Of a stretch of 64,000 bases of DNA, positions 1-64,000 are shown in pieces. The position numbers and the translations under genes are program-made. Position 1 is the stretch's first letter. Every line of letters begins with the position of its first letter. The notes beneath the pieces were generated by a model, which ran no database searches, was not told where the DNA came from, and worked only from the letters and a program-made list of their open reading frames with translations. The stretch is from Lysobacter sp. Root494. GTDB lineage: Bacteria > Pseudomonadota > Gammaproteobacteria > Xanthomonadales > Xanthomonadaceae. The stretch lies in assembly GCF_001427225.1 (NCBI RefSeq), contig NZ_LMFH01000001.1:224330-288329 (forward strand), in the 5' to 3' direction.

Positions 1-72
1 CGCGGCCATGATGGAACTACGAAGGTCTGTCACCGGCGCACCGGGCATTAAACTTTCGGTCGCAGTGGTCAT
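1..72 (-). CDS. possible start of a downstream gene, perhaps cysA (partial, runs off the left edge)
   Basis: An ATG on the minus strand lies one base after the cysW stop codon and opens a frame of 24 codons without a stop up to the window edge. Sulfate ABC transporter operons usually continue cysU-cysW-cysA, so the ATPase gene is expected here. The visible residues (starting MTTATESLMPG) show no ABC motif, which would lie further downstream. The call rests on position and spacing only. A non-coding tail after cysW is also possible. Confidence 0.35.
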   Translation of the reverse strand, partial: MTTATESLMPGAPVTDLRSSIMAA

Positions 73-73
73 C

Positions 74-934
74 TCAATGCCGCCGGTGTGTCTTCGCGAG
101 CGCATCGCCATGGCGCGCTTCCAGCCAGAACTTGATGATCAAAGTGATCAACGCCAATCCGCTCAACAGCGACGCCGCCGCGAACGCCGCCGTGCTGTCG
201 AATTCGTTGTAGAGGATCTCGATGTGCAGCGGCAGCGTGTTGGTGAGACCGCGGATGTGGCCCGAGACCACCGACACCGCGCCGAACTCACCCATCGCGC
301 GCGCGCCGCACAGCAGTACGCCGTACAACAGGCCCCACTTGATGTTCGGCAAGGTGACGCGGCGGAACATCGTCCATGCGCCGGCGCCGAGCGAACGTGC
401 AGCGAGCTCCTCGTCGGAACCCTGCTGCTGCATCAGCGGGATCAGTTCGCGCACGACAAACGGGAAGGTGATGAACAGCGTCGCCAGCACGATGCCAGGC
501 CGCGCAAAAAGGATCTTCACGTCCCAGGCTTCGAGCAGGTCCGCGAACCAGCCGTGCGTGGTGCTGAACAGCAGTACGAGGCACAGGCCGGCCACGACCG
601 GCGACACCGCGAACGGCAGGTCGATCAGTGCCAGCAGTCCGCGCTTGCCGGGGAAGTCGAAGCGCGTCACCGCCCACGCCATCATCGTGCCGAACACCGC
701 GTTGACCGGAATCACTATGGCCGCGGTGAACAGCGTGAGCCTGAGCGCGGACAACGCATCGGGCTCGCGCAACGCCGTCCACCACGCCCTGAAGCCGTCG
801 CCGAACGCAGCGCCGAGCACCATCAGCAGCGGCAGCACGACCAGGCCGAGCATGATCAGCACGGCCAGGGCGATCAGCGCGGTGCGCAGCCACAGCGGCT
901 CGCGCAGGACGCTTTGCGCATTGTTTTCAGCCAC
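74..934 (-). CDS. cysW: sulfate/thiosulfate ABC transporter permease CysW
   Basis: Inner-membrane permease half of the sulfate/thiosulfate importer; it pairs with CysU and is driven by the CysA ATPase. The 286 residues show about six hydrophobic segments and a conserved cytoplasmic EAA loop near residues 173-200 (DEELAARSLGAGAW, then FRRVTLP), the contact site for the ATPase. The length is normal for CysW. The start ATG lies 8 nt inside the end of cysU, typical of translational coupling. The upstream neighbours (CysU, periplasmic binding protein, porin) fix the substrate class as sulfate or thiosulfate rather than molybdate. CysU and CysW are homologous; I assign W by gene order and by N-terminal resemblance. 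Confidence 0.93.
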   Translation of the reverse strand: MAENNAQSVLREPLWLRTALIALAVLIMLGLVVLPLLMVLGAAFGDGFRAWWTALREPDALSALRLTLFTAAIVIPVNAVFGTMMAWAVTRFDFPGKRGLLALIDLPFAVSPVVAGLCLVLLFSTTHGWFADLLEAWDVKILFARPGIVLATLFITFPFVVRELIPLMQQQGSDEELAARSLGAGAWTMFRRVTLPNIKWGLLYGVLLCGARAMGEFGAVSVVSGHIRGLTNTLPLHIEILYNEFDSTAAFAAASLLSGLALITLIIKFWLEARHGDALAKTHRRH

Positions 935-1793
935 GGCGGTTCTCCTGGCGCTCGTGCGCGAACAGCGACGGAATCGCGTTGATCGCGAGCAGGCACACGA
1001 ACGACGCAGCCAGCAGCAGCGCGGCGATGGCGATCGCGCCGTTGTAGTCGTATTCCTCCAGGCGGATGGTGATCAGCAGCGGCGCAATTTCGGTGGCGAA
1101 GGGTTTGTTGCCGGCGATGAAGATCACCGAGCCGTATTCGCCCAGCGCGCGCGCGAAGGAGAGCGAGAAGCCGGTGAGCAGCGCCGGTAGCAGTTCCGGC
1201 AGGATCACGCGGCGCAAGGTGGTGAAGCGCGAAGCGCCGAGCGATGCCGCGGCTTCCTCCTGTTCGTGGCCGAGAGCTTCCAGCACCGGTTGCACCGTGC
1301 GCACGGCGAACGGCAGGCCGATGAACACCAGTGCGATGACGATGCCGACCGGTGTGTAGGCGACCTTGAAGCCCGCCGCTTCGGCGAAACGTCCGACCCA
1401 GCCGTTGCTCGAATAGATCGCGGTGAGCGCGATGCCCGCAACGGCGGTCGGCAACGCGAAGGGCAGGTCGACCAGCGCATCGAGGATACGCCGGCCGGGA
1501 AAGCGATAGCGCACCAGCACCCAGGCGACGATGCCGCCCGCGACGAGCGCCACGAGCGCCGCGATGAGCGAAGCGCTGAAGCTGAGCTTGAGCGCGGCCT
1601 GCACGCGCGGGTCGTGGATCGCGCGCAGCCAGCCTTCGCTACCGAGTCCGGCGGCGCGTACCGCGAGCGCAAGCAAGGGCAGCAGCACGACGACGCCGAG
1701 CCACGCCATGCCCAAGCCAAGGCTAAGCCCGAAGCCGGGCAGCGGACGGCGGCTGCGGAAGGGAATCAGCGATGGGAGGACGGCGGTGGTCAT
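927..1793 (-). CDS. cysU: sulfate/thiosulfate ABC transporter permease CysU (CysT)
   Basis: Second inner-membrane permease subunit of the sulfate importer, 288 residues with about six membrane segments. Its EAA loop is visible in the C-terminal half (EQEEAAASLGAS, then LRRVILPELLPALL). It overlaps cysW by 8 nt. A 343-nt gap separates it from the upstream binding-protein gene, and a dispersed palindromic repeat occupies the middle of that gap. The operon is therefore interrupted by a repeat insertion but keeps gene order. The first 25 residues before the first membrane helix are polar, so the annotated ATG is plausible; no strong Shine-Dalgarno sequence is visible. Confidence 0.92.
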   Translation of the reverse strand: MTTAVLPSLIPFRSRRPLPGFGLSLGLGMAWLGVVVLLPLLALAVRAAGLGSEGWLRAIHDPRVQAALKLSFSASLIAALVALVAGGIVAWVLVRYRFPGRRILDALVDLPFALPTAVAGIALTAIYSSNGWVGRFAEAAGFKVAYTPVGIVIALVFIGLPFAVRTVQPVLEALGHEQEEAAASLGASRFTTLRRVILPELLPALLTGFSLSFARALGEYGSVIFIAGNKPFATEIAPLLITIRLEEYDYNGAIAIAALLLAASFVCLLAINAIPSLFAHERQENRRG

Positions 1794-1937
1794 TCGTTCT
1801 TCGTTTCTTCTCCCTTTCGCGTAGCAAAGGAAGGGTTGGGGTCGGGAACTTTTCGTCGGGCCTGCTTCGTGCTTGCTGCTTTCGTCGTTACTGGCGTTGC
1901 GTCTGTTGCGCCTTCAGCTCTTGTTTCGCCCTTGCGC

Positions 1938-2081
1938 TTTTGCTCGTCATTCCCGCGAAGACGGGAATCAGTGGCTTTGCTCTTTCCCTTCCTAAATCCA
2001 TGCGAAGAGCCAAGTCACTGGATTCCTGCTTGAACAGCCTGCGGCTGTGGTGAAGCGCTTCGCAGGAATGACGAGCCAAAA
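1938..2081. repeat. dRS3-like palindromic repeat element, copy 1 (composite long-arm form)
   Basis: The left arm begins TTTTGCTCGTC and carries the 20-bp palindrome ATTCCCGCGAAGACGGGAAT at 1949-1968. The right arm (about 2012-2081) ends GGAATGACGAGCC but has a longer interior that includes GGCTGTGGTGAAGCGCTTCGC. It fills most of the 343-nt gap between the sulfate-binding-protein gene and cysU (1794-2136). I see no gene in that gap. The rest, 1794-1937, is low-complexity sequence rich in GCTT/TTGC-like steps. Confidence 0.85.
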
Positions 2082-2136
2082 ATGCGTCTCGCGGCGCCCA
2101 AATCCTCCCCGGCGAGCGCGCCACGGAAAGGACGCA

Positions 2137-3156
2137 TCACTTCGGCTGATAAATCCGGTCAAAGAACCCGCCATCCGCGAAATGCTCCGCCTGCGCCTTC
2201 TTCCAGCCGCCGAACGCCTGGTCGATCGTCACCTGAGTCACCTTCGGAAACTGCGCCAGTTCCGCCGTAGGCACCTTGTCCGGTTCGGCGGGTCGATAGA
2301 AATGCTTCGCGGCGAGGCGCTGGCCTTCGGGCGAATACAGGAAGCGCAGGTACGCTTCGGCCTGCTTGCGCGTGCCGTGTTTCGCCACGTTCTTGTCGAC
2401 CCATGCCACCGGCGGTTCGGCGCGGATGCTCACCGACGGCACCACGATCTCGAACTGGTTGCGCGTGCCGGCAGCGTTCAAGGTCAGCAGCGCTTCGTTC
2501 TCCCACGCGATCAGCACGTCGCCGATGCGGCGCTCGACGAAGGTGGTGGTCGCGCCGCGTGCGCCGGTGTCGAGCACGGGCACGTTCTTGAACAGGCGCG
2601 TGAGGTAATCGACAACCTTGTCGCCGTCGCGATACTCCTTCGAAGCCCACGCCCATGCCGCAAGATAGTTCCAGCGCGCGCCGCCCGACGTCTTCGGGTT
2701 CGGCGTGATCACCGCCACGCCGGGGCGCGTGAGGTCGCCCCAGTCCTTGATGCCTTTCGGATTTCCCTTGCGCACGAGGAAAACAATCGTCGACGTGTAC
2801 GGCGCGCTGTTGTGCGGCAGGCGCGATTGCCAGTTGGCCGGCAGCAGCTTGCCATTGCTGGCGATCGCATCGATGTCGGCGGCGAGCGCGAGCGTGACGA
2901 CATCGGCTTCGAGCCCGTCGATCACCGCCCGCGCCTGCTTGCCGGAACCGCCGTGCGAGGCGCGCACCTGGATCGTTTCACCCGTCTGCTTCTTCCACTG
3001 TTGCGCGAAGGCGCGATCGACGTCGGAATAGAACTCGCGGGTCGGGTCGTAGGAGACGTTGAGCAGCTCGACGCCCTTCGCGTGCGCGGCGCCGCCCAGC
3101 AGCGCCATTGCGAGAAGCGCCGTGCGGAACGTGTTGCGGATGCGGATCGAAGTCAT
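2137..3156 (-). CDS. periplasmic sulfate-binding protein (Sbp/CysP family)
   Basis: Periplasmic receptor that captures sulfate or thiosulfate for the CysU/CysW permease. 339 residues. A signal peptide covers about residues 1-26 and ends AHA before [15 protein letters not shown], a family-typical mature start. The [12 protein letters not shown] segment matches the oxyanion-binding loop of Sbp/CysP proteins, and the [15 protein letters not shown] segment is also family-conserved. It lies 15 nt downstream of the porin gene, so both probably share a transcript. Sbp and CysP are hard to separate by sequence alone, so no symbol is given. Regulation by sulfur limitation (CysB type) is expected from the family; I could not identify a convincing operator. 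Confidence 0.93.
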
Positions 3157-3171
3157 GGGGGATGGTCTCGG

Positions 3172-4638
3172 TTAGAACGAAATCTGCGCGCGGGTGAAGA
3201 GGGTCTTCTCGTCTTCGCGATCGCCGGTCGCCGTGCCGCCATCGAAGGCGGCCTGCGTGTAATTGGCAACCAGCTTCAGGTTCTGGGTGAGATACCAGTT
3301 CAGGCCGATGCTCCATGCGTCGACACGACTGGCGGACGCGGTGGGATTGGCGAACAGCGGGAAGGCGTCGTCGTCGATATCCAGCTCGCCGTAGCGCGCG
3401 ACCAGTTCAAGTGCGCCCCAGCCTGCCGCACCGGCGGTAAAGGGATGGTTAGGCCGGGTTACGCCGCGGTATGACGCGTCTTCGCCGGTGAGGACCCAAC
3501 TGCCGACGATCTGCCACGACTCGTTTTCCAGGTGCTCCACTCGGCCGGCGTTGGCGCCGCTGACCAAGCGCACTTCCTGTTCGGAGGTGACGTATTCGCC
3601 GAGCAGGCCGAGCGGGCCGCTGTAGTAGTACGCCTGCGGCGACCAGCGGCGATGCAGGCCATCGGCCGCGGCTTCGTTGCGGTAACTGAAGAACGTCGAC
3701 TGCCCGGGCGTGCGATAGCGCGGCAGGAAGTTGTTGCCTTGGCCGAAGTTGTCGCCGACGCTCGTCGCGATGCCGACGCCGAGGCCCGACCACGCATTCG
3801 CGTCGTTCTTGAACGGCTCCCAGAACACGCGCGCGGTGGCTTCGAATTCGTTGTCGGGATTCGACGTCGCCGAGTCGCGGCCATCGACCGTGCCGTTGAA
3901 CACGCCGACGGCGTAGTTCAGCGTGCTGCCGGCGAATTCGCCCTGCAGCTGCACGCCGTAGTCGCGCGCCGGGGTGAGTTCGGTCGGCAGGCCGCGTTCG
4001 ATCGCAGCGATACCGCTGCTCGACTGCAGTTGCTCGAGGCCGAAGGGTTGCTTGAACTTGCCAACGCGCAGCGTCGCGCGCGGATCGAACCTGAGATCGA
4101 GGTAGGCGTCGTTGAGCGTCGCGCTGTCGCCGGCGAGCTGCGCCTGCAGGCGGAAGCCAACCAGTTGCCCCCACGTGCCTTCGAGCGTGGGTTCGACCCG
4201 GCGCAGCAGGAAGGTGTCGTTCTGCGGTTGTGCGTCATCGCCGAAGAAGAAGCGGCCATCGCCCTGCACCAGCGCCTTGAACTTCACCTCGATGCCGTCG
4301 CTGGCCGGCGACTTGATCGACAGGCCCTTGGGACTGAGGCTCACAACGGGATCCTTCACCGCCTTGGCCGCGGACTCCTCGGCCTGCAGTTCGAGCCGCC
4401 GCTCGATCACGCGCAGGCGCTGGTCGAGGTCGGCGAGGCTGTTGCTGTCGGTGGTCGCTTCGGCCGTCGCATCGTTGGTGCCGAGGCGTTGTTCCAGGGC
4501 CTGCAGACGGCGCGCGAGTTCTTCGACGGTGACCTCGGCGGCTTGGGCATGAATCGGCAGCAGGGCGAGGGAGATCGCCGCCAGCAGCGAGGGGCGGCGC
4601 AGGAGGGCAGGACTGCGCGCAGGGGAGGGAAGGTTCAT
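3172..4638 (-). CDS. outer-membrane anion porin, OprP/OprO-like
   Basis: Probable trimeric beta-barrel porin of the phosphate-selective porin O/P family. 488 residues. A signal peptide covers about 1-33 (ends AQAAE). A coiled-coil-like stretch rich in Leu, Glu, Gln and Arg follows at about 35-90. The remainder has alternating beta-strand patterning and ends in a Phe-terminated strand (TLFTRAQISF), as outer-membrane barrels do. Its position as first gene before the sulfate-binding protein suggests it admits sulfate or sulfonates rather than phosphate; that is inference. The start is supported by an ACAGG motif 7 nt upstream of the ATG. Confidence 0.88.
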   Translation of the reverse strand: MNLPSPARSPALLRRPSLLAAISLALLPIHAQAAEVTVEELARRLQALEQRLGTNDATAEATTDSNSLADLDQRLRVIERRLELQAEESAAKAVKDPVVSLSPKGLSIKSPASDGIEVKFKALVQGDGRFFFGDDAQPQNDTFLLRRVEPTLEGTWGQLVGFRLQAQLAGDSATLNDAYLDLRFDPRATLRVGKFKQPFGLEQLQSSSGIAAIERGLPTELTPARDYGVQLQGEFAGSTLNYAVGVFNGTVDGRDSATSNPDNEFEATARVFWEPFKNDANAWSGLGVGIATSVGDNFGQGNNFLPRYRTPGQSTFFSYRNEAAADGLHRRWSPQAYYYSGPLGLLGEYVTSEQEVRLVSGANAGRVEHLENESWQIVGSWVLTGEDASYRGVTRPNHPFTAGAAGWGALELVARYGELDIDDDAFPLFANPTASASRVDAWSIGLNWYLTQNLKLVANYTQAAFDGGTATGDREDEKTLFTRAQISF

Positions 4639-4908
4639 GGGGATACCTGTCGTTGGGAAGCCACAGTGGCGGGCGCCGCGGTGGCAGGGAAACGGTCATG
4701 CTTTATCTGCATATGCCGGCAGCGCATCTGTTTTGAGCCTCGGACGGGATAGCTGAACAGGGCTGCCGTGCGGGCACGGTCGAGGACCGCGCCTTGTCCG
4801 CGTGTGAAGGTGCGCGGGCCGTGGCCGTGGCCGTGCAAGGTCAGGACAGCGGCGCGGGCGCGCGGCCGTCGGCTTCAGGGAGGTCTGGCTACAGGGGAGC
4901 CGGGTGGA

Positions 4909-5157
4909 TCAGAGCAGCCCGCCGCCCATGCTCAGGCGGATCGCGGCGACCACGATCACGATGCCGTTGAGGATCAGGCCGGCCTTGGCGCGGCCTCGAT
5001 TCTCGCTGCGGGTAAACATGATCCCGATGGCGGCGATCAGCGCGCCCACCGCGGCGAAGGGAATCAGCAGCCAGTTGGTGATGCCGATGACCGGAATCAG
5101 CGCGAGCACCATCCAGAACAGGGCAACGATGCCCCACAGCAGACTGATCAGACCCAT
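4909..5157 (-). CDS. small two-helix membrane protein (DUF4190-like), function unknown
   Basis: 82 residues, almost entirely hydrophobic, with segments at about 3-27 (LISLLWGIVALFWMVLALIP) and 30-48 and a C-terminal helix after a short charged loop (TRSENRGRAKAG). The GRAKAGLILNGI motif resembles the loop of DUF4190/DUF4870-type small membrane proteins. It stands alone between the sulfate operon and the pigment cluster on the same strand. The 270-nt gap upstream of the porin (4639-4908) holds no gene that I can support. No function can be assigned. Confidence 0.7.
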   Translation of the reverse strand: MGLISLLWGIVALFWMVLALIPVIGITNWLLIPFAAVGALIAAIGIMFTRSENRGRAKAGLILNGIVIVVAAIRLSMGGGLL

Positions 5158-5256
5158 CGATGCGACTCCGGTGCAGGCCGCGGTGCGGCCGATGCGGACA
5201 AGATGACGGCGGGGCGCACCGGCTTCAAGTGAGCCGATGGCCTACGCGAACCGTGA

Positions 5257-6255
5257 TTACGCCGGCACGCCGTGCGTCCCGTCGATCTCCACCCGCAGTT
5301 CGCGCCGGCAGATCGCCGCATGCAGCACGGTGAAGCGCACACCCGGATCGAGCCGCTCGCGCAAACCAGCCGCGACGACGTCGAGTTCATCGCGGTCGCG
5401 CACGTAAGCCTTCAGCCGCGTGCCCGCACCTATCTGCGGTGGCAGGTCCGGACGGCGTGCATGTGCGGCGGCGATGAGACTTTCGAGGTTGGCGATGGTT
5501 TCGTCGAGCTGCGCGGCGACGTCGCCGGCGTGGCGCGACTCGTGGCCGACGATCGCCGCGGTGCCGGAAATCAGCAGCGGCATCGCCGTGCCCGGAGGCA
5601 GCATCGCGCGGGCGAAGCTCGGCGGCTGCGGACCGTACTGGCGCGGGTAGCGATACGCGCTGATCTGGCGCGGATTTTCCAGCGGCGTGCCCGGCGTGCG
5701 CGCGGCGAGCCAGTACACCTGCAGGCGTTGCGCGCCGGTCGCGTGGCCGATCGCGGTGGCCGCGGGCAGCGCCTGCGCATCGAATTCGCCCAGTCCGCGC
5801 GCGCGGCCGACGCAGAAGATGCGGTAACGCTCCGCATCGCCATCGCCGTGCGTGATGCCGTCGAGGTAGTTCCACACGCGCAGCAGGTGCGGGTAGCCGC
5901 GTGCGGCGGTGAATGCGCGAAGCCGCGCGTAGGCGGCGGTCGCCGCGGCCTCGATGCCGTGGTCGTGCTCTTCCACTTCAATCGCGCCGAACTGCAACGC
6001 GCCGTCTTCGGAACAGGCCACGCCATTCTCGCGGCCGCGCGACACCGGTCCGTGCGCGCGCCAGTGCTCGAACACCGCCGCGCCTTGCGGCTGCAATGCC
6101 ACGCGCAGGTAACGCGGATCATCGCTGCGCGGCGCATCGCCACCGAAGCCGATCACCGCCAGCGTGTCCTTCGCCGCGAGCAATGCGTCCAGCGGCGCGT
6201 CGCTGTAATCGACATGCAGGCGTGCCGGCAACACCAGGGATTCCACCGCGCTCAT
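5257..6255 (-). CDS. xanB2: XanB2-like chorismatase (3-/4-hydroxybenzoate synthase)
   Basis: Predicted to convert chorismate into 3-hydroxybenzoate (and 4-hydroxybenzoate), the aryl starter of xanthomonadin-type pigments, plus pyruvate. 332 residues. The protein resembles the XanB2/FkbO/Hyg5 family, which has a YjgF-like fold. Visible family segments are RVWNYLDGI (about residue 125), GATAIGH-like ATAIGHATGA, YRYPRQYGPQPPSFARA and the C-terminal ICRRELRVEIDG that contributes the active-site Glu. The ATG overlaps the stop of the upstream flavoprotein gene (ATGA at 6252-6255), so the two are co-translated. In Xanthomonas the same enzyme also feeds ubiquinone precursor supply, so its role may extend beyond pigment. 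Confidence 0.92.
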   Translation of the reverse strand: MSAVESLVLPARLHVDYSDAPLDALLAAKDTLAVIGFGGDAPRSDDPRYLRVALQPQGAAVFEHWRAHGPVSRGRENGVACSEDGALQFGAIEVEEHDHGIEAAATAAYARLRAFTAARGYPHLLRVWNYLDGITHGDGDAERYRIFCVGRARGLGEFDAQALPAATAIGHATGAQRLQVYWLAARTPGTPLENPRQISAYRYPRQYGPQPPSFARAMLPPGTAMPLLISGTAAIVGHESRHAGDVAAQLDETIANLESLIAAAHARRPDLPPQIGAGTRLKAYVRDRDELDVVAAGLRERLDPGVRFTVLHAAICRRELRVEIDGTHGVPA

Positions 6256-7643
6256 GGACTTTCCTGTTGCAGCGTGTCGCCACTGAAGTCCTCGCGCGCC
6301 GCGCGGCGCTGGCGCAGCCAGCCGCGCACGGCGGCGGGCAAGCGCGTCAGTGCGGTCAGCGCATAGATGACGCGGAATAAACGCAGGCGCCGGATCACGG
6401 CGGGATTGTCGAAGACGTCGCCGGCCAGCATCGAGATCACCGCCTGTTCCACCTGCCACGCATTGCGCGGGTTGGCGAACAGGTGCTTCATCACCGGCGT
6501 GTTGAAGCGATAGATGAACCACGTGAACCAGCGCAGGCCACGATCCATGCGCCTGGCCATTGCCGCCTGCAGCGTGGCTTCGCGCGCTGGTTCGCGCAGA
6601 GCGCCGTCGACGACGTTCGCGGCCTGCTCGGCGCTGTCCATCGCCAGGTACACGCCGGAGGAAAAGATCGGATCGACGAAGGCGTACGCATCGCCCGCCA
6701 TCACCCAGCCTGAACCGTACATCTTCGTGCAGCTGTAGGCGTAGTTGCCGGTCACGTGCACCGGCGCGACGCGCGTGGCGCCCTGCATGCGCGCGGCGAT
6801 CTGCGGTTCGGCGAGCAGTGTGTTCATCAGGAAGCCATCGTTCTCGCCGCGCCGCTGCTTCAGGTACGACGGGAAACACACCGCGCCGATGCTCATCACG
6901 TCGCGCGGCAGCGGGATCAGCCACATCCAGCCGTGCGCGAAACGCTGCACGGTGATGTTGCCGTTGTCGTCGCCGGGCCGCCGCGAAACGCCATCGAAGT
7001 GGCTGAAGATTGCCGCCGACTGGTGCTGCGCGTTCTTGCGCTTCAGCTTGAAACGATTGCCGAAGAAGGTGTCGCGGCCGCTGGCATCGATGACGTAGCG
7101 CATCCGCACGTCTATCGCCGCGCCGGTGGCGTCGCGTGCGTGCGCGGCGACCGGCCGGTTGTCGGGGCCGAATTCGACCCGTTCCACCTTCACGCCTTCG
7201 CGCGCGTCCACCCCACTGTCGCGGGCATGCGCGAACAGCAACTGGTCGAACTCCGCGCGATGCACCTGGTAGGCATGCGGAAACTTTGCATCCAGCGCGC
7301 GTGCGAAGCGGAAGGTGTTGTAGTCCCCGCTGCCGGTCTTTCCCGGCGTCGGGAAATCCGCGCCCGCCTTGTACAGCCCGATCGCCGCGACCTGCTCGAG
7401 CACCCCCAGGCGCTGCAGGATCGGCAGGTTCATCGGCAGCAGCGATTCGCCGATGTGGAAGCGCGGGTGGTGGTCTTTTTCCAGCAGCAGCACCTTCCAG
7501 CCCTTGCGGGCCAGGAAAGCGGCGGCCGTGGTGCCGGCGGGGCCGCCGCCGATCACCAGCACATCGGTTTCGATCGTGGTGCTGGCGGGCGCTTGCGAAG
7601 CGTCGGGTGTGGCGCGGTCGCCGGGCAAATGCGGTTCGGTCAT
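6252..7643 (-). CDS. FAD-dependent oxidoreductase, tryptophan-halogenase-like (aryl-polyene cluster)
   Basis: 463-residue flavoprotein with an N-terminal FAD fold (VLVIGGGPAGTTAAAFLARKGW, about residues 28-49). Two motifs mark flavin-dependent halogenases: GxGxxG at the FAD site, and WxWxIP, here WMWLIP at residues 239-244. Xanthomonadins are brominated aryl polyenes, so this is a good candidate for the halogenating enzyme. A ring-modifying monooxygenase is the alternative. The start ATG at 7643 follows a 24-residue polar lead to the FAD motif. A TATCAT box sits 6 nt upstream of the ATG, suggesting a leaderless transcript. The gene is divergent from the acyl-carrier-protein gene across 112 nt. 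Confidence 0.87.
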   Translation of the reverse strand: MTEPHLPGDRATPDASQAPASTTIETDVLVIGGGPAGTTAAAFLARKGWKVLLLEKDHHPRFHIGESLLPMNLPILQRLGVLEQVAAIGLYKAGADFPTPGKTGSGDYNTFRFARALDAKFPHAYQVHRAEFDQLLFAHARDSGVDAREGVKVERVEFGPDNRPVAAHARDATGAAIDVRMRYVIDASGRDTFFGNRFKLKRKNAQHQSAAIFSHFDGVSRRPGDDNGNITVQRFAHGWMWLIPLPRDVMSIGAVCFPSYLKQRRGENDGFLMNTLLAEPQIAARMQGATRVAPVHVTGNYAYSCTKMYGSGWVMAGDAYAFVDPIFSSGVYLAMDSAEQAANVVDGALREPAREATLQAAMARRMDRGLRWFTWFIYRFNTPVMKHLFANPRNAWQVEQAVISMLAGDVFDNPAVIRRLRLFRVIYALTALTRLPAAVRGWLRQRRAAREDFSGDTLQQESP

Positions 7644-7649
7644 CCCGCA

Positions 7650-7655
7650 ATGATA
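7650..7655 (-). promoter_or_regulatory. candidate -10 box for a leaderless transcript of the halogenase-like gene
   Basis: TATCAT read on the minus strand ends 6 nt before the ATG at 7643, which would place the transcription start at or next to the start codon. No Shine-Dalgarno sequence is present between box and ATG. No convincing -35 element is seen. Confidence 0.45.
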
Positions 7656-7755
7656 GTCGGAGGCCGCCGCTCGCACGCTGGCCGTCGGTACGCTTGCGCG
7701 GCGGCGCCCGATGCAGGATCGTTGCGGCCCCGTATCGATGCTGTCCGGAAGTCCG

Positions 7756-8040
7756 ATGTCTGAACAAAGCGTGGCCCTGCAGAATGCCGCCGAAGCCGAA
7801 CTCGCCCAGTTGCTGGTCGAGAGCCTGAACCTCGAAGGCGTGGAGCCCGCCGGCATCGACCCGGAGGCGCGGCTGTTCGGCGAAGGCCTGGGCCTGGATT
7901 CGATCGACGCGCTGGAACTGGCGCTGGCGATCTCGAAGAAATACGGCTTCCAGCTGCGTTCGGACAGCGACGAGAACCGTCGCATCTTCGGTTCACTGCG
8001 TGCGCTGTCGGCGCATATCGAACAGAACAAGACCGCCTGA
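7756..8040 (+). CDS. acyl carrier protein of the aryl-polyene cluster
   Basis: Carries the growing polyene chain on a phosphopantetheine arm. 94 residues. The attachment motif is GLDSIDALEL, with the Ser in DSID modified by a phosphopantetheinyl transferase. The protein is acidic, as expected for an acyl carrier. I chose the ATG at 7756 (MSEQSVALQ); a 15-residue N-terminal extension is possible from an ATG at 7711 but has no family similarity. A GGAAG motif lies 5 nt upstream of the chosen ATG. It is the first gene of the plus-strand unit. Only one acyl carrier is seen here, whereas related APE clusters often have two. Confidence 0.92.
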   Translation: MSEQSVALQNAAEAELAQLLVESLNLEGVEPAGIDPEARLFGEGLGLDSIDALELALAISKKYGFQLRSDSDENRRIFGSLRALSAHIEQNKTA

Positions 8041-8071
8041 TGCCGCGCGGCGTCGCATCGGCGCTCAACGC

Positions 8072-8779
8072 ATGAACTCCCGGATGTCCAAATTCGCCGT
8101 CGTGGCGCGGGTGTTGTTCGCGCTCGCATATCCGCCCCTGGCGTACTGGGCCACGCGCAATGGCAGCGGCATCGCGGCGGCCCTGGCGATCGGCGATCTG
8201 TGCCTGGTGTTTCTGATCGACCCGCTGCTGCGCCTGCGCGGATGGGCTTGGCTGCTCACCGCGTTGCTGGCCCTCGCGCTGTCTGCGCTGGCGCAGACCG
8301 AAGTCGCGCAGATCCTGCTGCTGGTGCCGCCGGTGCTGTTCCTCGGCCTGCTGTCGTGGTTGTTCGGCCGCAGCCTGCGCGGGCCGCGCCCGGCACTGAT
8401 CACCCGAATCGTCAGCGCATTGCATGGCCTGCCGGTGGACCAGCTTCCCGCCGACCTGCTGCGCTACACGCGCCGGCTCACCGCGGCATGGGCCTTGCTG
8501 CTGGCAATGCTGGCGCTGGTGAACGGCGTGCTCGCCTTCGCCGAAGTACCGGGCGGCGTGCTCGCGCGGCTCGGCCACGCGCCGGCGTGGGGCATTGCCC
8601 GCGAAACTGGTTCGCTGCTCGCCAACCTGGTCAACTATGGCGTGGTCGGCGGCTTCTTCATCGGCGAATACCTGTTGCGCGGACGCATCTTCAAGGATCG
8701 GCCGTACCGCCACTTCTTCGACTTCGTGCATCGCATGGGCAAGCTGGGGCCGGCGTTCTGGCGCGACGTGCTGCGCTGA
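8072..8779 (+). CDS. aryl-polyene cluster integral membrane protein (COG4648-like)
   Basis: 235 residues with about six hydrophobic segments: roughly 13-30, 38-52, 58-75, 78-100, 137-160 and 180-200. The C-terminal tail is basic and aromatic (RPYRHFFDFVHRMGKLGPAFW). Proteins of this type recur in xanthomonadin/aryl-polyene clusters, often mislabelled ketosynthase in databases. No catalytic motif is visible and the biochemical role is unknown; placing the pathway at the inner membrane is plausible. The start at 8072 is 31 nt after the acyl carrier stop. An alternative ATG occurs four codons later (MSKF). Confidence 0.8.
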   Translation: MNSRMSKFAVVARVLFALAYPPLAYWATRNGSGIAAALAIGDLCLVFLIDPLLRLRGWAWLLTALLALALSALAQTEVAQILLLVPPVLFLGLLSWLFGRSLRGPRPALITRIVSALHGLPVDQLPADLLRYTRRLTAAWALLLAMLALVNGVLAFAEVPGGVLARLGHAPAWGIARETGSLLANLVNYGVVGGFFIGEYLLRGRIFKDRPYRHFFDFVHRMGKLGPAFWRDVLR

Positions 8780-8824
8780 AACGTGCCGTAGGCGCCCGCG
8801 TGACGCATGCCCGCCGCGTCCCCT

Positions 8825-8830
8825 CATAAT
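8825..8830 (+). promoter_or_regulatory. candidate -10 box, possible internal leaderless promoter
   Basis: CATAAT ends 6 nt before the ATG at 8837, in the 57-nt gap after the membrane-protein gene. There is no ribosome-binding site between box and ATG. This matches the pattern at uvrD, polA and hemF in this window. Confidence 0.4.
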
Positions 8831-8836
8831 CCGCGC

Positions 8837-9133
8837 ATGCACTTCGTGATCGAACCCGACCATCCCAGCCTGCCCGGGCATTTTCCGGGTCGACCGCTGG
8901 TGCCCGGCGTGGTGCTGCTCGATCGCGTGATTGCGGTGATCGAGGCCACCCACGGCCCACTCGGTCCGTTGCGCCTGCCGCAGGTGAAGTTCATGCAGCC
9001 GCTGTTGCCGGGCGAAGACGCGCGTGTCGAACTCGAAGGCGACGTGCCGCGCTGGCGCTTCCGAGTCCTGCGTGGCGAAACGCTGTTGGCCAGTGGCGAA
9101 GTGGTCGCCGACCGCGCGGGCGCTCCCGCATGA
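8837..9133 (+). CDS. FabZ-like 3-hydroxyacyl-ACP dehydratase (ApeI-like hot-dog protein)
   Basis: 98-residue single hot-dog domain expected to dehydrate 3-hydroxyacyl-ACP intermediates during polyene chain extension. The GHFPGRPLVPGVVLLD segment (residues 13-28) matches the FabZ active-site loop, whose His is catalytic. It is shorter than housekeeping FabZ (about 150), as is usual for the ApeI type. Known APE systems use two dehydratases, ApeI and ApeP, that act as a complex; the second one here is at 13203. The start at 8837 is preferred over an ATG at 8807, because the added residues are not family-like. It overlaps the next gene by ATGA at 9130-9133. Confidence 0.87.
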   Translation: MHFVIEPDHPSLPGHFPGRPLVPGVVLLDRVIAVIEATHGPLGPLRLPQVKFMQPLLPGEDARVELEGDVPRWRFRVLRGETLLASGEVVADRAGAPA

Positions 9134-10146
9134 AACCGGCGACCTGGAAGCAGCGTCCCGAAGGTGGCGGTTTTTTCGCCATCTGGCTGATCCGCACCAT
9201 CGCGCGTCGCGGCGGACGCATGGCGGCGCGCAGCCTGCTGTGGCCGATCACCTTCTACTTCCTGTTGATGCGCGGACCCGAACGCCGCGCCTCGCTCGCC
9301 TGGCTGCAACGCGTGTTGCCGGTGCGGCCGAACCTGCTGCACGCCGCACGGCACATCCACACCTTCGCATCGACCATTCTTGATCGCGTGTTCCTGCTCA
9401 GCGGCCAGCTCGAGCGCTTCGATATCGAAGTGCGGGGCCTGTCTGGCCTGGAAGCGCAACTCGATCTCGGTCGCGGCGTGTTGCTGGCGGGCTCGCACCT
9501 GGGCAGCTTCGATGCGCTGCGTGCGCTCGCCTCGCGGCGTCCCGACGTCCGCGTGCGCGTGTTGCTGGACAAGGCGCACAACCCGGCGATGCAGCAGTTG
9601 CTCGATGCACTCAATCCGCAACTCGCGCGCGACATCATCGACGCGGGACAGCCGGGAACGGCGATCGTGCTGGCGATGAAGGAAGCGCTCGAAAAAGGCG
9701 AACTCGTCGCGATGCTGGCCGACCGTGCGCTGCCGCACGAACCCGCGGTGGCGGTGGAGTTCATGGGCGGGACGGCGCGCTTTCCTACCGCGCCCTGGCA
9801 GATCGCCGGGGTGCTGGGAGTGCCGGTTACGCTGGTGTTCGGCCTGTACCGTGGCGGCAACCGCTATGAGCTGGTGTTCGAGGCGCTCAGCGATGGCGTT
9901 TCCCTGCCGCGTCATGAACGCAGGCAGGCGCTGGCCGGGCTCGTGCAGACTTATGCGGCGCGGCTGCAGCATCATGCGCGGCGCGCGCCGTACAACTGGT
10001 TCAACTTCTTCGACTTCTGGCATACCGATGACGCGACTGCCGTCCGCGACGAAAACCCCGGTTCCGACCCCGTGGCTGGCCGCGTCGATGCTGGCCGCGG
10101 CAATCCTGGCATCGTTCGCGATGCCGCTGCGCGCCGCGCCTTCTGA
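9130..10146 (+). CDS. LPLAT-family acyltransferase of the aryl-polyene cluster
   Basis: 338-residue acyltransferase of the lauroyl/lysophospholipid type (COG4261-like), probably transferring the aryl-polyene acyl chain or another acyl group onto a lipid headgroup at the inner membrane. The catalytic HxxxxD pattern is visible as SHLGSFDALRA around residue 120. A hydrophobic, basic N-terminus contains RGGRMAARSLLWPITFYFLLMR. The ATG overlaps the preceding stop by four bases. The family-like sequence stops near NWFNFFDFW; the last 45 residues are unlike the family and overlap the start of the next gene by 119 nt. That tail may be a recent read-through extension. Confidence 0.85.
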   Translation: MKPATWKQRPEGGGFFAIWLIRTIARRGGRMAARSLLWPITFYFLLMRGPERRASLAWLQRVLPVRPNLLHAARHIHTFASTILDRVFLLSGQLERFDIEVRGLSGLEAQLDLGRGVLLAGSHLGSFDALRALASRRPDVRVRVLLDKAHNPAMQQLLDALNPQLARDIIDAGQPGTAIVLAMKEALEKGELVAMLADRALPHEPAVAVEFMGGTARFPTAPWQIAGVLGVPVTLVFGLYRGGNRYELVFEALSDGVSLPRHERRQALAGLVQTYAARLQHHARRAPYNWFNFFDFWHTDDATAVRDENPGSDPVAGRVDAGRGNPGIVRDAAARRAF

Positions 10147-10786
10147 CGCCGCCAACGATCCGTCGCGCGTCGACAGCGACTGGATCCTGTCGAAGCTGGT
10201 ACAGCCCGCGCCCGCGCGCACGTCCTTCGTCGAACTGCGCGGCTCGAAGCTGCTGAAGAAGCCGCTGCGCCTGCAGGGCGAATACCTGCGCCCCGATGCC
10301 GACACGCTTGTGCGCAAGGTCGCCGCGCCATACGCGGAAACCACGACGATCCGCGCCGGCGAAGTCGAGATCGCACGCGCCGGCAAATCGCCACGCCGCT
10401 TCTCGCTGTCGCGCGTGCCGGAAATGGCCGGCTTGCAGTCGAGCTTCGGCGCGTTGCTTTCCGGCGACCGCCGCGCCCTCGAACAGCGCTATGACCTGCA
10501 CACCCAGGGCACGCGCCAGCGCTGGACGATGACGCTGACGCCGAAGGACGCGGCGATGCGGCAGAAGATCCAGACGATCACTTTGTACGGACGCGGTTCG
10601 GAACTGCGCTGCATCGAGACGCAGCCCACGGAAGGTGATGCCCAGCGCACGCTGCTTGCGGGTGCCGCGCGCGCAGCGGAAGGCGTGACCGGTGCGGGCG
10701 CCCTGGCGACGTTGTGCTATGGCGGCGCGAAGCCGGTCGCTCCCACGGCGAACGAAGCCGCGACGCAAACGCCCTCTCGTCCATGA
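10028..10786 (+). CDS. LolA-like outer-membrane lipoprotein carrier-type protein of the pigment cluster
   Basis: 252 residues with a signal peptide (about 1-37, hydrophobic LAASMLAAAILASFAMPLRA) and a LolA/LolB-like half-barrel pattern: SDWILSKLVQP, FVELRGSKLLKKPLRLQGEYLRPDADTL-type start, and LTPKDAAMRQKIQTITLYG. Aryl-polyene clusters carry such a carrier to ferry the lipid-linked pigment or a precursor across the periplasm. The ATG at 10028 gives a full basic n-region but overlaps the acyltransferase gene by 119 nt. ATG at 10088 is the alternative and would shorten the overlap to 59 nt. The stop overlaps the start of the MMPL gene (ATGA). Confidence 0.82.
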   Translation: MTRLPSATKTPVPTPWLAASMLAAAILASFAMPLRAAPSDAANDPSRVDSDWILSKLVQPAPARTSFVELRGSKLLKKPLRLQGEYLRPDADTLVRKVAAPYAETTTIRAGEVEIARAGKSPRRFSLSRVPEMAGLQSSFGALLSGDRRALEQRYDLHTQGTRQRWTMTLTPKDAAMRQKIQTITLYGRGSELRCIETQPTEGDAQRTLLAGAARAAEGVTGAGALATLCYGGAKPVAPTANEAATQTPSRP

Positions 10787-13206
10787 GCCGGCGAAGCCGA
10801 AGCAAACGCGATCCGAAGCCAGGCGGCAGTCCATCGCGGCATGTGGAGAAAAAAGACGCGGGCCGCACTGCCATGACCGCCGGCAAGCGGCTTGCCCTGG
10901 CACTGTTGTGGCTGGCCCTGCTCGCGCTCTCGGGGTGGTTCATCGGCAGCCGCCTCGAACTGAGCGGCGACCTGCGCAAGTTCATGCCGAGCGCCCAGAC
11001 CCCCGCGCAGAAACTGCTGATCGACGAGCTCGGCGAGGGGCCGGGCTCCCGGTTGCTGCTCGTTGCGCTGTCCGGCAGCGACGCGGAAACACTCGCGGCG
11101 CAGTCGGCCGCACTGCGCGAGCGCCTCGCTTCGCAGCCGCTGTTCAAGCTGGTCGCGAACGGCGGTGAAAATGGTTTGGAGGCGATCCCCGAACGCCTGC
11201 GTCCGTATCGTTACCTGTTGTCGGACACGCTCGATACGCAGACATTCGATCGCGAATTCTTCGCCGCCGAGCTCGCGCAGCGCGTGCAGGACCTCGGCTC
11301 GCCCGCCGCGGGCCTGGTCGAGCCGTTGCTGCCGCGCGATCCGACGCTGGAAACGCTCAAGCTGGCCGAAGCCTGGCAGCCTGCGAGTGCGCCGCAACGC
11401 CTGCACGGCGTGTGGTTCGACCGGCGTGGCCGTGAAGCACTGCTTGCGATCGAGACGCAGGCGGCCGGCTTCGATCCGAAGGGACAGCAGGCCGCTGTCG
11501 ATGCGATCCGCGCCGCCTTCGCTGAAGCAAGCGCGGACACCCCGACGCAACTCACCTTGACCGGCCCGGGTGCGTTCTCGGTGGAGATCGGCGGACGCAC
11601 CGCGCGCGAGGCAGGCTGGATCGGCACCATCGACAGCCTCATCTTCGCGCTGCTGTTGTGGGTCGCGTACCGCAGCTGGAAGGCGCCGCTGCTCGGCGGC
11701 CTGCCGCTGGCGAGCGGCGGGCTCGCCGGCCTCGCGGCGGTGACGCTGCTGTTCGATGGCGTGCATGGCATCACCGTCGCCTTCGGCTTCACGCTCATCG
11801 GCGTCGCGCAGGACTATCCGATCCACCTGTTCTCGCACCAGCGCGCCGGACTGTCGCCATGGGCCAGTGCGCGCGCACTGTGGCCGACGCTCGGCACCGG
11901 GGTCGCATCGACCTGCATCGCCTACTTCACCTTCCTGGTGTCCGGCGTGGACGGTTTGAAGCAGCTCGCGGTCTTCACCGTCGTCGGCCTGGGCGTGGCC
12001 GCGCTGACCACCCGTTTCCTGTTGCCAGGACTGATCGATCCCGCGCCGCGCGATGCCGCGGATTCGTCGCGGCTTGCGCGGTTGTGGCAACAGGTCGCGC
12101 GCCTGCCCCGTTTGAATGCAGTGGCTTACCTGGTGCTCGCTGGCATTGCGTCTGCGGTCGCGTACTGGGCTCCAGGCGTTTTCTGGCAGAACGACCTCTC
12201 GCGGCTCACGCCCGTTGCGCCGTCGCTGCTCGCGCGCGATGCGCAACTGCGCGGCGAACTCGGTGCGCCCGATGTGCGCTATGTCATCGCCGTCGAATCG
12301 CGCGATGCAGAAACGGCACTGCGCTCGCTGGAAAAACTGCAGCCCGCGCTGGAAACCTTGCAGGCGGACGGCGCGATCGGCGGCTTCGATTCGGCCGCGC
12401 GCTACCTGCCCAGCCGCGCGACCCAGCGTGCGCGCCAACAGAAGTTGCCCGATCCACGCGCATTGCAGCGGGCGTTCGGCGCCGCGGTGGCGGCGAGCGC
12501 GTTCGAGCGCGATGCCTTCGAGGGCTTCATCGAAGATGTCGAAACCGCGCGCACGGCGCCGACGCTTTCGCCGCACGATCTCGAGGGCACGCCGCTCGCG
12601 GTCACCGTGGATGGCCTGTTGCTGCAGAGTCGCGATCACGCCACCGCGCTCGTTTCGTTGAGCGCATTGAAGGATCCGGCGACCGTCGCGCGCGTCGCCA
12701 CGCAGCATGGCGCACGCCTGCTCGACCTGAAGCAGGCTTCGGAATCGCTGGTCGCCGCCTATCGCCAGCGCGTCCTGTGGGCACTGGGATTGGCCTCGCT
12801 GCTGCTCGCGGCGACGGTGTGGATCGCCCTGCGCCAGCCGCGCCGCGTGCTGCGCGTGCTCGCGCCGATGGCGCTGACCACGCTGCTGGTGCTCGCCGTG
12901 CTGCGCGGCCTAGGCATCGAACTCAACCTCTTCCACCTGGTCGCGCTGATCCTCGCGGCGGGACTCGGCCTCGACTACGCGCTGTTCTTCGACCATGCCG
13001 GGGACGATCGCGCCGAGCAGCTGCGCACGCTGCACGCGATCATCGTCTGCAGCCTCACCACGCTGCTGGTGTTCTCGCTGCTGGCGCTGTCGTCGATACC
13101 GGTCCTGCGCGCGATCGGCGGCACGGTCGCGCTGGGTGTGCTGTTCAACTTTGCGCTTTCATTGCTGGTCACGCGCCAGCGGGCGCCGGAAGAGATCGCC
13201 GCATGA
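10783..13206 (+). CDS. MMPL/RND-family exporter of the aryl-polyene cluster
   Basis: About 807 residues with the duplicated RND/MMPL plan: a first helix near 37-55, a large periplasmic domain to about 250, six helices at roughly 255-400, a second helix and periplasmic loop from about 450, and a final helix set from 660 to the end. It is predicted to move the pigment lipid or its precursor across the inner membrane using the proton gradient. Start choice: ATG 10783 overlaps the upstream stop by ATGA and suggests coupling, but its first 30 residues are basic and low-complexity. ATG 10873 begins directly with MTAGKRLALALLWLALL and may be the true start. Confidence 0.87.
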   Translation: MSRRSRSKRDPKPGGSPSRHVEKKDAGRTAMTAGKRLALALLWLALLALSGWFIGSRLELSGDLRKFMPSAQTPAQKLLIDELGEGPGSRLLLVALSGSDAETLAAQSAALRERLASQPLFKLVANGGENGLEAIPERLRPYRYLLSDTLDTQTFDREFFAAELAQRVQDLGSPAAGLVEPLLPRDPTLETLKLAEAWQPASAPQRLHGVWFDRRGREALLAIETQAAGFDPKGQQAAVDAIRAAFAEASADTPTQLTLTGPGAFSVEIGGRTAREAGWIGTIDSLIFALLLWVAYRSWKAPLLGGLPLASGGLAGLAAVTLLFDGVHGITVAFGFTLIGVAQDYPIHLFSHQRAGLSPWASARALWPTLGTGVASTCIAYFTFLVSGVDGLKQLAVFTVVGLGVAALTTRFLLPGLIDPAPRDAADSSRLARLWQQVARLPRLNAVAYLVLAGIASAVAYWAPGVFWQNDLSRLTPVAPSLLARDAQLRGELGAPDVRYVIAVESRDAETALRSLEKLQPALETLQADGAIGGFDSAARYLPSRATQRARQQKLPDPRALQRAFGAAVAASAFERDAFEGFIEDVETARTAPTLSPHDLEGTPLAVTVDGLLLQSRDHATALVSLSALKDPATVARVATQHGARLLDLKQASESLVAAYRQRVLWALGLASLLLAATVWIALRQPRRVLRVLAPMALTTLLVLAVLRGLGIELNLFHLVALILAAGLGLDYALFFDHAGDDRAEQLRTLHAIIVCSLTTLLVFSLLALSSIPVLRAIGGTVALGVLFNFALSLLVTRQRAPEEIAA

Positions 13207-13640
13207 TCGGCCGCGACGAAATTCTCTCGCTGATTCCGCACCAGGGCGCGATGTGCCTGTGGGACGAAGTCGTCGAATGGAACGAGGTCTCTATCCGCCT
13301 GCGTGCCCGCAACCACCGCGATCCAGCGCATCCGCTGCGCAGTGGCGATCGCCTGCATGCGGTGCACCTGTGCGAATACGGCGCGCAGGCGATGGCGGTT
13401 CACGGTGGTCTGCGCGCCCGCAACGATGACGGACGCGCGCTTCCCGGCGTGCTGGTCGCGCTGCGTGGCGTTACCCTGCACGTCGCACGTTTCGATGACC
13501 TGCCCGGCGATCTCGAGTGCGAGGCCCACCCGCTCGCCGAAAGCGCGGACAGCCAGCAGTACGCATTCCGCATCAGCCACGAGGGAGAACTCATCGCCGA
13601 GGGTCGCGCCGCGGTGATGCTGCAGGGAGAAGGCACATGA
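13203..13640 (+). CDS. FabA/ApeP-like 3-hydroxyacyl-ACP dehydratase (hot-dog)
   Basis: 145-residue hot-dog protein of the COG4706 type found in aryl-polyene clusters. The start IGRDEILSLIPHQGAMCLWDEV resembles the N-terminal hot-dog strand with its PHQ motif. HAVHLCEYGAQAMAVHGG covers the central helix. It is the probable partner of the small FabZ-like protein at 8837: in the E. coli/Xenorhabdus APE system ApeI and ApeP work together. The ATG overlaps the MMPL stop (ATGA, 13203-13206), and its stop overlaps the next start in the same way, so the three genes are tightly coupled. Confidence 0.85.
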   Translation: MIGRDEILSLIPHQGAMCLWDEVVEWNEVSIRLRARNHRDPAHPLRSGDRLHAVHLCEYGAQAMAVHGGLRARNDDGRALPGVLVALRGVTLHVARFDDLPGDLECEAHPLAESADSQQYAFRISHEGELIAEGRAAVMLQGEGT

Positions 13641-14359
13641 GCAAGCGCGCACTGGTCACAGGCGGCAGCGGCGACATTGGCTCCGCGATCTGCAGGCAGC
13701 TCGCAGCAGACGGCCTGCATGTGATCGTCCACGCGAACGCCAACCGCGCGCGCGCCGAGGAAGTCGTTTCGGAAATCCGCGCCGCAGGCCATTCGGCCGA
13801 GCCGGTCGTGTTCGACGTGACCGACGGCGACCGCACGCGCGCTGTCATCGAGTCGCTGCTCGAATCCGCGCCGATCCAGGTCGTCGTAAACAACGCCGGC
13901 ATCCACGACGACGCACCGCTCGCCGGCATGAGCGAGGCGCAGTGGAAGCGCGTGATCGACGTGTCCCTGCACGGCTTCTTCCATGTCACCCAACCACTGC
14001 TGCTGCCGATGGCGCGCACGCGCTGGGGACGCATCGTCAGCATCTCCAGCGTGGCCGGCGTGCTCGGCAATCGCGGACAGGCGAACTACGCGGCGGCGAA
14101 GTCGGCGTTGCACGGCGCAACGAAGTCGCTGGCACGCGAGATGGGATCACGCGGGATTACCGCGAACGTCATTGCTCCAGGAGCGATCGCAGGACACATG
14201 ACGGACGCTGCGTTCAGTGCGGAAACAATCCGGCAGATCGTGCCGGCCGGACGCATGGGCACGCCCGAGGAAGTGGCGGCATTGGCCGCTTTCCTGTGCT
14301 CGGATGCCGCGGGTTACATCAATGGCCAGGTGATCGGAATCGATGGCGGCATGAGCTAG
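13637..14359 (+). CDS. FabG-like 3-ketoacyl-ACP reductase (ApeQ-like)
   Basis: Short-chain dehydrogenase that reduces the 3-keto group on each elongation cycle of the polyene, using NADPH. 240 residues. The cofactor loop is TGGSGDIGSAI at about 8-18 (a variant of TGxxxGIG), followed by NNAGIHDDAPL near 84-94, catalytic Ser in VSISSVAG near 135, and YAAAK near 150. The end IDGGMS is family-typical. It is the last gene of the plus-strand pigment unit and overlaps the dehydratase gene by four bases. A housekeeping fabG is not expected here, because the fab operon genes (fabD, acpP, fabF) are absent. Confidence 0.92.
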   Translation: MSKRALVTGGSGDIGSAICRQLAADGLHVIVHANANRARAEEVVSEIRAAGHSAEPVVFDVTDGDRTRAVIESLLESAPIQVVVNNAGIHDDAPLAGMSEAQWKRVIDVSLHGFFHVTQPLLLPMARTRWGRIVSISSVAGVLGNRGQANYAAAKSALHGATKSLAREMGSRGITANVIAPGAIAGHMTDAAFSAETIRQIVPAGRMGTPEEVAALAAFLCSDAAGYINGQVIGIDGGMS

Positions 14360-14434
14360 GTGCGGGCGGTAGTGCCGAGCGCTTAAGCTTTCCTCGCCCG
14401 CCGATGACCGGCGGCTCAAAAGGGGAAAAACCTG

Positions 14435-15043
14435 ATGGCTCGACTGCTTCGCTTCGCGTTGCTGCTGCTTGTGCTGTGCTCGCCGGCCGTGCTCGCAAAA
14501 TCCAAACTCATGACCCCTGCCGCAGAGGCGGAACCGAAGCCCGCTGAGGGCAAGGCGCTGGTGGTGTTCATGCGCCCCTCCTTCTACGGCGGCGCGATCT
14601 CCTCGAGTATTTACGATGCACCCGATGGCGCTACAACGTTCCTTGGCGTGCTGAAGTACAAGGACAAGGTCGCGGTGCAGATGGAGCCGGGTGTGCACCG
14701 TTTGATGGTGATCGCGGAAAACGCGGACTTCCTCGATGCGACGTTCGAAGCGGGAAAGACCTACTACGTGTTGGTCAAGGCGCGTCCGGGCGTCTGGAAG
14801 GCGCGCTTCTCGCTGATCCCGGTGCACAACAAGGCCGATGCCGAGTACAGCCTGCAGATGCCTGATTTCGCGGAGTGGACCAAGGCCACCAGCTTCGTCG
14901 AGAAGACGGGCGAGGCGGATGCCTGGTACGAGGAGAACAAGGTGAGCGTCGAAGAGAAGAAGACTGACTACCTGGTCAAGTGGAACAAGATGCTTCCGGA
15001 AGAGCGCGCCGAGCTGGTGTTGAATGCCGAAGACGGCGTGTGA
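14435..15043 (+). CDS. secreted protein of unknown function (DUF2846-like)
   Basis: 202 residues. A signal peptide covers about 1-21 (LLRFALLLLVLCSPAVLA). The body has a beta-rich segment, VVFMRPSFYGGAISSSIYD, then EPGVHRLMVIAENADFLDATFEAGKTYYV; this resembles the DUF2846 pattern of periplasmic or lipobox-less proteins. The C-terminal quarter is charged (KVSVEEKKTDYLVKWNKM). It lies 75 nt after the ketoreductase on the same strand with its own GGGGAAAA ribosome-binding region, so it may be outside the pigment operon. No catalytic residues are recognisable. Confidence 0.72.
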   Translation: MARLLRFALLLLVLCSPAVLAKSKLMTPAAEAEPKPAEGKALVVFMRPSFYGGAISSSIYDAPDGATTFLGVLKYKDKVAVQMEPGVHRLMVIAENADFLDATFEAGKTYYVLVKARPGVWKARFSLIPVHNKADAEYSLQMPDFAEWTKATSFVEKTGEADAWYEENKVSVEEKKTDYLVKWNKMLPEERAELVLNAEDGV

Positions 15044-15088
15044 ATTCCTGAGATGATCGATCACGGCGGTTCGCCGCCGGGAACGGCT

Positions 15089-15116
15089 AGTGGCCCGGGC
15101 GCGCGCTCGGGCCACT
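15089..15116 (+). terminator. hairpin downstream of the secreted-protein gene, possible terminator
   Basis: The arms AGTGGCCCG (15089-15097) and CGGGCCACT (15108-15116) form a perfect 9-bp stem with a GC-rich 10-nt loop, followed by only a short T stretch (TTTGATG). A second small hairpin with a TTCG loop (GGCGG/CCGCC, 15065-15078) precedes it. The weak T tract makes intrinsic termination uncertain. Confidence 0.45.
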
Positions 15117-15191
15117 TTGATGCGACGTTCAGTCCCCGGGGTGGAACATCGCCACACCGGCTGCAATACCGCTTCACCACCGAGGTGCACC

Positions 15192-15599
15192 ATGCGCAGG
15201 CTTCTCGTTGCTTTGCTGGTTCTTTTACTCGCGGGCTGTGCCAGCACCCACCACGTGATGCTCGGCCAGACCCGGCCGGCGATCGATCCGGCCCAGGTCA
15301 AGGTCTACCAGGTGCCGCCGAAGCGGTACGAGGAAGTCGCCCGCCTGGACGCGAAGAGCGCAGTGGGCTTCGGCACGCAGGGCCAGATCAATGCCGCGAT
15401 CGACCGGCTCGCGCGCGAAGCGGCCAAGCTCGGAGCGAACGGCGTGATCCTGCTCGGTGTCGACCAGACAGGGTCGCCGGTGAGCCTTGGCGTCGGCGGT
15501 GGGACGTACGGGCGCCACAGTGGCGCATCGGTCGGGCTGGGGATTCCGACCGCGCAGCAACGCGCGGAAGGCATTGCGATCTACGTGATCGAGGAATAG
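15192..15599 (+). CDS. small outer-membrane-type lipoprotein, function unknown
   Basis: 135 residues. The lipobox LLLAGC places the lipidated Cys at about residue 16 after a short basic n-region (MRRLLVALLVL). Position +2 after Cys is Ala, so no inner-membrane retention signal is apparent. The mature part contains VKVYQVPPKRYEEVARLDA and a Gly-rich segment, GVGGGTYGRHSGASVGLG. It resembles small Xanthomonadaceae lipoproteins with a heavy-metal-binding-like or YbjQ-like fold, but I cannot assign a family with confidence. The start at 15192 is preferred because it gives a clean lipoprotein signal; upstream in-frame ATGs do not. Confidence 0.75.
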   Translation: MRRLLVALLVLLLAGCASTHHVMLGQTRPAIDPAQVKVYQVPPKRYEEVARLDAKSAVGFGTQGQINAAIDRLAREAAKLGANGVILLGVDQTGSPVSLGVGGGTYGRHSGASVGLGIPTAQQRAEGIAIYVIEE

Positions 15600-15693
15600 T
15601 CCGGCGGCAAGTAGTCGATGGGCAGGTAATCGGCAGACCGTGGTTGATGGCGTCCGGTGCTCCAGCTCGCGACGCTTCCGTCACCGCTTTTGT

Positions 15694-15808
15694 TTTTGCT
15701 CGTCATTCCCGCGAAAGCGGGAATCCAGCGACTTTGTTTTTGCCTTGCCTGCAGACCAGCAAGAGCAAAGACACTGGATTCCCGCTTTCGCGGGAATGAC
15801 GAGCAAAA
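15694..15808. repeat. dRS3-like palindromic repeat element, copy 2 (short symmetrical form)
   Basis: Two arms of about 43 bp in inverted orientation each hold the 20-bp palindrome: ATTCCCGCGAAAGCGGGAAT at 15705-15724 and ATTCCCGCTTTCGCGGGAAT at 15778-15797. They are separated by about 30 nt rich in TTGCC/AGCAAG. Outer ends are TTTTGCTCGTC and GACGAGCAAAA. This is the cleanest short copy in the window. It lies between convergent genes, the lipoprotein and the glycosyltransferase. Confidence 0.9.
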
Positions 15809-15843
15809 GAAGCACGAGCAAGAGCAACACGAGCAAGAGCAAC
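15799..15843 (+). repeat. 15-bp tandem repeat growing from the end of the palindromic element
   Basis: Two exact 15-nt units ACGAGCAAGAGCAAC (15814-15828, 15829-15843) follow a degenerate first unit that is the element terminus itself (ACGAGCAAAAGAAGC, 15799-15813). Confidence 0.7.
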
Positions 15844-15889
15844 GAACGGCTCGAGCCAACCAGCCCTCCAGTGCGTGAACGCCGGAGCG

Positions 15890-16708
15890 CTACGCGTTCC
15901 TGCCCACCGCATCCCGCAACACCGGCGCCGAAGCAAATTCCCCACTCGGATCATGGATCACCGGCGGATTCGCGCGCGTCGTCCGGTATTCGCCCATGAT
16001 GTTGCCGTAGCCCCACACCTGCTTCACGACGTGCGAGGTGATGCGCCACAGGTCGCGCAGCGGGCGGAAGTGGCTCTTGCGGAACTGCGGCCCTTCGGGC
16101 TCCACGCCCTGGTAGCGCGATTCGATCGGCACCGACACGCAGCGCACGCCCAGCTGGCGCGCCGCGGTGATCAGGATCTGCGCTTCGAACACGAAATCCT
16201 CGCCCGGCACGTCGCCGAGCCTTGCGACCTTGGCCGGATAGAAGCGCTGCCCGCTCTGCGTATCGGCGACGAGGAAGCCGCAGCCCCAGGAAATGCCCCA
16301 GTCGCCGAATTCGTTGGCGAGACGGCGATAGCCCGGCTGCGCGGCGCGCTTGCGCAGGCGCGCGCCGATCACGATGTGGTCGGGGTAGGCGTTGGCGGCA
16401 TCGATGAGGCGCGGAATATCGGCCGCATCGTGCTGGCCATCGCCGTCCATGGTGATGATCCCGCGTGCGCCACGGCGCAGCGCCTCTGCAAAACCGTCGC
16501 GCAGGGCCGCGCCCTTGCCCATGCGCTGCGCATGGCGCAGCACGATCACCGGCAGGCCGGCGATCTGTTCGCCGGTGCCATCGTCGGAACCGTCATCGAC
16601 CAGGATGACGTTGGGGCATTCCCGCAGCGCGCCTTCGACGACGCCGCGGATGCGCAGCGCCTCGTTGAGGGCGGGAATCACGATGTAGACGTCGTTGCGT
16701 TCGATCAC
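15890..16708 (-). CDS. family 2 glycosyltransferase of the aryl-polyene cluster
   Basis: 272-residue GT-A enzyme. The N-terminus YIVIPALNEALRI is the nucleotide-sugar fold start. VILVDDGSDDGT supplies the first DD pair at about 40, and GIITMDGDGQHDA around 86 is the DxD metal site. The sequence resembles dolichol-phosphate-mannose-synthase-like GT2 proteins; no membrane anchor is evident. In the pigment cluster it probably glycosylates a lipid headgroup or the polyene carrier. Its ATG overlaps the stop of the KS-like gene by ATGA (16705-16708). It is the last gene of the three-gene minus-strand pigment unit, facing the lipoprotein gene across a repeat-filled gap. Confidence 0.88.
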   Translation of the reverse strand: MIERNDVYIVIPALNEALRIRGVVEGALRECPNVILVDDGSDDGTGEQIAGLPVIVLRHAQRMGKGAALRDGFAEALRRGARGIITMDGDGQHDAADIPRLIDAANAYPDHIVIGARLRKRAAQPGYRRLANEFGDWGISWGCGFLVADTQSGQRFYPAKVARLGDVPGEDFVFEAQILITAARQLGVRCVSVPIESRYQGVEPEGPQFRKSHFRPLRDLWRITSHVVKQVWGYGNIMGEYRTTRANPPVIHDPSGEFASAPVLRDAVGRNA

Positions 16709-17505
16709 CTGCAGATCCTGACGGTCAGTGCACGCCCGGCCCCGGCGCGCAGGATTACGGAGTCTTCACTACCACGCGCGCCGTCGCGGGCGAGTGCATC
16801 GAACACCGGCAGCATCTGCGCCATGGCATTGCCGGCCGCTTGCTTCGACAGCACGCCGCCGGAAGATGCCTCGCCACGATCCTCGCCCAGCTCGAGCGCG
16901 ATCACGGGAGCGCCTTCGCGCGCGTGTCGCGACAGCACCATCGCCGCGCCGAGCAGGCCTTCGCTCGGAACCACCTGCCTCAGTGGGCCAGCCGATGCGC
17001 CGTCGTAAGCGGCCAGCAGTACCGCTTCGGCGCCGCTGGCCAACTGGGCCAGTGCTTCGATCAGTGCCTGCGCAAACGTGGCATCGCCTGCGCTGAGGGC
17101 TGTCGTGGGCTGCATCGCGCCGGTGCCGATCGTCCAGTAGCCCGCCGCCGCGTTGTGCACGGAATTGTGGAAGCGGGTCGGCGAAATGCTGCGCGGATCG
17201 CTCGCGAGCGCGGCGCACATGTAGTCGGTGATCACCAGGTCGCCGCTCGCCGAGGCAAACACCGAAGGCAATGCGATGGGCTCGCGTCCGGCCGCGGTGC
17301 AGGCGGCGAGCGCGACTTCCAGCGCGACCGCGACCGGCTCCGGTGCGCGTCGCCGTTCGTTGGGAGCGAGCAGTTGCGGCGACGGACGTGCCGGCGCATC
17401 GGCCACCAGTTCGCCACCGTTCGCGTACGCGCGGGCGGCATCCCACGACGGCAGGCCAGGCGCCCAGAAACCGACTCCTTCGATGGTGGCCTGCAACGGC
17501 GTCAT
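16705..17505 (-). CDS. KS-like chain-length-factor-type protein (ApeC-like)
   Basis: 266 residues of thiolase-fold sequence related to beta-ketoacyl synthases but short and lacking the nucleophilic Cys: the segment that would carry it reads TTALSAGDATFAQAL. The SVFASASGDLVITDYMC and SPTRFHNSVHNAAAGYW stretches match the N-terminal-type KS family (Ketoacyl-synt_2) called chain-length factor in APE clusters, where ApeC pairs with the active KS. It therefore probably forms a heterodimer with the KS encoded immediately upstream. The ATG at 17505 overlaps the KS stop (17502-17504). Confidence 0.85.
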   Translation of the reverse strand: MTPLQATIEGVGFWAPGLPSWDAARAYANGGELVADAPARPSPQLLAPNERRRAPEPVAVALEVALAACTAAGREPIALPSVFASASGDLVITDYMCAALASDPRSISPTRFHNSVHNAAAGYWTIGTGAMQPTTALSAGDATFAQALIEALAQLASGAEAVLLAAYDGASAGPLRQVVPSEGLLGAAMVLSRHAREGAPVIALELGEDRGEASSGGVLSKQAAGNAMAQMLPVFDALARDGARGSEDSVILRAGAGRALTVRICR

Positions 17506-18737
17506 GCAGGAGCCCGGCCGAATACCAGCGAGCAGTTGTTGCCGCCGAAGCCGAACGAATTGTTCATCGCGTGCGTGATCGGACGTCGCGCATTGTCGAA
17601 GCGGATCTGCGGACCGCACGCGGGATCGGGTGTGTCGCTGTTGAGGATGCCGGGCAGCTCGCCGTGTTCGAGCGCAAGCAGGGCGATCACCGATTCGACG
17701 ATGCCGGCCGCGCCCAGCGTGTGCCCGGTCCAGCCCTTGGTCGAGCTGGCGTGCAGCGTCTCGGGGAACAGCGCCGCGACCGCGAGCGCTTCGACGGAGT
17801 CGTTCGCCGGTGTCGCGGTGCCGTGCAGGTTCAGATAACCGACGTCATCGGGTTCGAGGCCTGCGCGCGCCAGCGCATCACGCATGGCCAGTTGCGCGCC
17901 GAGCCCCTGCGGATGCGGCGTCGACATGTGGTACGCGTCGCTGGATTCGCCGTAGCCGCGCAGTTGCAGCATGGACGGCGCGTCGGTGGCGCGTTCCAGC
18001 AACGCATAACCGCCGGCTTCCCCGAGCGACAGACCGGTGCGCGCGGCGTCGAACGGTCGGCACGGATCGCTCGACACCAGTTGCAAGGAGTTGAAACCGA
18101 ACAGGACGCTGCCGCAGAGCGTATCGATCCCGCCGACGAGCGCGGCATCGCACAGATTCGCCTCGATCAGGCGCGCGGCCTGCGCGAACACCTTCGCGCT
18201 GGATGAACACGCAGTGGCGACTGTCACGCACGGACCACGCAGGCCGGTGGCGGCCTGGACGAAGCCGCCGGGCGAGTGCGGTGCATGGATCATCGGCCGG
18301 TGCAGGTCGGCGGGCATCGCGCCGTTTTCGAGCCGCGCGTAGCCTTCCTCGGTGGCACCGATGCTGGCGGTCGAAGTGCCGATCACCACCGCAACGCGTT
18401 CAGCTCCGTGGCGCGCGGCGGCAGCGGCGACCGCTTCGCGCATTCCATCCTGCTGCAGCGCGAGCCATGCGAGCCGGTTGTTGCGGCATTCCCATTGCGC
18501 GAACTCGGGGGGAAGCGCGGCGTCTTCCAGGCCTTCGACGCGGCCGATCCAGCAATCCAGCGGCTCCTGGCCTGGCGCGAGCACGGGCAGGTCGTTGCGC
18601 CGCAGGCCACCGCGGCGTTCACGCAACGCGCGGAACTGCGCCTCGCAGCCGCGGCCGAGCGCGGTGGTGGCGGTGTACGCGCGGATCGCCAGCGGCGCCA
18701 TCGGCGGCGGGCGGACATGCGACGACATCGGCGACAC
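17502..18737 (-). CDS. beta-ketoacyl-ACP synthase of the aryl-polyene cluster
   Basis: Condensing enzyme that extends the aryl-primed chain with malonyl units. About 411 residues with a complete Cys-His-His site: CVTVATACSSSAK (nucleophile), NLHGTATPAND and WTGHTLGAAG, ending in a NNSFGFGGNNCSL loop. I choose the GTG at 18737 because an AAAGGAG ribosome-binding site lies 6 nt upstream; the ATG at 18728 (MSSHVRPP), three codons later, is the alternative. A TATACT -10 candidate lies at 18765-18770. It heads the three-gene minus-strand unit and is divergent from the DUF218 gene across 110 nt. Confidence 0.92.
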   Translation of the reverse strand: MSPMSSHVRPPPMAPLAIRAYTATTALGRGCEAQFRALRERRGGLRRNDLPVLAPGQEPLDCWIGRVEGLEDAALPPEFAQWECRNNRLAWLALQQDGMREAVAAAAARHGAERVAVVIGTSTASIGATEEGYARLENGAMPADLHRPMIHAPHSPGGFVQAATGLRGPCVTVATACSSSAKVFAQAARLIEANLCDAALVGGIDTLCGSVLFGFNSLQLVSSDPCRPFDAARTGLSLGEAGGYALLERATDAPSMLQLRGYGESSDAYHMSTPHPQGLGAQLAMRDALARAGLEPDDVGYLNLHGTATPANDSVEALAVAALFPETLHASSTKGWTGHTLGAAGIVESVIALLALEHGELPGILNSDTPDPACGPQIRFDNARRPITHAMNNSFGFGGNNCSLVFGRAPA

Positions 18738-18764
18738 GCATTGCTCCTTTGTGACAGGGGCCGG

Positions 18765-18770
18765 AGTATA
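18765..18770 (-). promoter_or_regulatory. candidate -10 box for the KS transcription unit
   Basis: TATACT on the minus strand lies 27 nt upstream of the chosen GTG, leaving a leader of about 20 nt that includes the AAAGGAG ribosome-binding site at 18744-18750. No good -35 element is visible, so an activator may be needed. Confidence 0.45.
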
Positions 18771-18847
18771 GCCAGCGGGGGTCCATGGCACGCGCGCCGC
18801 GCGGCCCGCCGATTTATCCTTGCGTCACGGGCCCGCAGCAGATCTCC

Positions 18848-19546
18848 ATGAAAACCTCGGCCATGAGCAGCCGGATCGTCCACCGTTTTTCCCTCGCCAT
18901 CGACCGCGACGTGCTGCATGCCGGCGTGGTCGCGCTGTCGGCGTGCGTGCTGAGCGCTGGGCTGGTGTACGTGGGCTATTTCGTGCACGTGTTGCGCGTC
19001 GCGAAGCGCGCCCCTTGCGAGCCGCAGCATGGCGACTGCGTGCTGCTGTTCGGCAAGAACGCGCCGCGCGGCCGCATCGACCGCGACTTCGCTGCGCGGC
19101 TGGATCGCGCGGTGTCGCTGTGGCAACACGCGCCGCGACGCAGCCTCGTGCTGCTGGGTGGCGGAGCGCAGGGCGAGCGCAGCGAGGCCGAAGTCGCGCG
19201 CGATGCCCTGCACGCGCGCGGGCTGGACCGCGAAGTCGCGATGCAGATGGAATCGCAGTCGCGCGACACGCTGCAGAACCTGCGCAACGCGCGCCTGCTG
19301 CTCGGCGAGGGCATGCGCACGCGCGTGACGCTGCTCAGCAACCGTTACCACCTCGCGCGCTGCGCGCTGTTCGCGAACCAGCTCGGCTACGACTGGGAAT
19401 TGTGCGCGGCCGAAGCGAAGCTCCGGCTCGGCCCCGGCACGCTGTGGCGGCTCGCGGGCGAAGCGGCGTACGTGTGCTGGATCGACCTGGGAACGCGCTG
19501 GGCGCGTTTGATCGGCCACCAGCGGATGCTGCAACGGGTAACGTAA
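18848..19546 (+). CDS. DUF218 (YdcF/ElyC-like) membrane-anchored protein
   Basis: 232 residues. One N-terminal membrane helix (about 20-45, HAGVVALSACVLSAGLVYVGYF) is followed by the DUF218 domain: DCVLLFGKNAPRGR, then RAVSLWQHAPRRSLVLLGGG, ESQSRDTLQNLRNARLLL and TLLSNRYHLARCALFAN, the conserved strand-helix steps of this family. DUF218 proteins such as ElyC/SanA affect cell-envelope or lipid-carrier processes in E. coli; the exact reaction is not known. The start at 18848 avoids a 21-residue polar extension. Its end is followed by a strong terminator. It lies next to the pigment cluster, but I see no evidence of shared function. Confidence 0.83.
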   Translation: MKTSAMSSRIVHRFSLAIDRDVLHAGVVALSACVLSAGLVYVGYFVHVLRVAKRAPCEPQHGDCVLLFGKNAPRGRIDRDFAARLDRAVSLWQHAPRRSLVLLGGGAQGERSEAEVARDALHARGLDREVAMQMESQSRDTLQNLRNARLLLGEGMRTRVTLLSNRYHLARCALFANQLGYDWELCAAEAKLRLGPGTLWRLAGEAAYVCWIDLGTRWARLIGHQRMLQRVT

Positions 19547-19550
19547 AAAA

Positions 19551-19576
19551 GGGATGGCGACGCGAGTCGCCATCCC
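19551..19576. terminator. intrinsic terminator between convergent genes
   Basis: A perfect 11-bp stem GGGATGGCGAC / GTCGCCATCCC closes a GCGA (GNRA-type) tetraloop. An A6 run precedes it on the plus strand (a T run on the minus strand), so the minus-strand reading, ending the DUF885 gene's transcript, is the better intrinsic terminator. The plus reading is followed by TGTTCG only. Confidence 0.8.
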
Positions 19577-19599
19577 TGTTCGAAGCATCCAGGCCGCGC

Positions 19600-21411
19600 T
19601 TACTTCGCCTTGCGCGCCGGCACGAATTCCTCGCGCACCGCCTTCGCCAGCAAGGCCGGCGGCAGCAGGCCCTGGTCGAGCAGGAAGTCGTTGAACGCCT
19701 TGCGATCGAACCGGTCGCCCAGCGCGATCTCGGTTTCCGCGCGCAGCTGCATGATCCGCGAATAGCCGTAGAAGTAACTGCCGGCCTGGCCTGGGGACTT
19801 CACCGAATAACGATCGACTTCCTGGCGCGCCATCGCCTTCGAGTAGCCGGCCTGTTCGGTCAGCACCTTGAACGCGGTATCGCGGTCGGTCAGTCCGAGG
19901 TTGATCATCGGATCGAGCATCGCGCGCGCCGCGCGCAACAGGCGGAACTGCAGGGCGATCAGCTGGCCTTCGAGCGGTTCGTACGGAACCATCTCGGCTT
20001 CGGCATACAACGCCCAGCCTTCGACGTTCACCGAATTGAACGCGTACAGCGTGCGCGCCAGCGACACGCCGCGCTCGACCATCGCGGTGAACTGCAGCTC
20101 GTGGCCGGGACGGCCCTCGTGCGCGGTGAGCGTCCACGCACCCGCCGGATAGTTGAAGTCGTCGTAGGGGCCGTCGGCGCCCGCGTTCGGATTGCCCAAG
20201 GGCAGCACGAAGGTGCCCTGCTGCCCGGTGTTGCCGATCAGCGGCGCCGGCAGGAAGTGCGGCGCGGGCTGCGCGGCGCTTTCGGCCGGCGTTCCCAGGC
20301 GCATCTGCATCGGGCGCTGCGGCAGGGAAACGACCTTGTTGGCGGCGATCAGGCGATCGAGCTCCGGCATGACCGTGTTGCGGTAATGCGGCTCGATCTG
20401 GTCGTTCTTCAGCTGCGGCTGCTTGAGCTCACGGATCACTTCGACGTAGTTCGTCGACTTCAGGCCCTTCGCCTTCGCCACCAGCGGCGCGAGCTGCTGC
20501 ATCGCGTTGCGGGTTTCCATGAACTCCAGCTGCGCGCGTTCGATCAGCACGCGCGGGTCGATGTCGATGCCGTAGTTCTTCAACGACAACGCGTACAGCT
20601 CCGCGGGCAGCTTGTAATCGGTGCGCGCGGTCGGCAGCACGGTCGACTTCGACCATGCGTTGTAGTCGGCCAGCTGCTTGTCCAGCGCATCGAGTGCGGT
20701 GGCGGCTTCGCCATCGAGCTTGTACTTGGCGAAGAGGTCGCGGATCCCCTGCACGTAGGTCTTCGCGTTATCGAGCGACTGCTGCACCTCGATCTGGGTG
20801 GGCTGCAGCAGCCCCTTCTCACTACGTTCCTCGTAACGCTGGCGCGCGAGCGTGGTCAGCGGCGTGGTGCCGGGCATCACGCCGACGTAGCGCTGCAGCC
20901 GCTGCACCGCCTTGGCGCGACGCTCCTGCGGCGTCTGGTCGGAGAGCAGCGACTGCATGCCCTGGAAGATGGTCTGGCCCGCATCGAGCCACGGACGCGT
21001 CAGCTTCTCGTTGACCTGGCTGGCTTCGATCTGGTCGTCCGCGGCGCGCAGCAGGATCGCGATGTCCTGTTTCACGTTCGCGTCGGTTTCACTCGCCGCC
21101 TTCGCCTGCAGTTCGGCCTTGGCCTTCGCGGTGGCCTCGCGGAAACGCTTTGCGTAGTTGGGCCCGAAGTCGAACACCTGGTCGTCGAAGCCCGGTACGC
21201 CGAAGAACGACACCTGTTCCGGCTGGAACGGCGCCTGCGCCTTGATCAGGATCTGGGTGTATTCGTTGCTCTTCGCTACCCACGACGGGGCGGCGGGGCG
21301 AGCCGAAGCCGGCTTCGCCGCAGGTGCCGCCTGCGCGAGCACGGTAGCGGGCGCGAACAGCGCCAGGGACACGGCGAAGAAAAGTGGCGCGAGTGCGGGG
21401 GACCTGGTCAC
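19600..21411 (-). CDS. DUF885 family secreted metallopeptidase-like protein
   Basis: 603 residues with a signal peptide (about 1-27, LAPLFFAVSLALFAPATVLAQA). The DUF885 zinc motif HEGRPGHELQF lies in the C-terminal half, followed by NVEGWALYAE with the third ligand Glu region and YFYGYSRIMQLR near the end. Family members are uncharacterised or dipeptidase-like, so secreted peptide hydrolysis is likely. The start is a GTG at 21411, preceded by AAGGAG at 7 nt; upstream in-frame ATGs lack any ribosome-binding site and would bury the signal peptide. It lies 82 nt downstream of the DPP-IV-like gene on the same strand, so the two peptidases may be co-expressed. Confidence 0.88.
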   Translation of the reverse strand: MTRSPALAPLFFAVSLALFAPATVLAQAAPAAKPASARPAAPSWVAKSNEYTQILIKAQAPFQPEQVSFFGVPGFDDQVFDFGPNYAKRFREATAKAKAELQAKAASETDANVKQDIAILLRAADDQIEASQVNEKLTRPWLDAGQTIFQGMQSLLSDQTPQERRAKAVQRLQRYVGVMPGTTPLTTLARQRYEERSEKGLLQPTQIEVQQSLDNAKTYVQGIRDLFAKYKLDGEAATALDALDKQLADYNAWSKSTVLPTARTDYKLPAELYALSLKNYGIDIDPRVLIERAQLEFMETRNAMQQLAPLVAKAKGLKSTNYVEVIRELKQPQLKNDQIEPHYRNTVMPELDRLIAANKVVSLPQRPMQMRLGTPAESAAQPAPHFLPAPLIGNTGQQGTFVLPLGNPNAGADGPYDDFNYPAGAWTLTAHEGRPGHELQFTAMVERGVSLARTLYAFNSVNVEGWALYAEAEMVPYEPLEGQLIALQFRLLRAARAMLDPMINLGLTDRDTAFKVLTEQAGYSKAMARQEVDRYSVKSPGQAGSYFYGYSRIMQLRAETEIALGDRFDRKAFNDFLLDQGLLPPALLAKAVREEFVPARKAK

Positions 21412-21493
21412 GGGATAGCTCCTTGGGTGGACGGCGCAGCATGGGCCGGCTTCATGCGCGAACCATGCGCCGAAGGTCACGGCATGGATCCTT

Positions 21494-24040
<2,547 letters not shown>

Positions 24041-24071
24041 AGAGCAACCATCGCAACGCGAGGACTTCCCC

Positions 24072-25121
24072 ATGCAATGGATGATTTACGGCGCCACCGG
24101 CTACACCGGCCGCCTGATCGCCGCCGAAGCCGCCAGGCGCGGCCTGCAACCGGTACTGGCGGGCCGCAACGAAGCCGCGCTGCGCGTGCTGGCCGACGAA
24201 CTGGGCTTGCGCTGGCGTCAGTTTCCTCTCGACCTGCCTACCGCGGTCGAAGAGGGATTGCGTGGCATTGACCTGGTGTTGCATTGCGCCGGCCCGTTCT
24301 CCGCCACCAGCGCGCCGATGCTCGAAGGCTGCCTCGCCAGGCGCACGCATTACCTCGACATCACCGGCGAGATTGACGTCTTCGCGCATTGCCACGCGCA
24401 GCATGCACGCGCGCAGGAAGCCGGAATCGTGGTGGCGCCCGGCGTCGGCTTCGACGTAGTGCCCAGTGATTGCCTCGCCGCGCAGTTGCATCGCGACAAT
24501 CCATGGGCGACCTCGCTGGTGCTCGCGTTCGAAGGCGGCGGCGGGTTCAGCCCGGGCACCGCGAAGACCAGCGTGGAAGGCCTCGGCAGCGGTGGGCGTG
24601 TACGCGAAAACGGCGAGCTCAAGCGTGTGCCGCTGGCGTGGAAGACGCGCACCTTCACCCGCGATGGCGCCGACCGCATGGCGATGACGATCCCGTGGGG
24701 CGACGTCTACACCGCGTACGTCAGCACCGGCATTCCGGACATCGAGGTCTATACCACCGCCTCCCCGAAAAGCATCGCGCGCATCCGCCGCCTGCGCATG
24801 CTAGGACCGCTGCTGCGCATGCAAGTCGTGCAGCGCTGGCTCAAGCGCCGCGTCGAGCGCAGCGTGAAAGGTCCGGATGCGCGGACGCGTGCGGACACGC
24901 AGGCGCACTTCTGGGGCGAAGTGCGCGGCAACGGCCGCGCGCAAGTGCGGCGCATGGTCACGCCGAACGGCTATGCGCTGACGGTCGATGCGTCGCTCGG
25001 GATCGTGCAGTGCTTCCTCGACAACCCGGCACCGCCTGGCGGGTACTACACGCCTTCGCAGCTGATGGGGCCGGATTACGTGCTGGAATTGCCGGGCGTG
25101 GCGATCGTGGGCCCGGTATGA
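24072..25121 (+). CDS. saccharopine-dehydrogenase-like / trans-acting enoyl reductase family protein
   Basis: 349 residues. N-terminal NAD(P)-binding fold MIYGATGYTGRLIAAEAARRG, then AGRNEAALRVLADELG and DLVLHCAGPFSATSAPMLEGC. This N-terminus is shared by saccharopine dehydrogenase-like proteins and the mycobacterial trans-acting enoyl reductases. The C-terminal part (SKLMGPDYVL-like QLMGPDYVLELPG) is typical of the latter. It is predicted to be a cytosolic reductase; the substrate is unknown. I choose ATG 24072 with GAGGA 8 nt upstream; a 15-residue longer form from 24027 begins in the degenerate repeat and looks artefactual. Confidence 0.83.
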   Translation: MQWMIYGATGYTGRLIAAEAARRGLQPVLAGRNEAALRVLADELGLRWRQFPLDLPTAVEEGLRGIDLVLHCAGPFSATSAPMLEGCLARRTHYLDITGEIDVFAHCHAQHARAQEAGIVVAPGVGFDVVPSDCLAAQLHRDNPWATSLVLAFEGGGGFSPGTAKTSVEGLGSGGRVRENGELKRVPLAWKTRTFTRDGADRMAMTIPWGDVYTAYVSTGIPDIEVYTTASPKSIARIRRLRMLGPLLRMQVVQRWLKRRVERSVKGPDARTRADTQAHFWGEVRGNGRAQVRRMVTPNGYALTVDASLGIVQCFLDNPAPPGGYYTPSQLMGPDYVLELPGVAIVGPV

Positions 25122-25146
25122 GGCTTGCCACGGACGCTATCTTGCC

Positions 25147-25328
25147 GCTCGTCATTCCCGCGAAGGCGGGAATCCAGTGACTTGGAGATTGCCGTGGAAC
25201 TGTCTGTACATGCTTGGCGAGCAAAAGCATCAGTCACCGGATGACCAGCGCTTCGCACTGTGGAAAGGCCCTTCCCGCCTGACCAGCCTCCGGTTGTGGT
25301 GAAGCACTTCCCGGGATGACGGGCAAGA
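25147..25328. repeat. dRS3-like repeat element, copy 4 (short left arm, long right arm)
   Basis: The left arm has the perfect ATTCCCGCGAAGGCGGGAAT at 25154-25173. The right arm (about 25228-25328) carries the long interior GGATGACCAGCGCTTCGC, CTGTGGAAA, CCTGACCAGCC, GGTTGTGGTGAAGCACTTC and ends GGATGACGGGC. It occupies most of the 283-nt gap between the reductase and YqhA-like genes. Confidence 0.8.
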
Positions 25329-25346
25329 AACGCAAACCGGCGCGAC

Positions 25347-25375
25347 TTGGCAGCGTCACCAGCGGCCGCTACCCT
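25347..25375 (+). promoter_or_regulatory. sigma-70-type promoter of the YqhA-like gene
   Basis: TTGGCA (25347-25352), a 17-nt spacer, then TACCCT (25370-25375). The expected transcription start near 25382 gives a leader of about 23 nt before the ATG at 25405. The promoter begins about 20 nt after the end of the palindromic repeat. Confidence 0.55.
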
Positions 25376-25404
25376 GCGGCGTCCCTGAAAAGCAACCGCA
25401 TCCA

Positions 25405-26052
25405 ATGTCCGACGTCCGTTCCGATGCCCGCCTCAATCCGCTGCCTGCGCTGATCTTCTCCTCGCGCTGGCTGCAGCTGCCGCTGTACCTGGGCCTGATC
25501 GTCGCGCAGGGCGTGTATGTCTTCCTGTTCGCCAAGGAGCTGTGGCACCTCATCCACGAGACGCCGCGGCTGAGCGAGCAGGACATCATGCTGATCGTGC
25601 TCGGCCTGATCGACGTGGTGATGATCTCGAACCTGTTGATGATGGTGATCGTCGGCGGTTACGAAACCTTCGTCTCGCGCCTGCGCCTGGAAGGCCACCC
25701 GGACCAGCCGGAATGGCTGAGCCATGTGAACGCGAGCGTGCTGAAGGTGAAGCTGGCGATGGCGATCATCGGCATCTCCTCGATCCACCTGCTCAAGAGC
25801 TTCATCGAAGTCGGCATGGTCGATGGCTTGCCGTTGTGCAGCACTGCCGCCGGCATCGAGGCCGTGAAGCTGATGCAGCCGCTGATCGATGCCGGGCAGA
25901 AGCTGAAGGCGTGTACGTCGATCACCACCGCTGGCGTGATGTGGCAGACGATCATCCATGGGCTCTTCATCGTCTCGGCGATCGGCATTGCCTACACCGA
26001 CAAGCTGATGACCGGTACGACCAGCAAGCGCGAACACGCCCACGCGCACTGA
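25405..26052 (+). CDS. YqhA-like integral membrane protein (UPF0114/TIGR00645)
   Basis: 215 residues with helices at about 20-45 (WLQLPLYLGLIVAQGVYVFLF), 60-85 (IMLIVLGLIDVVMISNLLMMVIVGGYE), 112-130 and 170-195. The segments SNLLMMVIVGGYETFVS and WLSHVNASVLKVKLAMAIIGISSIHLLKSF are the conserved UPF0114 core. No function is established for the family, though small-channel-like roles have been suggested. It stands alone with its own promoter; the downstream gene is convergent, with a 5-nt gap. A His-rich tail (KREHAHAH) is visible. Confidence 0.9.
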   Translation: MSDVRSDARLNPLPALIFSSRWLQLPLYLGLIVAQGVYVFLFAKELWHLIHETPRLSEQDIMLIVLGLIDVVMISNLLMMVIVGGYETFVSRLRLEGHPDQPEWLSHVNASVLKVKLAMAIIGISSIHLLKSFIEVGMVDGLPLCSTAAGIEAVKLMQPLIDAGQKLKACTSITTAGVMWQTIIHGLFIVSAIGIAYTDKLMTGTTSKREHAHAH

Positions 26053-26057
26053 AGCGT

Positions 26058-27017
26058 TCAGCGGCGCTGCATGATCGCGCGACGCAGCGCAACGGCGCTC
26101 GCGCGATCCGAAAACCGCAGTCCGCCGTCGGCGGATCGCGCAAGGCCAAGCGCGGCGTAGCTGGAATCCAGCGACGGAAATTCGCGCGATGCGGCGTACT
26201 CCCGGTAGCGGTCGCGGAAACCGGCGCCGCCGGCGATGCGATCCAGCTGGGTGACGAAATCCTCGGGTGCCACTGCGCCGCTACCACGCAGGCAGCAATC
26301 CGAATAGCGGGAAAGCACGTCGTCCAGGCTGCTGCCGGCGCGACGCAGCGCGAGGTCCCTCTCGAGCCAGTACGCGGCGCCGGCCCAGTACACCCGCATC
26401 GTGCCGCGGCGACCGGGGCTCAGTTCGTCGAGTCGCAGGCCGCTGCCTTCGCGCTGGCCGCGGCCGAAACCGGCGTCGAGACGGCGCCAGACTTCCTCTT
26501 CGCCAAGCGATCCGCTGCGGGCACGCAGGACGTTCTGGTAATAGCTCGCCAGGCCTTCCGCGAGCCAACGCCCGTCATCGCCCAGGTAGGGGTGGAACAG
26601 GTGCGAAAGTTCATGTACCGCAGTCCAGTCGGCGCGCAGTTCTTCAAGGCTCGCGCCCTTGCGCACGTAGAGCAGCACCGCGACCGATCCGCGACGTGAA
26701 GTCTGGCCCCAGGGAACGGGACTGTCGCTGCGCCGGTCGACCTCGCTGATGCGTACGGTCGCCTCTTCGAGCGGGAAACGACCGTACGCGCCCAGGCTTG
26801 CCCGCGCCGCTTCGGCGATCCACTCGCGCAGCATGCGCGTGCGCGTTGCGTCGATTTCTGGCGCGATGCTGATCCGGAGCGTGCGACCGCCGGCAGTCAG
26901 CATGTCGCCGTCGATCTCCAGTGCATTGGGCGAAGCTTGCACCGATGCAGCAAGCAGGCACGCAGGAACCAGGGCGCGCATTGCCATGAGGGAGGCGGGT
27001 CGCAACGATCTGAACAT
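26058..27017 (-). CDS. secreted gluzincin-type metallopeptidase-like protein
   Basis: About 319 residues with an N-terminal hydrophobic segment (LMAMRALVPACLLAASVQAS) serving as a signal peptide. The zinc motif HELSH is followed by FHPYLGDDGRWLAEGLASYYQNV, which gives the HExxH-(~18)-E pattern of M1-like gluzincins. The rest (MRVYWAGAAYWLERDLALRR) also resembles the helical region of M1/M61-like enzymes. No aminopeptidase GxMEN motif is seen, so the substrate is unclear. Start uncertain: ATG 27017 (MFRSLRPAS) or ATG 26987 (MAMRALV), neither with a clear ribosome-binding site. It is divergent from uvrD. Confidence 0.78.
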   Translation of the reverse strand: MFRSLRPASLMAMRALVPACLLAASVQASPNALEIDGDMLTAGGRTLRISIAPEIDATRTRMLREWIAEAARASLGAYGRFPLEEATVRISEVDRRSDSPVPWGQTSRRGSVAVLLYVRKGASLEELRADWTAVHELSHLFHPYLGDDGRWLAEGLASYYQNVLRARSGSLGEEEVWRRLDAGFGRGQREGSGLRLDELSPGRRGTMRVYWAGAAYWLERDLALRRAGSSLDDVLSRYSDCCLRGSGAVAPEDFVTQLDRIAGGAGFRDRYREYAASREFPSLDSSYAALGLARSADGGLRFSDRASAVALRRAIMQRR

Positions 27018-27128
27018 GGGAAGCGGCGTCCGGCAGTGTCCGCGCCACTGTGCCGCCGAAACCGTGAAGGCCGCCTTTCCCGACGGCGTCCTCAACCTGC
27101 GTTCTCAATGAGCGACACGCGTGGCCGG

Positions 27129-27134
27129 TAGAAT
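27129..27134 (+). promoter_or_regulatory. -10 box for a probably leaderless uvrD transcript
   Basis: TAGAAT ends 6 nt before the uvrD ATG (spacer GCCGGC). The same arrangement with nearly the same spacer occurs at polA. No ribosome-binding site and no clear -35 are present. Confidence 0.55.
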
Positions 27135-27140
27135 GCCGGC

Positions 27141-29327
27141 ATGGATGTTTCGCATTTCCTCGACGCGCTGAACCCCGCCCAGCGCGAGGCGGTCAGCGCT
27201 CCGCCAGGCCACTATCTCGTTCTCGCCGGTGCCGGTTCCGGCAAGACCCGCGTGCTCACCCACCGCATTGCGTGGCTCAACGAGGTCTTCGGCGTGCCCC
27301 CGCACGGCATCCTCGCGGTGACCTTCACCAACAAGGCCTCCGGCGAGATGCGCGCGCGCGCCGAGCACCTGCTGCGCCATGGTGCGCGCGGCATGTGGAT
27401 CGGTACCTTCCATGGCATCGCGCACCGCCTGCTGCGCCTGCACTGGCAGGAGGCGAAGCTGCCGGAAGGCTTCCAGGTGCTCGACAGCGACGACCAGCTG
27501 CGCCTGGTCAAGCGCGTGGTGCAGCAGTTGGAACTCGACGACGCGCGTTTTCCGCCGCGGCAGATCGTGTGGTGGATCAACGCGCAGAAGGACGAAGGCC
27601 GGCGTCCGCAGAACATCCAGCCCGACGCACGCGACGAATGGCTGGACGTCATGCACCGCTGCTACGCGCTATACCAGGAGCGTTGCGATCGCGCCGGCCT
27701 GGTCGATTTCGCCGAATTGCTGCTGCGCGCGCACGAATTGCTGCGCGACAACCCGGCGCTGCTGGCGCATTACCGCCATCGCTTCCGCGAGATCCTGGTC
27801 GACGAATTCCAGGACACCAACGCGATCCAGTACGCCTTCATCCGCGTGCTCGCCGGCGAGAGCGGCCATGTATTCGTGGTCGGCGACGATGACCAGTCGA
27901 TCTATGGCTGGCGCGGCGCGAAAGTCGAGAACATGCAGCGTTTCCTGCGGGATTTCTCGGATGCGCAGACGATCCGCCTCGAACAGAACTACCGTTCCAC
28001 CAGCACGATTCTCGAAGCTGCCAATGCGGTGATCGCCCACAACCCGGATCGCCTGGGCAAGAAGCTGTGGACCGACACCGGCCATGGCGATCCGATCGAC
28101 GTGTATGCCGCGTACAACGAAATGGATGAGGCCCGCTTCGTCGTCGAACGCATCCGCCAGTGGGTGCGCGATGGCGGCGATCACGGCGATGTCGCGATCC
28201 TTTACCGCAGCAACGCACAGTCGCGCGCGTACGAAGAAGTGCTGCAGGAAGAGCCGCGGATTCCGTTCCGCGTCTATGGCGGCATGCGCTTCTTCGAACG
28301 CGCGGAGATCAAGGACGCGCTGGCTTACATGCGCCTGATCGCCTCGCGCGTGGACGACGCCGCGTTCGAGCGTTCGGTCAACATGCCGCCGCGTGGGATC
28401 GGCGATCGCACGCTGGAGGAGGTGCGCAAGCGCGCCCGGGCCGACAGCGTCGCCTTGTGGGAAGCCGCATTGCGCGTCACCCGCGACAACACCTTGCCGG
28501 CGCGTTCGCGCAATGCGCTGGCCGGCTTCCTGCTGCTGGTCGACGATCTGTCCAACGAAGTCGAAACGCGCACGCTGCCGGACAAGATCGACCACGTGCT
28601 CGTCCGCTCCGGACTGCGCGAGCACTACGCCAACGAGTCGCGCGGGCAGCTCGATTCGCGTACTGACAACCTCGACGAACTCGTGTCCGTCGCCTCGCGC
28701 TTCACCGGCGGCGAAGACGAGGAGGAGGCCGCGGCCATGCCGGAACTCGTCGCCTTCCTCAGCTATGCCGCGCTCGAAGCCGGCGAAGGCCAGGCCCAGG
28801 CGGGCGAGAACAGCGTGCAGCTGATGACGCTGCACAGCGCGAAGGGGCTGGAGTTCCCGCTGGTGTTCCTCGGCGGGCTGGAAGAAGGCCTGTTTCCGAG
28901 CCTGAAATCGTCGGAAGAAGCCGGTCGCGTCGAGGAGGAACGCCGCCTCGCCTACGTCGGCATCACCCGCGCGCGCCAGAAGCTCGTGCTCAGTTACGCG
29001 GAAACGCGGCGCATCCACGGCATGGACATGTACGGCACGCCGTCGCGGTTTTTGCGCGAAATCCCTGCTGCACTGCTCCATGAAGTGCGGCCGAAGGTGC
29101 AGGTGTCGCGTCCGATGTATTCGTCGCAGCCGCGCCGCGATCTTGGCCATGCAGCGATCGACGTGCCTGCGTTTCGGCTCGGACAGGACGTCGTGCACCC
29201 CAGTTACGGCCCGGGCGTGGTCACCGATTTCGTCGGCAGCGGCGCCTATGCGAACGTGCAGGTCAATTTCGAGAGCGCCGGCAGCAAGTGGTTGAAGCTG
29301 TCGTCGTCCAACCTGCAACCCGTCTGA
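27141..29327 (+). CDS. uvrD: DNA helicase II (UvrD/PcrA family)
   Basis: Superfamily 1A 3'-5' helicase for nucleotide-excision and mismatch repair. 728 residues, normal length. Motifs in order: Q/I region LNPAQREAV, Walker A AGAGSGKTR near 30-39, FTNKASGEM, TFHGIAHRLLR, Walker B LVDEFQDTN near 222, GDDDQSIYGWRGA, LEQNYRST, VQLMTLHSAKGLEF and VGITRARQ. The C-terminal linker ends in the UvrD/PcrA-type tail VHPSYGPGVV...KLSSSNLQPV. The start fits the family N-terminus exactly. The transcript is probably leaderless (TAGAAT box 6 nt upstream). Confidence 0.96.
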   Translation: MDVSHFLDALNPAQREAVSAPPGHYLVLAGAGSGKTRVLTHRIAWLNEVFGVPPHGILAVTFTNKASGEMRARAEHLLRHGARGMWIGTFHGIAHRLLRLHWQEAKLPEGFQVLDSDDQLRLVKRVVQQLELDDARFPPRQIVWWINAQKDEGRRPQNIQPDARDEWLDVMHRCYALYQERCDRAGLVDFAELLLRAHELLRDNPALLAHYRHRFREILVDEFQDTNAIQYAFIRVLAGESGHVFVVGDDDQSIYGWRGAKVENMQRFLRDFSDAQTIRLEQNYRSTSTILEAANAVIAHNPDRLGKKLWTDTGHGDPIDVYAAYNEMDEARFVVERIRQWVRDGGDHGDVAILYRSNAQSRAYEEVLQEEPRIPFRVYGGMRFFERAEIKDALAYMRLIASRVDDAAFERSVNMPPRGIGDRTLEEVRKRARADSVALWEAALRVTRDNTLPARSRNALAGFLLLVDDLSNEVETRTLPDKIDHVLVRSGLREHYANESRGQLDSRTDNLDELVSVASRFTGGEDEEEAAAMPELVAFLSYAALEAGEGQAQAGENSVQLMTLHSAKGLEFPLVFLGGLEEGLFPSLKSSEEAGRVEEERRLAYVGITRARQKLVLSYAETRRIHGMDMYGTPSRFLREIPAALLHEVRPKVQVSRPMYSSQPRRDLGHAAIDVPAFRLGQDVVHPSYGPGVVTDFVGSGAYANVQVNFESAGSKWLKLSSSNLQPV

Positions 29328-29405
29328 AACGGCTGCAGTTGGTCGCCGGCGAGCGCCATCCGTCGCCACGTCCTGAAAAAAACTGAAAAAAGTGCAAAAA
29401 GACGC

Positions 29406-29434
29406 TTGGCGGCGCGGCTTTTGTGCCCTACATT
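29406..29434 (+). promoter_or_regulatory. sigma-70-type promoter of the HU-like gene
   Basis: TTGGCG (29406-29411), 17-nt spacer, TACATT (29429-29434). Transcription from about 29441 gives a leader of roughly 60 nt ending in a GGGGGA ribosome-binding site. An A-rich tract with AAAAAAACTGAAAAAAGTGC just upstream (29376-29400) could act as an UP-like element. Confidence 0.6.
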
Positions 29435-29499
29435 CCGCTTGCCGAGGGGTTTTTCCAGGCATACCTCAAATCAACTCTCCATCCGGGGGACATACAAAA

Positions 29500-29868
29500 A
29501 TGGCGAAGAAAAAAGCTGCTCCGAAGAAGGCCGCTGCGAAGCCGGCCGCCGTCAAGCCGATCAAGGAAGTGCTGGGCAAGTCCGGCCTGGTCGCTCACCT
29601 GTCCGAAACCACGGGCGTTGCCGCGAAGGACGTGCGTGCGGTCATCGGCGCACTGGAAACGACGGTGCATGCTTCGGTCAGCAAGAAGGGCGCGGGTGCA
29701 TTCACCCTGCCGGGCCTGCTGAAGATCAACGTGGTGAACGTTCCGGCCAAGCCGAAGCGCAAGGGCATCAACCCGTTCACCAAGGAAGAGCAGTGGTTCG
29801 CTGCCAAGCCGGCCACCGTCAAGATCAAGGTCCGCGCGCTGAAGAAGCTCAAGGACGCTGCGGCCTGA
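29500..29868 (+). CDS. HU-like DNA-binding protein with lysine/alanine-rich N-terminal tail
   Basis: 122-residue nucleoid-associated protein. Residues 1-22 are a Lys/Ala-rich tail (MAKKKAAPKKAAAKPAAVK), reminiscent of histone-H1-like tails. Residues about 23-115 form a bacterial DNA-binding (HU/IHF) domain: KSGLVAHLSETTG, helix 2 VIGALETTVHASV, the arm GINPFTKEEQWFAAKPATVKIKVRALKKLKD. It is probably abundant, given a strong promoter upstream and a strong terminator downstream. Length exceeds canonical HU (90) because of the tail. It acts in the nucleoid, perhaps compacting DNA. A GGGGA motif lies 9 nt before the ATG. Confidence 0.92.
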   Translation: MAKKKAAPKKAAAKPAAVKPIKEVLGKSGLVAHLSETTGVAAKDVRAVIGALETTVHASVSKKGAGAFTLPGLLKINVVNVPAKPKRKGINPFTKEEQWFAAKPATVKIKVRALKKLKDAAA

Positions 29869-29893
29869 TCCCCGGATCCTGCTGCCGTGATCG

Positions 29894-29919
29894 ACAAGGC
29901 CCGCGAAAGCGGGCCTTGT
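29894..29919 (+). terminator. intrinsic terminator of the HU-like gene
   Basis: An 11-bp stem ACAAGGCCCGC / GCGGGCCTTGT closes a GAAA tetraloop and runs into TGTTTCT, 25 nt after the stop codon. The arrangement is classic and well placed. Confidence 0.88.
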
Positions 29920-29993
29920 TGTTTCTGCAGCGGTAGGCGCTTTTTCCGCACGCAGCGCTCGGCGGTGCTGCCCTTCTGCGAATCATTACCGTT

Positions 29994-30032
29994 TTTTGCT
30001 CGTCATTCCGGTCTGCGCGGGAATGACGAAGC
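29994..30032. repeat. solo half-element of the dRS3-like repeat, copy 5
   Basis: TTTTTTGCTCGTCATTCC, a short altered centre (GGTCTG) and CGCGGGAATGACGA form a single palindrome with both element termini but without the second arm. It is probably a collapsed remnant. The 29869-30168 gap otherwise holds only the HU terminator. Confidence 0.7.
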
Positions 30033-30168
30033 GCCTGTCACTCAATAGCGACGCGCCTGCGCAGTGTGCTTTTCCATTTCGTCCCGCATCGGGCAAGGCT
30101 CGCCGCCAACCGGATTGTCCGCGCTTACAAACGGGAATCGAATCACGGCCCAACGTTGCCGGTCGACC

Positions 30169-30456
30169 TCAGTTCCACTGAAAAAGCTTCCACATCACCG
30201 GCGACACCGGGCCTTCGCCCTCGCTGCTGTCGAGGCGCCCATCGCCGTTCTTGTCGATGAGGTAGTACGGCGCGCCACGCTTCGGCGTGACCTTCACCAC
30301 CTGCAGCTGGCCCTGCACGCGGTATTCCTCGACGCGGTCGCCATCGACCACGCGGCTGGTGACGTCGGCGTTCTCCAGGCCGGCGGTGGGGTCGCTGTCC
30401 ATCGTGGCGCAGCTGGCCAACGCAAGGACAAGCAGGAAGGGGGCAATCGCACGCAT
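30169..30456 (-). CDS. DUF2782 lipoprotein next to polA
   Basis: 95 residues. Lipobox LALASC after MRAIAPFLLV, lipidated Cys near residue 16. The mature domain has VVDGDRVEEYRVQGQLQVVKVTPKRGAPYYLID, the DUF2782 core, and ends with an EF-hand-like loop DKNGDGRLDSS. In Pseudomonas and Xanthomonadaceae this family sits divergently beside polA, as here. A GGAG ribosome-binding site lies 6 nt from the ATG, and a TATGCT -10 candidate is at 30488-30493 on the minus strand. The function is unknown; Ca2+ binding by the loop is possible but untested. Confidence 0.87.
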   Translation of the reverse strand: MRAIAPFLLVLALASCATMDSDPTAGLENADVTSRVVDGDRVEEYRVQGQLQVVKVTPKRGAPYYLIDKNGDGRLDSSEGEGPVSPVMWKLFQWN

Positions 30457-30575
30457 GGGGTTCTCCACGGCAAGGAGGAATGGCTGGAGCATACGCGCCT
30501 GTGCGTGACACGGCCGCATCGACGGGCCGAGGCGTGCCAAGACGATCGCGACGGCGCCTGCGGAGAGTCGCCGCG

Positions 30576-30581
30576 TAGAAT
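30576..30581 (+). promoter_or_regulatory. -10 box for a probably leaderless polA transcript
   Basis: TAGAAT ends 7 nt before the polA ATG (spacer CGCCGGC), leaving no room for a leader or ribosome-binding site. It mirrors the arrangement at uvrD. No clear -35. Confidence 0.55.
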
Positions 30582-30588
30582 CGCCGGC

Positions 30589-33366
30589 ATGAAACGACTC
30601 GTCCTGATCGATGGTTCCAGCTACCTCTATCGCGCCTTCCACGCGCTGCCGCCACTGAACAACGAGGCGGGTGAGCCCACCGGCGCGCTGTTCGGCGTGG
30701 TGAACATGCTGCGTGCGCACCTCAAGGAGCAACCCGATTACATCGCCTTCGTCGTCGATGCACCCGGCCCCACCTTTCGCGACGCGATCTATCCGGAATA
30801 CAAGGCCAACCGCAAGGCCATGCCCGACGAATTGCGCGCGCAGGTCGAACCGATGTGCGAGATCGTGCAGGCGCTCGGTTTCCGCATCCTGCGCATCGGC
30901 GGCGTGGAAGCCGACGACGTGATCGGTACGCTGGCGACACAGGGCGCGGACGACGGTATCGACGTGACCATTTCCACCGGCGACAAGGACTTCGCCCAGC
31001 TGGTTCGGCCCGGTATCACCCTGGTGAACACCATGAGCGGCAGCCGCTACGACGGCGAGTCGGCGGTGGTCGAGAAGTTCGGCGTGAAGCCCGACCAGAT
31101 CGTCGACTTCCTCGCGCTGATGGGTGACAGCATCGACAACATCCCCGGCGTGGAGAAATGCGGGCCGAAGACCGCGGCGAAATGGCTGGGCGAATACGGC
31201 ACGCTCGAAGGGGTCATCGCGCACGCGGACGAGATCAAGGGAAAGATCGGCGACAACCTGCGTGCCGCGCTACCGCGCCTGCCGCTCAACCGCACGCTGA
31301 CCACGATCAAGATCGACGTTCCGCTGGATTACCGGCCTGACGACCTGATGCTGCAGCCGCGCGACACCGACGCCCTGCGCCGCCTGTACGCGCGCTACGG
31401 CTTCAAGCAGGCGCTGCGCGAACTGGAAGGTCCCGGCGCCACCGGCGATACAGACGCGGAAAAGATCAGCGTGCGCGGCACGGCCGCGGGCTACGCGCGC
31501 AGTGCGGCCGTGGCCGAACCGATCGATCCGTCACTGTCGGTGCCGGGGCAGTACGAATGCCTCCTGGACGCGGACAAGCTCCAGGCCTGGGTCGCGAAAC
31601 TGCAGGCCGCCGAAGCGTTCGCCTTCGACGTCGAAACCGATTCCCTCGACCCGATGCGTGCGCAGCTCGTCGGCATCAGCTTCGCGGTCGAGCCGGGCCA
31701 CGGTGCCTACCTGCCGCTTGCGCACAGCTATCCCGGCGCGCCGCTGCAGCTTTCGCGCGACGCGGTGCTTGCGGCGCTGAAGCCGCTATTCGCCGATCCG
31801 GCCAAACGCAAGATCGCCCAGCACGGCAAGTACGACCTGCACGTGCTGCGCCGCCACGGCGTCGAGGTGCACGGCTACGCCGACGACACGATGCTGGAAA
31901 GCTTCGTCTACAACGCGACCGCCACGCGCCACGACATGGATTCGCTGGCCAAGCGCTATCTCGGCTACGACACGGTCAAGTACGAGCAGGTAGCGGGCAA
32001 GGGGGCGAAAGCCATTTCCTTCACCCAGGTCGCGCTCGAAGAGGCCACCTGTTACGCCGCCGAGGACGCCGACGTCACCCTGCGCCTGCACCTCGCGCTG
32101 GCGCCGAAACTCGCCGCCGAGCCCGCGCTGGAGCGTGTGTACCGCGAGATCGAGATGCCGCTGGTGCCGGTGCTGGAGCGCATCGAAGCCAACGGCGTGC
32201 TGATCGATGCCGATGAATTGCGCCGCCAGTCCAACGATCTCGGCAAGCGCATGCTCGCCGCGCAGCAGAAGGCGACCGAGATGGCGGGTCGCAGCTTCAG
32301 CCTGGATTCGCCCAAGCAGCTGGGACAGCTCCTGTTCGACGAACTCAAGCTGCCGGCGCTGGTGAAGACGCCCAGTGGCCAGCCTTCCACGAACGAGGAA
32401 GCGCTGGAAGCGATCGCCGACCTGCACGAACTGCCGCGCGTGATCCTGGAATACCGCGGCCTCGCCAAGTTGCGCAGCACCTACACCGACAAGCTGCCGG
32501 AGATGGTGAACCCGGACACCGGGCGCGTGCATACCAGCTACCACCAGGCCGGTGCCGCGACAGGGCGGCTGGCATCGAACGATCCCAACCTGCAGAACAT
32601 CCCGATCCGCACCGAGGACGGCCGCCGTATCCGCAATGCGTTCGTTGCGCAGCCGGGACGCAAGATCGTGTCGTTCGACTACTCGCAGATCGAGTTGCGG
32701 ATCATGGCGCACCTGTCGGGCGACGAAGGCCTGCTGCGTGCGTTCGAATCCGGCGCCGACATCCATCGCGCGACCGCGGCGGAAGTCTTCGGCAAGCCAC
32801 TGGACGAGGTGAGCGGCAACGAACGCCGCGCGGCGAAGGCGATCAACTTCGGCCTGATGTACGGCATGAGCGCGTTCGGCCTGGCGCGCAACCTCGGCAT
32901 CGCGCGCGGCGAGGCGCAGGATTACATCGCGCTGTATTTCTCGCGCTATCCCGGCGTTCGCGATTTCATGGAACGCACGCGCCAGCAGGCGCGCGACCGC
33001 GGCTATGTCGAAACCGTGTTCGGCCGCCGCCTCTACCTCGACAATATCGGCTCACGCAACGCAGGCCTGCGCGCGGGCGCTGAACGCGCCGCGATCAATG
33101 CGCCGATGCAGGGCACGGCCGCCGACATCATCAAGCGGGCGATGGTCGATATCGACAACTGGCTGGAACCGCATCGCAATGACGCGGGTCAAAGCCCGGC
33201 GCTGATGGTGCTGCAGGTGCACGATGAACTCGTGTTCGAAGTCGATGGCGGATTCGTCGACACGCTGCTCGCTGAGGTGCCGCAGCGGATGGCGGCCGCC
33301 GCGCAGTTGCGGGTGCCGCTGGTAGTCGACAGCGGGGTGGGTGACAACTGGGGCGAGGCCCATTAA
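30589..33366 (+). CDS. polA: DNA polymerase I
   Basis: 925 residues, full length for PolI. The 5'-3' exonuclease domain (about 1-290) begins LVLIDGSSYLYRAFHALPP and contains the DDVIGTLA and GDKDFAQLV metal-site segments. The 3'-5' exonuclease domain has FDVETDSLD with D347 and E349, so proofreading appears intact. The polymerase domain (about 540-925) has motif A DYSQIELR, motif B RAAKAINFGLMYG and motif C QVHDELVFE. It fills gaps in repair and replaces Okazaki primers. The ATG follows a TAGAAT box by 7 nt. Divergent DUF2782 upstream and an sX13-like sRNA downstream are conserved neighbours. Confidence 0.97.
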   Translation: MKRLVLIDGSSYLYRAFHALPPLNNEAGEPTGALFGVVNMLRAHLKEQPDYIAFVVDAPGPTFRDAIYPEYKANRKAMPDELRAQVEPMCEIVQALGFRILRIGGVEADDVIGTLATQGADDGIDVTISTGDKDFAQLVRPGITLVNTMSGSRYDGESAVVEKFGVKPDQIVDFLALMGDSIDNIPGVEKCGPKTAAKWLGEYGTLEGVIAHADEIKGKIGDNLRAALPRLPLNRTLTTIKIDVPLDYRPDDLMLQPRDTDALRRLYARYGFKQALRELEGPGATGDTDAEKISVRGTAAGYARSAAVAEPIDPSLSVPGQYECLLDADKLQAWVAKLQAAEAFAFDVETDSLDPMRAQLVGISFAVEPGHGAYLPLAHSYPGAPLQLSRDAVLAALKPLFADPAKRKIAQHGKYDLHVLRRHGVEVHGYADDTMLESFVYNATATRHDMDSLAKRYLGYDTVKYEQVAGKGAKAISFTQVALEEATCYAAEDADVTLRLHLALAPKLAAEPALERVYREIEMPLVPVLERIEANGVLIDADELRRQSNDLGKRMLAAQQKATEMAGRSFSLDSPKQLGQLLFDELKLPALVKTPSGQPSTNEEALEAIADLHELPRVILEYRGLAKLRSTYTDKLPEMVNPDTGRVHTSYHQAGAATGRLASNDPNLQNIPIRTEDGRRIRNAFVAQPGRKIVSFDYSQIELRIMAHLSGDEGLLRAFESGADIHRATAAEVFGKPLDEVSGNERRAAKAINFGLMYGMSAFGLARNLGIARGEAQDYIALYFSRYPGVRDFMERTRQQARDRGYVETVFGRRLYLDNIGSRNAGLRAGAERAAINAPMQGTAADIIKRAMVDIDNWLEPHRNDAGQSPALMVLQVHDELVFEVDGGFVDTLLAEVPQRMAAAAQLRVPLVVDSGVGDNWGEAH

Positions 33367-33597
33367 AAGAACAAACGCCGCTGGCCGCTCGGTCCGGACC
33401 GGCCGGCGAGGACCACCCGTTCGGGTGAGCCGAAGCAAGCCGGACGACGTTCGACGCTGTTCTGGCATGTTCCGCGCCGCTGCATGCCCGGTTCAGCGAT
33501 ATTGACCGAACTTGTCGGAATGAATCCGTCCTGAATCCAACAGATTCTTAACCTTCGCCTTCACGAACTATCCATGCGGAGGATGGTCTTATTGCTC

Positions 33598-33722
33598 GCG
33601 ACAGGTGCAATGCCTGTCGCTGATCTCTCCCTCCCCTGGAGTGATCCCAGGAGCGAAGACCCCTCCCCAGGTCCCGCTCCTCCAGCCCCGCCGGCCCCCC
33701 CTGCCAGCGGGGCTTTTTATTT
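33598..33722 (+). ncRNA. sX13-like small RNA with three C-rich loops
   Basis: Downstream of polA, four hairpins follow in order: GCGACAGG/CCTGTCGC (33598-33620); GATC-T-CTCC/GGAG-T-GATC with loop CTCCCCT (33622-33646); GGAGCG-aa-GACC/GGTC-c-CGCTCC with loop CCTCCCCA (33650-33680); and the terminator stem AGCCCCGC-c-GGC/GCC-a-GCGGGGCT with loop CCCCCCT (33684-33714), followed by a T run. Three C-rich loops able to pair with GGAG/GGGG ribosome-binding sites, next to polA, match what I recall of the Xanthomonas sX13 sRNA (about 115 nt, regulates many mRNAs through C-rich loop motifs). The 5' end is not fixed by sequence; it may lie near 33608. No coding frame competes. Confidence 0.78.
33684..33718 (+). 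terminator. intrinsic terminator of the sX13-like RNA
   Basis: An 11-bp stem with one bulged/mismatched pair, a 7-nt C-rich loop and a five-T tail. The tail also forms the 5' arm of the following AT-rich hairpin (33715-33743). Confidence 0.85.
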
Positions 33723-33769
33723 TCCGCTTCGCGAAAAATAAAACCCAAAGTTTTGCGTGCGCAAAACTT
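33715..33769. other. two further perfect hairpins after the sRNA terminator
   Basis: TTTTATTTT (33715-33723) pairs with AAAATAAAA (33735-33743), continued by CGC/GCG with a TTC loop. Immediately after, the arms AAGTTTTGCG (33748-33757) and CGCAAAACTT (33760-33769) form a perfect inverted repeat around TG. Both are unusually AT-rich for this genome. They may be a reverse-strand terminator and an operator or second transcription stop. Confidence 0.6.
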
Positions 33770-34248
33770 CGGGCGCCACGCTGCGCTGCCAATCCCCGCG
33801 GCTGTCGCCGCGCCCCTTACCAATGGGGCTTTGCTCCGGATGGTTGCAGGTATTGGTGATGCGGCTGCGGAAGGCGTGGGTTGCACTGATTTGCACGAAT
33901 GCATTTGCACAAATGCACTTGGGCTTCACGCGTTTATATCGCCGCATTGTCGGTTCATTGCCCGCAGGCGAATCACGTGATTGTTGGCATTCCTGCCGCT
34001 CGCTTCGTTGTGTGCACTGCGCTGTGCACAGGCGCGCTGCAGGCGGAGTCGATCGCTGCGGCGAACGCATCACCCTGGAAAAAGACAGCTGCTTCACCCT
34101 GTTTGGGGAAACTTGCTCGCAAGCATTCCGATGGCTCGCCAGGTTGCCCGGCAGTGAAACGCTCACTGAGGTACGAGGACGCCAAAGTGCTCGACCGCAA
34201 CGTGTGGTTCGGCGGTGCACGCCTCCTGGCCGACGTGGTGGAGGAATA
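33770..34248. other. long untranslated region upstream of the PQQ dehydrogenase
   Basis: No credible gene is visible in 479 nt. It contains a short hairpin GCCCC/GGGGC (33812-33829), a two-copy direct repeat ATTTGCAC(G/A)AATGC (33888-33915) and moderately AT-richer sequence than its surroundings. Open frames here are antisense or frame artefacts with atypical composition. The region likely holds the promoter and regulatory sites of the alcohol-oxidation cluster. Confidence 0.5.
33888..33915. promoter_or_regulatory. 14-bp direct repeat, candidate operator
   Basis: ATTTGCACGAATGC is followed immediately by ATTTGCACAAATGC. Internally TGCATTTGCAC/AAATGCA also shows partial dyad symmetry. It lies 334 nt upstream of the dehydrogenase start. 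It could bind a regulator of the lanthanide/alcohol cluster, but no binding motif is known to me. Confidence 0.35.
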
Positions 34249-36027
34249 ATGCGCGGCTGGCGAATGGCAATGCTCTGGTGCGCGCTCTGCGGGATGCTTC
34301 CGCTCGCACACGCGCAGCAGTCCTCCGCGCATTCGCCCACGGATGGCGAATGGCGCATGCCCGCGCACGATTACGCCAGCACGCGCTATAGCCCGCTCGC
34401 CGAGATCCAGCGCGGCAACGTGAAGCAGCTCAAGGTCGAGTTCACCTTCGACACCGGCATCGACCACGGCCAGGAAGCCGCGCCGCTCGTGGTCGGCGAC
34501 ACGATGTACGTGGTGACGCCGTATCCCAACGTGCTGTTCGCGCTCGACCTGTCGCAGTCGGGCAAGCTCAAGTGGAAATACCAGCCCAAGCCCGAGGCCG
34601 CCGCGCAGGGCGTTGCCTGCTGCGACGTGGTCAATCGCGGCGCGGTGTACTGGGACGGCGCGGTGATCTACAACACGCTCGACGGCGACACCGTGGCGGT
34701 CGATGCCAGCACCGGCAAGGAACGCTGGAAGACGAAACTCGGCAACATCCAGAAAGGCGAGTCGATCACCGCCGCGCCATTGGTGGTGAAGGACAAGGTA
34801 CTGGTCGGCAATTCCGGCGGCGAGTTCGGCGTGCGCGGCTGGCTCGCCGCGCTCGATGCGGGCAGCGGCAAGTTGCTGTGGAAGATGTATGCGACGGGTC
34901 CCGACGCCGATGTCGGCATCGGCCCGAACTTCAAGCCGTTCTATCCCGCCGATCGCGGCAAGGACCTCGGCGTGCGCACGTGGCCGCCGCAGGCGTGGAA
35001 GATCGGCGGCGGCACGGCGTGGGGCTGGATTTCCTACGATCCGCAACTCGACCTCGTCTATTACGGCACCGCGAATCCGGGCCCATGGAACGAGGCGCAG
35101 CGGCCGGGCGACAACAAATGGACAGCCGGGATCTTTGCGCGCGATCCCGACGACGGCAGCGCCCGCTGGTTCTACCAGTTCAGTCCGCATGACCTCTACG
35201 ACTACGACGCGATCAACGAGAATCTGCTGCTCGACCTGCGCATCGACGGCCAGCTGCGCAAGACGCTGGTGCGGCCCGAACGCAACGGCTTCGTCTACGT
35301 GATGGATCGCGCGACCGGGCAGGTGCTGTCGGCCGATCCGTTCGTGCAGGGGAATTCGATCCTGCGCGTCGACCTGAAGACCGGACGCCCGGTCTACAAC
35401 CCGGAGAAGAAGACCGAGCAGGGCAAGGTGGTGCGCGGAATCTGTCCCGCCGCGCCCGGCGCGAAGGACTGGAATCCGTCGGCGTTCTCGCCGCGCACCG
35501 GCCTGGTCTACATACCGCACATCAACCTGTGCATGGACTGGCTGTCGGTGGAGACCAACTACATCGCCGGCACGCCGTACGTGGGTGCGGAAGTGAAGAT
35601 GTATGCCGGTCCCGGCGGCCATCGCGGCGTCGTGACGGCGTGGGATCCGATCGCGCGCACGCCGCGCTGGATCATCAAGGAAGACCTGCCGGTGTGGAGC
35701 GGCGCGCTCGCGACCGCCGGCGACGTCGTGTTCTACGGAACGATGGACGGCTGGTTCAAGGCGGTGGATGCGCGGACCGGCGCGGAGCTGTGGAAATTCC
35801 GCACCGGGTCCGGCGTGATCGGGCAACCCGTGACGTATCGCGGCCCCGACGGCCACCAGTACGTTGCGGTGTTGTCGGGTGTCGGTGGCTGGGCAGGCGC
35901 GATCGTCGTGGGCAACCTCGATCCGCGCGACAAGGGCGCTGCGCTCGGCTTCGTCAATGCGACGGCCGACCTGAAAGACAAGACCCAACCGGGCGGGACC
36001 CTGTATGTCTTCGCGCTGCCGCACTGA
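34249..36027 (+). CDS. PQQ-dependent alcohol dehydrogenase with lanthanide-type active site
   Basis: Periplasmic quinoprotein, 592 residues, eight-bladed propeller of the methanol/ethanol dehydrogenase class. A signal peptide ends near AHAQQ (about residue 24). The adjacent Cys pair C124-C125 (GVACCDVV) is the PQQ-capping disulfide ring. Metal ligands by alignment with MxaF/XoxF: E192 (SGGEFGVRG), N276 (GTANPGPWN), catalytic D318 and D320 in YDYDAINEN. D320 replaces the Ala of calcium enzymes and is the hallmark of lanthanide-dependent XoxF/PedH/ExaF proteins. Substrate (methanol or a longer alcohol) cannot be read from sequence. There is no haem domain, so electrons go to the cytochrome c encoded next. 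A GGAGG ribosome-binding site precedes the ATG. Confidence 0.92.
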   Translation: MRGWRMAMLWCALCGMLPLAHAQQSSAHSPTDGEWRMPAHDYASTRYSPLAEIQRGNVKQLKVEFTFDTGIDHGQEAAPLVVGDTMYVVTPYPNVLFALDLSQSGKLKWKYQPKPEAAAQGVACCDVVNRGAVYWDGAVIYNTLDGDTVAVDASTGKERWKTKLGNIQKGESITAAPLVVKDKVLVGNSGGEFGVRGWLAALDAGSGKLLWKMYATGPDADVGIGPNFKPFYPADRGKDLGVRTWPPQAWKIGGGTAWGWISYDPQLDLVYYGTANPGPWNEAQRPGDNKWTAGIFARDPDDGSARWFYQFSPHDLYDYDAINENLLLDLRIDGQLRKTLVRPERNGFVYVMDRATGQVLSADPFVQGNSILRVDLKTGRPVYNPEKKTEQGKVVRGICPAAPGAKDWNPSAFSPRTGLVYIPHINLCMDWLSVETNYIAGTPYVGAEVKMYAGPGGHRGVVTAWDPIARTPRWIIKEDLPVWSGALATAGDVVFYGTMDGWFKAVDARTGAELWKFRTGSGVIGQPVTYRGPDGHQYVAVLSGVGGWAGAIVVGNLDPRDKGAALGFVNATADLKDKTQPGGTLYVFALPH

Positions 36028-36037
36028 GCGCACTGTC

Positions 36038-36580
36038 ATGGAGCGCGTCGCCATCATTGTGCTGGCGTGCACGATGTTGCTGGCGGCGTGCAATCGCGAA
36101 CGCCGCGAGTTCGCCGGCAAGCCGCGCGCGGAATCCGGGCCCGAAGCTGCTCAGCTGAGTCCACTGACGCCGGGCGCGGACAAGCCGTTCGTCGCCGATC
36201 CGCGCGGCGCAATGTACGAAGCCAACGCATACCACATCAACCAGGGCGGACGTCTGTTCCGCTGGTACAACTGCAACGGTTGCCATGCCTCCGGCGGTGG
36301 CGCGATCGGTCCGGCGCTGATGGATGACACCTGGCGCTATGGCGGCCGCATCGACCAGGTCTATTCGACGATCATGCAGGGCCGGCCGAATGGCATGCCG
36401 TCGTTCCGCGGCAAGATTCCGCCGCAGCAGGTGTGGCAGCTTGCCGCGTACGTACGTTCGCTGTCGGGCAACGTGCCCAAGGCCGCCGAACCGGGCCGTA
36501 CCGAAGGCATGGCGGTGACTCAGCAGAACGAACCCAGGCAGCCGCCGCGCAACGCCGAGCCACCGGTGGCGCCGCCATGA
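36038..36580 (+). CDS. lipoprotein cytochrome c, probable electron acceptor of the PQQ dehydrogenase
   Basis: 180 residues. Lipobox LLAAC (Cys near 17) after MERVAIIVLACTM. One haem site CNGCH in WYNCNGCHASGGGAIGPAL, and the distal Met is likely in NGMPSFRGKIP. The tail is Pro/Asn-rich and low-complexity. It is placed 10 nt after the dehydrogenase and overlaps the oxidase subunit II gene by ATGA, so it is the natural carrier between the two. Membrane tethering by the lipid would keep it near the oxidase. An upstream ATG at 36005 would overlap the dehydrogenase and spoil the lipoprotein signal. Confidence 0.88.
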   Translation: MERVAIIVLACTMLLAACNRERREFAGKPRAESGPEAAQLSPLTPGADKPFVADPRGAMYEANAYHINQGGRLFRWYNCNGCHASGGGAIGPALMDDTWRYGGRIDQVYSTIMQGRPNGMPSFRGKIPPQQVWQLAAYVRSLSGNVPKAAEPGRTEGMAVTQQNEPRQPPRNAEPPVAPP

Positions 36581-37581
36581 AGGCGTGCCATGGCGCCGCC
36601 GCATCCCGGACGCTGCTCCTTCTCGGCGCAGGACTGATCGGTGCGTGCAGCCGCGTGCAGTCCACGCTCGATCCCGCCGCGGACCAGTCACGCGCGATCG
36701 ACGTGATGTGGCAGGTGATGCTGTGGACGTGCGCGCTCATTTACGTCGGCGTGTTGGCCGGACTGGCGATCGCGCTGTTGCGGCGCGATGCCGCCACCGG
36801 GCACGGCGCCGAACGACGCATCAGCGCGTTGCTGGTGCTGTGGACCGGCTTCATCGCGGTCGTGCTGGTCGGACTGACCGCGGCGAGTTTTTCCGTCGAT
36901 CGCCACCTGCTCGCGCGCGATCCGGACGCGCTGCGCGTACGCGTCACGGCGAAGCAATGGTGGTGGCAGGTCGAATACCTCGACCGCGAGCCGTCGAAGC
37001 AGTTCATCACCGCCAACGAACTGCACCTGCCGGTGGACCGCATGACCCGCGTCGAACTCTCGGCGGGCGACGTGATCCACAGCCTGTGGATCCCCAACCT
37101 CAACGGCAAGACCGATCTCATTCCCGGCCACGACAACCACCTGGCGATCACGCCGCGCCGCGTCGGTCGCTACCGCGGCCAGTGCGCGGAATTCTGCGGC
37201 CTGCAACACGCGCACATGGCGCTCGATGTCCGGGTCGACAGCGCGCGCGATTTCGCCGCCTGGCGTGCGCATCAACTCGCGCCTGCGACGCTGCCCGCGC
37301 AACCGGAGGCGCAACGCGGCGCCGCGCTGTTCCAGTCTAGCGCCTGCGTGATGTGCCATGCGATCGGCGGTACCGACGCCGGCGGACGCACCGGCCCGGA
37401 CCTCACCCACTTCGCCAGCCGCCGCACGATTGCCGCGGGCACGCGGCCGTTCACTCGCGGCGATCTCGCCGCATGGCTTTCCGATCCGCAACGGCTGAAA
37501 CCGGGCAACACGATGCCGGCGGTGGATCTCGAACCCGACGAGCTCAACGCGCTCGTCGCCTACCTGATGACGTTGCAGTGA
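36577..37581 (+). CDS. cytochrome c oxidase subunit II fused to cytochrome c (caa3 type)
   Basis: 334 residues. The N-terminal signal resembles a lipoprotein (LIGAC, Cys near 24), then two membrane helices at about 44-66 and 82-106. The CuA domain follows: aromatic WWWQVEY, VIHSLWIPNLNGKTDLIPG and CAEFCGLQHAHM, which supplies both Cys, His and Met ligands. A C-terminal cytochrome c domain (about 235-334) has CVMCH and Met in NTMPAVD. It accepts electrons from cytochrome c and passes them to haem a in subunit I. Its start overlaps the preceding stop. Fusion of cytochrome c makes the complex caa3-like. Confidence 0.93.
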   Translation: MKACHGAAASRTLLLLGAGLIGACSRVQSTLDPAADQSRAIDVMWQVMLWTCALIYVGVLAGLAIALLRRDAATGHGAERRISALLVLWTGFIAVVLVGLTAASFSVDRHLLARDPDALRVRVTAKQWWWQVEYLDREPSKQFITANELHLPVDRMTRVELSAGDVIHSLWIPNLNGKTDLIPGHDNHLAITPRRVGRYRGQCAEFCGLQHAHMALDVRVDSARDFAAWRAHQLAPATLPAQPEAQRGAALFQSSACVMCHAIGGTDAGGRTGPDLTHFASRRTIAAGTRPFTRGDLAAWLSDPQRLKPGNTMPAVDLEPDELNALVAYLMTLQ

Positions 37582-37588
37582 TCCGCCG

Positions 37589-39502
37589 ATGAGCGTGCCG
37601 CCCGCCGCTTCCAATCCACGCGCAGCGCAGGACCACGTCGCGCAGGAAGAACGGGCCTGCCTCGCGCGCACCTGGGCGGACCGACCCGGCCTGATCGGCT
37701 GGCTTACCACCGTCGACGCCAAGCGCATCGGCCTGCGCTATATCGTCACCGCCCTCGTCTTCTTCGCCTGCGCCGGCGTGCTCGCGTTGCTGATGCGCAC
37801 GCAGCTGATCCGTCCCGAGAACGGTTTCATCGGCCCGGACCGCTACAACCAGCTGTTCTCGCTGCACGGATCGGCGATGATGTTCCTGTTCGCCGTGCCG
37901 ATCATGACGGCGATGGGCGTGTACCTCGTGCCGCTGATGCTCGGCGCCCGCACGATCTCGTTCCCGCGCTTGAACGCCTTCGGTTACTGGGTGTACCTGT
38001 TCGGCGGGATCACCATCTTCGTTGCCTTCCTGCTCGACATCGGGCCGGAAACGGGCTGGACGTCGTACGTGCCGCTCGCGTCCCCGGACTTCTCGCCCGG
38101 AAAGCGCACCGACTTCTGGTCGCAGATGGTGAATTTCACCGAGGTCTCGGCACTGTGCGTGGCCGCCGAGATCGCCACGTCCTTCATGGTGACGCGCGCG
38201 CCGGGCATGCGGCTCGACCGCATCCCGCTGTTCGCGTGGGCGCAGATGGTCACCGCCTTCATGGTGATGGTCGCGATGCCGTCCGTGATGATCGCGAGCC
38301 AGTTGCTGCAATCCGATCGCCAGTTCGGCACGCAGTTCTTCAACGCGGCCGAAGGCGGCGACCCACTGCTGTGGCAGCACCTGTTCTGGTTCTTCGGGCA
38401 TCCGGAGGTCTACATCATCTTCATTCCCGCGCTGGGAATGATCTCCAGCATCGTGCAGACCTTCTCGCGACGGCCGATCTTCGCGCACACGACGATGGTG
38501 GTGGCGCTGGTGTCGATCGGGTTCCTGTCGTTCGGGTTGTGGGTGCACCACATGTTCGCGACGGGATTGCCGCCGTTGGGCAACAGCTTCTACACCGCGG
38601 TGAGCATGATGATCGCGATCCCGTCCGGTGTGCAGATCTTCTGCTGGATCGCCACGCTGTGGCTGGGCAAGCCGCGCTACGCGACGCCGCTGCTGTTCGT
38701 ACTAGGCTTTTTTGCGTTGTTCGTGCTCGGCGGGCTCACGGGGGTGATGCTGGCGTCGGTGTCGCTGGACCAGCAGTTGCACGACACCTACTTCGTGGTC
38801 GCGCACCTGCATTACGTGCTGATCGGCGGCGCCGTGTTCCCGTTCCTCGGCGCCTTCCATTACTGGTTCCCGAAGTTCACCGGCCGGCTCATGAGCGAGC
38901 GCGCGGGGAAGTGGAATTTCTGGCTGCTGTTCGCCGGCGTGAACCTCACGTTCTTCCCGATGCACTGGCTCGGCCTCGCCGGCATGCCGCGCCGGATCTA
39001 CACCTATCCGGCCGGGATGGGCTGGGAGTGGGCGAACATGGTGGCCACCGCCGGAAGCTATCTCGTTGCTGTCGGGGTGTTGCTGTTCGTGGCCAACGCG
39101 GTCTGGTCCCTGCGGCGCGGCAAGGCCGCCGGCGACAACCCGTGGGAGGCACCGGAACTGGAGTGGGCCACGTCCTCGCCGCCGCCGCCGTGGAATTTCA
39201 CGCAGGTGCCGGCCGTGGAAAGCCGTACGCCGCTGTGGAGCCAGGGTGAACCCGCCTGGCTGCGCGGCTTGCGCAGCGACAAGCGCGAGATGCTCCTGAC
39301 GTCGATCGCCGATGCACAACCGCGGGCGCGCTGGGCCTGTCCCGACCCGAGCATCTGGCCCTTCTTCTCGGCGTTGGCGCTCACGCTCCAGTTCATCTGG
39401 ACGATCTTCGATCCCTGGGGCTGGGTCTGGCCTTCGATCGCGATCGCGATCGCGATGACGATCTGGTTCTGGCCGAAGAAGTCCGAGCCGAGCATGGAGT
39501 AA
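37589..39502 (+). CDS. cytochrome c oxidase subunit I with altered proton-channel residues
   Basis: 637 residues, 12 core helices of a haem-copper oxidase plus a C-terminal extension ending in two helices. Haem and CuB ligands are present: LHGSAMM (haem a His), GHPEVY with the cross-linked His-Tyr (E273 also kept), WVHHM (two CuB His) and VVAHLHYV (haem His pair). The D-channel Asp of A-type oxidases (PDMAFPR) is replaced by T122 in ARTISFPRLN. The K-channel Lys (TGIK) is replaced by Q349 in SGVQIFCW. It reduces O2 in the inner membrane; pumping efficiency is open. Followed 5 nt later by subunit III. Confidence 0.94.
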   Translation: MSVPPAASNPRAAQDHVAQEERACLARTWADRPGLIGWLTTVDAKRIGLRYIVTALVFFACAGVLALLMRTQLIRPENGFIGPDRYNQLFSLHGSAMMFLFAVPIMTAMGVYLVPLMLGARTISFPRLNAFGYWVYLFGGITIFVAFLLDIGPETGWTSYVPLASPDFSPGKRTDFWSQMVNFTEVSALCVAAEIATSFMVTRAPGMRLDRIPLFAWAQMVTAFMVMVAMPSVMIASQLLQSDRQFGTQFFNAAEGGDPLLWQHLFWFFGHPEVYIIFIPALGMISSIVQTFSRRPIFAHTTMVVALVSIGFLSFGLWVHHMFATGLPPLGNSFYTAVSMMIAIPSGVQIFCWIATLWLGKPRYATPLLFVLGFFALFVLGGLTGVMLASVSLDQQLHDTYFVVAHLHYVLIGGAVFPFLGAFHYWFPKFTGRLMSERAGKWNFWLLFAGVNLTFFPMHWLGLAGMPRRIYTYPAGMGWEWANMVATAGSYLVAVGVLLFVANAVWSLRRGKAAGDNPWEAPELEWATSSPPPPWNFTQVPAVESRTPLWSQGEPAWLRGLRSDKREMLLTSIADAQPRARWACPDPSIWPFFSALALTLQFIWTIFDPWGWVWPSIAIAIAMTIWFWPKKSEPSME

Positions 39503-39507
39503 GCCGC

Positions 39508-40113
39508 ATGCCTCGCCGCGCGACCGACATCGACCTTTCCGAGTTGCCGGACTACCTGTTCGGGCCTGGCGCGATCGGGTTCTGGGGCGGCATCGCTTTC
39601 ATGCTGATCGAGGGTGTTGGCCTCGTGCTCGTGATCGGCGCGTACTTCTACCTGCTGCCGTACGAGCAGGAATGGCCGCCGGGAGCGCCGCCACCGCCGC
39701 TGTTCTGGGCGACCTCCGGTGTGCTCCTTGCGCTTCTGTCGGAGATTCCGAATGTGCTCACGGTGCGTCGGGCCAAGCAGCAATCGAAACCGGGGGTGCA
39801 GTTCTGGATCGTGATGACCGCGTTGTTCGGCGTCGCGCTGCTGGTGTTGCGCGGACTGGAGTTCCAGGCCTTCAACGTGCGCTGGGACCAGAACGCCTAC
39901 GGCTCGATCACCTGGGCGGTGCTGATCATGCACCACGCGGACGTCATCACCGACGTCTACGACACCTTCGTCCTCGCGGCGATGGTCTTTGCCAAACCAG
40001 TCGACGGCCGGAAATTCTCCGACGTCAACGACAATGCGGTGTTCTGGCATTTCATCGTGGTGACCTGGGTCGTGGTGTACGCGGTCGTGTACTGGGTGCC
40101 GCGATGGCTGTGA
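39508..40113 (+). CDS. cytochrome c oxidase subunit III
   Basis: 201 residues with five hydrophobic segments (about 22-48, 62-80, 92-112, 130-156, 172-198), fitting the five-helix bacterial form lacking the first two helices of the mitochondrial protein. IGFWGGIAFMLIEGVGLVLVIGAYFYL and AVFWHFIVVTWVVVYAVVYWVPRW match subunit III ends. The GxHGxHV-like segment is altered to LIMHHADVITDVYDTF. It stabilises subunit I. The start is 5 nt after the subunit I stop; the end overlaps the next gene by 10 nt. Confidence 0.87.
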   Translation: MPRRATDIDLSELPDYLFGPGAIGFWGGIAFMLIEGVGLVLVIGAYFYLLPYEQEWPPGAPPPPLFWATSGVLLALLSEIPNVLTVRRAKQQSKPGVQFWIVMTALFGVALLVLRGLEFQAFNVRWDQNAYGSITWAVLIMHHADVITDVYDTFVLAAMVFAKPVDGRKFSDVNDNAVFWHFIVVTWVVVYAVVYWVPRWL

Positions 40114-40559
40114 AACGCGCGCGCATCGGCTTCCTGCTGCAGCCATGGGCCGGGCTGATCGCCGGCGTGGCCGGCTGGTTCGCGCATCACCAGATCATCG
40201 GCGATGCGCTGCACTTCCATTGTCCCGCCGGCAATCCTGCGAGCGCAGTGGTGGTGGGGATCGCGGTGATCGTGTTCGTCGCGCTGGCGGCGTTGTGGAG
40301 TCGCGCGGTGTTGCGCGAGGATGCCGTGGCGGTGGTGGAGGAAGGCGAAGCGCCGCCGCGTGGCCCGGCGCCGCGCAGGAAGCGCGCGTCGCCAAGGGAC
40401 GAAGGCGCCCGCGAAGAGCCTGCACGCGAGCCGCTGCGGCGCAGCGCGGGCAGCCGCGCGTTCGCCGCGCGACTGAGCCTGATGGCGGCGGCGTTGTTCG
40501 CACTGCTGGTGGCGGTGCAGACGATGGCGGGCGTGATGCTGCCGGGATGCCCGCCATGA
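40104..40559 (+). CDS. small membrane protein of the oxidase cluster, function unknown
   Basis: 151 residues: two N-terminal helices (about 9-28 and 47-65), a charged Arg/Glu/Pro-rich linker (residues 80-122, low complexity) and a C-terminal helix (about 123-147, LSLMAAALFALLVAVQTMAG). HHQIIGDALHFHCPAG carries several His and one Cys, which could bind copper or haem; that is speculation. It overlaps subunit III by 10 nt and CtaG by ATGA, so it is a true member of the operon. No family recognised. Confidence 0.75.
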   Translation: MAVKRARIGFLLQPWAGLIAGVAGWFAHHQIIGDALHFHCPAGNPASAVVVGIAVIVFVALAALWSRAVLREDAVAVVEEGEAPPRGPAPRRKRASPRDEGAREEPAREPLRRSAGSRAFAARLSLMAAALFALLVAVQTMAGVMLPGCPP

Positions 40560-41437
40560 GACGCTGGCGCGCGGATACGACGCTGCTGGTCCTGTGCGCG
40601 ATGCCCGATGTTGCCTTCGCGCATGGGCCAACGGCATGGCCAGGCTGGACGCTCGATCCCTGGGTGACCCTGCCGCTCGCGCTCAGCCTGCTGTGGTTCA
40701 ACGCCGGATATGCACGCTTGCGCGCACGCGAACGCAGGCCGGGCACGCACCGGCGCCAGGCACACCTGTTCTGGCTGGGCTGGCTCGTGCTAGCGGCGGC
40801 GCTCGTGTCGCCGTTGCACGAAGCGGGCGAGCGTTCGTTCGCCGCGCACATGTTCGAACACGAACTGCTGATGCTCGCCGCGGCGCCGCTGCTGGTGTTG
40901 TCCCGGCCGATCGGCATCGCGCTGTGGGCCCTGCCAAATGCGTGGCGCACGCGCTGCGCCACTTTTGGCCATGCGCGCTGGTTCGCCGCGGCCTGGCAGG
41001 CGCTCACGCATCCGTTGCCGGCGACGCTGCTGCAGGCGCTCGCACTGTGGCTGTGGCATGCGCCGCGACTGTTCGACCTTGCGCTCGCGCAACCGGGTTG
41101 GCATATCGCGCAGCACGTGTCGTTCCTGGCCACGGCCCTGCTGTTCTGGAGCGCGGTCCTGGTCGCGCACCGTGCGCGGCCGGCGCTTGCCATCGGCTGC
41201 CTGTTCTTCACCGCGACGATCAGCGGCGCGCTGGGTGTGTTCATGGCGCTGTCGTCCAGTCCCTGGTACGCCGGCTACGCGCGCCTTGGCATGGCGCCGT
41301 TCGGATTGACGCCCGCCGAGGACCAGCAGCTGGCCGGCCTGCTGATGTGGATCCCGGGTGGAATCGTGCACGCAGTCGCCGCGCTGGTGCTGCTCGCGCG
41401 CAGCCTGCGCGAACGCACGCTGGAGCCGTCGCCATGA
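40556..41437 (+). CDS. ctaG: caa3-type cytochrome c oxidase assembly protein CtaG
   Basis: Copper-delivery/assembly factor of the caa3_CtaG family (unrelated to Cox11). 293 residues with about seven helices. Conserved His/Glu/Met positions in helix starts are visible: HMFEHELLMLAAAPLLVLSRP, LWLWHAPRLFDLAL, HIAQHVSFLATALLFW, LSSSPWYAGY and DQQLAGLLMWIPGG. It probably inserts CuB into subunit I of the adjacent oxidase. The N-terminal hydrophobic stretch ends DVAFAHG and may be a cleaved signal. It overlaps both neighbours by four bases. Confidence 0.92.
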   Translation: MRRWRADTTLLVLCAMPDVAFAHGPTAWPGWTLDPWVTLPLALSLLWFNAGYARLRARERRPGTHRRQAHLFWLGWLVLAAALVSPLHEAGERSFAAHMFEHELLMLAAAPLLVLSRPIGIALWALPNAWRTRCATFGHARWFAAAWQALTHPLPATLLQALALWLWHAPRLFDLALAQPGWHIAQHVSFLATALLFWSAVLVAHRARPALAIGCLFFTATISGALGVFMALSSSPWYAGYARLGMAPFGLTPAEDQQLAGLLMWIPGGIVHAVAALVLLARSLRERTLEPSP

Positions 41438-41829
41438 AGTGGCTGGTGGGCGCCGTGGCCGTAGTGCTGCTGGCCGGCGCGACGGCGCTGCTGTTGAACA
41501 TGCGCCAGCGGCATCACGAAATCGAACAGCGCGCCGCATGGCTGACCGGTGGCAGGCCCACGCACGGCCGCGAGCTCTTCGCGCATTACGGCTGCGGCAG
41601 CTGCCACACCATTCCCGGCGTGCGTGGTGCCGGCGGGATGGCGGGCCCTTCGCTGCTCCGCTTCGGACAACGCACCTTCATCGCCGGACAGCGACGCAAC
41701 ACGCCGCAGAACCTGATTGCGTGGCTTCAGCACCCGCAACACATCGAGCCCAACACCGCGATGCCCGAGATGGGCGTGACGGACGCCGATGCGCGCGACA
41801 TCGCCGCCTATCTCTACACGTTGAACTGA
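41434..41829 (+). CDS. membrane-anchored monohaem cytochrome c
   Basis: 131 residues. One N-terminal uncleaved helix (about 3-22, LVGAVAVVLLAGATALLL) is followed by a class I cytochrome c domain: haem site CGSCH (about residue 54), distal Met in NTAMPEMGV. The domain resembles the C-terminal cytochrome of subunit II. It could shuttle electrons from the dehydrogenase to subunit II or be an additional oxidase subunit. It overlaps ctaG by four bases and is followed 3 nt later by the propeller gene. Confidence 0.88.
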   Translation: MKWLVGAVAVVLLAGATALLLNMRQRHHEIEQRAAWLTGGRPTHGRELFAHYGCGSCHTIPGVRGAGGMAGPSLLRFGQRTFIAGQRRNTPQNLIAWLQHPQHIEPNTAMPEMGVTDADARDIAAYLYTLN

Positions 41830-41832
41830 CGG

Positions 41833-42813
41833 ATGCCGAAGCGACTGTCCCTCCTCGCCGCCTCACGAATCCTGTTCGCTGGTGCGCTATGCATGGCGAC
41901 TGCCGTGGCGAACGCGGAAACGGTGTACGTGTCGGACGAACAGGCGAACGTCATCCATGTGATCGAGGCACCGCAGTGGCGCGAGGTGAAACAGATCCCG
42001 GTGGGCCAGCGTCCGCGTGGGTTGGAATTGAGTACGGACGGCCGCCGGTTGTTCGTCGCAGTGAGCAACGACAATCGCATCGACGTGGTCGATCTCGCGT
42101 CGGGGCGCGTGACCGATCACCTGCCTTCGGGTCCGGACCCCGAGCGCTTCGCCCTCTCGCCGGACGGACGCATGCTCTATGTCGCCAACGAGGACGACAA
42201 CAAGGTCAGCTTCCTCGACATCGCGGCGAAGCGGATCACACATGAAGTGGAAGTCGGCGCGGAGCCCGAAGGCATGGCGGTGAGTCCTGATGGCCACTGG
42301 GTGGTCTGCACATCCGAAAGCGCCAGCCTCGTGCACTTCATCGATGCACGCAGCGGAAAGCTGGTGGAAAGTTCGATGGTCGGCACCCGGCCGCGCGAGG
42401 CGCGCTTCACCGCGGATGGGCGCGAGTTGTGGGTGTCGTCGGAAGTGCGCGGCACGGTTGCCGTCTTCGCCATGCCGTCGCGCGAACGCCGCGGCGTGAT
42501 CGACCTCGACGTGGCGGATGCACCGGCGACGGTGCAGGCCATCGGCATCGCCTTCGATCCCGATGGCAGGCGTGCCTTCGTCGCGCTGGGTCGCGGCAAT
42601 GGCGTCGCCGAGATCGATCGCGGGACGAATCAGTTGCGGCGCGTGCTCCCGGCAGGACAACGCGACTGGAGCATCGCACTGGGCGCGCAAGGCAGGCTGT
42701 ATGCAGCAAACGGGCTTTCCGGCGACGTCAGCGTGATCGATCGCGACAGTGGACAGCTGCTGGCGACGATCGCAACCGGAGGCAAGCCGTGGGGCGTGGT
42801 GGTGAAACCATGA
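41833..42813 (+). CDS. PQQ-dependent catabolism-associated beta-propeller protein (YVTN repeats)
   Basis: 326 residues with signal peptide (about 1-28, ends ANAETVYVS). Seven YVTN-like blades recur: ETVYVSDEQANVIHVIE, RRLFVAVSNDNRIDVVDL, RMLYVANEDDNKVSFLDI, HWVVCTSESASLVHFID and so on. This matches the TIGR03866 type, found near PQQ alcohol dehydrogenases. The role is unknown; it may act in maturation or stability of the dehydrogenase or in substrate handling in the periplasm. It overlaps the next gene by ATGA. It has no haem or PQQ motif of its own. Confidence 0.9.
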   Translation: MPKRLSLLAASRILFAGALCMATAVANAETVYVSDEQANVIHVIEAPQWREVKQIPVGQRPRGLELSTDGRRLFVAVSNDNRIDVVDLASGRVTDHLPSGPDPERFALSPDGRMLYVANEDDNKVSFLDIAAKRITHEVEVGAEPEGMAVSPDGHWVVCTSESASLVHFIDARSGKLVESSMVGTRPREARFTADGRELWVSSEVRGTVAVFAMPSRERRGVIDLDVADAPATVQAIGIAFDPDGRRAFVALGRGNGVAEIDRGTNQLRRVLPAGQRDWSIALGAQGRLYAANGLSGDVSVIDRDSGQLLATIATGGKPWGVVVKP

Positions 42814-43622
42814 GGGCCGCGATCGTGCTGCCGCTGTTGCTACTCGCCGCAAACGCAGGCGCGCGCGAACTGCGCGTGTGCGCGGATCCGAACAACCTGC
42901 CGTACTCCAATGCGCGCGGCGAGGGATTCGAGAACCGGATTATCGCGCTGCTCGCGAAGGACCTGGACGCCAACGTGCGTTACACCTGGTGGGCGCAGCG
43001 CCGCGGCTTCCTGCGCAACACGCTGCTGGCGAACGATTGCGACGTCGTGGCGGGCGTGGCGAGCAGCATGGGCATGCTCGGTACTACCGATCCCTATTAC
43101 CGTTCCACATATATATTCGTCAGCCGCGCCGATCGCCATCTGGGCGTGCATTCGCTCGACGATCCCCGCCTGAAGCAATGGATGATCGGCGTGCAGCTGG
43201 TCGGCGACGACGGCGCCAACACGCCGCCCGCGCACGCACTGGCACGACGCGGGATCGCCGGGAACGTGCGCGGCTACACCGTTTACGGTGATTACGCCCA
43301 GGCAGCGCCGCAATCGCAGGTGATCGACGCGGTTGCGCGTGGTGACGTCGACGTCGCGATCGTGTGGGGTCCCACCGCGGGCTACTTCGCCGCAAAGCAA
43401 CCGGTGCAGCTCGCCCTCATGCCGGTCACGCCCTGGCTCGATGGCCCGCTGTGGCCGATGGTGTTCGACACCTCGATGGGCGTGCGCAAGGAGGATCGCG
43501 CGTTGCGCCGCGAACTCAATGCGGCCCTGCAGCGGCATGCGACGGAAATCGCCGCGATCCTGGATGCGTACCACGTGCCGCGCGTCGAAACGAACGGGGA
43601 CCGCGTCTCCCCGGCACCGTAG
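42810..43622 (+). CDS. quinoprotein dehydrogenase-associated periplasmic binding protein (MoxJ/XoxJ-like)
   Basis: 270 residues, signal peptide about 1-18 (ends AGARE). ELRVCADPNNLPYSNARGEGFENRIIALLAKDL is the family 3 solute-binding start. This matches the TIGR03871 type linked to PQQ dehydrogenases. In methylotrophs XoxJ binds XoxF and may assist cofactor insertion or activation; the same is inferred here. No ABC permease or ATPase gene is nearby, which supports a non-transport role. It is the last gene of the 34.2-43.6 kb cluster; I see no clear terminator after it. Confidence 0.9.
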   Translation: MRAAIVLPLLLLAANAGARELRVCADPNNLPYSNARGEGFENRIIALLAKDLDANVRYTWWAQRRGFLRNTLLANDCDVVAGVASSMGMLGTTDPYYRSTYIFVSRADRHLGVHSLDDPRLKQWMIGVQLVGDDGANTPPAHALARRGIAGNVRGYTVYGDYAQAAPQSQVIDAVARGDVDVAIVWGPTAGYFAAKQPVQLALMPVTPWLDGPLWPMVFDTSMGVRKEDRALRRELNAALQRHATEIAAILDAYHVPRVETNGDRVSPAP

Positions 43623-43690
43623 TCGCAGCTGCGCGCGGCATTCACGCACGGAGCACTACGGTGACGCGAAGCCACAGAGGAGGAACGGCC

Positions 43691-44176
43691 ATGTCGGACC
43701 TGCTCGTCCTGTCGATGCCGTGGTACGAGATCGTGCTGCGCGGCGCCCTGGTCTATATCGTGTTGCTGTCCTTCCTGCGCCTGTCGGGCAAGCGCACGGT
43801 CGGCCAGTTCACCCCGTTCGACCTGCTGCTGCTCATATTGCTGGGCGACGCGGTGCAGGGCGCGATGATTGCCGAGGAGGAATCGGTGACCGGCGCGGTG
43901 ATCCTCGTGGCGACGCTGCTGTCGCTCAACTGGCTCGCGGGTTTCCTGTCATCGCGCAGCCAGCGGCTCGATCAGTTGCTGGAAGGCAGTCCGGTGCTGC
44001 TGGTACGCAACGGCACGGTGTATGAGAAGGCGCTGCGCCGAACCAATCTCACCCATTCCGAGCTGAAGGAGTCCATGCGCAAGCACGGCTGCATTCGCGT
44101 CGAGGACGTGCGGCTCGCGGTGCTGGAGAGCGACGGCGAAATCTCGATCGTGCCGCGCGAGGATCCGAAGAAGTAA
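43691..44176 (+). CDS. DUF421 (YetF-like) membrane protein
   Basis: 161 residues. Three N-terminal helices (about 10-30, 45-62, 68-88) with LRLSGKRTVGQFTPFDLLLLILLGDAVQGAMI, the DUF421 signature, then a cytoplasmic domain: LLEGSPVLLVRNGTVYEKALRRTNLTHSELKESMRKHG and DVRLAVLESDGEISIVPR. Bacillus YetF-type proteins are spore or envelope-associated, with unknown chemistry. It is 68 nt after the alcohol-oxidation cluster with its own GGAGGAA ribosome-binding site; whether it belongs to that operon is unclear. It faces hemF across 5 nt. Confidence 0.9.
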   Translation: MSDLLVLSMPWYEIVLRGALVYIVLLSFLRLSGKRTVGQFTPFDLLLLILLGDAVQGAMIAEEESVTGAVILVATLLSLNWLAGFLSSRSQRLDQLLEGSPVLLVRNGTVYEKALRRTNLTHSELKESMRKHGCIRVEDVRLAVLESDGEISIVPREDPKK

Positions 44177-44181
44177 CCTCA

Positions 44182-45096
44182 TCAGCGCGCGAGTTCCTGC
44201 AACCAGTCTCGTGGCCGCAGGTAGTCGGCGAGGCGCGCTTCGGCGCTGCCCGGCTCCGGCGTGTAGCCGTATTCCCAGCGCACCAGCGGCGGCAGGCTCA
44301 TCAGGATCGATTCGGTACGGCCGCCGCTCTGCAGGCCGAACAGCGTGCCGCGATCGAAGACGAGGTTGAACTCGACATAGCGCCCGCGCCGGTACAGCTG
44401 GAACTGGCGCTCGCGTTCGCCGTACGGCGTATCGCGGCGGCGTTCGACGACTGGAAGATACGCATCGAGGAAGCCGTCGCCGATCGAGCGCATGTAGGCG
44501 AAGTCGCGCTTGAAATCCTCGTGCAGGTCGTCGAAGAACAAGCCGCCGACGCCGCGCGTTTCGCCACGGTGCTTCAGCAGGAAATACTCGTCGCACCACT
44601 TCTTGTGCGCGTCGTAGCGTTGCGCGCCTCCGAACGGCTCACACAGCTCGCGCGCCGTGCGATGCCAGTGCAGCACGTCTTCATCGAAGGGATAGAACGG
44701 CGTCAGGTCGAACCCGCCGCCGAACCACCACGCGACGGTTTCGCCATCGCGCATCGCGCGGAAATGGCGCACGTTGGCGTGCGTGGTCGGCAGGTACGGA
44801 TTGCGCGGATGGAACACCAGCGACATGCCCACCGCGCGCCATGACGCGCCCGCGAGTTCCGGTCGCGCCGCACTCGCGGAGGGCGGCAGCTTCGTGCCAG
44901 ATACGTCGGAAAAGCCGATGCCGGCCTGCTCGAACACCGCGCCATCGCGCAGGATCCGCGTGCGCCCGCCGCCGCCTTCCGCGCGCGTCCATTTGTCCTC
45001 GACGAAACGCGCGCCGCCATCGGCGGTTTCGATCGCGGCGCAAATGCGGTCCTGCAGGTCGGTGAGGTAGTTGCGGACGCTGTCGAAGTCGTTCAT
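44182..45096 (-). CDS. hemF: oxygen-dependent coproporphyrinogen III oxidase
   Basis: Decarboxylates coproporphyrinogen III to protoporphyrinogen IX using O2, in the cytosol. 304 residues, usual length. Family segments: [88 protein letters not shown], and [31 protein letters not shown]. The ATG 45096 follows a TACAAT box by 7 nt, suggesting a leaderless mRNA. Its haem product serves the cytochromes and oxidases nearby, but co-regulation is not shown. Confidence 0.96.
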
Positions 45097-45103
45097 GGGC
45101 CAA

Positions 45104-45109
45104 ATTGTA
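45104..45109 (-). promoter_or_regulatory. -10 box for a probably leaderless hemF transcript
   Basis: TACAAT on the minus strand ends 7 nt before the hemF ATG (spacer TTGGCCC). No ribosome-binding site is visible. Confidence 0.5.
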
Positions 45110-45196
45110 GCGCCGCGCCTGCGCGGTGCAGCGGGGGGGCAGGGTAGCCTTGCCCATGTCATGTCGCGTCGTGTCGCTGTTGCTCTTGCTTCTGCT

Positions 45197-45332
45197 TTTG
45201 CTCGTCATTCCCGCGAAGGCGGGAATCCAGTGACTTTGCTTGCCTTGTGCTTTTTGCTTGGTCTTCGTGGTTCGCTCTCCGCCAAAAAACGGAAGTCACT
45301 GGATTCCCGCCTTCGCGGGAATGACGAGCGTA
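45197..45332. repeat. dRS3-like palindromic repeat element, copy 6 (symmetrical)
   Basis: ATTCCCGCGAAGGCGGGAAT at 45208-45227 and its inverted partner ATTCCCGCCTTCGCGGGAAT at 45304-45323, with flanks TTTTGCTCGTC and GACGAGCG and inner flanks CCAGTGACTTTG and GGAAGTCACTGG. The centre is about 50 nt. To its left (45160-45196) a TTGCTCTTGCTTCTGC low-complexity run extends from the terminus. It occupies the gap between the S9 peptidase and hemF. Confidence 0.9.
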
Positions 45333-45388
45333 AAAAAGCGAACGCCCGGCCAATGCCGGGCGTCGCATGCTGTAGCCGTCAGAGAACG

Positions 45389-47758
45389 TTACTTCAACGT
45401 CCGCTCGAACAACTCCAGGATCCGCCGGTACTCGTCGTACCACGAATCCGGATGCGTGAAGCTGTGCCGCTCCAGCGGATACGGCGCGATTTCCCACTTG
45501 TCCTTGCGCAGTTCGACCAGGCGTTGGGTGAGCACCACCGAGTCCTTGAAGAACACGTTGTCGTCGATCATGCCGTGCGCGATCAGCAGGTTGTCCTGCA
45601 GCTTGTCGGCATAGTTGATCGGCGAGGAAACGCGATACGCCTCCGGATCGAGCTCGGGCGTGTTGAGGATGTTGCTGGTGTATTCGTGGTTGTACTGCGA
45701 CCAGTCGGTGACCGGGCGCAGCGCGGCGCCGGCCTTGAACGTGCCCGGCGAACGGAACAGCGCCATGAAGGTCATGAAGCCGCCGTAGGAACCGCCATAG
45801 ATGCCCGCGCGATCCTTGTTGCCCTGCTTGTTGGCGGCGAGCCAGTCGAGGCCGTCGAGGTAATCCTCGAGTTCCGGATGGCCCATGTTGCGGTAGATCG
45901 CGGTGCGCCAGTCGCGGCCGTAGCCTTCCGAGCCGCGATAGTCGAGGTCGAGCACGATGTAGCCCTTCTCGACCAGCAGGTTGTGGAACATCTGCTCGCG
46001 GAAGTAGTCGGGCCAGCGGTCGTCGACGTTCTGCAGGTAGCCCGCGCCGTGCACGAACATCACGATCGGGTATTTCCTGCCCGCTTCGGGCTGTTTCGGA
46101 CCGTAGTACTTGCCCCAGATCGTGCCGGCGCCGTGCTTGCTCGGCACCTGCACGTATTCGGGCAGCATCCATTCGCGCGTCTTGAAGGCTTCCTTGCGCG
46201 TGTCGGTGATCTGCTTCGCCGCGCCGCCTTTCGCGCTCAGTACCGACAGCTGCGGCGGCATGTACGCGCGCGAGTGGCGCACGAGCAGCTGCTGGCCATC
46301 GGGCGACAGCGAGAAGTCCTCGACGCCGCCCAGGTCGGTGAGTTCGCGCACTTCGCCGCCATTGCGCGGCACCACGCAGACCTCGTAGTCGCCAGGCCAC
46401 TTGCGGTTGCACAGGAAATAGAACGTGGCGCCATCGCGGGACAGTTGCGGCGCGGAGACTTCCCAGTTGCCGGAAGTCAGCGCACGCGGCTTGCTACCTT
46501 CGCCCACGTACAGGTGCGAATAGCCGCTCTGCTCCGACAGCAGCCACAGCTGGCCGTCGGGCGTCCAGCCGAAATCGTTGAAGCCCCAGTTGATCCAGGC
46601 GGGATCGGTTAGGCGGTGGCGCGGCTGCAGCTTCGCGCTGGCGAGATCGACGCTGGCGATCCAGCGGTCCTTGTTGTCGATCGCGCGGATCGCCACGGCG
46701 ACGCTGCGGCCATCATCGGTCCAGCGGATCGACGGTGCGCCGCTGTTGTCGCCGCTGGTCAGCACCTGCACGTCGCGGTTGCCCTTCAGCGGATCCTTCT
46801 TCGCGGCCTTGCGCATCGCCGCGAGCGGGTCGTCGGCGATGCCGGGCAGGGTGTCGTACTTCACTTCCGTCGCCTTCGCCGCGGCGAGGTCGACGAGCCA
46901 CAGTTTCTGCGGCAGCGGCGCATTGCGGCCGACGCGCGTGCGCACGTCCTCGAATTCCTCGTAGCCCGATTCCGTCACGTACCTCGGCATCTTGCCGGCC
47001 TGGCCTTCGTCGGCGTCCTTGGCCGTCGTCACCACCAGCATCCAGCGGCCATCGGGCGACATCGCGCTGTCGGCGATGTTCACGTCGGCGCCGAGATACG
47101 CCGGAACCGGCGCGCGTGTCGGATCCGCGCTTCGCCATTGCTGGTCCTGCACGCGCGCGGCGTCGCGCCGCGCCTTGTCGTCCTTCAGCGTGCGGATCAT
47201 TTCGAACTGGCGTTCGCGCAGGTCGTCGGGCTTGGGTGCCGCGCCCGGATCCTTTTCCGCCTTGATCACGGCGGCCTGGCTCACGCCACTGCCGGCGCGC
47301 CACTGGTACCAGTCGTTGCCGACGCGGAAGACGAGGTTACCGTCGCGGCTCCACTGCGGCAGCGCCTCGGCGGCATCGGTGCGCGTGACCTGGGTCAGGG
47401 CGCCATTGCGCAGGTCGCGCACGAAGACATCGCCGTTGCGCACGAAGGCCATGTGCGTGCGCTGGTTGTCGAACGCCGGGTTCATGCCGTCGAGCTCCGC
47501 GCGCGCCGCGCCGTCCATCCTCGAAGCCGAGCCGCCATCGACCGGTTGCCGGTAGGTGTCTCGGATCGTCGCGCCTTCGCGCTTGAGCAGGTATTGCACC
47601 TGCCGGCCGTCCCACGACCACCAGGCCTGTTCGACCGGCGGCCCGATCCAGTCGGGATCGGCCATGACCTGGTCGAGCGTGAGCGGCGCCTGTGCGAAGA
47701 CGGGAGCGCTCAGGAATGAAGTGGCGAGAAGCAGGGCGGGCAACGGAAGACGTGGCAT
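45389..47758 (-). CDS. secreted S9-family peptidase (prolyl-oligopeptidase/DPP-like)
   Basis: 789 residues with a signal peptide (about 1-22, LPLPALLLATSFLSAPVFAQA). A beta-propeller (about 30-530) is followed by an alpha/beta-hydrolase domain with nucleophile YGGSYGGFMT, Asp in AHGMIDDNVFF and His in LERHSFTHPDSW. YPIVMFVHGAGYLQNVDDRWPDYF forms the oxyanion-side loop. I do not see the double-Glu motif of the DPP-IV-like protein at 21494, so this one may prefer other peptides. The start at 47758 gives a clean signal peptide; a 21-residue longer version is unlikely. Downstream lies palindromic repeat copy 6. Confidence 0.92.
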   Translation of the reverse strand: MPRLPLPALLLATSFLSAPVFAQAPLTLDQVMADPDWIGPPVEQAWWSWDGRQVQYLLKREGATIRDTYRQPVDGGSASRMDGAARAELDGMNPAFDNQRTHMAFVRNGDVFVRDLRNGALTQVTRTDAAEALPQWSRDGNLVFRVGNDWYQWRAGSGVSQAAVIKAEKDPGAAPKPDDLRERQFEMIRTLKDDKARRDAARVQDQQWRSADPTRAPVPAYLGADVNIADSAMSPDGRWMLVVTTAKDADEGQAGKMPRYVTESGYEEFEDVRTRVGRNAPLPQKLWLVDLAAAKATEVKYDTLPGIADDPLAAMRKAAKKDPLKGNRDVQVLTSGDNSGAPSIRWTDDGRSVAVAIRAIDNKDRWIASVDLASAKLQPRHRLTDPAWINWGFNDFGWTPDGQLWLLSEQSGYSHLYVGEGSKPRALTSGNWEVSAPQLSRDGATFYFLCNRKWPGDYEVCVVPRNGGEVRELTDLGGVEDFSLSPDGQQLLVRHSRAYMPPQLSVLSAKGGAAKQITDTRKEAFKTREWMLPEYVQVPSKHGAGTIWGKYYGPKQPEAGRKYPIVMFVHGAGYLQNVDDRWPDYFREQMFHNLLVEKGYIVLDLDYRGSEGYGRDWRTAIYRNMGHPELEDYLDGLDWLAANKQGNKDRAGIYGGSYGGFMTFMALFRSPGTFKAGAALRPVTDWSQYNHEYTSNILNTPELDPEAYRVSSPINYADKLQDNLLIAHGMIDDNVFFKDSVVLTQRLVELRKDKWEIAPYPLERHSFTHPDSWYDEYRRILELFERTLK

Positions 47759-47889
47759 GGGTGGGCGCGCGTGGAAAGACCGGCGGAGGTTAGCAGCCGT
47801 GTCCGTGGGGGACCGGGTCAAAGGTCATGGCTGGTGGTGGGCGGCGTGGAAGCGCAGATGGGGCAAAGGCCAGCGTTGGACGCGCGACA

Positions 47890-48024
47890 ACCCCTCGCCC
47901 CGCTTGCGGGGAGAGGGACAGCGTTGCGTGTAGCAACGCAGGGTGAGGGGCGGTGCGCAACAGCAAGAGCGCCCCTCATCCGCCCTGCGGGCACCTTCTC
48001 CCCGCTGCGCGGAGAGAAGGGGTG
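47890..48024. repeat. pair of inverted CCCCTC-type intergenic repeats
   Basis: The unit at about 47969-48022 begins GCCCCTCATCCGCCCTGCGG, passes through ACCTTCTCCCCGC and ends GAGAAGGGG. The unit at 47891-47952 is a related copy in reverse, with CCCCTCGCCCCGC and an inner hairpin GCGTTGC/GCAACGC. Such C/G-run palindromes are widespread between Xanthomonadaceae genes. They lie between the S9 peptidase and FAD/Rieske genes; the remaining 47759-47889 shows nothing recognisable. Confidence 0.8.
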
Positions 48025-48047
48025 AAGCGTCAGGTCGCTAATGCCAG

Positions 48048-49640
48048 CTAACGCGTTGCGCGCGGTACTTCGCTACGCACCCGATCCCGCGGCACCACCT
48101 GCAATTCCAGTGGCGCCAACCCGCGATCCGCCGGCCCATTGAGCCGCGCGCCCGTGCGCGGATCGAAGCGCGACCCGTGGCACGGGCAATCCCAGCTGCT
48201 TTCGGCCGAATTCCAGTGCACCACGCAACCCAGGTGCGGACACACCGCCGAGTGCAGGTGCAGTTCGCCGGTGTCGTCGCGCCACGCGGCGATCTTGTGC
48301 AGGCCTTCGCGCAGGATCGCCGCTTCGCCCGCGCCAATGCTCGCGTAGCTGTCGACGTCGCCGCCGCTCAGCAGTTCGCCGTAATACGGCACGAAGTTGA
48401 GGTTTTCGCGCAGGAATTCATCGGCGGCGCGCAAGGTCTTGCGGTCGGGCGCATACAGCGACGTCCAGGCCGATTCGCGGCCGGCGATCAGTTCGGCGAT
48501 CAGCATGCCCGCCAGCGTGCCGTGGGTCAGGCCATTGCCGGAATCACCGGTGACGACGTAGACGTTGTCGGCGCGTCCCGGGTTGTGGCCGATGAAGGCG
48601 AGCGAATCGACCGGTTCGATGACCTGTCCCGACCACCGGTAACCGACTTCGCCCGCCATCGGGAAATGTTCGCGCACCCAGCGTTCGAGTTCGGCGAAGT
48701 GGTGTTCGGGTGTTTCGTCCTGCCCGACCTTGCGGTCTTCGCCGCCGACGATGAGCCAGTCGTTGCCGCGTCCCGGCTCGATGCGGATGTAGTGGTAGGG
48801 ATCCAGCGTGTCCCACAGCAGCGCGTCGGGCACGGCGTGCTGGGCGATGCGCAGTGCGATCACGTAGGTGCGGTAGGCGGCCTGCTTGGTGTGCAGCGCG
48901 AGGCGGTCGTTGAACGGAACGTGCGTGGCGACAACGATCGCATCGCAGTCGATGCGGTCGCCGTCCTGCGTGGTCACGTGCGCGTTCGCACCGCCTTCGA
49001 CGTCCACCACGGTTGCGCGGTTGAGTCGCCCGTCGAGCCGCTCGATCGTGTTCGCCAGTCCCGCGGTGTAACGCAGCGCGTGGAAGCGCGCCTGGTGGCG
49101 GAATCGCAACGCATCCCCGAACACCGACAGTGACCCGGGCGCACCGGGAACACGCTCGCAATCCAGGCCCGCACGAATCGCGGCGTCGTATTCGCGATCG
49201 AGGATGCCGGCGCGCTCGTCGCCGCGGCCTTGCACGAGATAACCATCGACGCGACTGAATTCGCAATCGATGCCTTCGGTCGCGCAGATCATCTCGATCG
49301 CATCGACGGCCGAAGCATGGCTCTGCGCCGCCTGCCGCGCGCCTTCGTGCCCATGCAGTTTTTCCAGTTCGAAGAAGCGGTCATCGAGCGCGCTGCACAG
49401 GTGGCCGGTAGTTCGCGCGGTCTGTCCGCCGCGCAATCCGCGTTCGTCGAGAACGAGTACGTCCTTGCCGGATCGGGCAAGCCGATACGCGGTGGTCAGA
49501 CCGGCGATGCCGGCACCGACGACGCATACCTGCGCATGCTGCGATCCGGTCAGTGGTGTCAGTTCGGGCGTAGGTGCAGTGTCCATCCACAGCGACACGC
49601 TACCCGTGGCTTCTGCGTTCCCGTCGCTATGACTGCGCAT
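48048..49640 (-). CDS. FAD-dependent oxidoreductase with C-terminal Rieske domain
   Basis: 530 residues. DAO-type FAD fold: [29 protein letters not shown] near 38-66, then [18 protein letters not shown], and a FAD-binding end [18 protein letters not shown]. The C-terminal 100 residues hold a Rieske [2Fe-2S] site: [10 protein letters not shown] and [13 protein letters not shown], with Cys-x-His and Cys-x-x-His ligands. It probably oxidises an amine or amino-acid-like substrate and passes electrons via the cluster; the substrate is unknown. The start at 49640 is uncertain, because the first 35 residues are not conserved-looking. It is divergent from cydA across 223 nt. Confidence 0.88.
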
Positions 49641-49852
49641 GGCCAGCCCTCCGTGCGTTCCGAAACCAGATGGAAGCGTGCGCGACATCCGGTGAATCCC
49701 GCGTCCATACGCCGTGAGGCCGCGGTGATACGGCGCTGCGGGCGCCGACAACGGTCGCGTTCCTGCTCCGGTTCCGCACGAGCGCATCTGCTCCTGTTCG
49801 CCCGGCGGTTTGCGGCGCAGAATATGCAGCCGCGGCGCACCCCACGTGCCGC

Positions 49853-49866
49853 GGAGGCGTTGCGTG
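49853..49866 (+). promoter_or_regulatory. ribosome-binding site that sets a GTG start for cydA
   Basis: GGAGG (49853-49857) lies 6 nt before the GTG at 49864. The residues it starts ([13 protein letters not shown]) match the CydA N-terminus, so GTG rather than any upstream ATG is the start. Confidence 0.8.
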
Positions 49867-51285
49867 GATGCATTGCTGCTCTCCCGGATCCAGTTCGGAT
49901 TCGTCATCTCCTGCCACATCCTGTTTCCGGCCTTCACCATCGGCCTGGCGAGCTGGCTGGCCTTCCTCGAGTTCCGCTGGCTGCGCACGCGCGACGCGGT
50001 GTGGCGCGACCTGTATTTCTTCTGGCTGAAGATCTTCGCCGTGTCGTTTGGCATGGGCGTGGTCAGCGGCATCGTCATGAGCTTCCAGTTCGGCACCAAC
50101 TGGGCGGTGCTGAGCGAGAAGGCCGGCAACATCCTCGGCCCGCTGCTCTCGTATGAAGTGCTGACGGCGTTCTTCCTGGAGGCGACCTTTCTCGGCGTGA
50201 TGCTGTTCGGCGCCAGGAAGGTGCCGGAGAAGCTGCATTTCCTCGCCACGTGCATGGTCGCGCTGGGCACGCTGATCTCGACGTTCTGGATCATCTCCGC
50301 CAACAGCTGGATGCAGACGCCGCAGGGCTACACGCTGACGGCCGACGGGGTGTTCGAACCGGCGAACTGGTGGGCGATCGTCTTCAATCCCTCGTTCCCG
50401 TATCGCCTCGCGCACATGGTGCTCGCGGCGTTCATCACCACCTGTTTCGTCATTGGCGGCGTCAGCGCGGGTTACCTGCGCCGTGGGCTGCATGTCGATG
50501 CGGGCCGGCGGATGCTGAAGCTCGCGGTCCTGTTCGCGGCGATCGCAGTGCCGGTGCAGGTCTTCGTCGGCGACCAGCATGGCCTCAACGTCGGCGAGCA
50601 CCAGCCGACCAAGCTCGCGGCGATGGAGGGGCACTGGGAGCAGGGTGCGAAGGGTGAAGGCGTGCCACTGGTCCTGTTCGCGCTGCCGGACCAGAAGGCG
50701 GAGCGCAACGATTACGAAATCGCGGTGCCGAAACTCGGCAGCCTGATCCTCACGCATTCGCTGGATGGCGAGATCCAGCCGCTGAAGGCCGTGCCCGCGG
50801 ACGAGCGGCCGCCGGTCGCGCCGGTGTTCTTCGCCTTCCGCGTGATGGTGGGGCTCGGCCTGCTGATGCTCGCGCTGGTGCTGGTGTCGCTATGGCAGTG
50901 GCGGCGCAAGCGGTTGTTCGAGTCGAAGTGGGTGTTGAACGGCTGGCGTGCGATGACGCTGGCCGGCTTCGTGGCCATCCTTTCGGGCTGGTACGTAGTG
51001 GAAATCGGCCGCCAGCCCTATGTTGTCTACGGCTTGTTGCGTACTGCAGACGCGGTGACGCCGACGCTCGCAGCCGGCAGCGTGTTGACGTCATTGCTGG
51101 TGTTCGCCGCGGTGTATTTCACCGTGTTCGGCGCGGGCATCTGGTACCTGCTCAAGTTGATCCGCAAGGGCCCGCAACCGCACGAGCCGATGCCGGAAAG
51201 CGATTCGGGAGAGCGCACGCCCGCGCGGCCACTTTCGATAGGCAATCGCACGCCGGATGATGCGACGGCGGAGAGTGCGCCGTGA
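49864..51285 (+). CDS. cydA: cytochrome bd-type ubiquinol oxidase subunit I
   Basis: 473 residues, nine membrane helices. It binds haems b558, b595 and d and oxidises ubiquinol. [24 protein letters not shown] holds the first haem His region, [19 protein letters not shown] and [23 protein letters not shown] the conserved helix segments with Glu residues, and [20 protein letters not shown] the family-wide GRQP motif (Tyr in place of Trp). The Q-loop is short, so this is of the CIO/short-loop class. The GTG start is fixed by GGAGG at 6 nt. cydB follows only after 554 nt because a GIY-YIG/palindrome element sits between. Confidence 0.95.
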
Positions 51286-51319
51286 GGCGAGCCGGCAAGC
51301 GGTACGTGAGCGCGTTTGT

Positions 51320-51708
51320 TTTTGCTCGTCATTCCCGCGAAGGCGGGAATCCAGTGACTTTGGGGTTCAGGGATGAAGCAACCCGCGGTCTACATCCTCG
51401 CCAGCGCACGCAATGGCACTTTGTACGTTGGTGTAACGAGTGATCTTGTTCAGCGGACTTGGCAGCACAAGGAACACCTGGTCGACGGTTTCGCGGAAAA
51501 GCACGGTGTCGAATACCTGGTTTGGTTCGAGCTTCACGCCACCATGGACTCGGCGATCACCCGCGAGAAGCAGATCAAGAAGTGGAATAGGGAATGGAAG
51601 GTGCGGCTGATTGAAGAAGCCAATCCGTACTGGAATGACCTTTGGTCCCAGATTGTCGGGTAAGAGCAAAGTCGCTGGATTCCCGCCTTCGCGGGAATGA
51701 CGAGCAAA
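51320..51708. mobile_element. GIY-YIG-carrying dRS3-like palindromic element (copy 7) between cydA and cydB
   Basis: Inverted arms of about 40 bp, identical but for one base, bound the element: left 51320-51362 with ATTCCCGCGAAGGCGGGAAT at 51331-51350, right 51665-51708 with its partner at 51679-51698. Outer ends are TTTTGCTCGTC and GACGAGCAAA. The interior is exactly filled by a 96-codon GIY-YIG gene, whose stop abuts the right arm. Shorter copies elsewhere in the window share the arms but not the gene, so they resemble non-autonomous derivatives (MITE-like). No transposase is present; mobility by nuclease-driven recombination is inferred, not shown. Confidence 0.75.
51373..51663 (+). CDS. 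small GIY-YIG nuclease nested in the palindromic element
   Basis: 96 residues, single-domain GIY-YIG endonuclease (URI/UPF0213 type). Motifs: AVYILASARNGTLYVGVT (the GIY...YIG pair as VYI...YVG), then SDLVQRTWQHK with catalytic Arg and His, and MDSAITREKQIKKWNREWK with the metal-binding Glu, ending NPYWNDLW. It is predicted to be a DNA nuclease, small and without a separate DNA-binding domain. A GGGG motif 7 nt upstream of the ATG lies in the junction with the left arm. Both flanks are inverted arms, so the gene belongs to the element rather than to the cyd operon. Confidence 0.92.
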   Translation: MKQPAVYILASARNGTLYVGVTSDLVQRTWQHKEHLVDGFAEKHGVEYLVWFELHATMDSAITREKQIKKWNREWKVRLIEEANPYWNDLWSQIVG

Positions 51709-51715
51709 GGCAACA

Positions 51716-51815
51716 GCCGCAAAGCAGCAGCGGCAAAGCAGCAGCCACAAAGCAGCAGCGGCAAAGCAGCAACCACAAAGCAGCACTCACAAAAGCAGCA
51801 CTCACAAAAGCAGCA
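51716..51815 (+). repeat. seven-unit tandem repeat in the cydB leader
   Basis: Five 14-nt and two 15-nt units of the form (G/A)C(C/G)(G/A)CAAAGCAGCA run head to tail from 51716 to 51815, starting 8 nt after the end of the GIY-YIG element and ending 24 nt before cydB. The units are contiguous with no spacers. It could change length by slippage and so affect cydB expression. Confidence 0.85.
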
Positions 51816-51839
51816 ATCGGATAGAACAGGAAATCCCCA

Positions 51840-52862
51840 ATGGAATACTGGCTTCCCATCATCTGGTTCGGCGTCATCGGCTTTGGCGTGCTGATGTACG
51901 TGCTGCTCGACGGCTTCGTGCTCGGGCTCGGCATCCTCGCGCCGTTCGCGGAGGACGAGCACCAGCTCGACCACATGATGAACACGGCCGCGCCGATCTG
52001 GGACGGCAACGAAACCTGGCTGGTGCTCGGCGGTGCCGGCCTGCTCGCTGCGTTCCCGAAAGCCTACGCGGTGGTGCTGTCGGCGCTGTACCTGCCGGTG
52101 CTGCTGATGCTGATCGCGCTGGTGTTCCGCGGCGTTGCCTTCGAGTTCCGCTTCAAGGCGAATCGCGCGAAGAAGGCCTGGGGCCTGGCCTTCTCGCTCG
52201 GCTCGATGTTCGCCGCGTTCGCGCAGGGCGTGATCCTCGGCGCGCTGGTGGAAGGCATGCCGTTGCAGGGCGGCAAGTACATCGGCGGCCAGTTGTTGAA
52301 CAGCGCATTCGCCTGGTTCAGTCCGTTCTCGATGCTTACGGGCATCGCCGTCGTGTTCGGTTATGCGCTGCTCGGCTCGACCTGGCTGATCCTCAAGACC
52401 GAAGGCGGCATGCAGCAGATCGCGCGCACGCTGACGCGGCCGCTGGTGCTGGTCGTCGTTGCGTTCATGGGGCTGGTAAGCGCGTGGCTGCCGTTCCTGG
52501 ACTCGCGGATCATGGCGCGCTGGTTCGAAGGCGGAAATTTCTGGTGGCTCGCGCCGGTGCCGCTGCTCGCGCTGCTCAACGCGTTCGCGTTGTGGAAGGC
52601 CGCGATGCGGCAGGGGCGCGACGCCGCGCCATTCGTGCTGACGCTGTGCTTCTTCGTGCTCGGTTTCGCCGGCCTCGTGCTCGGCATCTGGCCGAACATC
52701 GTGCCGCCGTCGATGACGATCTGGGAAGCAGCGTCGCCGCCATCGTCGCAGGGCTTCGTCGCCGTTGGCCTGATCGTGCTGCTGCCGGCGATCCTCGGCT
52801 ACACGGCATGGTCGTACAGCGTGTTCAAGGGCAAGGTCGCGGCGGACTCCGGCTACCACTGA
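51840..52862 (+). CDS. cydB: cytochrome bd-type ubiquinol oxidase subunit II
   Basis: 340 residues with eight to nine helices. It stabilises the haem subunit and completes the bd oxidase. YVLLDGFVLGLGILAPF and NTAAPIWDGNETWLVLGGAGLLAAFPKAYA are the CydB signature, followed by LVFRGVAFEFRFK and the C-terminal VLLPAILGYTAWSYSVFKG. The ribosome-binding site is weak (CAGGA, 9 nt from the ATG). Because the element and tandem repeat separate it from cydA, it may depend on read-through or on its own promoter; none is obvious. No cydX-like ORF is evident between 52863 and 52976. Confidence 0.94.
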   Translation: MEYWLPIIWFGVIGFGVLMYVLLDGFVLGLGILAPFAEDEHQLDHMMNTAAPIWDGNETWLVLGGAGLLAAFPKAYAVVLSALYLPVLLMLIALVFRGVAFEFRFKANRAKKAWGLAFSLGSMFAAFAQGVILGALVEGMPLQGGKYIGGQLLNSAFAWFSPFSMLTGIAVVFGYALLGSTWLILKTEGGMQQIARTLTRPLVLVVVAFMGLVSAWLPFLDSRIMARWFEGGNFWWLAPVPLLALLNAFALWKAAMRQGRDAAPFVLTLCFFVLGFAGLVLGIWPNIVPPSMTIWEAASPPSSQGFVAVGLIVLLPAILGYTAWSYSVFKGKVAADSGYH

Positions 52863-52976
52863 GTCCTTCGCCGCATCGCGAAAACTCGCGAAAAAAAGCC
52901 TGAACACGCGTTTCCCCCGTAGGTGGGGGCGGTTATGCTGTGTGCGTTGTCACGCTGCGAGCCCGCCCCCGAGCGC

Positions 52977-53246
52977 ATGCAAGCCCACGTCTACAAAAGT
53001 CTCCGCAAAGCCGACACTTACGTGTACCTCGCTGCCCGCGACGATTTCATGCGCCTGCCCGAACCGCTGCGCGCGCAACTGGGCCGCCTGCAGTTCGTGA
53101 TGGAAGTGGCGCTGACGCCGGAACGCAGGCTCGCCCGTGAAGATGCCGCCGTGGTGCGCGAGAACCTCGCCATGCGCGGCTTCCACCTGCAATTTCCGCC
53201 TACCGTCGAGGATCCGATGACGGAGGATTGGGGCACCGATGCCTGA
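52977..53246 (+). CDS. YcgL-family protein
   Basis: 89 residues. [57 protein letters not shown] is the YcgL domain, and the end [13 protein letters not shown] is typical. It is a gammaproteobacterial protein of unknown role, often beside rnd or minCDE genes; those are not here. The start at 52977 matches family N-termini. A TATGCT -10 candidate lies at 52934-52939. It overlaps the ankyrin gene by 8 nt. Confidence 0.9.
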
Positions 53247-56200
53247 CGCCATTGCGGCGACGCCCGAAGTGCAGTCCGGGACGGAACGAACCCTGGATAC
53301 GGCGCCGGCCCGCTGGCCGTTGTGGGCAACGCTCGCGGCAGGTGCGCTGCTGACCCTGCTGGCCGGATTCGGCGGTGCGGTCGCGGCGATTGCGGCGATC
53401 TTCGCGCAGCCCGCGTTCGCGATCGGGATCGCGCAGCTGCGCGGCCGCCGGATCGCGCCGCGCAGGCTGCTTCGCGAAGGCGGCTGGCTCGCCACGCTGT
53501 GGGGCTGTGCATTCCTGGTCGCGCTGGCCGTGGCGTTGTGGCCGTTGTCGGCGCTGCTCGAAGGCGGCTCGCTGATGGCCGCCCTGGGCGTGAGCCTGGT
53601 GGCGGGCGTGCTGCTGCTCGGCGTGTGGCGCTTGTGGCCGCTCTGGCACGGGCAGGAAACCGAAGGCGGCCGGCTCACGCGCCACTGGAACGAACTGGGC
53701 GAACTCGATGCCGGCGCCTGGCGTGGGCTCGGCGTCGCCGCGATCGTGGTCGGAATGCTGGGCGCGATCATGCTGCTGGCATGGCCCGGATTGCTCGGGG
53801 GCATTGCGCGCTGGGTACTGGCCGCATTGCTGGTGCCGGTAGCGCCGTTGCTGCACTGGTTGCTGCAGCGGGTTGCGCCTGCCGATGCGCTACCTGAAGC
53901 CGACATCGCATTCGAAACCGACGCCGGAGCCGCCACCGAACTGCCGCTGTCCGGCATCCCGCTGGAGGCCGAGCTCCATGCGGCGGCGCGCGCGGGCCGG
54001 GTCGAGCAGGCGCTGCAACTGATCGAGGCGGGCGCCGACGTGCACGCGCCGCCGCCGGCCGACGACCGCGATCAGCGCAGCCTCGCCGTGCTCGCCGCGG
54101 TATTGCCGGACCTGCGCCTGCTGCGCGCGCTGATCGCGCAGGGAATCGACCTCAATGCCTCGCACGCCGGCATGACGCCGTTGCTCGCGGCGACGCGCGA
54201 CAGCTGGCACGGCCGTCCGGACGCGGTGATGACCCTGCTCGCCAACGGCGCCGACCCGCGTGCGGTCGACTTCGATGGCAACACCGCGCTGCACCACGCC
54301 GCGCGCAGCTCCGATCCGGGTGTCGCCGCGTTGCTGCGCGATGCCGCCGCTGAAGTCGATGCATTGAACGCCGATGGACTTTCGCCGCTTGGCGTCGCCT
54401 GCGCCGCGGGCAACTGGCGCCTGGCGAAATTCCTGCTCGAACGCGGCGCGAAACCCGAGCCGCGCGGCGGCCAGCCCGCGCTGCTCGCCGCGGCGGCCAC
54501 CGAAGAAGACGATCCGGCCGGTGTGCAGTTGCTGCTCAAGCAGAAGGCAAAGGTCGACGCCCGCGACGCGCAGGGCCGCACCGCGCTGCACGAAGCCGCC
54601 TTCGCCGGTCATGTCGAGATCGCCCAGGTGCTGCTCGGCGCGGGGGCCGATCCGGCCGCCACCGATCGGCTCGCGCGCACGCCCGTACTCGAGGCGGCGC
54701 GGGGTGGACGCCTTGCCGTGCTCGAATGCCTGCTTACGCAATTGTCCGGCTCGTCCAGGAGCGGGGGCGGCGTCAACGAAGCCGCCGCTGTCGACGCGCA
54801 CGGCCGCGGCGCGCTGATGCTCGCGGCGATGTCCGAGAACGCAACGCCGGCACTGATCGAACGCCTGCTCTCGCTGGGCGTGGATCCGGACACACGCGAT
54901 TTCGATGACAAGCGCGCGATCGATCGCGCCGCCGAAGCAGGGCGTTGGGCCTTGGTAGCCGCGCTCGATCGCGCCTATCCGGTGCCGTCCGCGGTGAGCG
55001 ATGCGGCGGAACTCGACGCTCTCCTTCCCGATCGCGCGCCTGCGGCGTTGCTGCGCGAAGGCCTGCACGAACGCCGTGGCGCCGAACTCGGCGGCCTCGC
55101 GCAACTGCTCAGCCCGGCCGAACTGGGCGCATTGCTGCACGACAACGGCACCCATGACGGCAGGCCCGGCCCGGGTGCCGAACAGGTCGAGCGCCTGCTC
55201 GCGTGGGGCGCGGACCCCGGCGTGCGCGATGGCAATGGCGACACCCCGTTCTTCGCGCTGCTTACGCGCGGTCCGTCGGCGTTGCCCGCCTTGCAGGCGA
55301 TGCTGCGTCGTGGCGTTTCGCCAGCCGGCGCTGGCGGCCTCGCGCGTTTCCTCGCGGCGTGTTCGGCGAGCGAACAGGCGGCGCGCGGGCTGGAATACTT
55401 CGCCCTCGAACTGCTCGAACGCGGTGCCGATCCGTTCGCGGCCTCACCCGCCGGCGATCCACCGCTCGCACTCGCGGTGCGCCTGGGCTGGTCGCGCCTG
55501 GTCGACCGCCTGCTCGCTGTCGGCGTGAGCCTGGATGGCCGTGACAGCCACGGCATGAGCGCGCTGCACCTCGCCGCCGCACTCGGTCGCGAGGCAATGC
55601 TGAGGAAACTCGTCGCGTACGGCGCCGCCCCCGATCTGTTGGCCGCCGATGGACAGACGCCGTTGGGGGTCGCGTTGTCGTCGGGCCGCCGCGACCTCGC
55701 CGACTGGCTTGACTGGCGCGGCTGGCCGCTGCCGCGACGTCCATTGCGTGCGCAGGATGTGCCGGCCGCGGCGATCGTCGGCGATGCCGATGCGGTGCGC
55801 CGCCTGCTCGACCTCGGCCTGCCGGTCGATGCCGCCGACAACCAGGGTTGCAGCGCGCTGCTGCGCGCGGCCGGTGGGGGCCACCGCGCGGTCGTCGACC
55901 TGCTGCTCGCGCGCGGTGCCGATCCGCAACTCGCCGCCAATTCCGGCGCCACGCCGCTGTCGGCGGCGGTGAGCATGCGCCATGCTGAAGTCGTCGATCG
56001 CCTGATCGCGGCCGGCGTATCGCTGGAACAGCGCCTGCCGGGTGATCTCACCGTACTGATGGTCGCGTGCGCGCTCGGCCTGCCCGACATGGCCGCACGC
56101 CTGCTCTCGGCCGGGGCCGACGTACACGCTCTCGACGCGCAGGGCCGCACCGCGCTGCATTGCGCGGCGATGTTCGGCTTCACCGCCCGCGAACGCGCGC

Positions 56201-56616
56201 GCCTGGTAGCGCTGCTCGACACGCTGCTGCTCGCGGGCGCCGAACCCGACCTGCCCGCGGCAGGCGCAACGCCGCTGCTGCTGGTGTTGGGTGCGCGTGC
56301 GGAGCCCGGCTCGGCCGCCGATGAGGACGTGCTGATCGCCGGGCTCGACCAGCTGCTCGACCACGACGTGCGCCTCGACGTGCAGGATCCGCGCGGTTTC
56401 GGCCCGTTGCACCTCGCCGCATTGCACGGACTGATGCGCGTCGTGCACAAGCTGCTGCGCGCCGGCGCGGACCCCGGCCAGCGCGACACGCTCAACCGCA
56501 CCCCGCGCGAGATCGCGGTGATGCGCGGCTTCGTCGACATCGCCGCGGAACTGGCGCCGACGCCGGCACCGCCGGGATCGGATGTGTCGATGGCGCGCTT
56601 CCTGCGCGATCGTTGA
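53239..56616 (+). CDS. large membrane-anchored ankyrin-repeat protein
   Basis: 1,125 residues. The N-terminal quarter (about 25-215) has five to six hydrophobic helices. From about 230 to 1,110 the sequence is a long run of ankyrin repeats: recurring (G-T/R)ALHxAA...LL..GADP patterns such as [65 protein letters not shown] and [27 protein letters not shown] estimate 20 or more repeats, some degenerate in the middle (560-720). It may be an inner-membrane scaffold with a cytoplasmic solenoid, although topology is not proven. Overlap with ycgL suggests co-translation. No enzymatic domain seen. Confidence 0.9.
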
Positions 56617-56670
56617 TCGCACCCGCTTCGTGGCGCGAAGCAGGCTTTACCCTGCGAAGCAGCGATCAGC

Positions 56671-58530
56671 TCAGCTCGCTTCCGGTTCCACCGGGCTGCT
56701 CGCGGCGATCTCGCCGAGCACGCCCTCGCCCGCATCGGCGGCGAACAGGTCTTCCAGCTCGCGCCGCGCATCCTGCACGGTCTGCAGCAGCGCGTCCTCG
56801 TCGTCGTGGACTGCGTACTGCGCGCGCAGCAGGCGTACGTCGTGGTCGTGGAACTTCCTGACGTGATCGCGCGCGGTGTCGGATTCGATGCCGAGTTCGA
56901 TGAGCACCTTTTCGCCCATCTTCAGACTGGAATAAAACGTCTCGCGGATCACCTTCGCGCCGAGCGCCATCAGGTCCCATGCGTGGCGGCGGTCGCGTGC
57001 ACGTGCATAGACGGTGGCTTCCGGATACAGGCGGCGGATGGTTTCGACGGTACGCGTGGAGCGCTCCTGGTCATCGATGGCGATCACGAACACCTTCACG
57101 TGCCGCGCGCCGGCCGAGCGCAGGAGTTCGGGTTTCGCGGGATCGCCGTAATAGATCAGGTTGCCGAAGCGACGTGAGAAGTCGACCTGTTCGATATTGT
57201 TCTCGATCGCGATGAAGGGCGTGCGGTGCGCGGCCAGCAGGCGCGCCACCACCTGGCCGAAGCGGCCGAAGCCGGCGATGAGCACCTGCGGGTGACCGTC
57301 GGGAATCGCGTCGAAGGCGCGCTTCGCTTTCGCGGGCGGATGCGCGGAGAGCAGGCGCGACACCGCGATGACGAGCACGGGCGTGAGTGCCATCGACACG
57401 CCCACCGCGGCGACGAGGCGGTCGCGCAATGCGTTGTCGAACACGCCGGCCTTCACCGCTTCGCCGAAGATCACGAAGGCGAATTCGCCGCCCAGTGCGA
57501 GCACCGCCGCCAGCTGCAGGGATTCGCGTTTGTTCAGGCCGCCCGGCCCCAATCCGACTGCGACGAGCAGCAGGAACTTGATCGCCATGAAGCCGAGCAC
57601 GATCGATGCGATCAGCAGGGGTTCGGCAAGCACGCGCTGCAGGTCGATGCTCATGCCGACGGCCATGAAGAACAGGCCGAGCAGCAGGCCCTTGAACGGA
57701 TCGACCTGCGATTCCAGTTCGTGCCGGTATTCGGAATCGGCCAGCAGCACGCCGGCGAGGAACGCACCCAGGCCCGCGGACAATCCGGCGAGCTGCATCA
57801 CCCACGCAGCGCCGAGGACCGTCAGCAGTGCGGCGCCGGTGAATACCTCCGGCATCTGCGTGCGCGCGACGACGCGGAACAGATGGCGCAGCACGATCCG
57901 GCCGCCGAGCACCACGACCGCTATCGCGACCACCGCCTTCAGCACCGCGAGTCCGATCGGTTCACTGGCCTGCGCCTGCGCATGGCCGAGCAGCGGAATC
58001 GCGGCAAGCAACGGGATCGCCGCGAGATCCTGGAACAGCAGGATCGCGAACGCGAGCCGGCCATGTTCGCTGGTCAGCATCTTGCGTTCGGACAGCAGCT
58101 GCAAACCCACCGCCGTCGAAGACAGCGCAAGGCCGCCGCCCGCCACCAGCGCCGTTTTCCAGCCGACACCGTCCTGCAGCGTCGCGTCGCCCAGCAAGGT
58201 GGCGCCGAGCATCGCCACCACCATCAGCGCGATTGTCGACAACAGCACCTGCGCGCCGCCGGCGCCGAATACCGGTTTGCGCATTACCCGCAGGCGCGAC
58301 GGCGAGAGTTCCAGGCCGATGACGAACAGCATCATCACCACGCCGATCTCCGATGCCGTCAGCACGCGGTCGGCGTTGCGGATCACCGCGATGCCGTGCG
58401 GCCCCAGCGCGACTCCCGCGGCGAGATAACCCAACACCGCACCCAGGCCGAAGCGCCGGAACACCGGCACCGCGATCACCGCGGCAAGCAGAAAGACCAG
58501 GGCAAGTTCCAGACCGCTATCGCCGTGCAT
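56671..58530 (-). CDS. CPA2-family cation:proton antiporter with TrkA-N domain (KefB/KefC-like)
   Basis: 619 residues. About 12-13 helices (1-385) of the Na+/H+ exchanger fold, with GAFLAGVLLADSEYRHELESQVDPFKGLLLGLFFMAVGMSIDL carrying the conserved acidic ion-site segment. The Rossmann RCK/TrkA-N domain starts VLIAGFGRFGQVVARLLAAHRTPFIAIENN near 410. It is probably a K+ efflux or K+/H+ antiporter gated by nucleotide or glutathione adducts; no kefF/kefG ancillary gene is adjacent. CATAAT (58551-58556, minus) and GGAGG precede the ATG. It is divergent from the TonB-C-like gene across 82 nt. Confidence 0.9.
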   Translation of the reverse strand: MHGDSGLELALVFLLAAVIAVPVFRRFGLGAVLGYLAAGVALGPHGIAVIRNADRVLTASEIGVVMMLFVIGLELSPSRLRVMRKPVFGAGGAQVLLSTIALMVVAMLGATLLGDATLQDGVGWKTALVAGGGLALSSTAVGLQLLSERKMLTSEHGRLAFAILLFQDLAAIPLLAAIPLLGHAQAQASEPIGLAVLKAVVAIAVVVLGGRIVLRHLFRVVARTQMPEVFTGAALLTVLGAAWVMQLAGLSAGLGAFLAGVLLADSEYRHELESQVDPFKGLLLGLFFMAVGMSIDLQRVLAEPLLIASIVLGFMAIKFLLLVAVGLGPGGLNKRESLQLAAVLALGGEFAFVIFGEAVKAGVFDNALRDRLVAAVGVSMALTPVLVIAVSRLLSAHPPAKAKRAFDAIPDGHPQVLIAGFGRFGQVVARLLAAHRTPFIAIENNIEQVDFSRRFGNLIYYGDPAKPELLRSAGARHVKVFVIAIDDQERSTRTVETIRRLYPEATVYARARDRRHAWDLMALGAKVIRETFYSSLKMGEKVLIELGIESDTARDHVRKFHDHDVRLLRAQYAVHDDEDALLQTVQDARRELEDLFAADAGEGVLGEIAASSPVEPEAS

Positions 58531-58612
58531 TGCGCACCTCCATTGCGGTGATTATGCCGCTGCGGTGCGGTTATGCTCCGCGCGTTGTTACTGACATGGA
58601 ACGAGGGACGTC

Positions 58613-59485
58613 ATGAACATCCGCAATGGAGTCGCAACTTTCGCCGCTATCGCCGCATTGCTTGCCAGCGCAGGCGTCGCGGCCTTCGGGGGCGGTCCGG
58701 CGGCGGTGCGCAAGCAGGTCGAGGCCAGCATGCTGGTCACCGGCAAGATCGACGTGGACAGCGACGGAGCGGTGTCCGGCTTCTCGCTGGACCGGCAGGA
58801 AAAACTGCCGCCCGGCGTGGTCGAACTGCTTGGCAAGTCCGTCCCCACCTGGAAATTCGAGCCTGTGCTGATGAATGGCAAGCCGGCCAACGTCAGGACC
58901 ACGATGAACATCCGCCTGGTCGCCAGGAAGCTTGATGACACCAGCTACAGCATCGAGATACGCAGTGCCGGGTTCGGCAATCCATCCGACAGGACGGCCG
59001 AGCGTGCGCGAGGGCAGAAGCTCACGCCACCGGGCTATCCGGAGAGCGCGGTCGCATCCGGCGTGGCCGGCACGGTCTACCTGCTGGTGCGCGCGGCGCG
59101 CGATGGCACGGTCACCGACGTGATTGCCGAACAGGTGAACCTGAAGGTGGTTGCGAGCGAAAACGTCATGGAGCAGTGGCGTCGCGTGTTCGAAAAGGCT
59201 TCCGTGCGTCAGGCGAAGCGATGGAAGTTCAGCCCGCCGACTGAAGGGGAGAAAGCCAGCGCGGACTATTTCGTGATGCGCGTACCCGTGGTGTTTTCGC
59301 TGGACGGTCCGAGCCGGGCCGATGTTTATGGCCGGTGGGAAGCCTATGTCCCCGGCCCACGACATGCCGACCCGTGGGAAGCGGCCACGGAAGGCATCGG
59401 TTTCAGCCCCGATACCCTCGCTCCCGGTGATGCCTACCGTGCGGGCTCAGGGCTGAAGTTAGTGACGGAGCTTTCCGGAACCTGA
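58613..59485 (+). CDS. secreted TonB-C-terminal-domain-like protein
   Basis: 290 residues with a signal peptide (about 1-24, VATFAAIAALLASAGVAAFG). The central segment LTPPGYPESAVASGVAGTVYLLVRAARDGTVTDVIAEQV is a TonB_C-like motif (P-x-YP..A...G..G.V.V...V...G.V). The earlier GKIDVDSDGAVSGFSLD...LPPGVVELLGKSVPTWKFEP looks like a second, degenerate copy. There is no N-terminal membrane anchor or Pro-rich linker, so it is not a classical TonB. It is probably periplasmic, of unknown function. A TATGCT box (58572-58577) and ACGAGGG ribosome-binding region precede the ATG. Confidence 0.75.
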   Translation: MNIRNGVATFAAIAALLASAGVAAFGGGPAAVRKQVEASMLVTGKIDVDSDGAVSGFSLDRQEKLPPGVVELLGKSVPTWKFEPVLMNGKPANVRTTMNIRLVARKLDDTSYSIEIRSAGFGNPSDRTAERARGQKLTPPGYPESAVASGVAGTVYLLVRAARDGTVTDVIAEQVNLKVVASENVMEQWRRVFEKASVRQAKRWKFSPPTEGEKASADYFVMRVPVVFSLDGPSRADVYGRWEAYVPGPRHADPWEAATEGIGFSPDTLAPGDAYRAGSGLKLVTELSGT

Positions 59486-59525
59486 GGAGCGCAAGAGGTC
59501 TGCTTCGATCCATTGGCCAGGGCTT

Positions 59526-59544
59526 GAGCCGCGAACTGCGGCTC
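59526..59544 (+). terminator. short hairpin after the TonB-C-like gene
   Basis: GAGCCGC / GCGGCTC with a 5-nt loop, 40 nt after the stop codon, without a T tract. Possible weak or Rho-assisted stop. Nothing else is recognisable in 59486-59676. Confidence 0.3.
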
Positions 59545-59676
59545 GCGGAGCCGGAGCGTATTCACGATCCTGATGGTGCCCGATCCGATCACGCCGGACC
59601 CGGACATCCCGGCGGACAACAGAACAATGCATGATGCAGGCCCCGCGCCGCACTCCGGCCACGATCACTTCGCGTC

Positions 59677-61305
59677 ATGCAACCCAACGGCCTGAGCTTC
59701 CACCATCCCATCGCCTTCTGGTTCGGCTGCGCGCTGATCGTCGCGGGCGTGTTTTCGCATGCGCCGATGTTCCTGATGGGGCAGTACACGCACTGGCAGA
59801 TGGTGGGCATGCCGATGGACCACTGGATGCTCATGGGCATGGCGGCGATCCCGATCGGCCTGGGTTTCGCGGCTTACGGGCTGATGCCGCGGCTCGCGCT
59901 GATGAAGCGGGCGCTGCATGGCGAAGGGCGCCATCTGCATTTCCATATCGCCGACGGCGTCGGGCTCAACATCGAACACTGGAAGCTGGTCGCCGTGCTC
60001 GTCGCGGCGCTGGCGGTGGACGTGATGAAACCGGCGACCCTCGGCTTCGTCATGCCCGGCATGAGTTCGGAATACGGCATCACCAAGCCGACCGCGAGCC
60101 TGCTCGCACTGGTCGCGCTCACCGGCACCACGGTGGGCTCGGTATTGTGGGGGCGCGTCGCCGACAGCTTCGGCCGTCGCGCGGCGATCCTGCTGGGCGC
60201 GCTGATGTTCATGGGCACGGCGATCTGTGGCGCGATGCCAAGCTTCGGCTGGAACCTGGCGATGTGCTTCCTGATGGGCGCGTCCGCTGGCGGCCTGCTG
60301 CCGATCACCTTCACCCTGATGGCCGAAACCGTGCCCGCCGCGCATCGTGGCTGGCTGCTGGTCGCCCTCGGCGGGATCGGCACTTCGGCGGGTTATCTAC
60401 TCGCCGCGGGCGCAGCGGCCACGCTCGAACCGATGTTCAGCTGGCGCGTGCTGTGGCTGCTCGGCCTGCCGACCGGCGCGATCATCCTCGTGCTGTACCG
60501 CTTCATTCCCGAATCGCCGCGCTTCCTGTCGAACATGGGGCTCCAGCACCAGGCGCGCGCGGTGCTGATGAAGTTCACAGGCAAGTCGTTTTCCGGCAAC
60601 GCGGCCGATGCGATCGAGCCCGACGACCGCGAACATCCGGGCGCGCCGAAGATCGACGATGCCCACCCGGTTATCGGAACGCGTCAGCTGTTGCGCGGCC
60701 GCCACGCGCCGATCACCTGGGGCCTGCTCGTGTGCGGCATGGCGTGGGGGCTGGCGAACTTCGGCTTCCTGCTGTGGCTACCGGTCAACCTCACCGAACT
60801 CGGCGTCGATCCCAAGCTCGCCAGCCGCCTGCTGGCGAAGTCGGCGATCTACGCGCTGCCCGGCATTGCCGTGGTGATCTGGCTGTACCACCACTGGAGC
60901 AGCTTCAAGTCACTGGTGGTGTTCATTGGCTTGACCACGGTGTCGCTGCTCGCGTTCTTCCTGATGGGCGCGTTGCAGCTGCGTTCGGAAGTCCTGACCG
61001 TCGCGGCGACGGCGTCGCTGCTGATCAGCATCAGCGGCGTGATCGCGATGCTGATTCCGTACGCCGCCGAGATCTATCCCGTGCACCTGCGCGGCACGGG
61101 TTCGGGCGTGATCGCGGCGAGCTCGAAGTTCGGCGGCATCCTCGGCGCGGGCCTGGGCGTGATGGGCTTCTTCAGCCATTTCGCATGGTCGGCGTTGCTG
61201 ATCGCGGTGCCGATGGCGGTATCCGGCGTGATGCTGCTGCGCAGTGGCATCGAGACGCGTGGGCATCGCCTCGAAGACATCCAGGACGCGCTGTCGCATC
61301 CGTAA
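59677..61305 (+). CDS. MFS transporter, sugar/organic-acid type
   Basis: 542 residues. Two extra N-terminal helices and a His-rich loop (GEGRHLHFHIADGVG, about 85-100) precede the 12-helix MFS core. The loop GRVADSFGRRAAILLGAL is the MFS motif A (GxxxDRxGRR variant) near 165. RFIPESPRFL around 275 is typical of the sugar porter/AAHS type. The substrate is unknown; a carboxylate or sugar acid is possible given the downstream Entner-Doudoroff genes, but the 198-nt gap argues against a single operon. The long N-terminal part is unusual for AAHS proteins. Confidence 0.85.
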   Translation: MQPNGLSFHHPIAFWFGCALIVAGVFSHAPMFLMGQYTHWQMVGMPMDHWMLMGMAAIPIGLGFAAYGLMPRLALMKRALHGEGRHLHFHIADGVGLNIEHWKLVAVLVAALAVDVMKPATLGFVMPGMSSEYGITKPTASLLALVALTGTTVGSVLWGRVADSFGRRAAILLGALMFMGTAICGAMPSFGWNLAMCFLMGASAGGLLPITFTLMAETVPAAHRGWLLVALGGIGTSAGYLLAAGAAATLEPMFSWRVLWLLGLPTGAIILVLYRFIPESPRFLSNMGLQHQARAVLMKFTGKSFSGNAADAIEPDDREHPGAPKIDDAHPVIGTRQLLRGRHAPITWGLLVCGMAWGLANFGFLLWLPVNLTELGVDPKLASRLLAKSAIYALPGIAVVIWLYHHWSSFKSLVVFIGLTTVSLLAFFLMGALQLRSEVLTVAATASLLISISGVIAMLIPYAAEIYPVHLRGTGSGVIAASSKFGGILGAGLGVMGFFSHFAWSALLIAVPMAVSGVMLLRSGIETRGHRLEDIQDALSHP

Positions 61306-61470
61306 AAGCGGACTGCTGCCGTTTGCGTAGCGCCGGGCCTTCGGGTGCCTGCTTCCGTGCGCCTTACGCCGCACCGCGCAGTAGCGGCAGAGCGGCGTTA
61401 CAGATGACCAACGGAAAGAGCCCATCGCGCACGCAATCGTATGCAAAGGCTTCCTGAACGTCCGGGGGAT

Positions 61471-61476
61471 TAGACT
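61471..61476 (+). promoter_or_regulatory. candidate -10 box upstream of zwf
   Basis: TAGACT lies 27 nt before the zwf ATG, after a 165-nt stretch without a gene. No -35 match at the right distance; hence low confidence. The leader contains CCGGGG/CCCC steps that could fold (CCGGGGACATCCCC). Confidence 0.3.
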
Positions 61477-61503
61477 CCGGGGACATCCCCACCCCGTCCC
61501 ACG

Positions 61504-62961
61504 ATGCCCAACCCTGCTTCCCTGCTGGTGATCTTCGGCGCGACCGGCGACCTGGCCCAGCGCATGCTGTTTCCCTCGCTGTACGGCCTCGAGGCCGACG
61601 GCCTGTGCACGCCGGCCATGCGCATCCTGGGCACCGGCCGCACCGACATCGATGCCGACGGTTTCCGCGCGCAGATCGGCGACGCGATCCGCCGCAACGT
61701 GCCCAGTGGCGAGTGCAACGAAGCCACGCTGCAGGCACTGCTGGACCGCATCGACTACTTCGCCGCGGACACCAACGACGAAGCCTCGTTGCAGCAACTG
61801 GGCGAACGCATCCGCGTGCTGCGCGAAGGCGGCGACGTCGTGTACCACCTCAGCACCGCGCCGCGCTTCTATGCGCCGATCTGCGAAGCGCTCGGCCGCA
61901 TGGACCTTGGGGGCCCCGGCACGCGCGTGCTGCTGGAAAAGCCGATCGGCCACGACCTCGCCAGCGCGATCGCGATCAACGACGGCGTGACCCGCGTCTT
62001 CGACGAAGAACGCGTGTTCCGCGTCGACCATTACCTCGGCAAGGAAGGCGTGCAGAACCTGCTCGCCCTGCGCTTCGGCAACGCGCTGTTCGAACCGCTG
62101 TGGAACGCGCGCCACATCCAGCACGTGCAGATCACCGTGGCGGAAACCGTCGGCGTCGAAGGCCGCGGCGATTACTACGACCACTCCGGCGCGATGCGCG
62201 ACATGCTGCAGAACCACATGCTGCAGCTGCTGTGCCTCACTGCCATGGAACCGCCCGCTCGCTTCGAACCGTCCGCGGTACGCAACGAGAAGATCAAGGT
62301 GCTGCGTTCGCTGCGCCGCATCGGCCGCGAGGATGTGGTCACCGAAACCGTCGCCGGGCAATACACCTCCGGCGCGGTGGACGGAAAAGTGGTGCCCGGC
62401 TACCTCGAGGAACTGGGCCGGGCCAGCCGCACCGAAACCTTCGTCGCGCTGCGCGCGCATGTCGACAACTGGCGCTGGTCGGGCGTGCCGTTCTACCTGC
62501 GCACCGGCAAGCGCATGCCCCGCCGCAGCACCGAGATCCACCTGCAGTTCCGCGCCGTGCCGCATTCGATCTTCCCCGGCGCGCTCGCGCAGCCCAACGC
62601 GCTCACCATCCGCCTGCAGCCGGAAGAACGCATCGAACTGAAGCTGATGAGCAAGACGCCGGGCCTCGATCGCTCGGGCCTCAAGCTGTCGGAAGTCGAG
62701 CTCGACCTCGACATGCACGAGGAATTCGCCACGTTCCGCCGCCGCCCCGCGTACGAACGCCTGTATCTCGATGCGATCGAAGGCAACAACACGCTGTTCG
62801 TGCGCCGCGACGAAACCGAAGCCGCGTGGGAATGGATCGACGCGATCTTCGACGGCTGGCGCCACGCCAACATCACGCCCCGGCCGTACCCTGCGGGTAC
62901 CTGGGGCCCGGCCGCGGCGGTCGCGATGGCCGAACGGCACGGGCACAGCTGGCGTGACTGA
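61504..62961 (+). CDS. zwf: glucose-6-phosphate 1-dehydrogenase
   Basis: Oxidises glucose 6-phosphate to 6-phosphogluconolactone with NADP+. 485 residues. LLVIFGATGDLAQRMLFPSLYGL is the cofactor fold (Gly-Ala-Thr-Gly-Asp-Leu; Ala replaces the usual Ala/Ser-x-Lys pattern so the Lys is Gln here, LAQRM). The active site RVDHYLGKEGVQNLLALRFGNALFEPLWN is intact, with catalytic His. Later GVPFYLRTGKRMPRRSTEI and EVELDLDMHEEF match the family. First gene of a zwf-pgl-edd Entner-Doudoroff unit. Confidence 0.96.
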   Translation: MPNPASLLVIFGATGDLAQRMLFPSLYGLEADGLCTPAMRILGTGRTDIDADGFRAQIGDAIRRNVPSGECNEATLQALLDRIDYFAADTNDEASLQQLGERIRVLREGGDVVYHLSTAPRFYAPICEALGRMDLGGPGTRVLLEKPIGHDLASAIAINDGVTRVFDEERVFRVDHYLGKEGVQNLLALRFGNALFEPLWNARHIQHVQITVAETVGVEGRGDYYDHSGAMRDMLQNHMLQLLCLTAMEPPARFEPSAVRNEKIKVLRSLRRIGREDVVTETVAGQYTSGAVDGKVVPGYLEELGRASRTETFVALRAHVDNWRWSGVPFYLRTGKRMPRRSTEIHLQFRAVPHSIFPGALAQPNALTIRLQPEERIELKLMSKTPGLDRSGLKLSEVELDLDMHEEFATFRRRPAYERLYLDAIEGNNTLFVRRDETEAAWEWIDAIFDGWRHANITPRPYPAGTWGPAAAVAMAERHGHSWRD

Positions 62962-63033
62962 TGTCCTTCGACCTTGCGCCTGCGGCGCTACGCTCGGGAT
63001 GAGCGGGGAAGGGACCTTGGCAGGAGTCCGCTG

Positions 63034-63738
63034 ATGGCCTGGACCGAACATGTTTACGTCGATGCCGACGCACTCGCGGCGGCACTCTCGGCGCGCCTGG
63101 AAAACATCGTGCGCGAAGCCATCGCGGAACGCGGCCAGGCCATGCTCGTGCTTGCCGGCGGACGCACGCCGTTTCCCGCGTATCGCGCGCTGGCCTCGCG
63201 CGACGTCGACTGGAGCCGCGTCGTGCTGATGCCGACCGACGAGCGCTGCGTGCCGCACGACCATCCGGCGTGCAACCTGCGGGAAATGCGGAGTGCATTC
63301 GCGCAGGCGGAGGGCGTTCGCTTCGCATCGTTGACGACGGAGGACGGCGACCCCGATCGCTCCGGAACGCAGGCGCGCGCGATGCTTTCCCGACACGCAG
63401 CCGACTTCGATGCCGTCGTGCTGGGAATGGGCAACGATGCGCATACCGCTTCGCTGTTTCCCGGCGCGGTGGACCTCGCGGCCGCACTCGATCCGCAGGG
63501 TGCCGGGGATGCCTGCCGCATCGATCCGCAACCGCTGCCGCCCGAAGCGCCGTTCCCGCGCGTCACCCTGACCGCTGCGCGCCTGTTGCGCGCACGCAGT
63601 CTCCACCTCGCCATCACCGGCGAAGGCAAGCACGCCATGCTGCGTGAAGCGCAGGCATCGCAGGACGCATTGCGGTATCCGGTTGCCGCCATCCTGCATG
63701 CGCCTGGCGCCGACGTGCACATCCACTGGAGCGAATGA
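63034..63738 (+). CDS. pgl: 6-phosphogluconolactonase
   Basis: Hydrolyses 6-phosphogluconolactone to 6-phosphogluconate. 234 residues of the NagB/DevB type. LVLAGGRTPFPAYRAL is the phosphate-binding loop, WSRVVLMPTDERCVPHDHPACN the active-site region and LGMGNDAHTASLFPGA carries catalytic His/Asp. TVTLTAARLLRA-like PRVTLTAARLLRA is also conserved. The ATG at 63034 has CAGGAG 7 nt upstream; a 20-residue extension from 62974 lacks family similarity. Its stop overlaps the edd start by one base. Confidence 0.94.
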   Translation: MAWTEHVYVDADALAAALSARLENIVREAIAERGQAMLVLAGGRTPFPAYRALASRDVDWSRVVLMPTDERCVPHDHPACNLREMRSAFAQAEGVRFASLTTEDGDPDRSGTQARAMLSRHAADFDAVVLGMGNDAHTASLFPGAVDLAAALDPQGAGDACRIDPQPLPPEAPFPRVTLTAARLLRARSLHLAITGEGKHAMLREAQASQDALRYPVAAILHAPGADVHIHWSE

Positions 63739-64000
63739 TGTCCCTGCACCCCGCCATCGAACGCGTGACCCAACGCATCGCGGACAGGAGTGGCCGTACG
63801 CGTGGCGATTACCTCGCGCGCATGGACGCGGCGCGCGAAACGTCGCCCGCCCGTACGCGACTGAGCTGCGGCAACCTCGCCCACGGCTTTGCCGCGTCGG
63901 GCGATGACAAGGCGCACCTGCGCGGTACCCGCGGCGCGAACATCGGCATCGTCACCGCGTTCAACGACATGCTTTCGGCCCACCAGCCGTACGAGCAGTT
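63738..64000 (+). CDS. edd: phosphogluconate dehydratase, N-terminal part (runs off the right edge)
   Basis: 87 codons visible. The start MSLHPAIERVTQRIADRSG is the Edd N-terminus. NLAHGFAASGDDKAHLRG and NIGIVTAFNDMLSAHQPYEQ match Edd/IlvD family segments before the first iron-sulfur Cys, which lies beyond the edge. It makes 2-keto-3-deoxy-6-phosphogluconate from 6-phosphogluconate. The ATG shares its A with the pgl stop (TGATG), so the genes are coupled. Confidence 0.93.
   Translation, partial: MSLHPAIERVTQRIADRSGRTRGDYLARMDAARETSPARTRLSCGNLAHGFAASGDDKAHLRGTRGANIGIVTAFNDMLSAHQPYEQ

Follow-up and report, generated by a model that had tools for sequence, protein, structure and literature searches.

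The window, the whole stretch of 64,000 nucleotides of Lysobacter sp. Root494 DNA analysed here, contains a small nuclease gene that lies between two inverted copies of a palindromic repeat and, on a larger scale, between two genes that, from reading the sequence, we take to be cydA-like and cydB-like. These two neighbours had been missed in the earlier note on this DNA, whose central observation, a nuclease gene between inverted arms, holds with the coordinates given here. The features of the locus and the further repeat copies of the window are as follows.

49810–51285, + strand: cydA-like gene, upstream of the nuclease (open reading frame; start codon as in the list of reading frames)
51316–51362, + strand: left arm, a CGTC-1 REP with outer TTTTGCTC and inner AGTGACTTTG (repeat finder, copy comparison)
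51373–51663, + strand: single-domain GIY-YIG nuclease gene, 96 aa, putatively of Ssn type (open reading frame; Pfam PF01541; AlphaFold2 model)
51667–51713, − strand: right arm, the same CGTC-1 REP inverted (repeat finder)
51840–52862, + strand: cydB-like gene, downstream of the nuclease (open reading frame)
1946–1970, + strand: single dispersed REP, imperfect, with 2 mismatches to GTCATNCCNGC-N4-GCNGGNATCC, palindrome at 1949
15702–15800, no strand: inverted REP doublet without a gene, palindromes at 15705 and 15778 (motif search)
25151–25175, + strand: single dispersed REP, palindrome at 25154 (motif search)
45204–45325, no strand: inverted REP doublet without a gene, palindromes at 45207 and 45303 (motif search)

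The 96-aa protein matches PF01541 over residues 5–76 (E 2e-14), and both Pfam and the AlphaFold2 model (pLDDT 91.7) describe it as a small single-domain GIY-YIG protein, as are the members of the Ssn family discussed below. Residues Y7, Y18, R28, H32, E65 and N84, among others, are invariant in 51 aligned sequences, which fits an intact GIY-YIG active site, the positions being assigned by way of known GIY-YIG motifs. Foldseek neighbours of the model are BH0048, Slx1 and the UvrC N-domain, all weak (E 5e-3 or worse); a PDB sequence search returned BH0048, EF2693, UvrC and Slx1 together with WD-40 and WRAP designs, the latter taken as spurious, and no NCBIfam family matched. A phage origin was rejected (0 PHROGs families; tblastn against 50,697 phage records gave no match), as was a reading as a defence gene (0 PADLOC families). 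The Root494 genome has one copy of the nuclease, other genomes of the family having up to five matches, and two further GIY-YIG genes; the small one of these two, which lies on contig C5, is without arms of this kind (its best inverted-repeat score is 9).

The arms are 47 nt each, 94% complementary and separated by 304 nt according to the repeat finder. The stop codon, described earlier as touching the right arm, ends 3 nt short of it as the repeat finder drew that arm, and the earlier figure of one difference in about 40 bases is right for the core, whereas the full 47 nt contain three. Each arm reads CGTC-ATTCCCGC-GAAG-GCGGGAAT-CCA and thereby agrees with the CGTC-1 REPs, a class in which dimers are common, in the CGTC tag, the AT-starting 8-bp stem, the 4-base loop and the CCA tail, as described by Di Nocera et al. 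2013 (PMC3733652). The same text equates the CGTC-1 REPs of Neisseria with dRS3 (PMC3733652), and the link to Neisseria drawn in the earlier note holds. As single-stranded DNA, the left arm folds into a hairpin better than shuffled sequences do (z −3.75). Directly 3' of the right arm, at window positions 51707–51790, lie imperfect 14-nt tandem repeats (AAAGCAGCAGC...).

The repeat is abundant in this genome. The gene-free arms previously reported from four other gaps of the window are present, as two single palindromes and two inverted doublets; genome-wide, the pattern ATTCCC-N8-GGGAAT occurs at 96 sites, against 0 for the pattern read backwards, and the asymmetric motif GTCATNCCNGC-N4-GCNGGNATCC, with at most two mismatches, has 194 copies, against 0 for its reversed control. 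Pair orientation was counted among the first 100 motif sites listed, all without mismatch, taking neighbours within 400 bp: 27 pairs are of the > < type, four >>, four << and none <>, and their spacers measure 17–163 nt, the nuclease pair alone having 324 nt. Of these 100 repeats, 35 stand without a listed neighbour, a diverged and unlisted partner being possible, and it therefore seems to be the arm or the doublet that multiplies rather than the unit with the gene. Among 30 distinct copies sampled from the roughly 194, conservation extends from about 8 nt outside GTC to about 10–14 nt inside the tail; beyond these limits none was clear and the gene interior is not shared, so the sampled copies are REPs rather than shrunken gene-bearing units.

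These counts bear on the reading proposed in the earlier note, an autonomous element plus MITE-like derivatives, in which the arms would be terminal inverted repeats, the nuclease would serve as transposase and the doublets would be internally deleted copies. Gene-bearing and gene-free inverted pairs do have the same orientation, but the 30 copies have only the arm unit in common, with no shared subterminal interior, and the unpartnered repeats also speak against it. The distribution of insertion sites cuts both ways. In three species of the genus, the nuclease occupies three different junctions: cydA|cydB in Lysobacter sp. Root494 (G000), a gspE|gspF-like secretion-operon junction in G001, and a site adjoining an acrylyl-CoA reductase-like gene in G002, where the copy is broken (names from sequence reading). 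The cydA|cydB gap is 554 bp and filled in G000 and 2 bp in G001, while the gspE|gspF-like junction is filled in G001 and 4 bp in both G000 and G002. Likewise, the sufB|sufC junction of Azospirillum lipoferum 4B holds the nuclease gene together with two repeat doublets, whereas in three species about 94% identical to it this junction has neither nuclease nor doublets. Filled and empty sites thus differ between species, and the presence/absence polymorphism of the arms that had been named as a check is found at that level, in keeping with a transposon; the intergenic spacers, in the comparison for target-site duplications and in the sufB|sufC alignment alike, are too diverged to place the ends of an insertion. 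Of 30 cydB loci fetched, some of them distant cydB relatives, 28 are without the nuclease.

In the family, 72 loci are distributed over 25 sites; seven of these sites, most of them spanning genera, are each occupied in at least two loci and together account for 54 of the 72. Such concentration, together with the one gene copy in this genome, is unlike an active transposon, and the autonomous-element reading now appears improbable. The three sites in three species of one genus are no proof of recent jumps either, because all three junctions are also filled elsewhere, across genera, and a freshly mobile element was rejected as their explanation. The shared junctions reflect either old insertions that were inherited or lost, or repeated filling by insertion or by recombination of flanking genes. 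At one cydA|cydB gap of 110 bp (L215, genome G009) there is one perfect symmetric palindrome with two outer half-arms and no gene; its outer flanks resemble those of the window by eye, and it is probably a collapsed element.

The association of nuclease and palindrome extends far beyond the window. Arms were scored as the best inverted repeat between 200-nt flanks, with a score of at least 16, and controls were positions shifted within the same loci. Of the 80 relatives taken from named records, 62 pass this criterion, compared with none of the 284 control positions; the possibility that GIY-YIG genes of this clade mostly lack flanking arms is thereby answered in the negative. These relatives are 62–79% identical and, judged by their record titles, come from six phyla, 68 of them from Pseudomonadota. 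A search of the family gave 104 matches, of which 91 loci were examined (the approximately 12 omitted rows are mostly fragments or near contig ends), and 66 of the 91, a set that partly overlaps with the 80 relatives, have arms, against 4 of 358 controls; by identity band, from first to last, the proportions are 43/50, 16/28, 5/8 and 2/5. Clear arms are absent from 18 of the 80 relatives and 25 of the 91 family loci. The gene-between-arms arrangement exceeds chance. Some broken-looking homologues, with an apparent frameshift or internal deletion, still lie between recognisable arms (L220/L148 in G015, L090/L256 in G002). The Rhizobium homologues (L242, L243) are without inverted arms, and the Rhizobium plasmids are therefore uninformative as a strain test of filled versus empty sites; another REP-like inverted doublet (CTCATTCCTGTG...CACAGGAAT) lies there, only downstream of the nuclease gene.

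Repeat number also follows the gene. The sample, taken from a larger group so that each species is represented once, consisted of 198 family genomes, and 66 of them have a nuclease homologue at E ≤ 1e-6. With a gene cut of E ≤ 1e-10 and repeats counted with up to one mismatch, 50 of the 61 gene-bearing genomes hold at least 20 repeats, compared with 8 of the 137 gene-free ones; at the level of at least 50 repeats, the figures are 36 of 61 and 0 of 137. Because the genomes are related, ordinary Fisher and Mann-Whitney p values treat them as more independent than they are. A within-genus permutation gave p = 5e-5, the minimum reachable with 20,000 shuffles, and in 11 of the 12 genera that contain both kinds of genome, the gene-bearing ones have the higher mean repeat number. 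The eight gene-free genomes that pass the lower threshold hold 20–42 repeats; these may be remnants from before the gene was lost, or the genomes may be exceptions.

Repeat type is matched to the nuclease as well. The nuclease tree, built on 151 of 168 candidate loci after removal of cross-collection duplicates and of alignments with fewer than 76 query residues, is based on 96 columns, and its resolution is poor. When the stem class of the arms, with 'none' as a state, is mapped onto it for the 151 homologues, 47 changes are needed; shuffled assignments need 83 on average, and 0 of 200 were as low. Single genomes can hold paralogues with different arms (G034, G039, G064 and G173); in G034, for example, these are TTCCCG, TCCCGG and TCCCGA. 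In the genome-wide test, which omits 13 gene-bearing genomes without an assigned clade, a threshold of five TCCCGG repeats is reached by 17 of the 28 genomes that have clade B, by 2 of the 25 that have only clade A and by none of the 132 gene-free genomes; for five TTCCCG repeats, the corresponding counts are 26 of the 35 genomes that have clade A, 5 of the 18 that have only clade B and 4 of the 132 gene-free ones. The five TTCCCG exceptions with clade B only are G023, G046, G063, G104 and G147; G063 has 43 TTCCCG and no TCCCGG repeats and also a split nuclease match of 71% identity. The TCCCGG exceptions with clade A only are G041, with 8 repeats, and G120, with 9; G041 additionally has a nuclease with TCCCGG arms that falls outside clade B on the tree and was excluded from the test.

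For six of the eight site groups compared, arm identity is higher within a locus than between species that share the site; at cydA|cydB, for example, it is 0.97 within a locus versus 0.81 between species. The exceptions are a Pseudomonas group (0.940 within versus 0.963 between) and a three-locus TCCTCG group (0.960 both). This likeness suggests that the two arms are replaced or converted together, or that the insertions were separate events. At the gspE|gspF-like junction, two nuclease groups differ in the inner arm tail too, as judged by eye.

The tracking of number and class has to be weighed against the idea that another enzyme, such as a RAYT, moves the repeats, which would serve to end transcription or to stabilise mRNA, while the nuclease gene would simply lie among them or regulate itself through them. 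REPs frequently follow genes and may have a role at the RNA level, as Di Nocera et al. 2013 (PMC3733652) describe. Against an independent mover stand the repeat number, which tracks the nuclease within genera, and the repeat class, which tracks the nuclease clade even among the paralogues of one genome. Moreover, CGTC REPs occur in several phyla and had no known enzyme in the 2013 survey, whose Table 1 lists no association with transposase genes and which states that they apparently lack a transposase of their own (PMC3733652), whereas here a nuclease gene is associated with them. This explanation is accordingly unlikely, on a par with the transposon. A homing-like history, in which the nuclease cuts gene-free allelic sites and is copied in by flanking-gene recombination, so that the same junctions are repeatedly occupied in different genera, would suit the fourfold occupation of cydA|cydB, which involves at least three genera and differing arms, and the two nuclease groups with unlike inner tails at gspE|gspF, but it is marginally the least credible of the three, since the clean empty junctions of 2–5 bp contain no repeat to cut and the repeat, the putative target, lies at about 200 places and flanks the gene on both sides, unlike a single allelic site destroyed by insertion.

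A gonococcal homologue, 68.8% identical to the window's nuclease over 93 aa, is surrounded by 16 dRS3-type palindromes within 5.3 kb and provides a close relation to a Neisseria protein; we presume that this reading frame is the published Ssn. In the gonococcal record (L239:1615-3188), the palindromes are 72–123 bp apart, except for a 421-bp gap that holds the nuclease gene. Ssn of Neisseria was reportedly described in Nature Communications in 2025 as a site-specific single-strand nuclease of the GIY-YIG superfamily that acts on the NTS repeat and whose cutting affects DNA uptake; the report is said to mention thousands of homologues with varied specificities, in clades each with its own palindromic sequence. 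From sequence similarity and that report, the protein of the window is a likely member of the Ssn family, and the earlier suggestion that its mechanism might be undescribed is doubtful for the same reason. The likeness consists in the single GIY-YIG domain, the gonococcal relative among its palindromes and the clades with palindromes of their own. The present case differs in the host family, in the framing of the gene by the repeat at a gene junction, and in the co-occurrence and class matching over 198 genomes.

Other known systems share part of this arrangement. RAYT-REPIN systems (GTAG REPs) have a many-copy REP family, paired inverted units and a chromosomal gene flanked by its own REPs; they differ in the REP tag and in their HUH tyrosine transposase, whereas the window's protein has a GIY-YIG fold according to Pfam. 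GIY-YIG homing endonucleases and the UvrC and Slx1 domains have the fold in common with it, but here there is no extra domain in the 96 residues and there are about 200 potential targets. Among open-licence papers, none of the matches listed in a literature search linked GIY-YIG genes with REPs.

Association across genomes, including the 194 copies of the repeat in this one, makes it highly probable that nuclease and repeat form a cognate pair. We favour the reading, with a probability of about 0.7, that an Ssn-type GIY-YIG nuclease targets the CGTC-1 REP hairpin that also flanks its own gene, and that nicking followed by repair links the two. The protein would bind the repeat when it is single-stranded and folded, as in replication, DNA uptake or repair, and would then nick it. 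Repair of the nick might copy, delete or homogenise repeats, so that repeats would multiply with the nuclease and decay after its loss, and the nuclease gene, carried between two targets, may occasionally be moved, or be replaced, at junctions between genes. Where the host is naturally transformable, such cutting may also influence DNA uptake. Mobilisation of the repeats by the putative nuclease is plausible in this scheme. A broader proposal, to which we give somewhat less than even odds, is that the mobilising enzymes so far lacking for the CGTC REP superfamily, including dRS3, are the Ssn-type nucleases, acting without a transposase, in parallel to RAYTs, by hairpin nicking and repair, with the gene itself carried only rarely.

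The presence and clade of the nuclease predict the number and type of repeats, and this makes the enzyme a testable candidate for CGTC REPs. If nicking drives their spread, bacterial REPs would have a second, chemically different way to multiply; if it does not, the homologues still offer a rich natural set of nuclease/hairpin pairs with different likely specificities. The link with CGTC REPs in general, as a class, and the quantitative co-occurrence may be new, and no claim to a first report is made for either.

Several side observations concern neighbouring material. Six distant GIY-YIG genes of 34–52% identity (L195, L198, L199, L200, L201 and L203) have other flanking inverted repeats (TGTCATCCCGA..., GGCTGAGCTTGTCGAAGCC, CTCATCCTGAGC...), and the pairing may therefore reach more of the small GIY-YIG group; the repeats at L201 and L203 are weak, because their controls also reach 19–23. 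Three PLSDB 'plasmids' of 2.2–4.9 Mb from Neisseria gonorrhoeae and Aeromonas caviae (NZ_CP119140.1, NZ_CP119142.1 and NZ_AP026896.1) look like chromosomes. Finally, on a plasmid of Sphingomonas parapaucimobilis (NZ_CP155753.1; L248:1750-2210), a small nuclease-like DUF559 gene lies between sufB and sufC in inverted palindromic repeats of the CCCTCCCCTTCAGGGGAGGGG type, which differ from the nuclease arms, and this gene with its repeat may be a second, unrelated nuclease-repeat pair.
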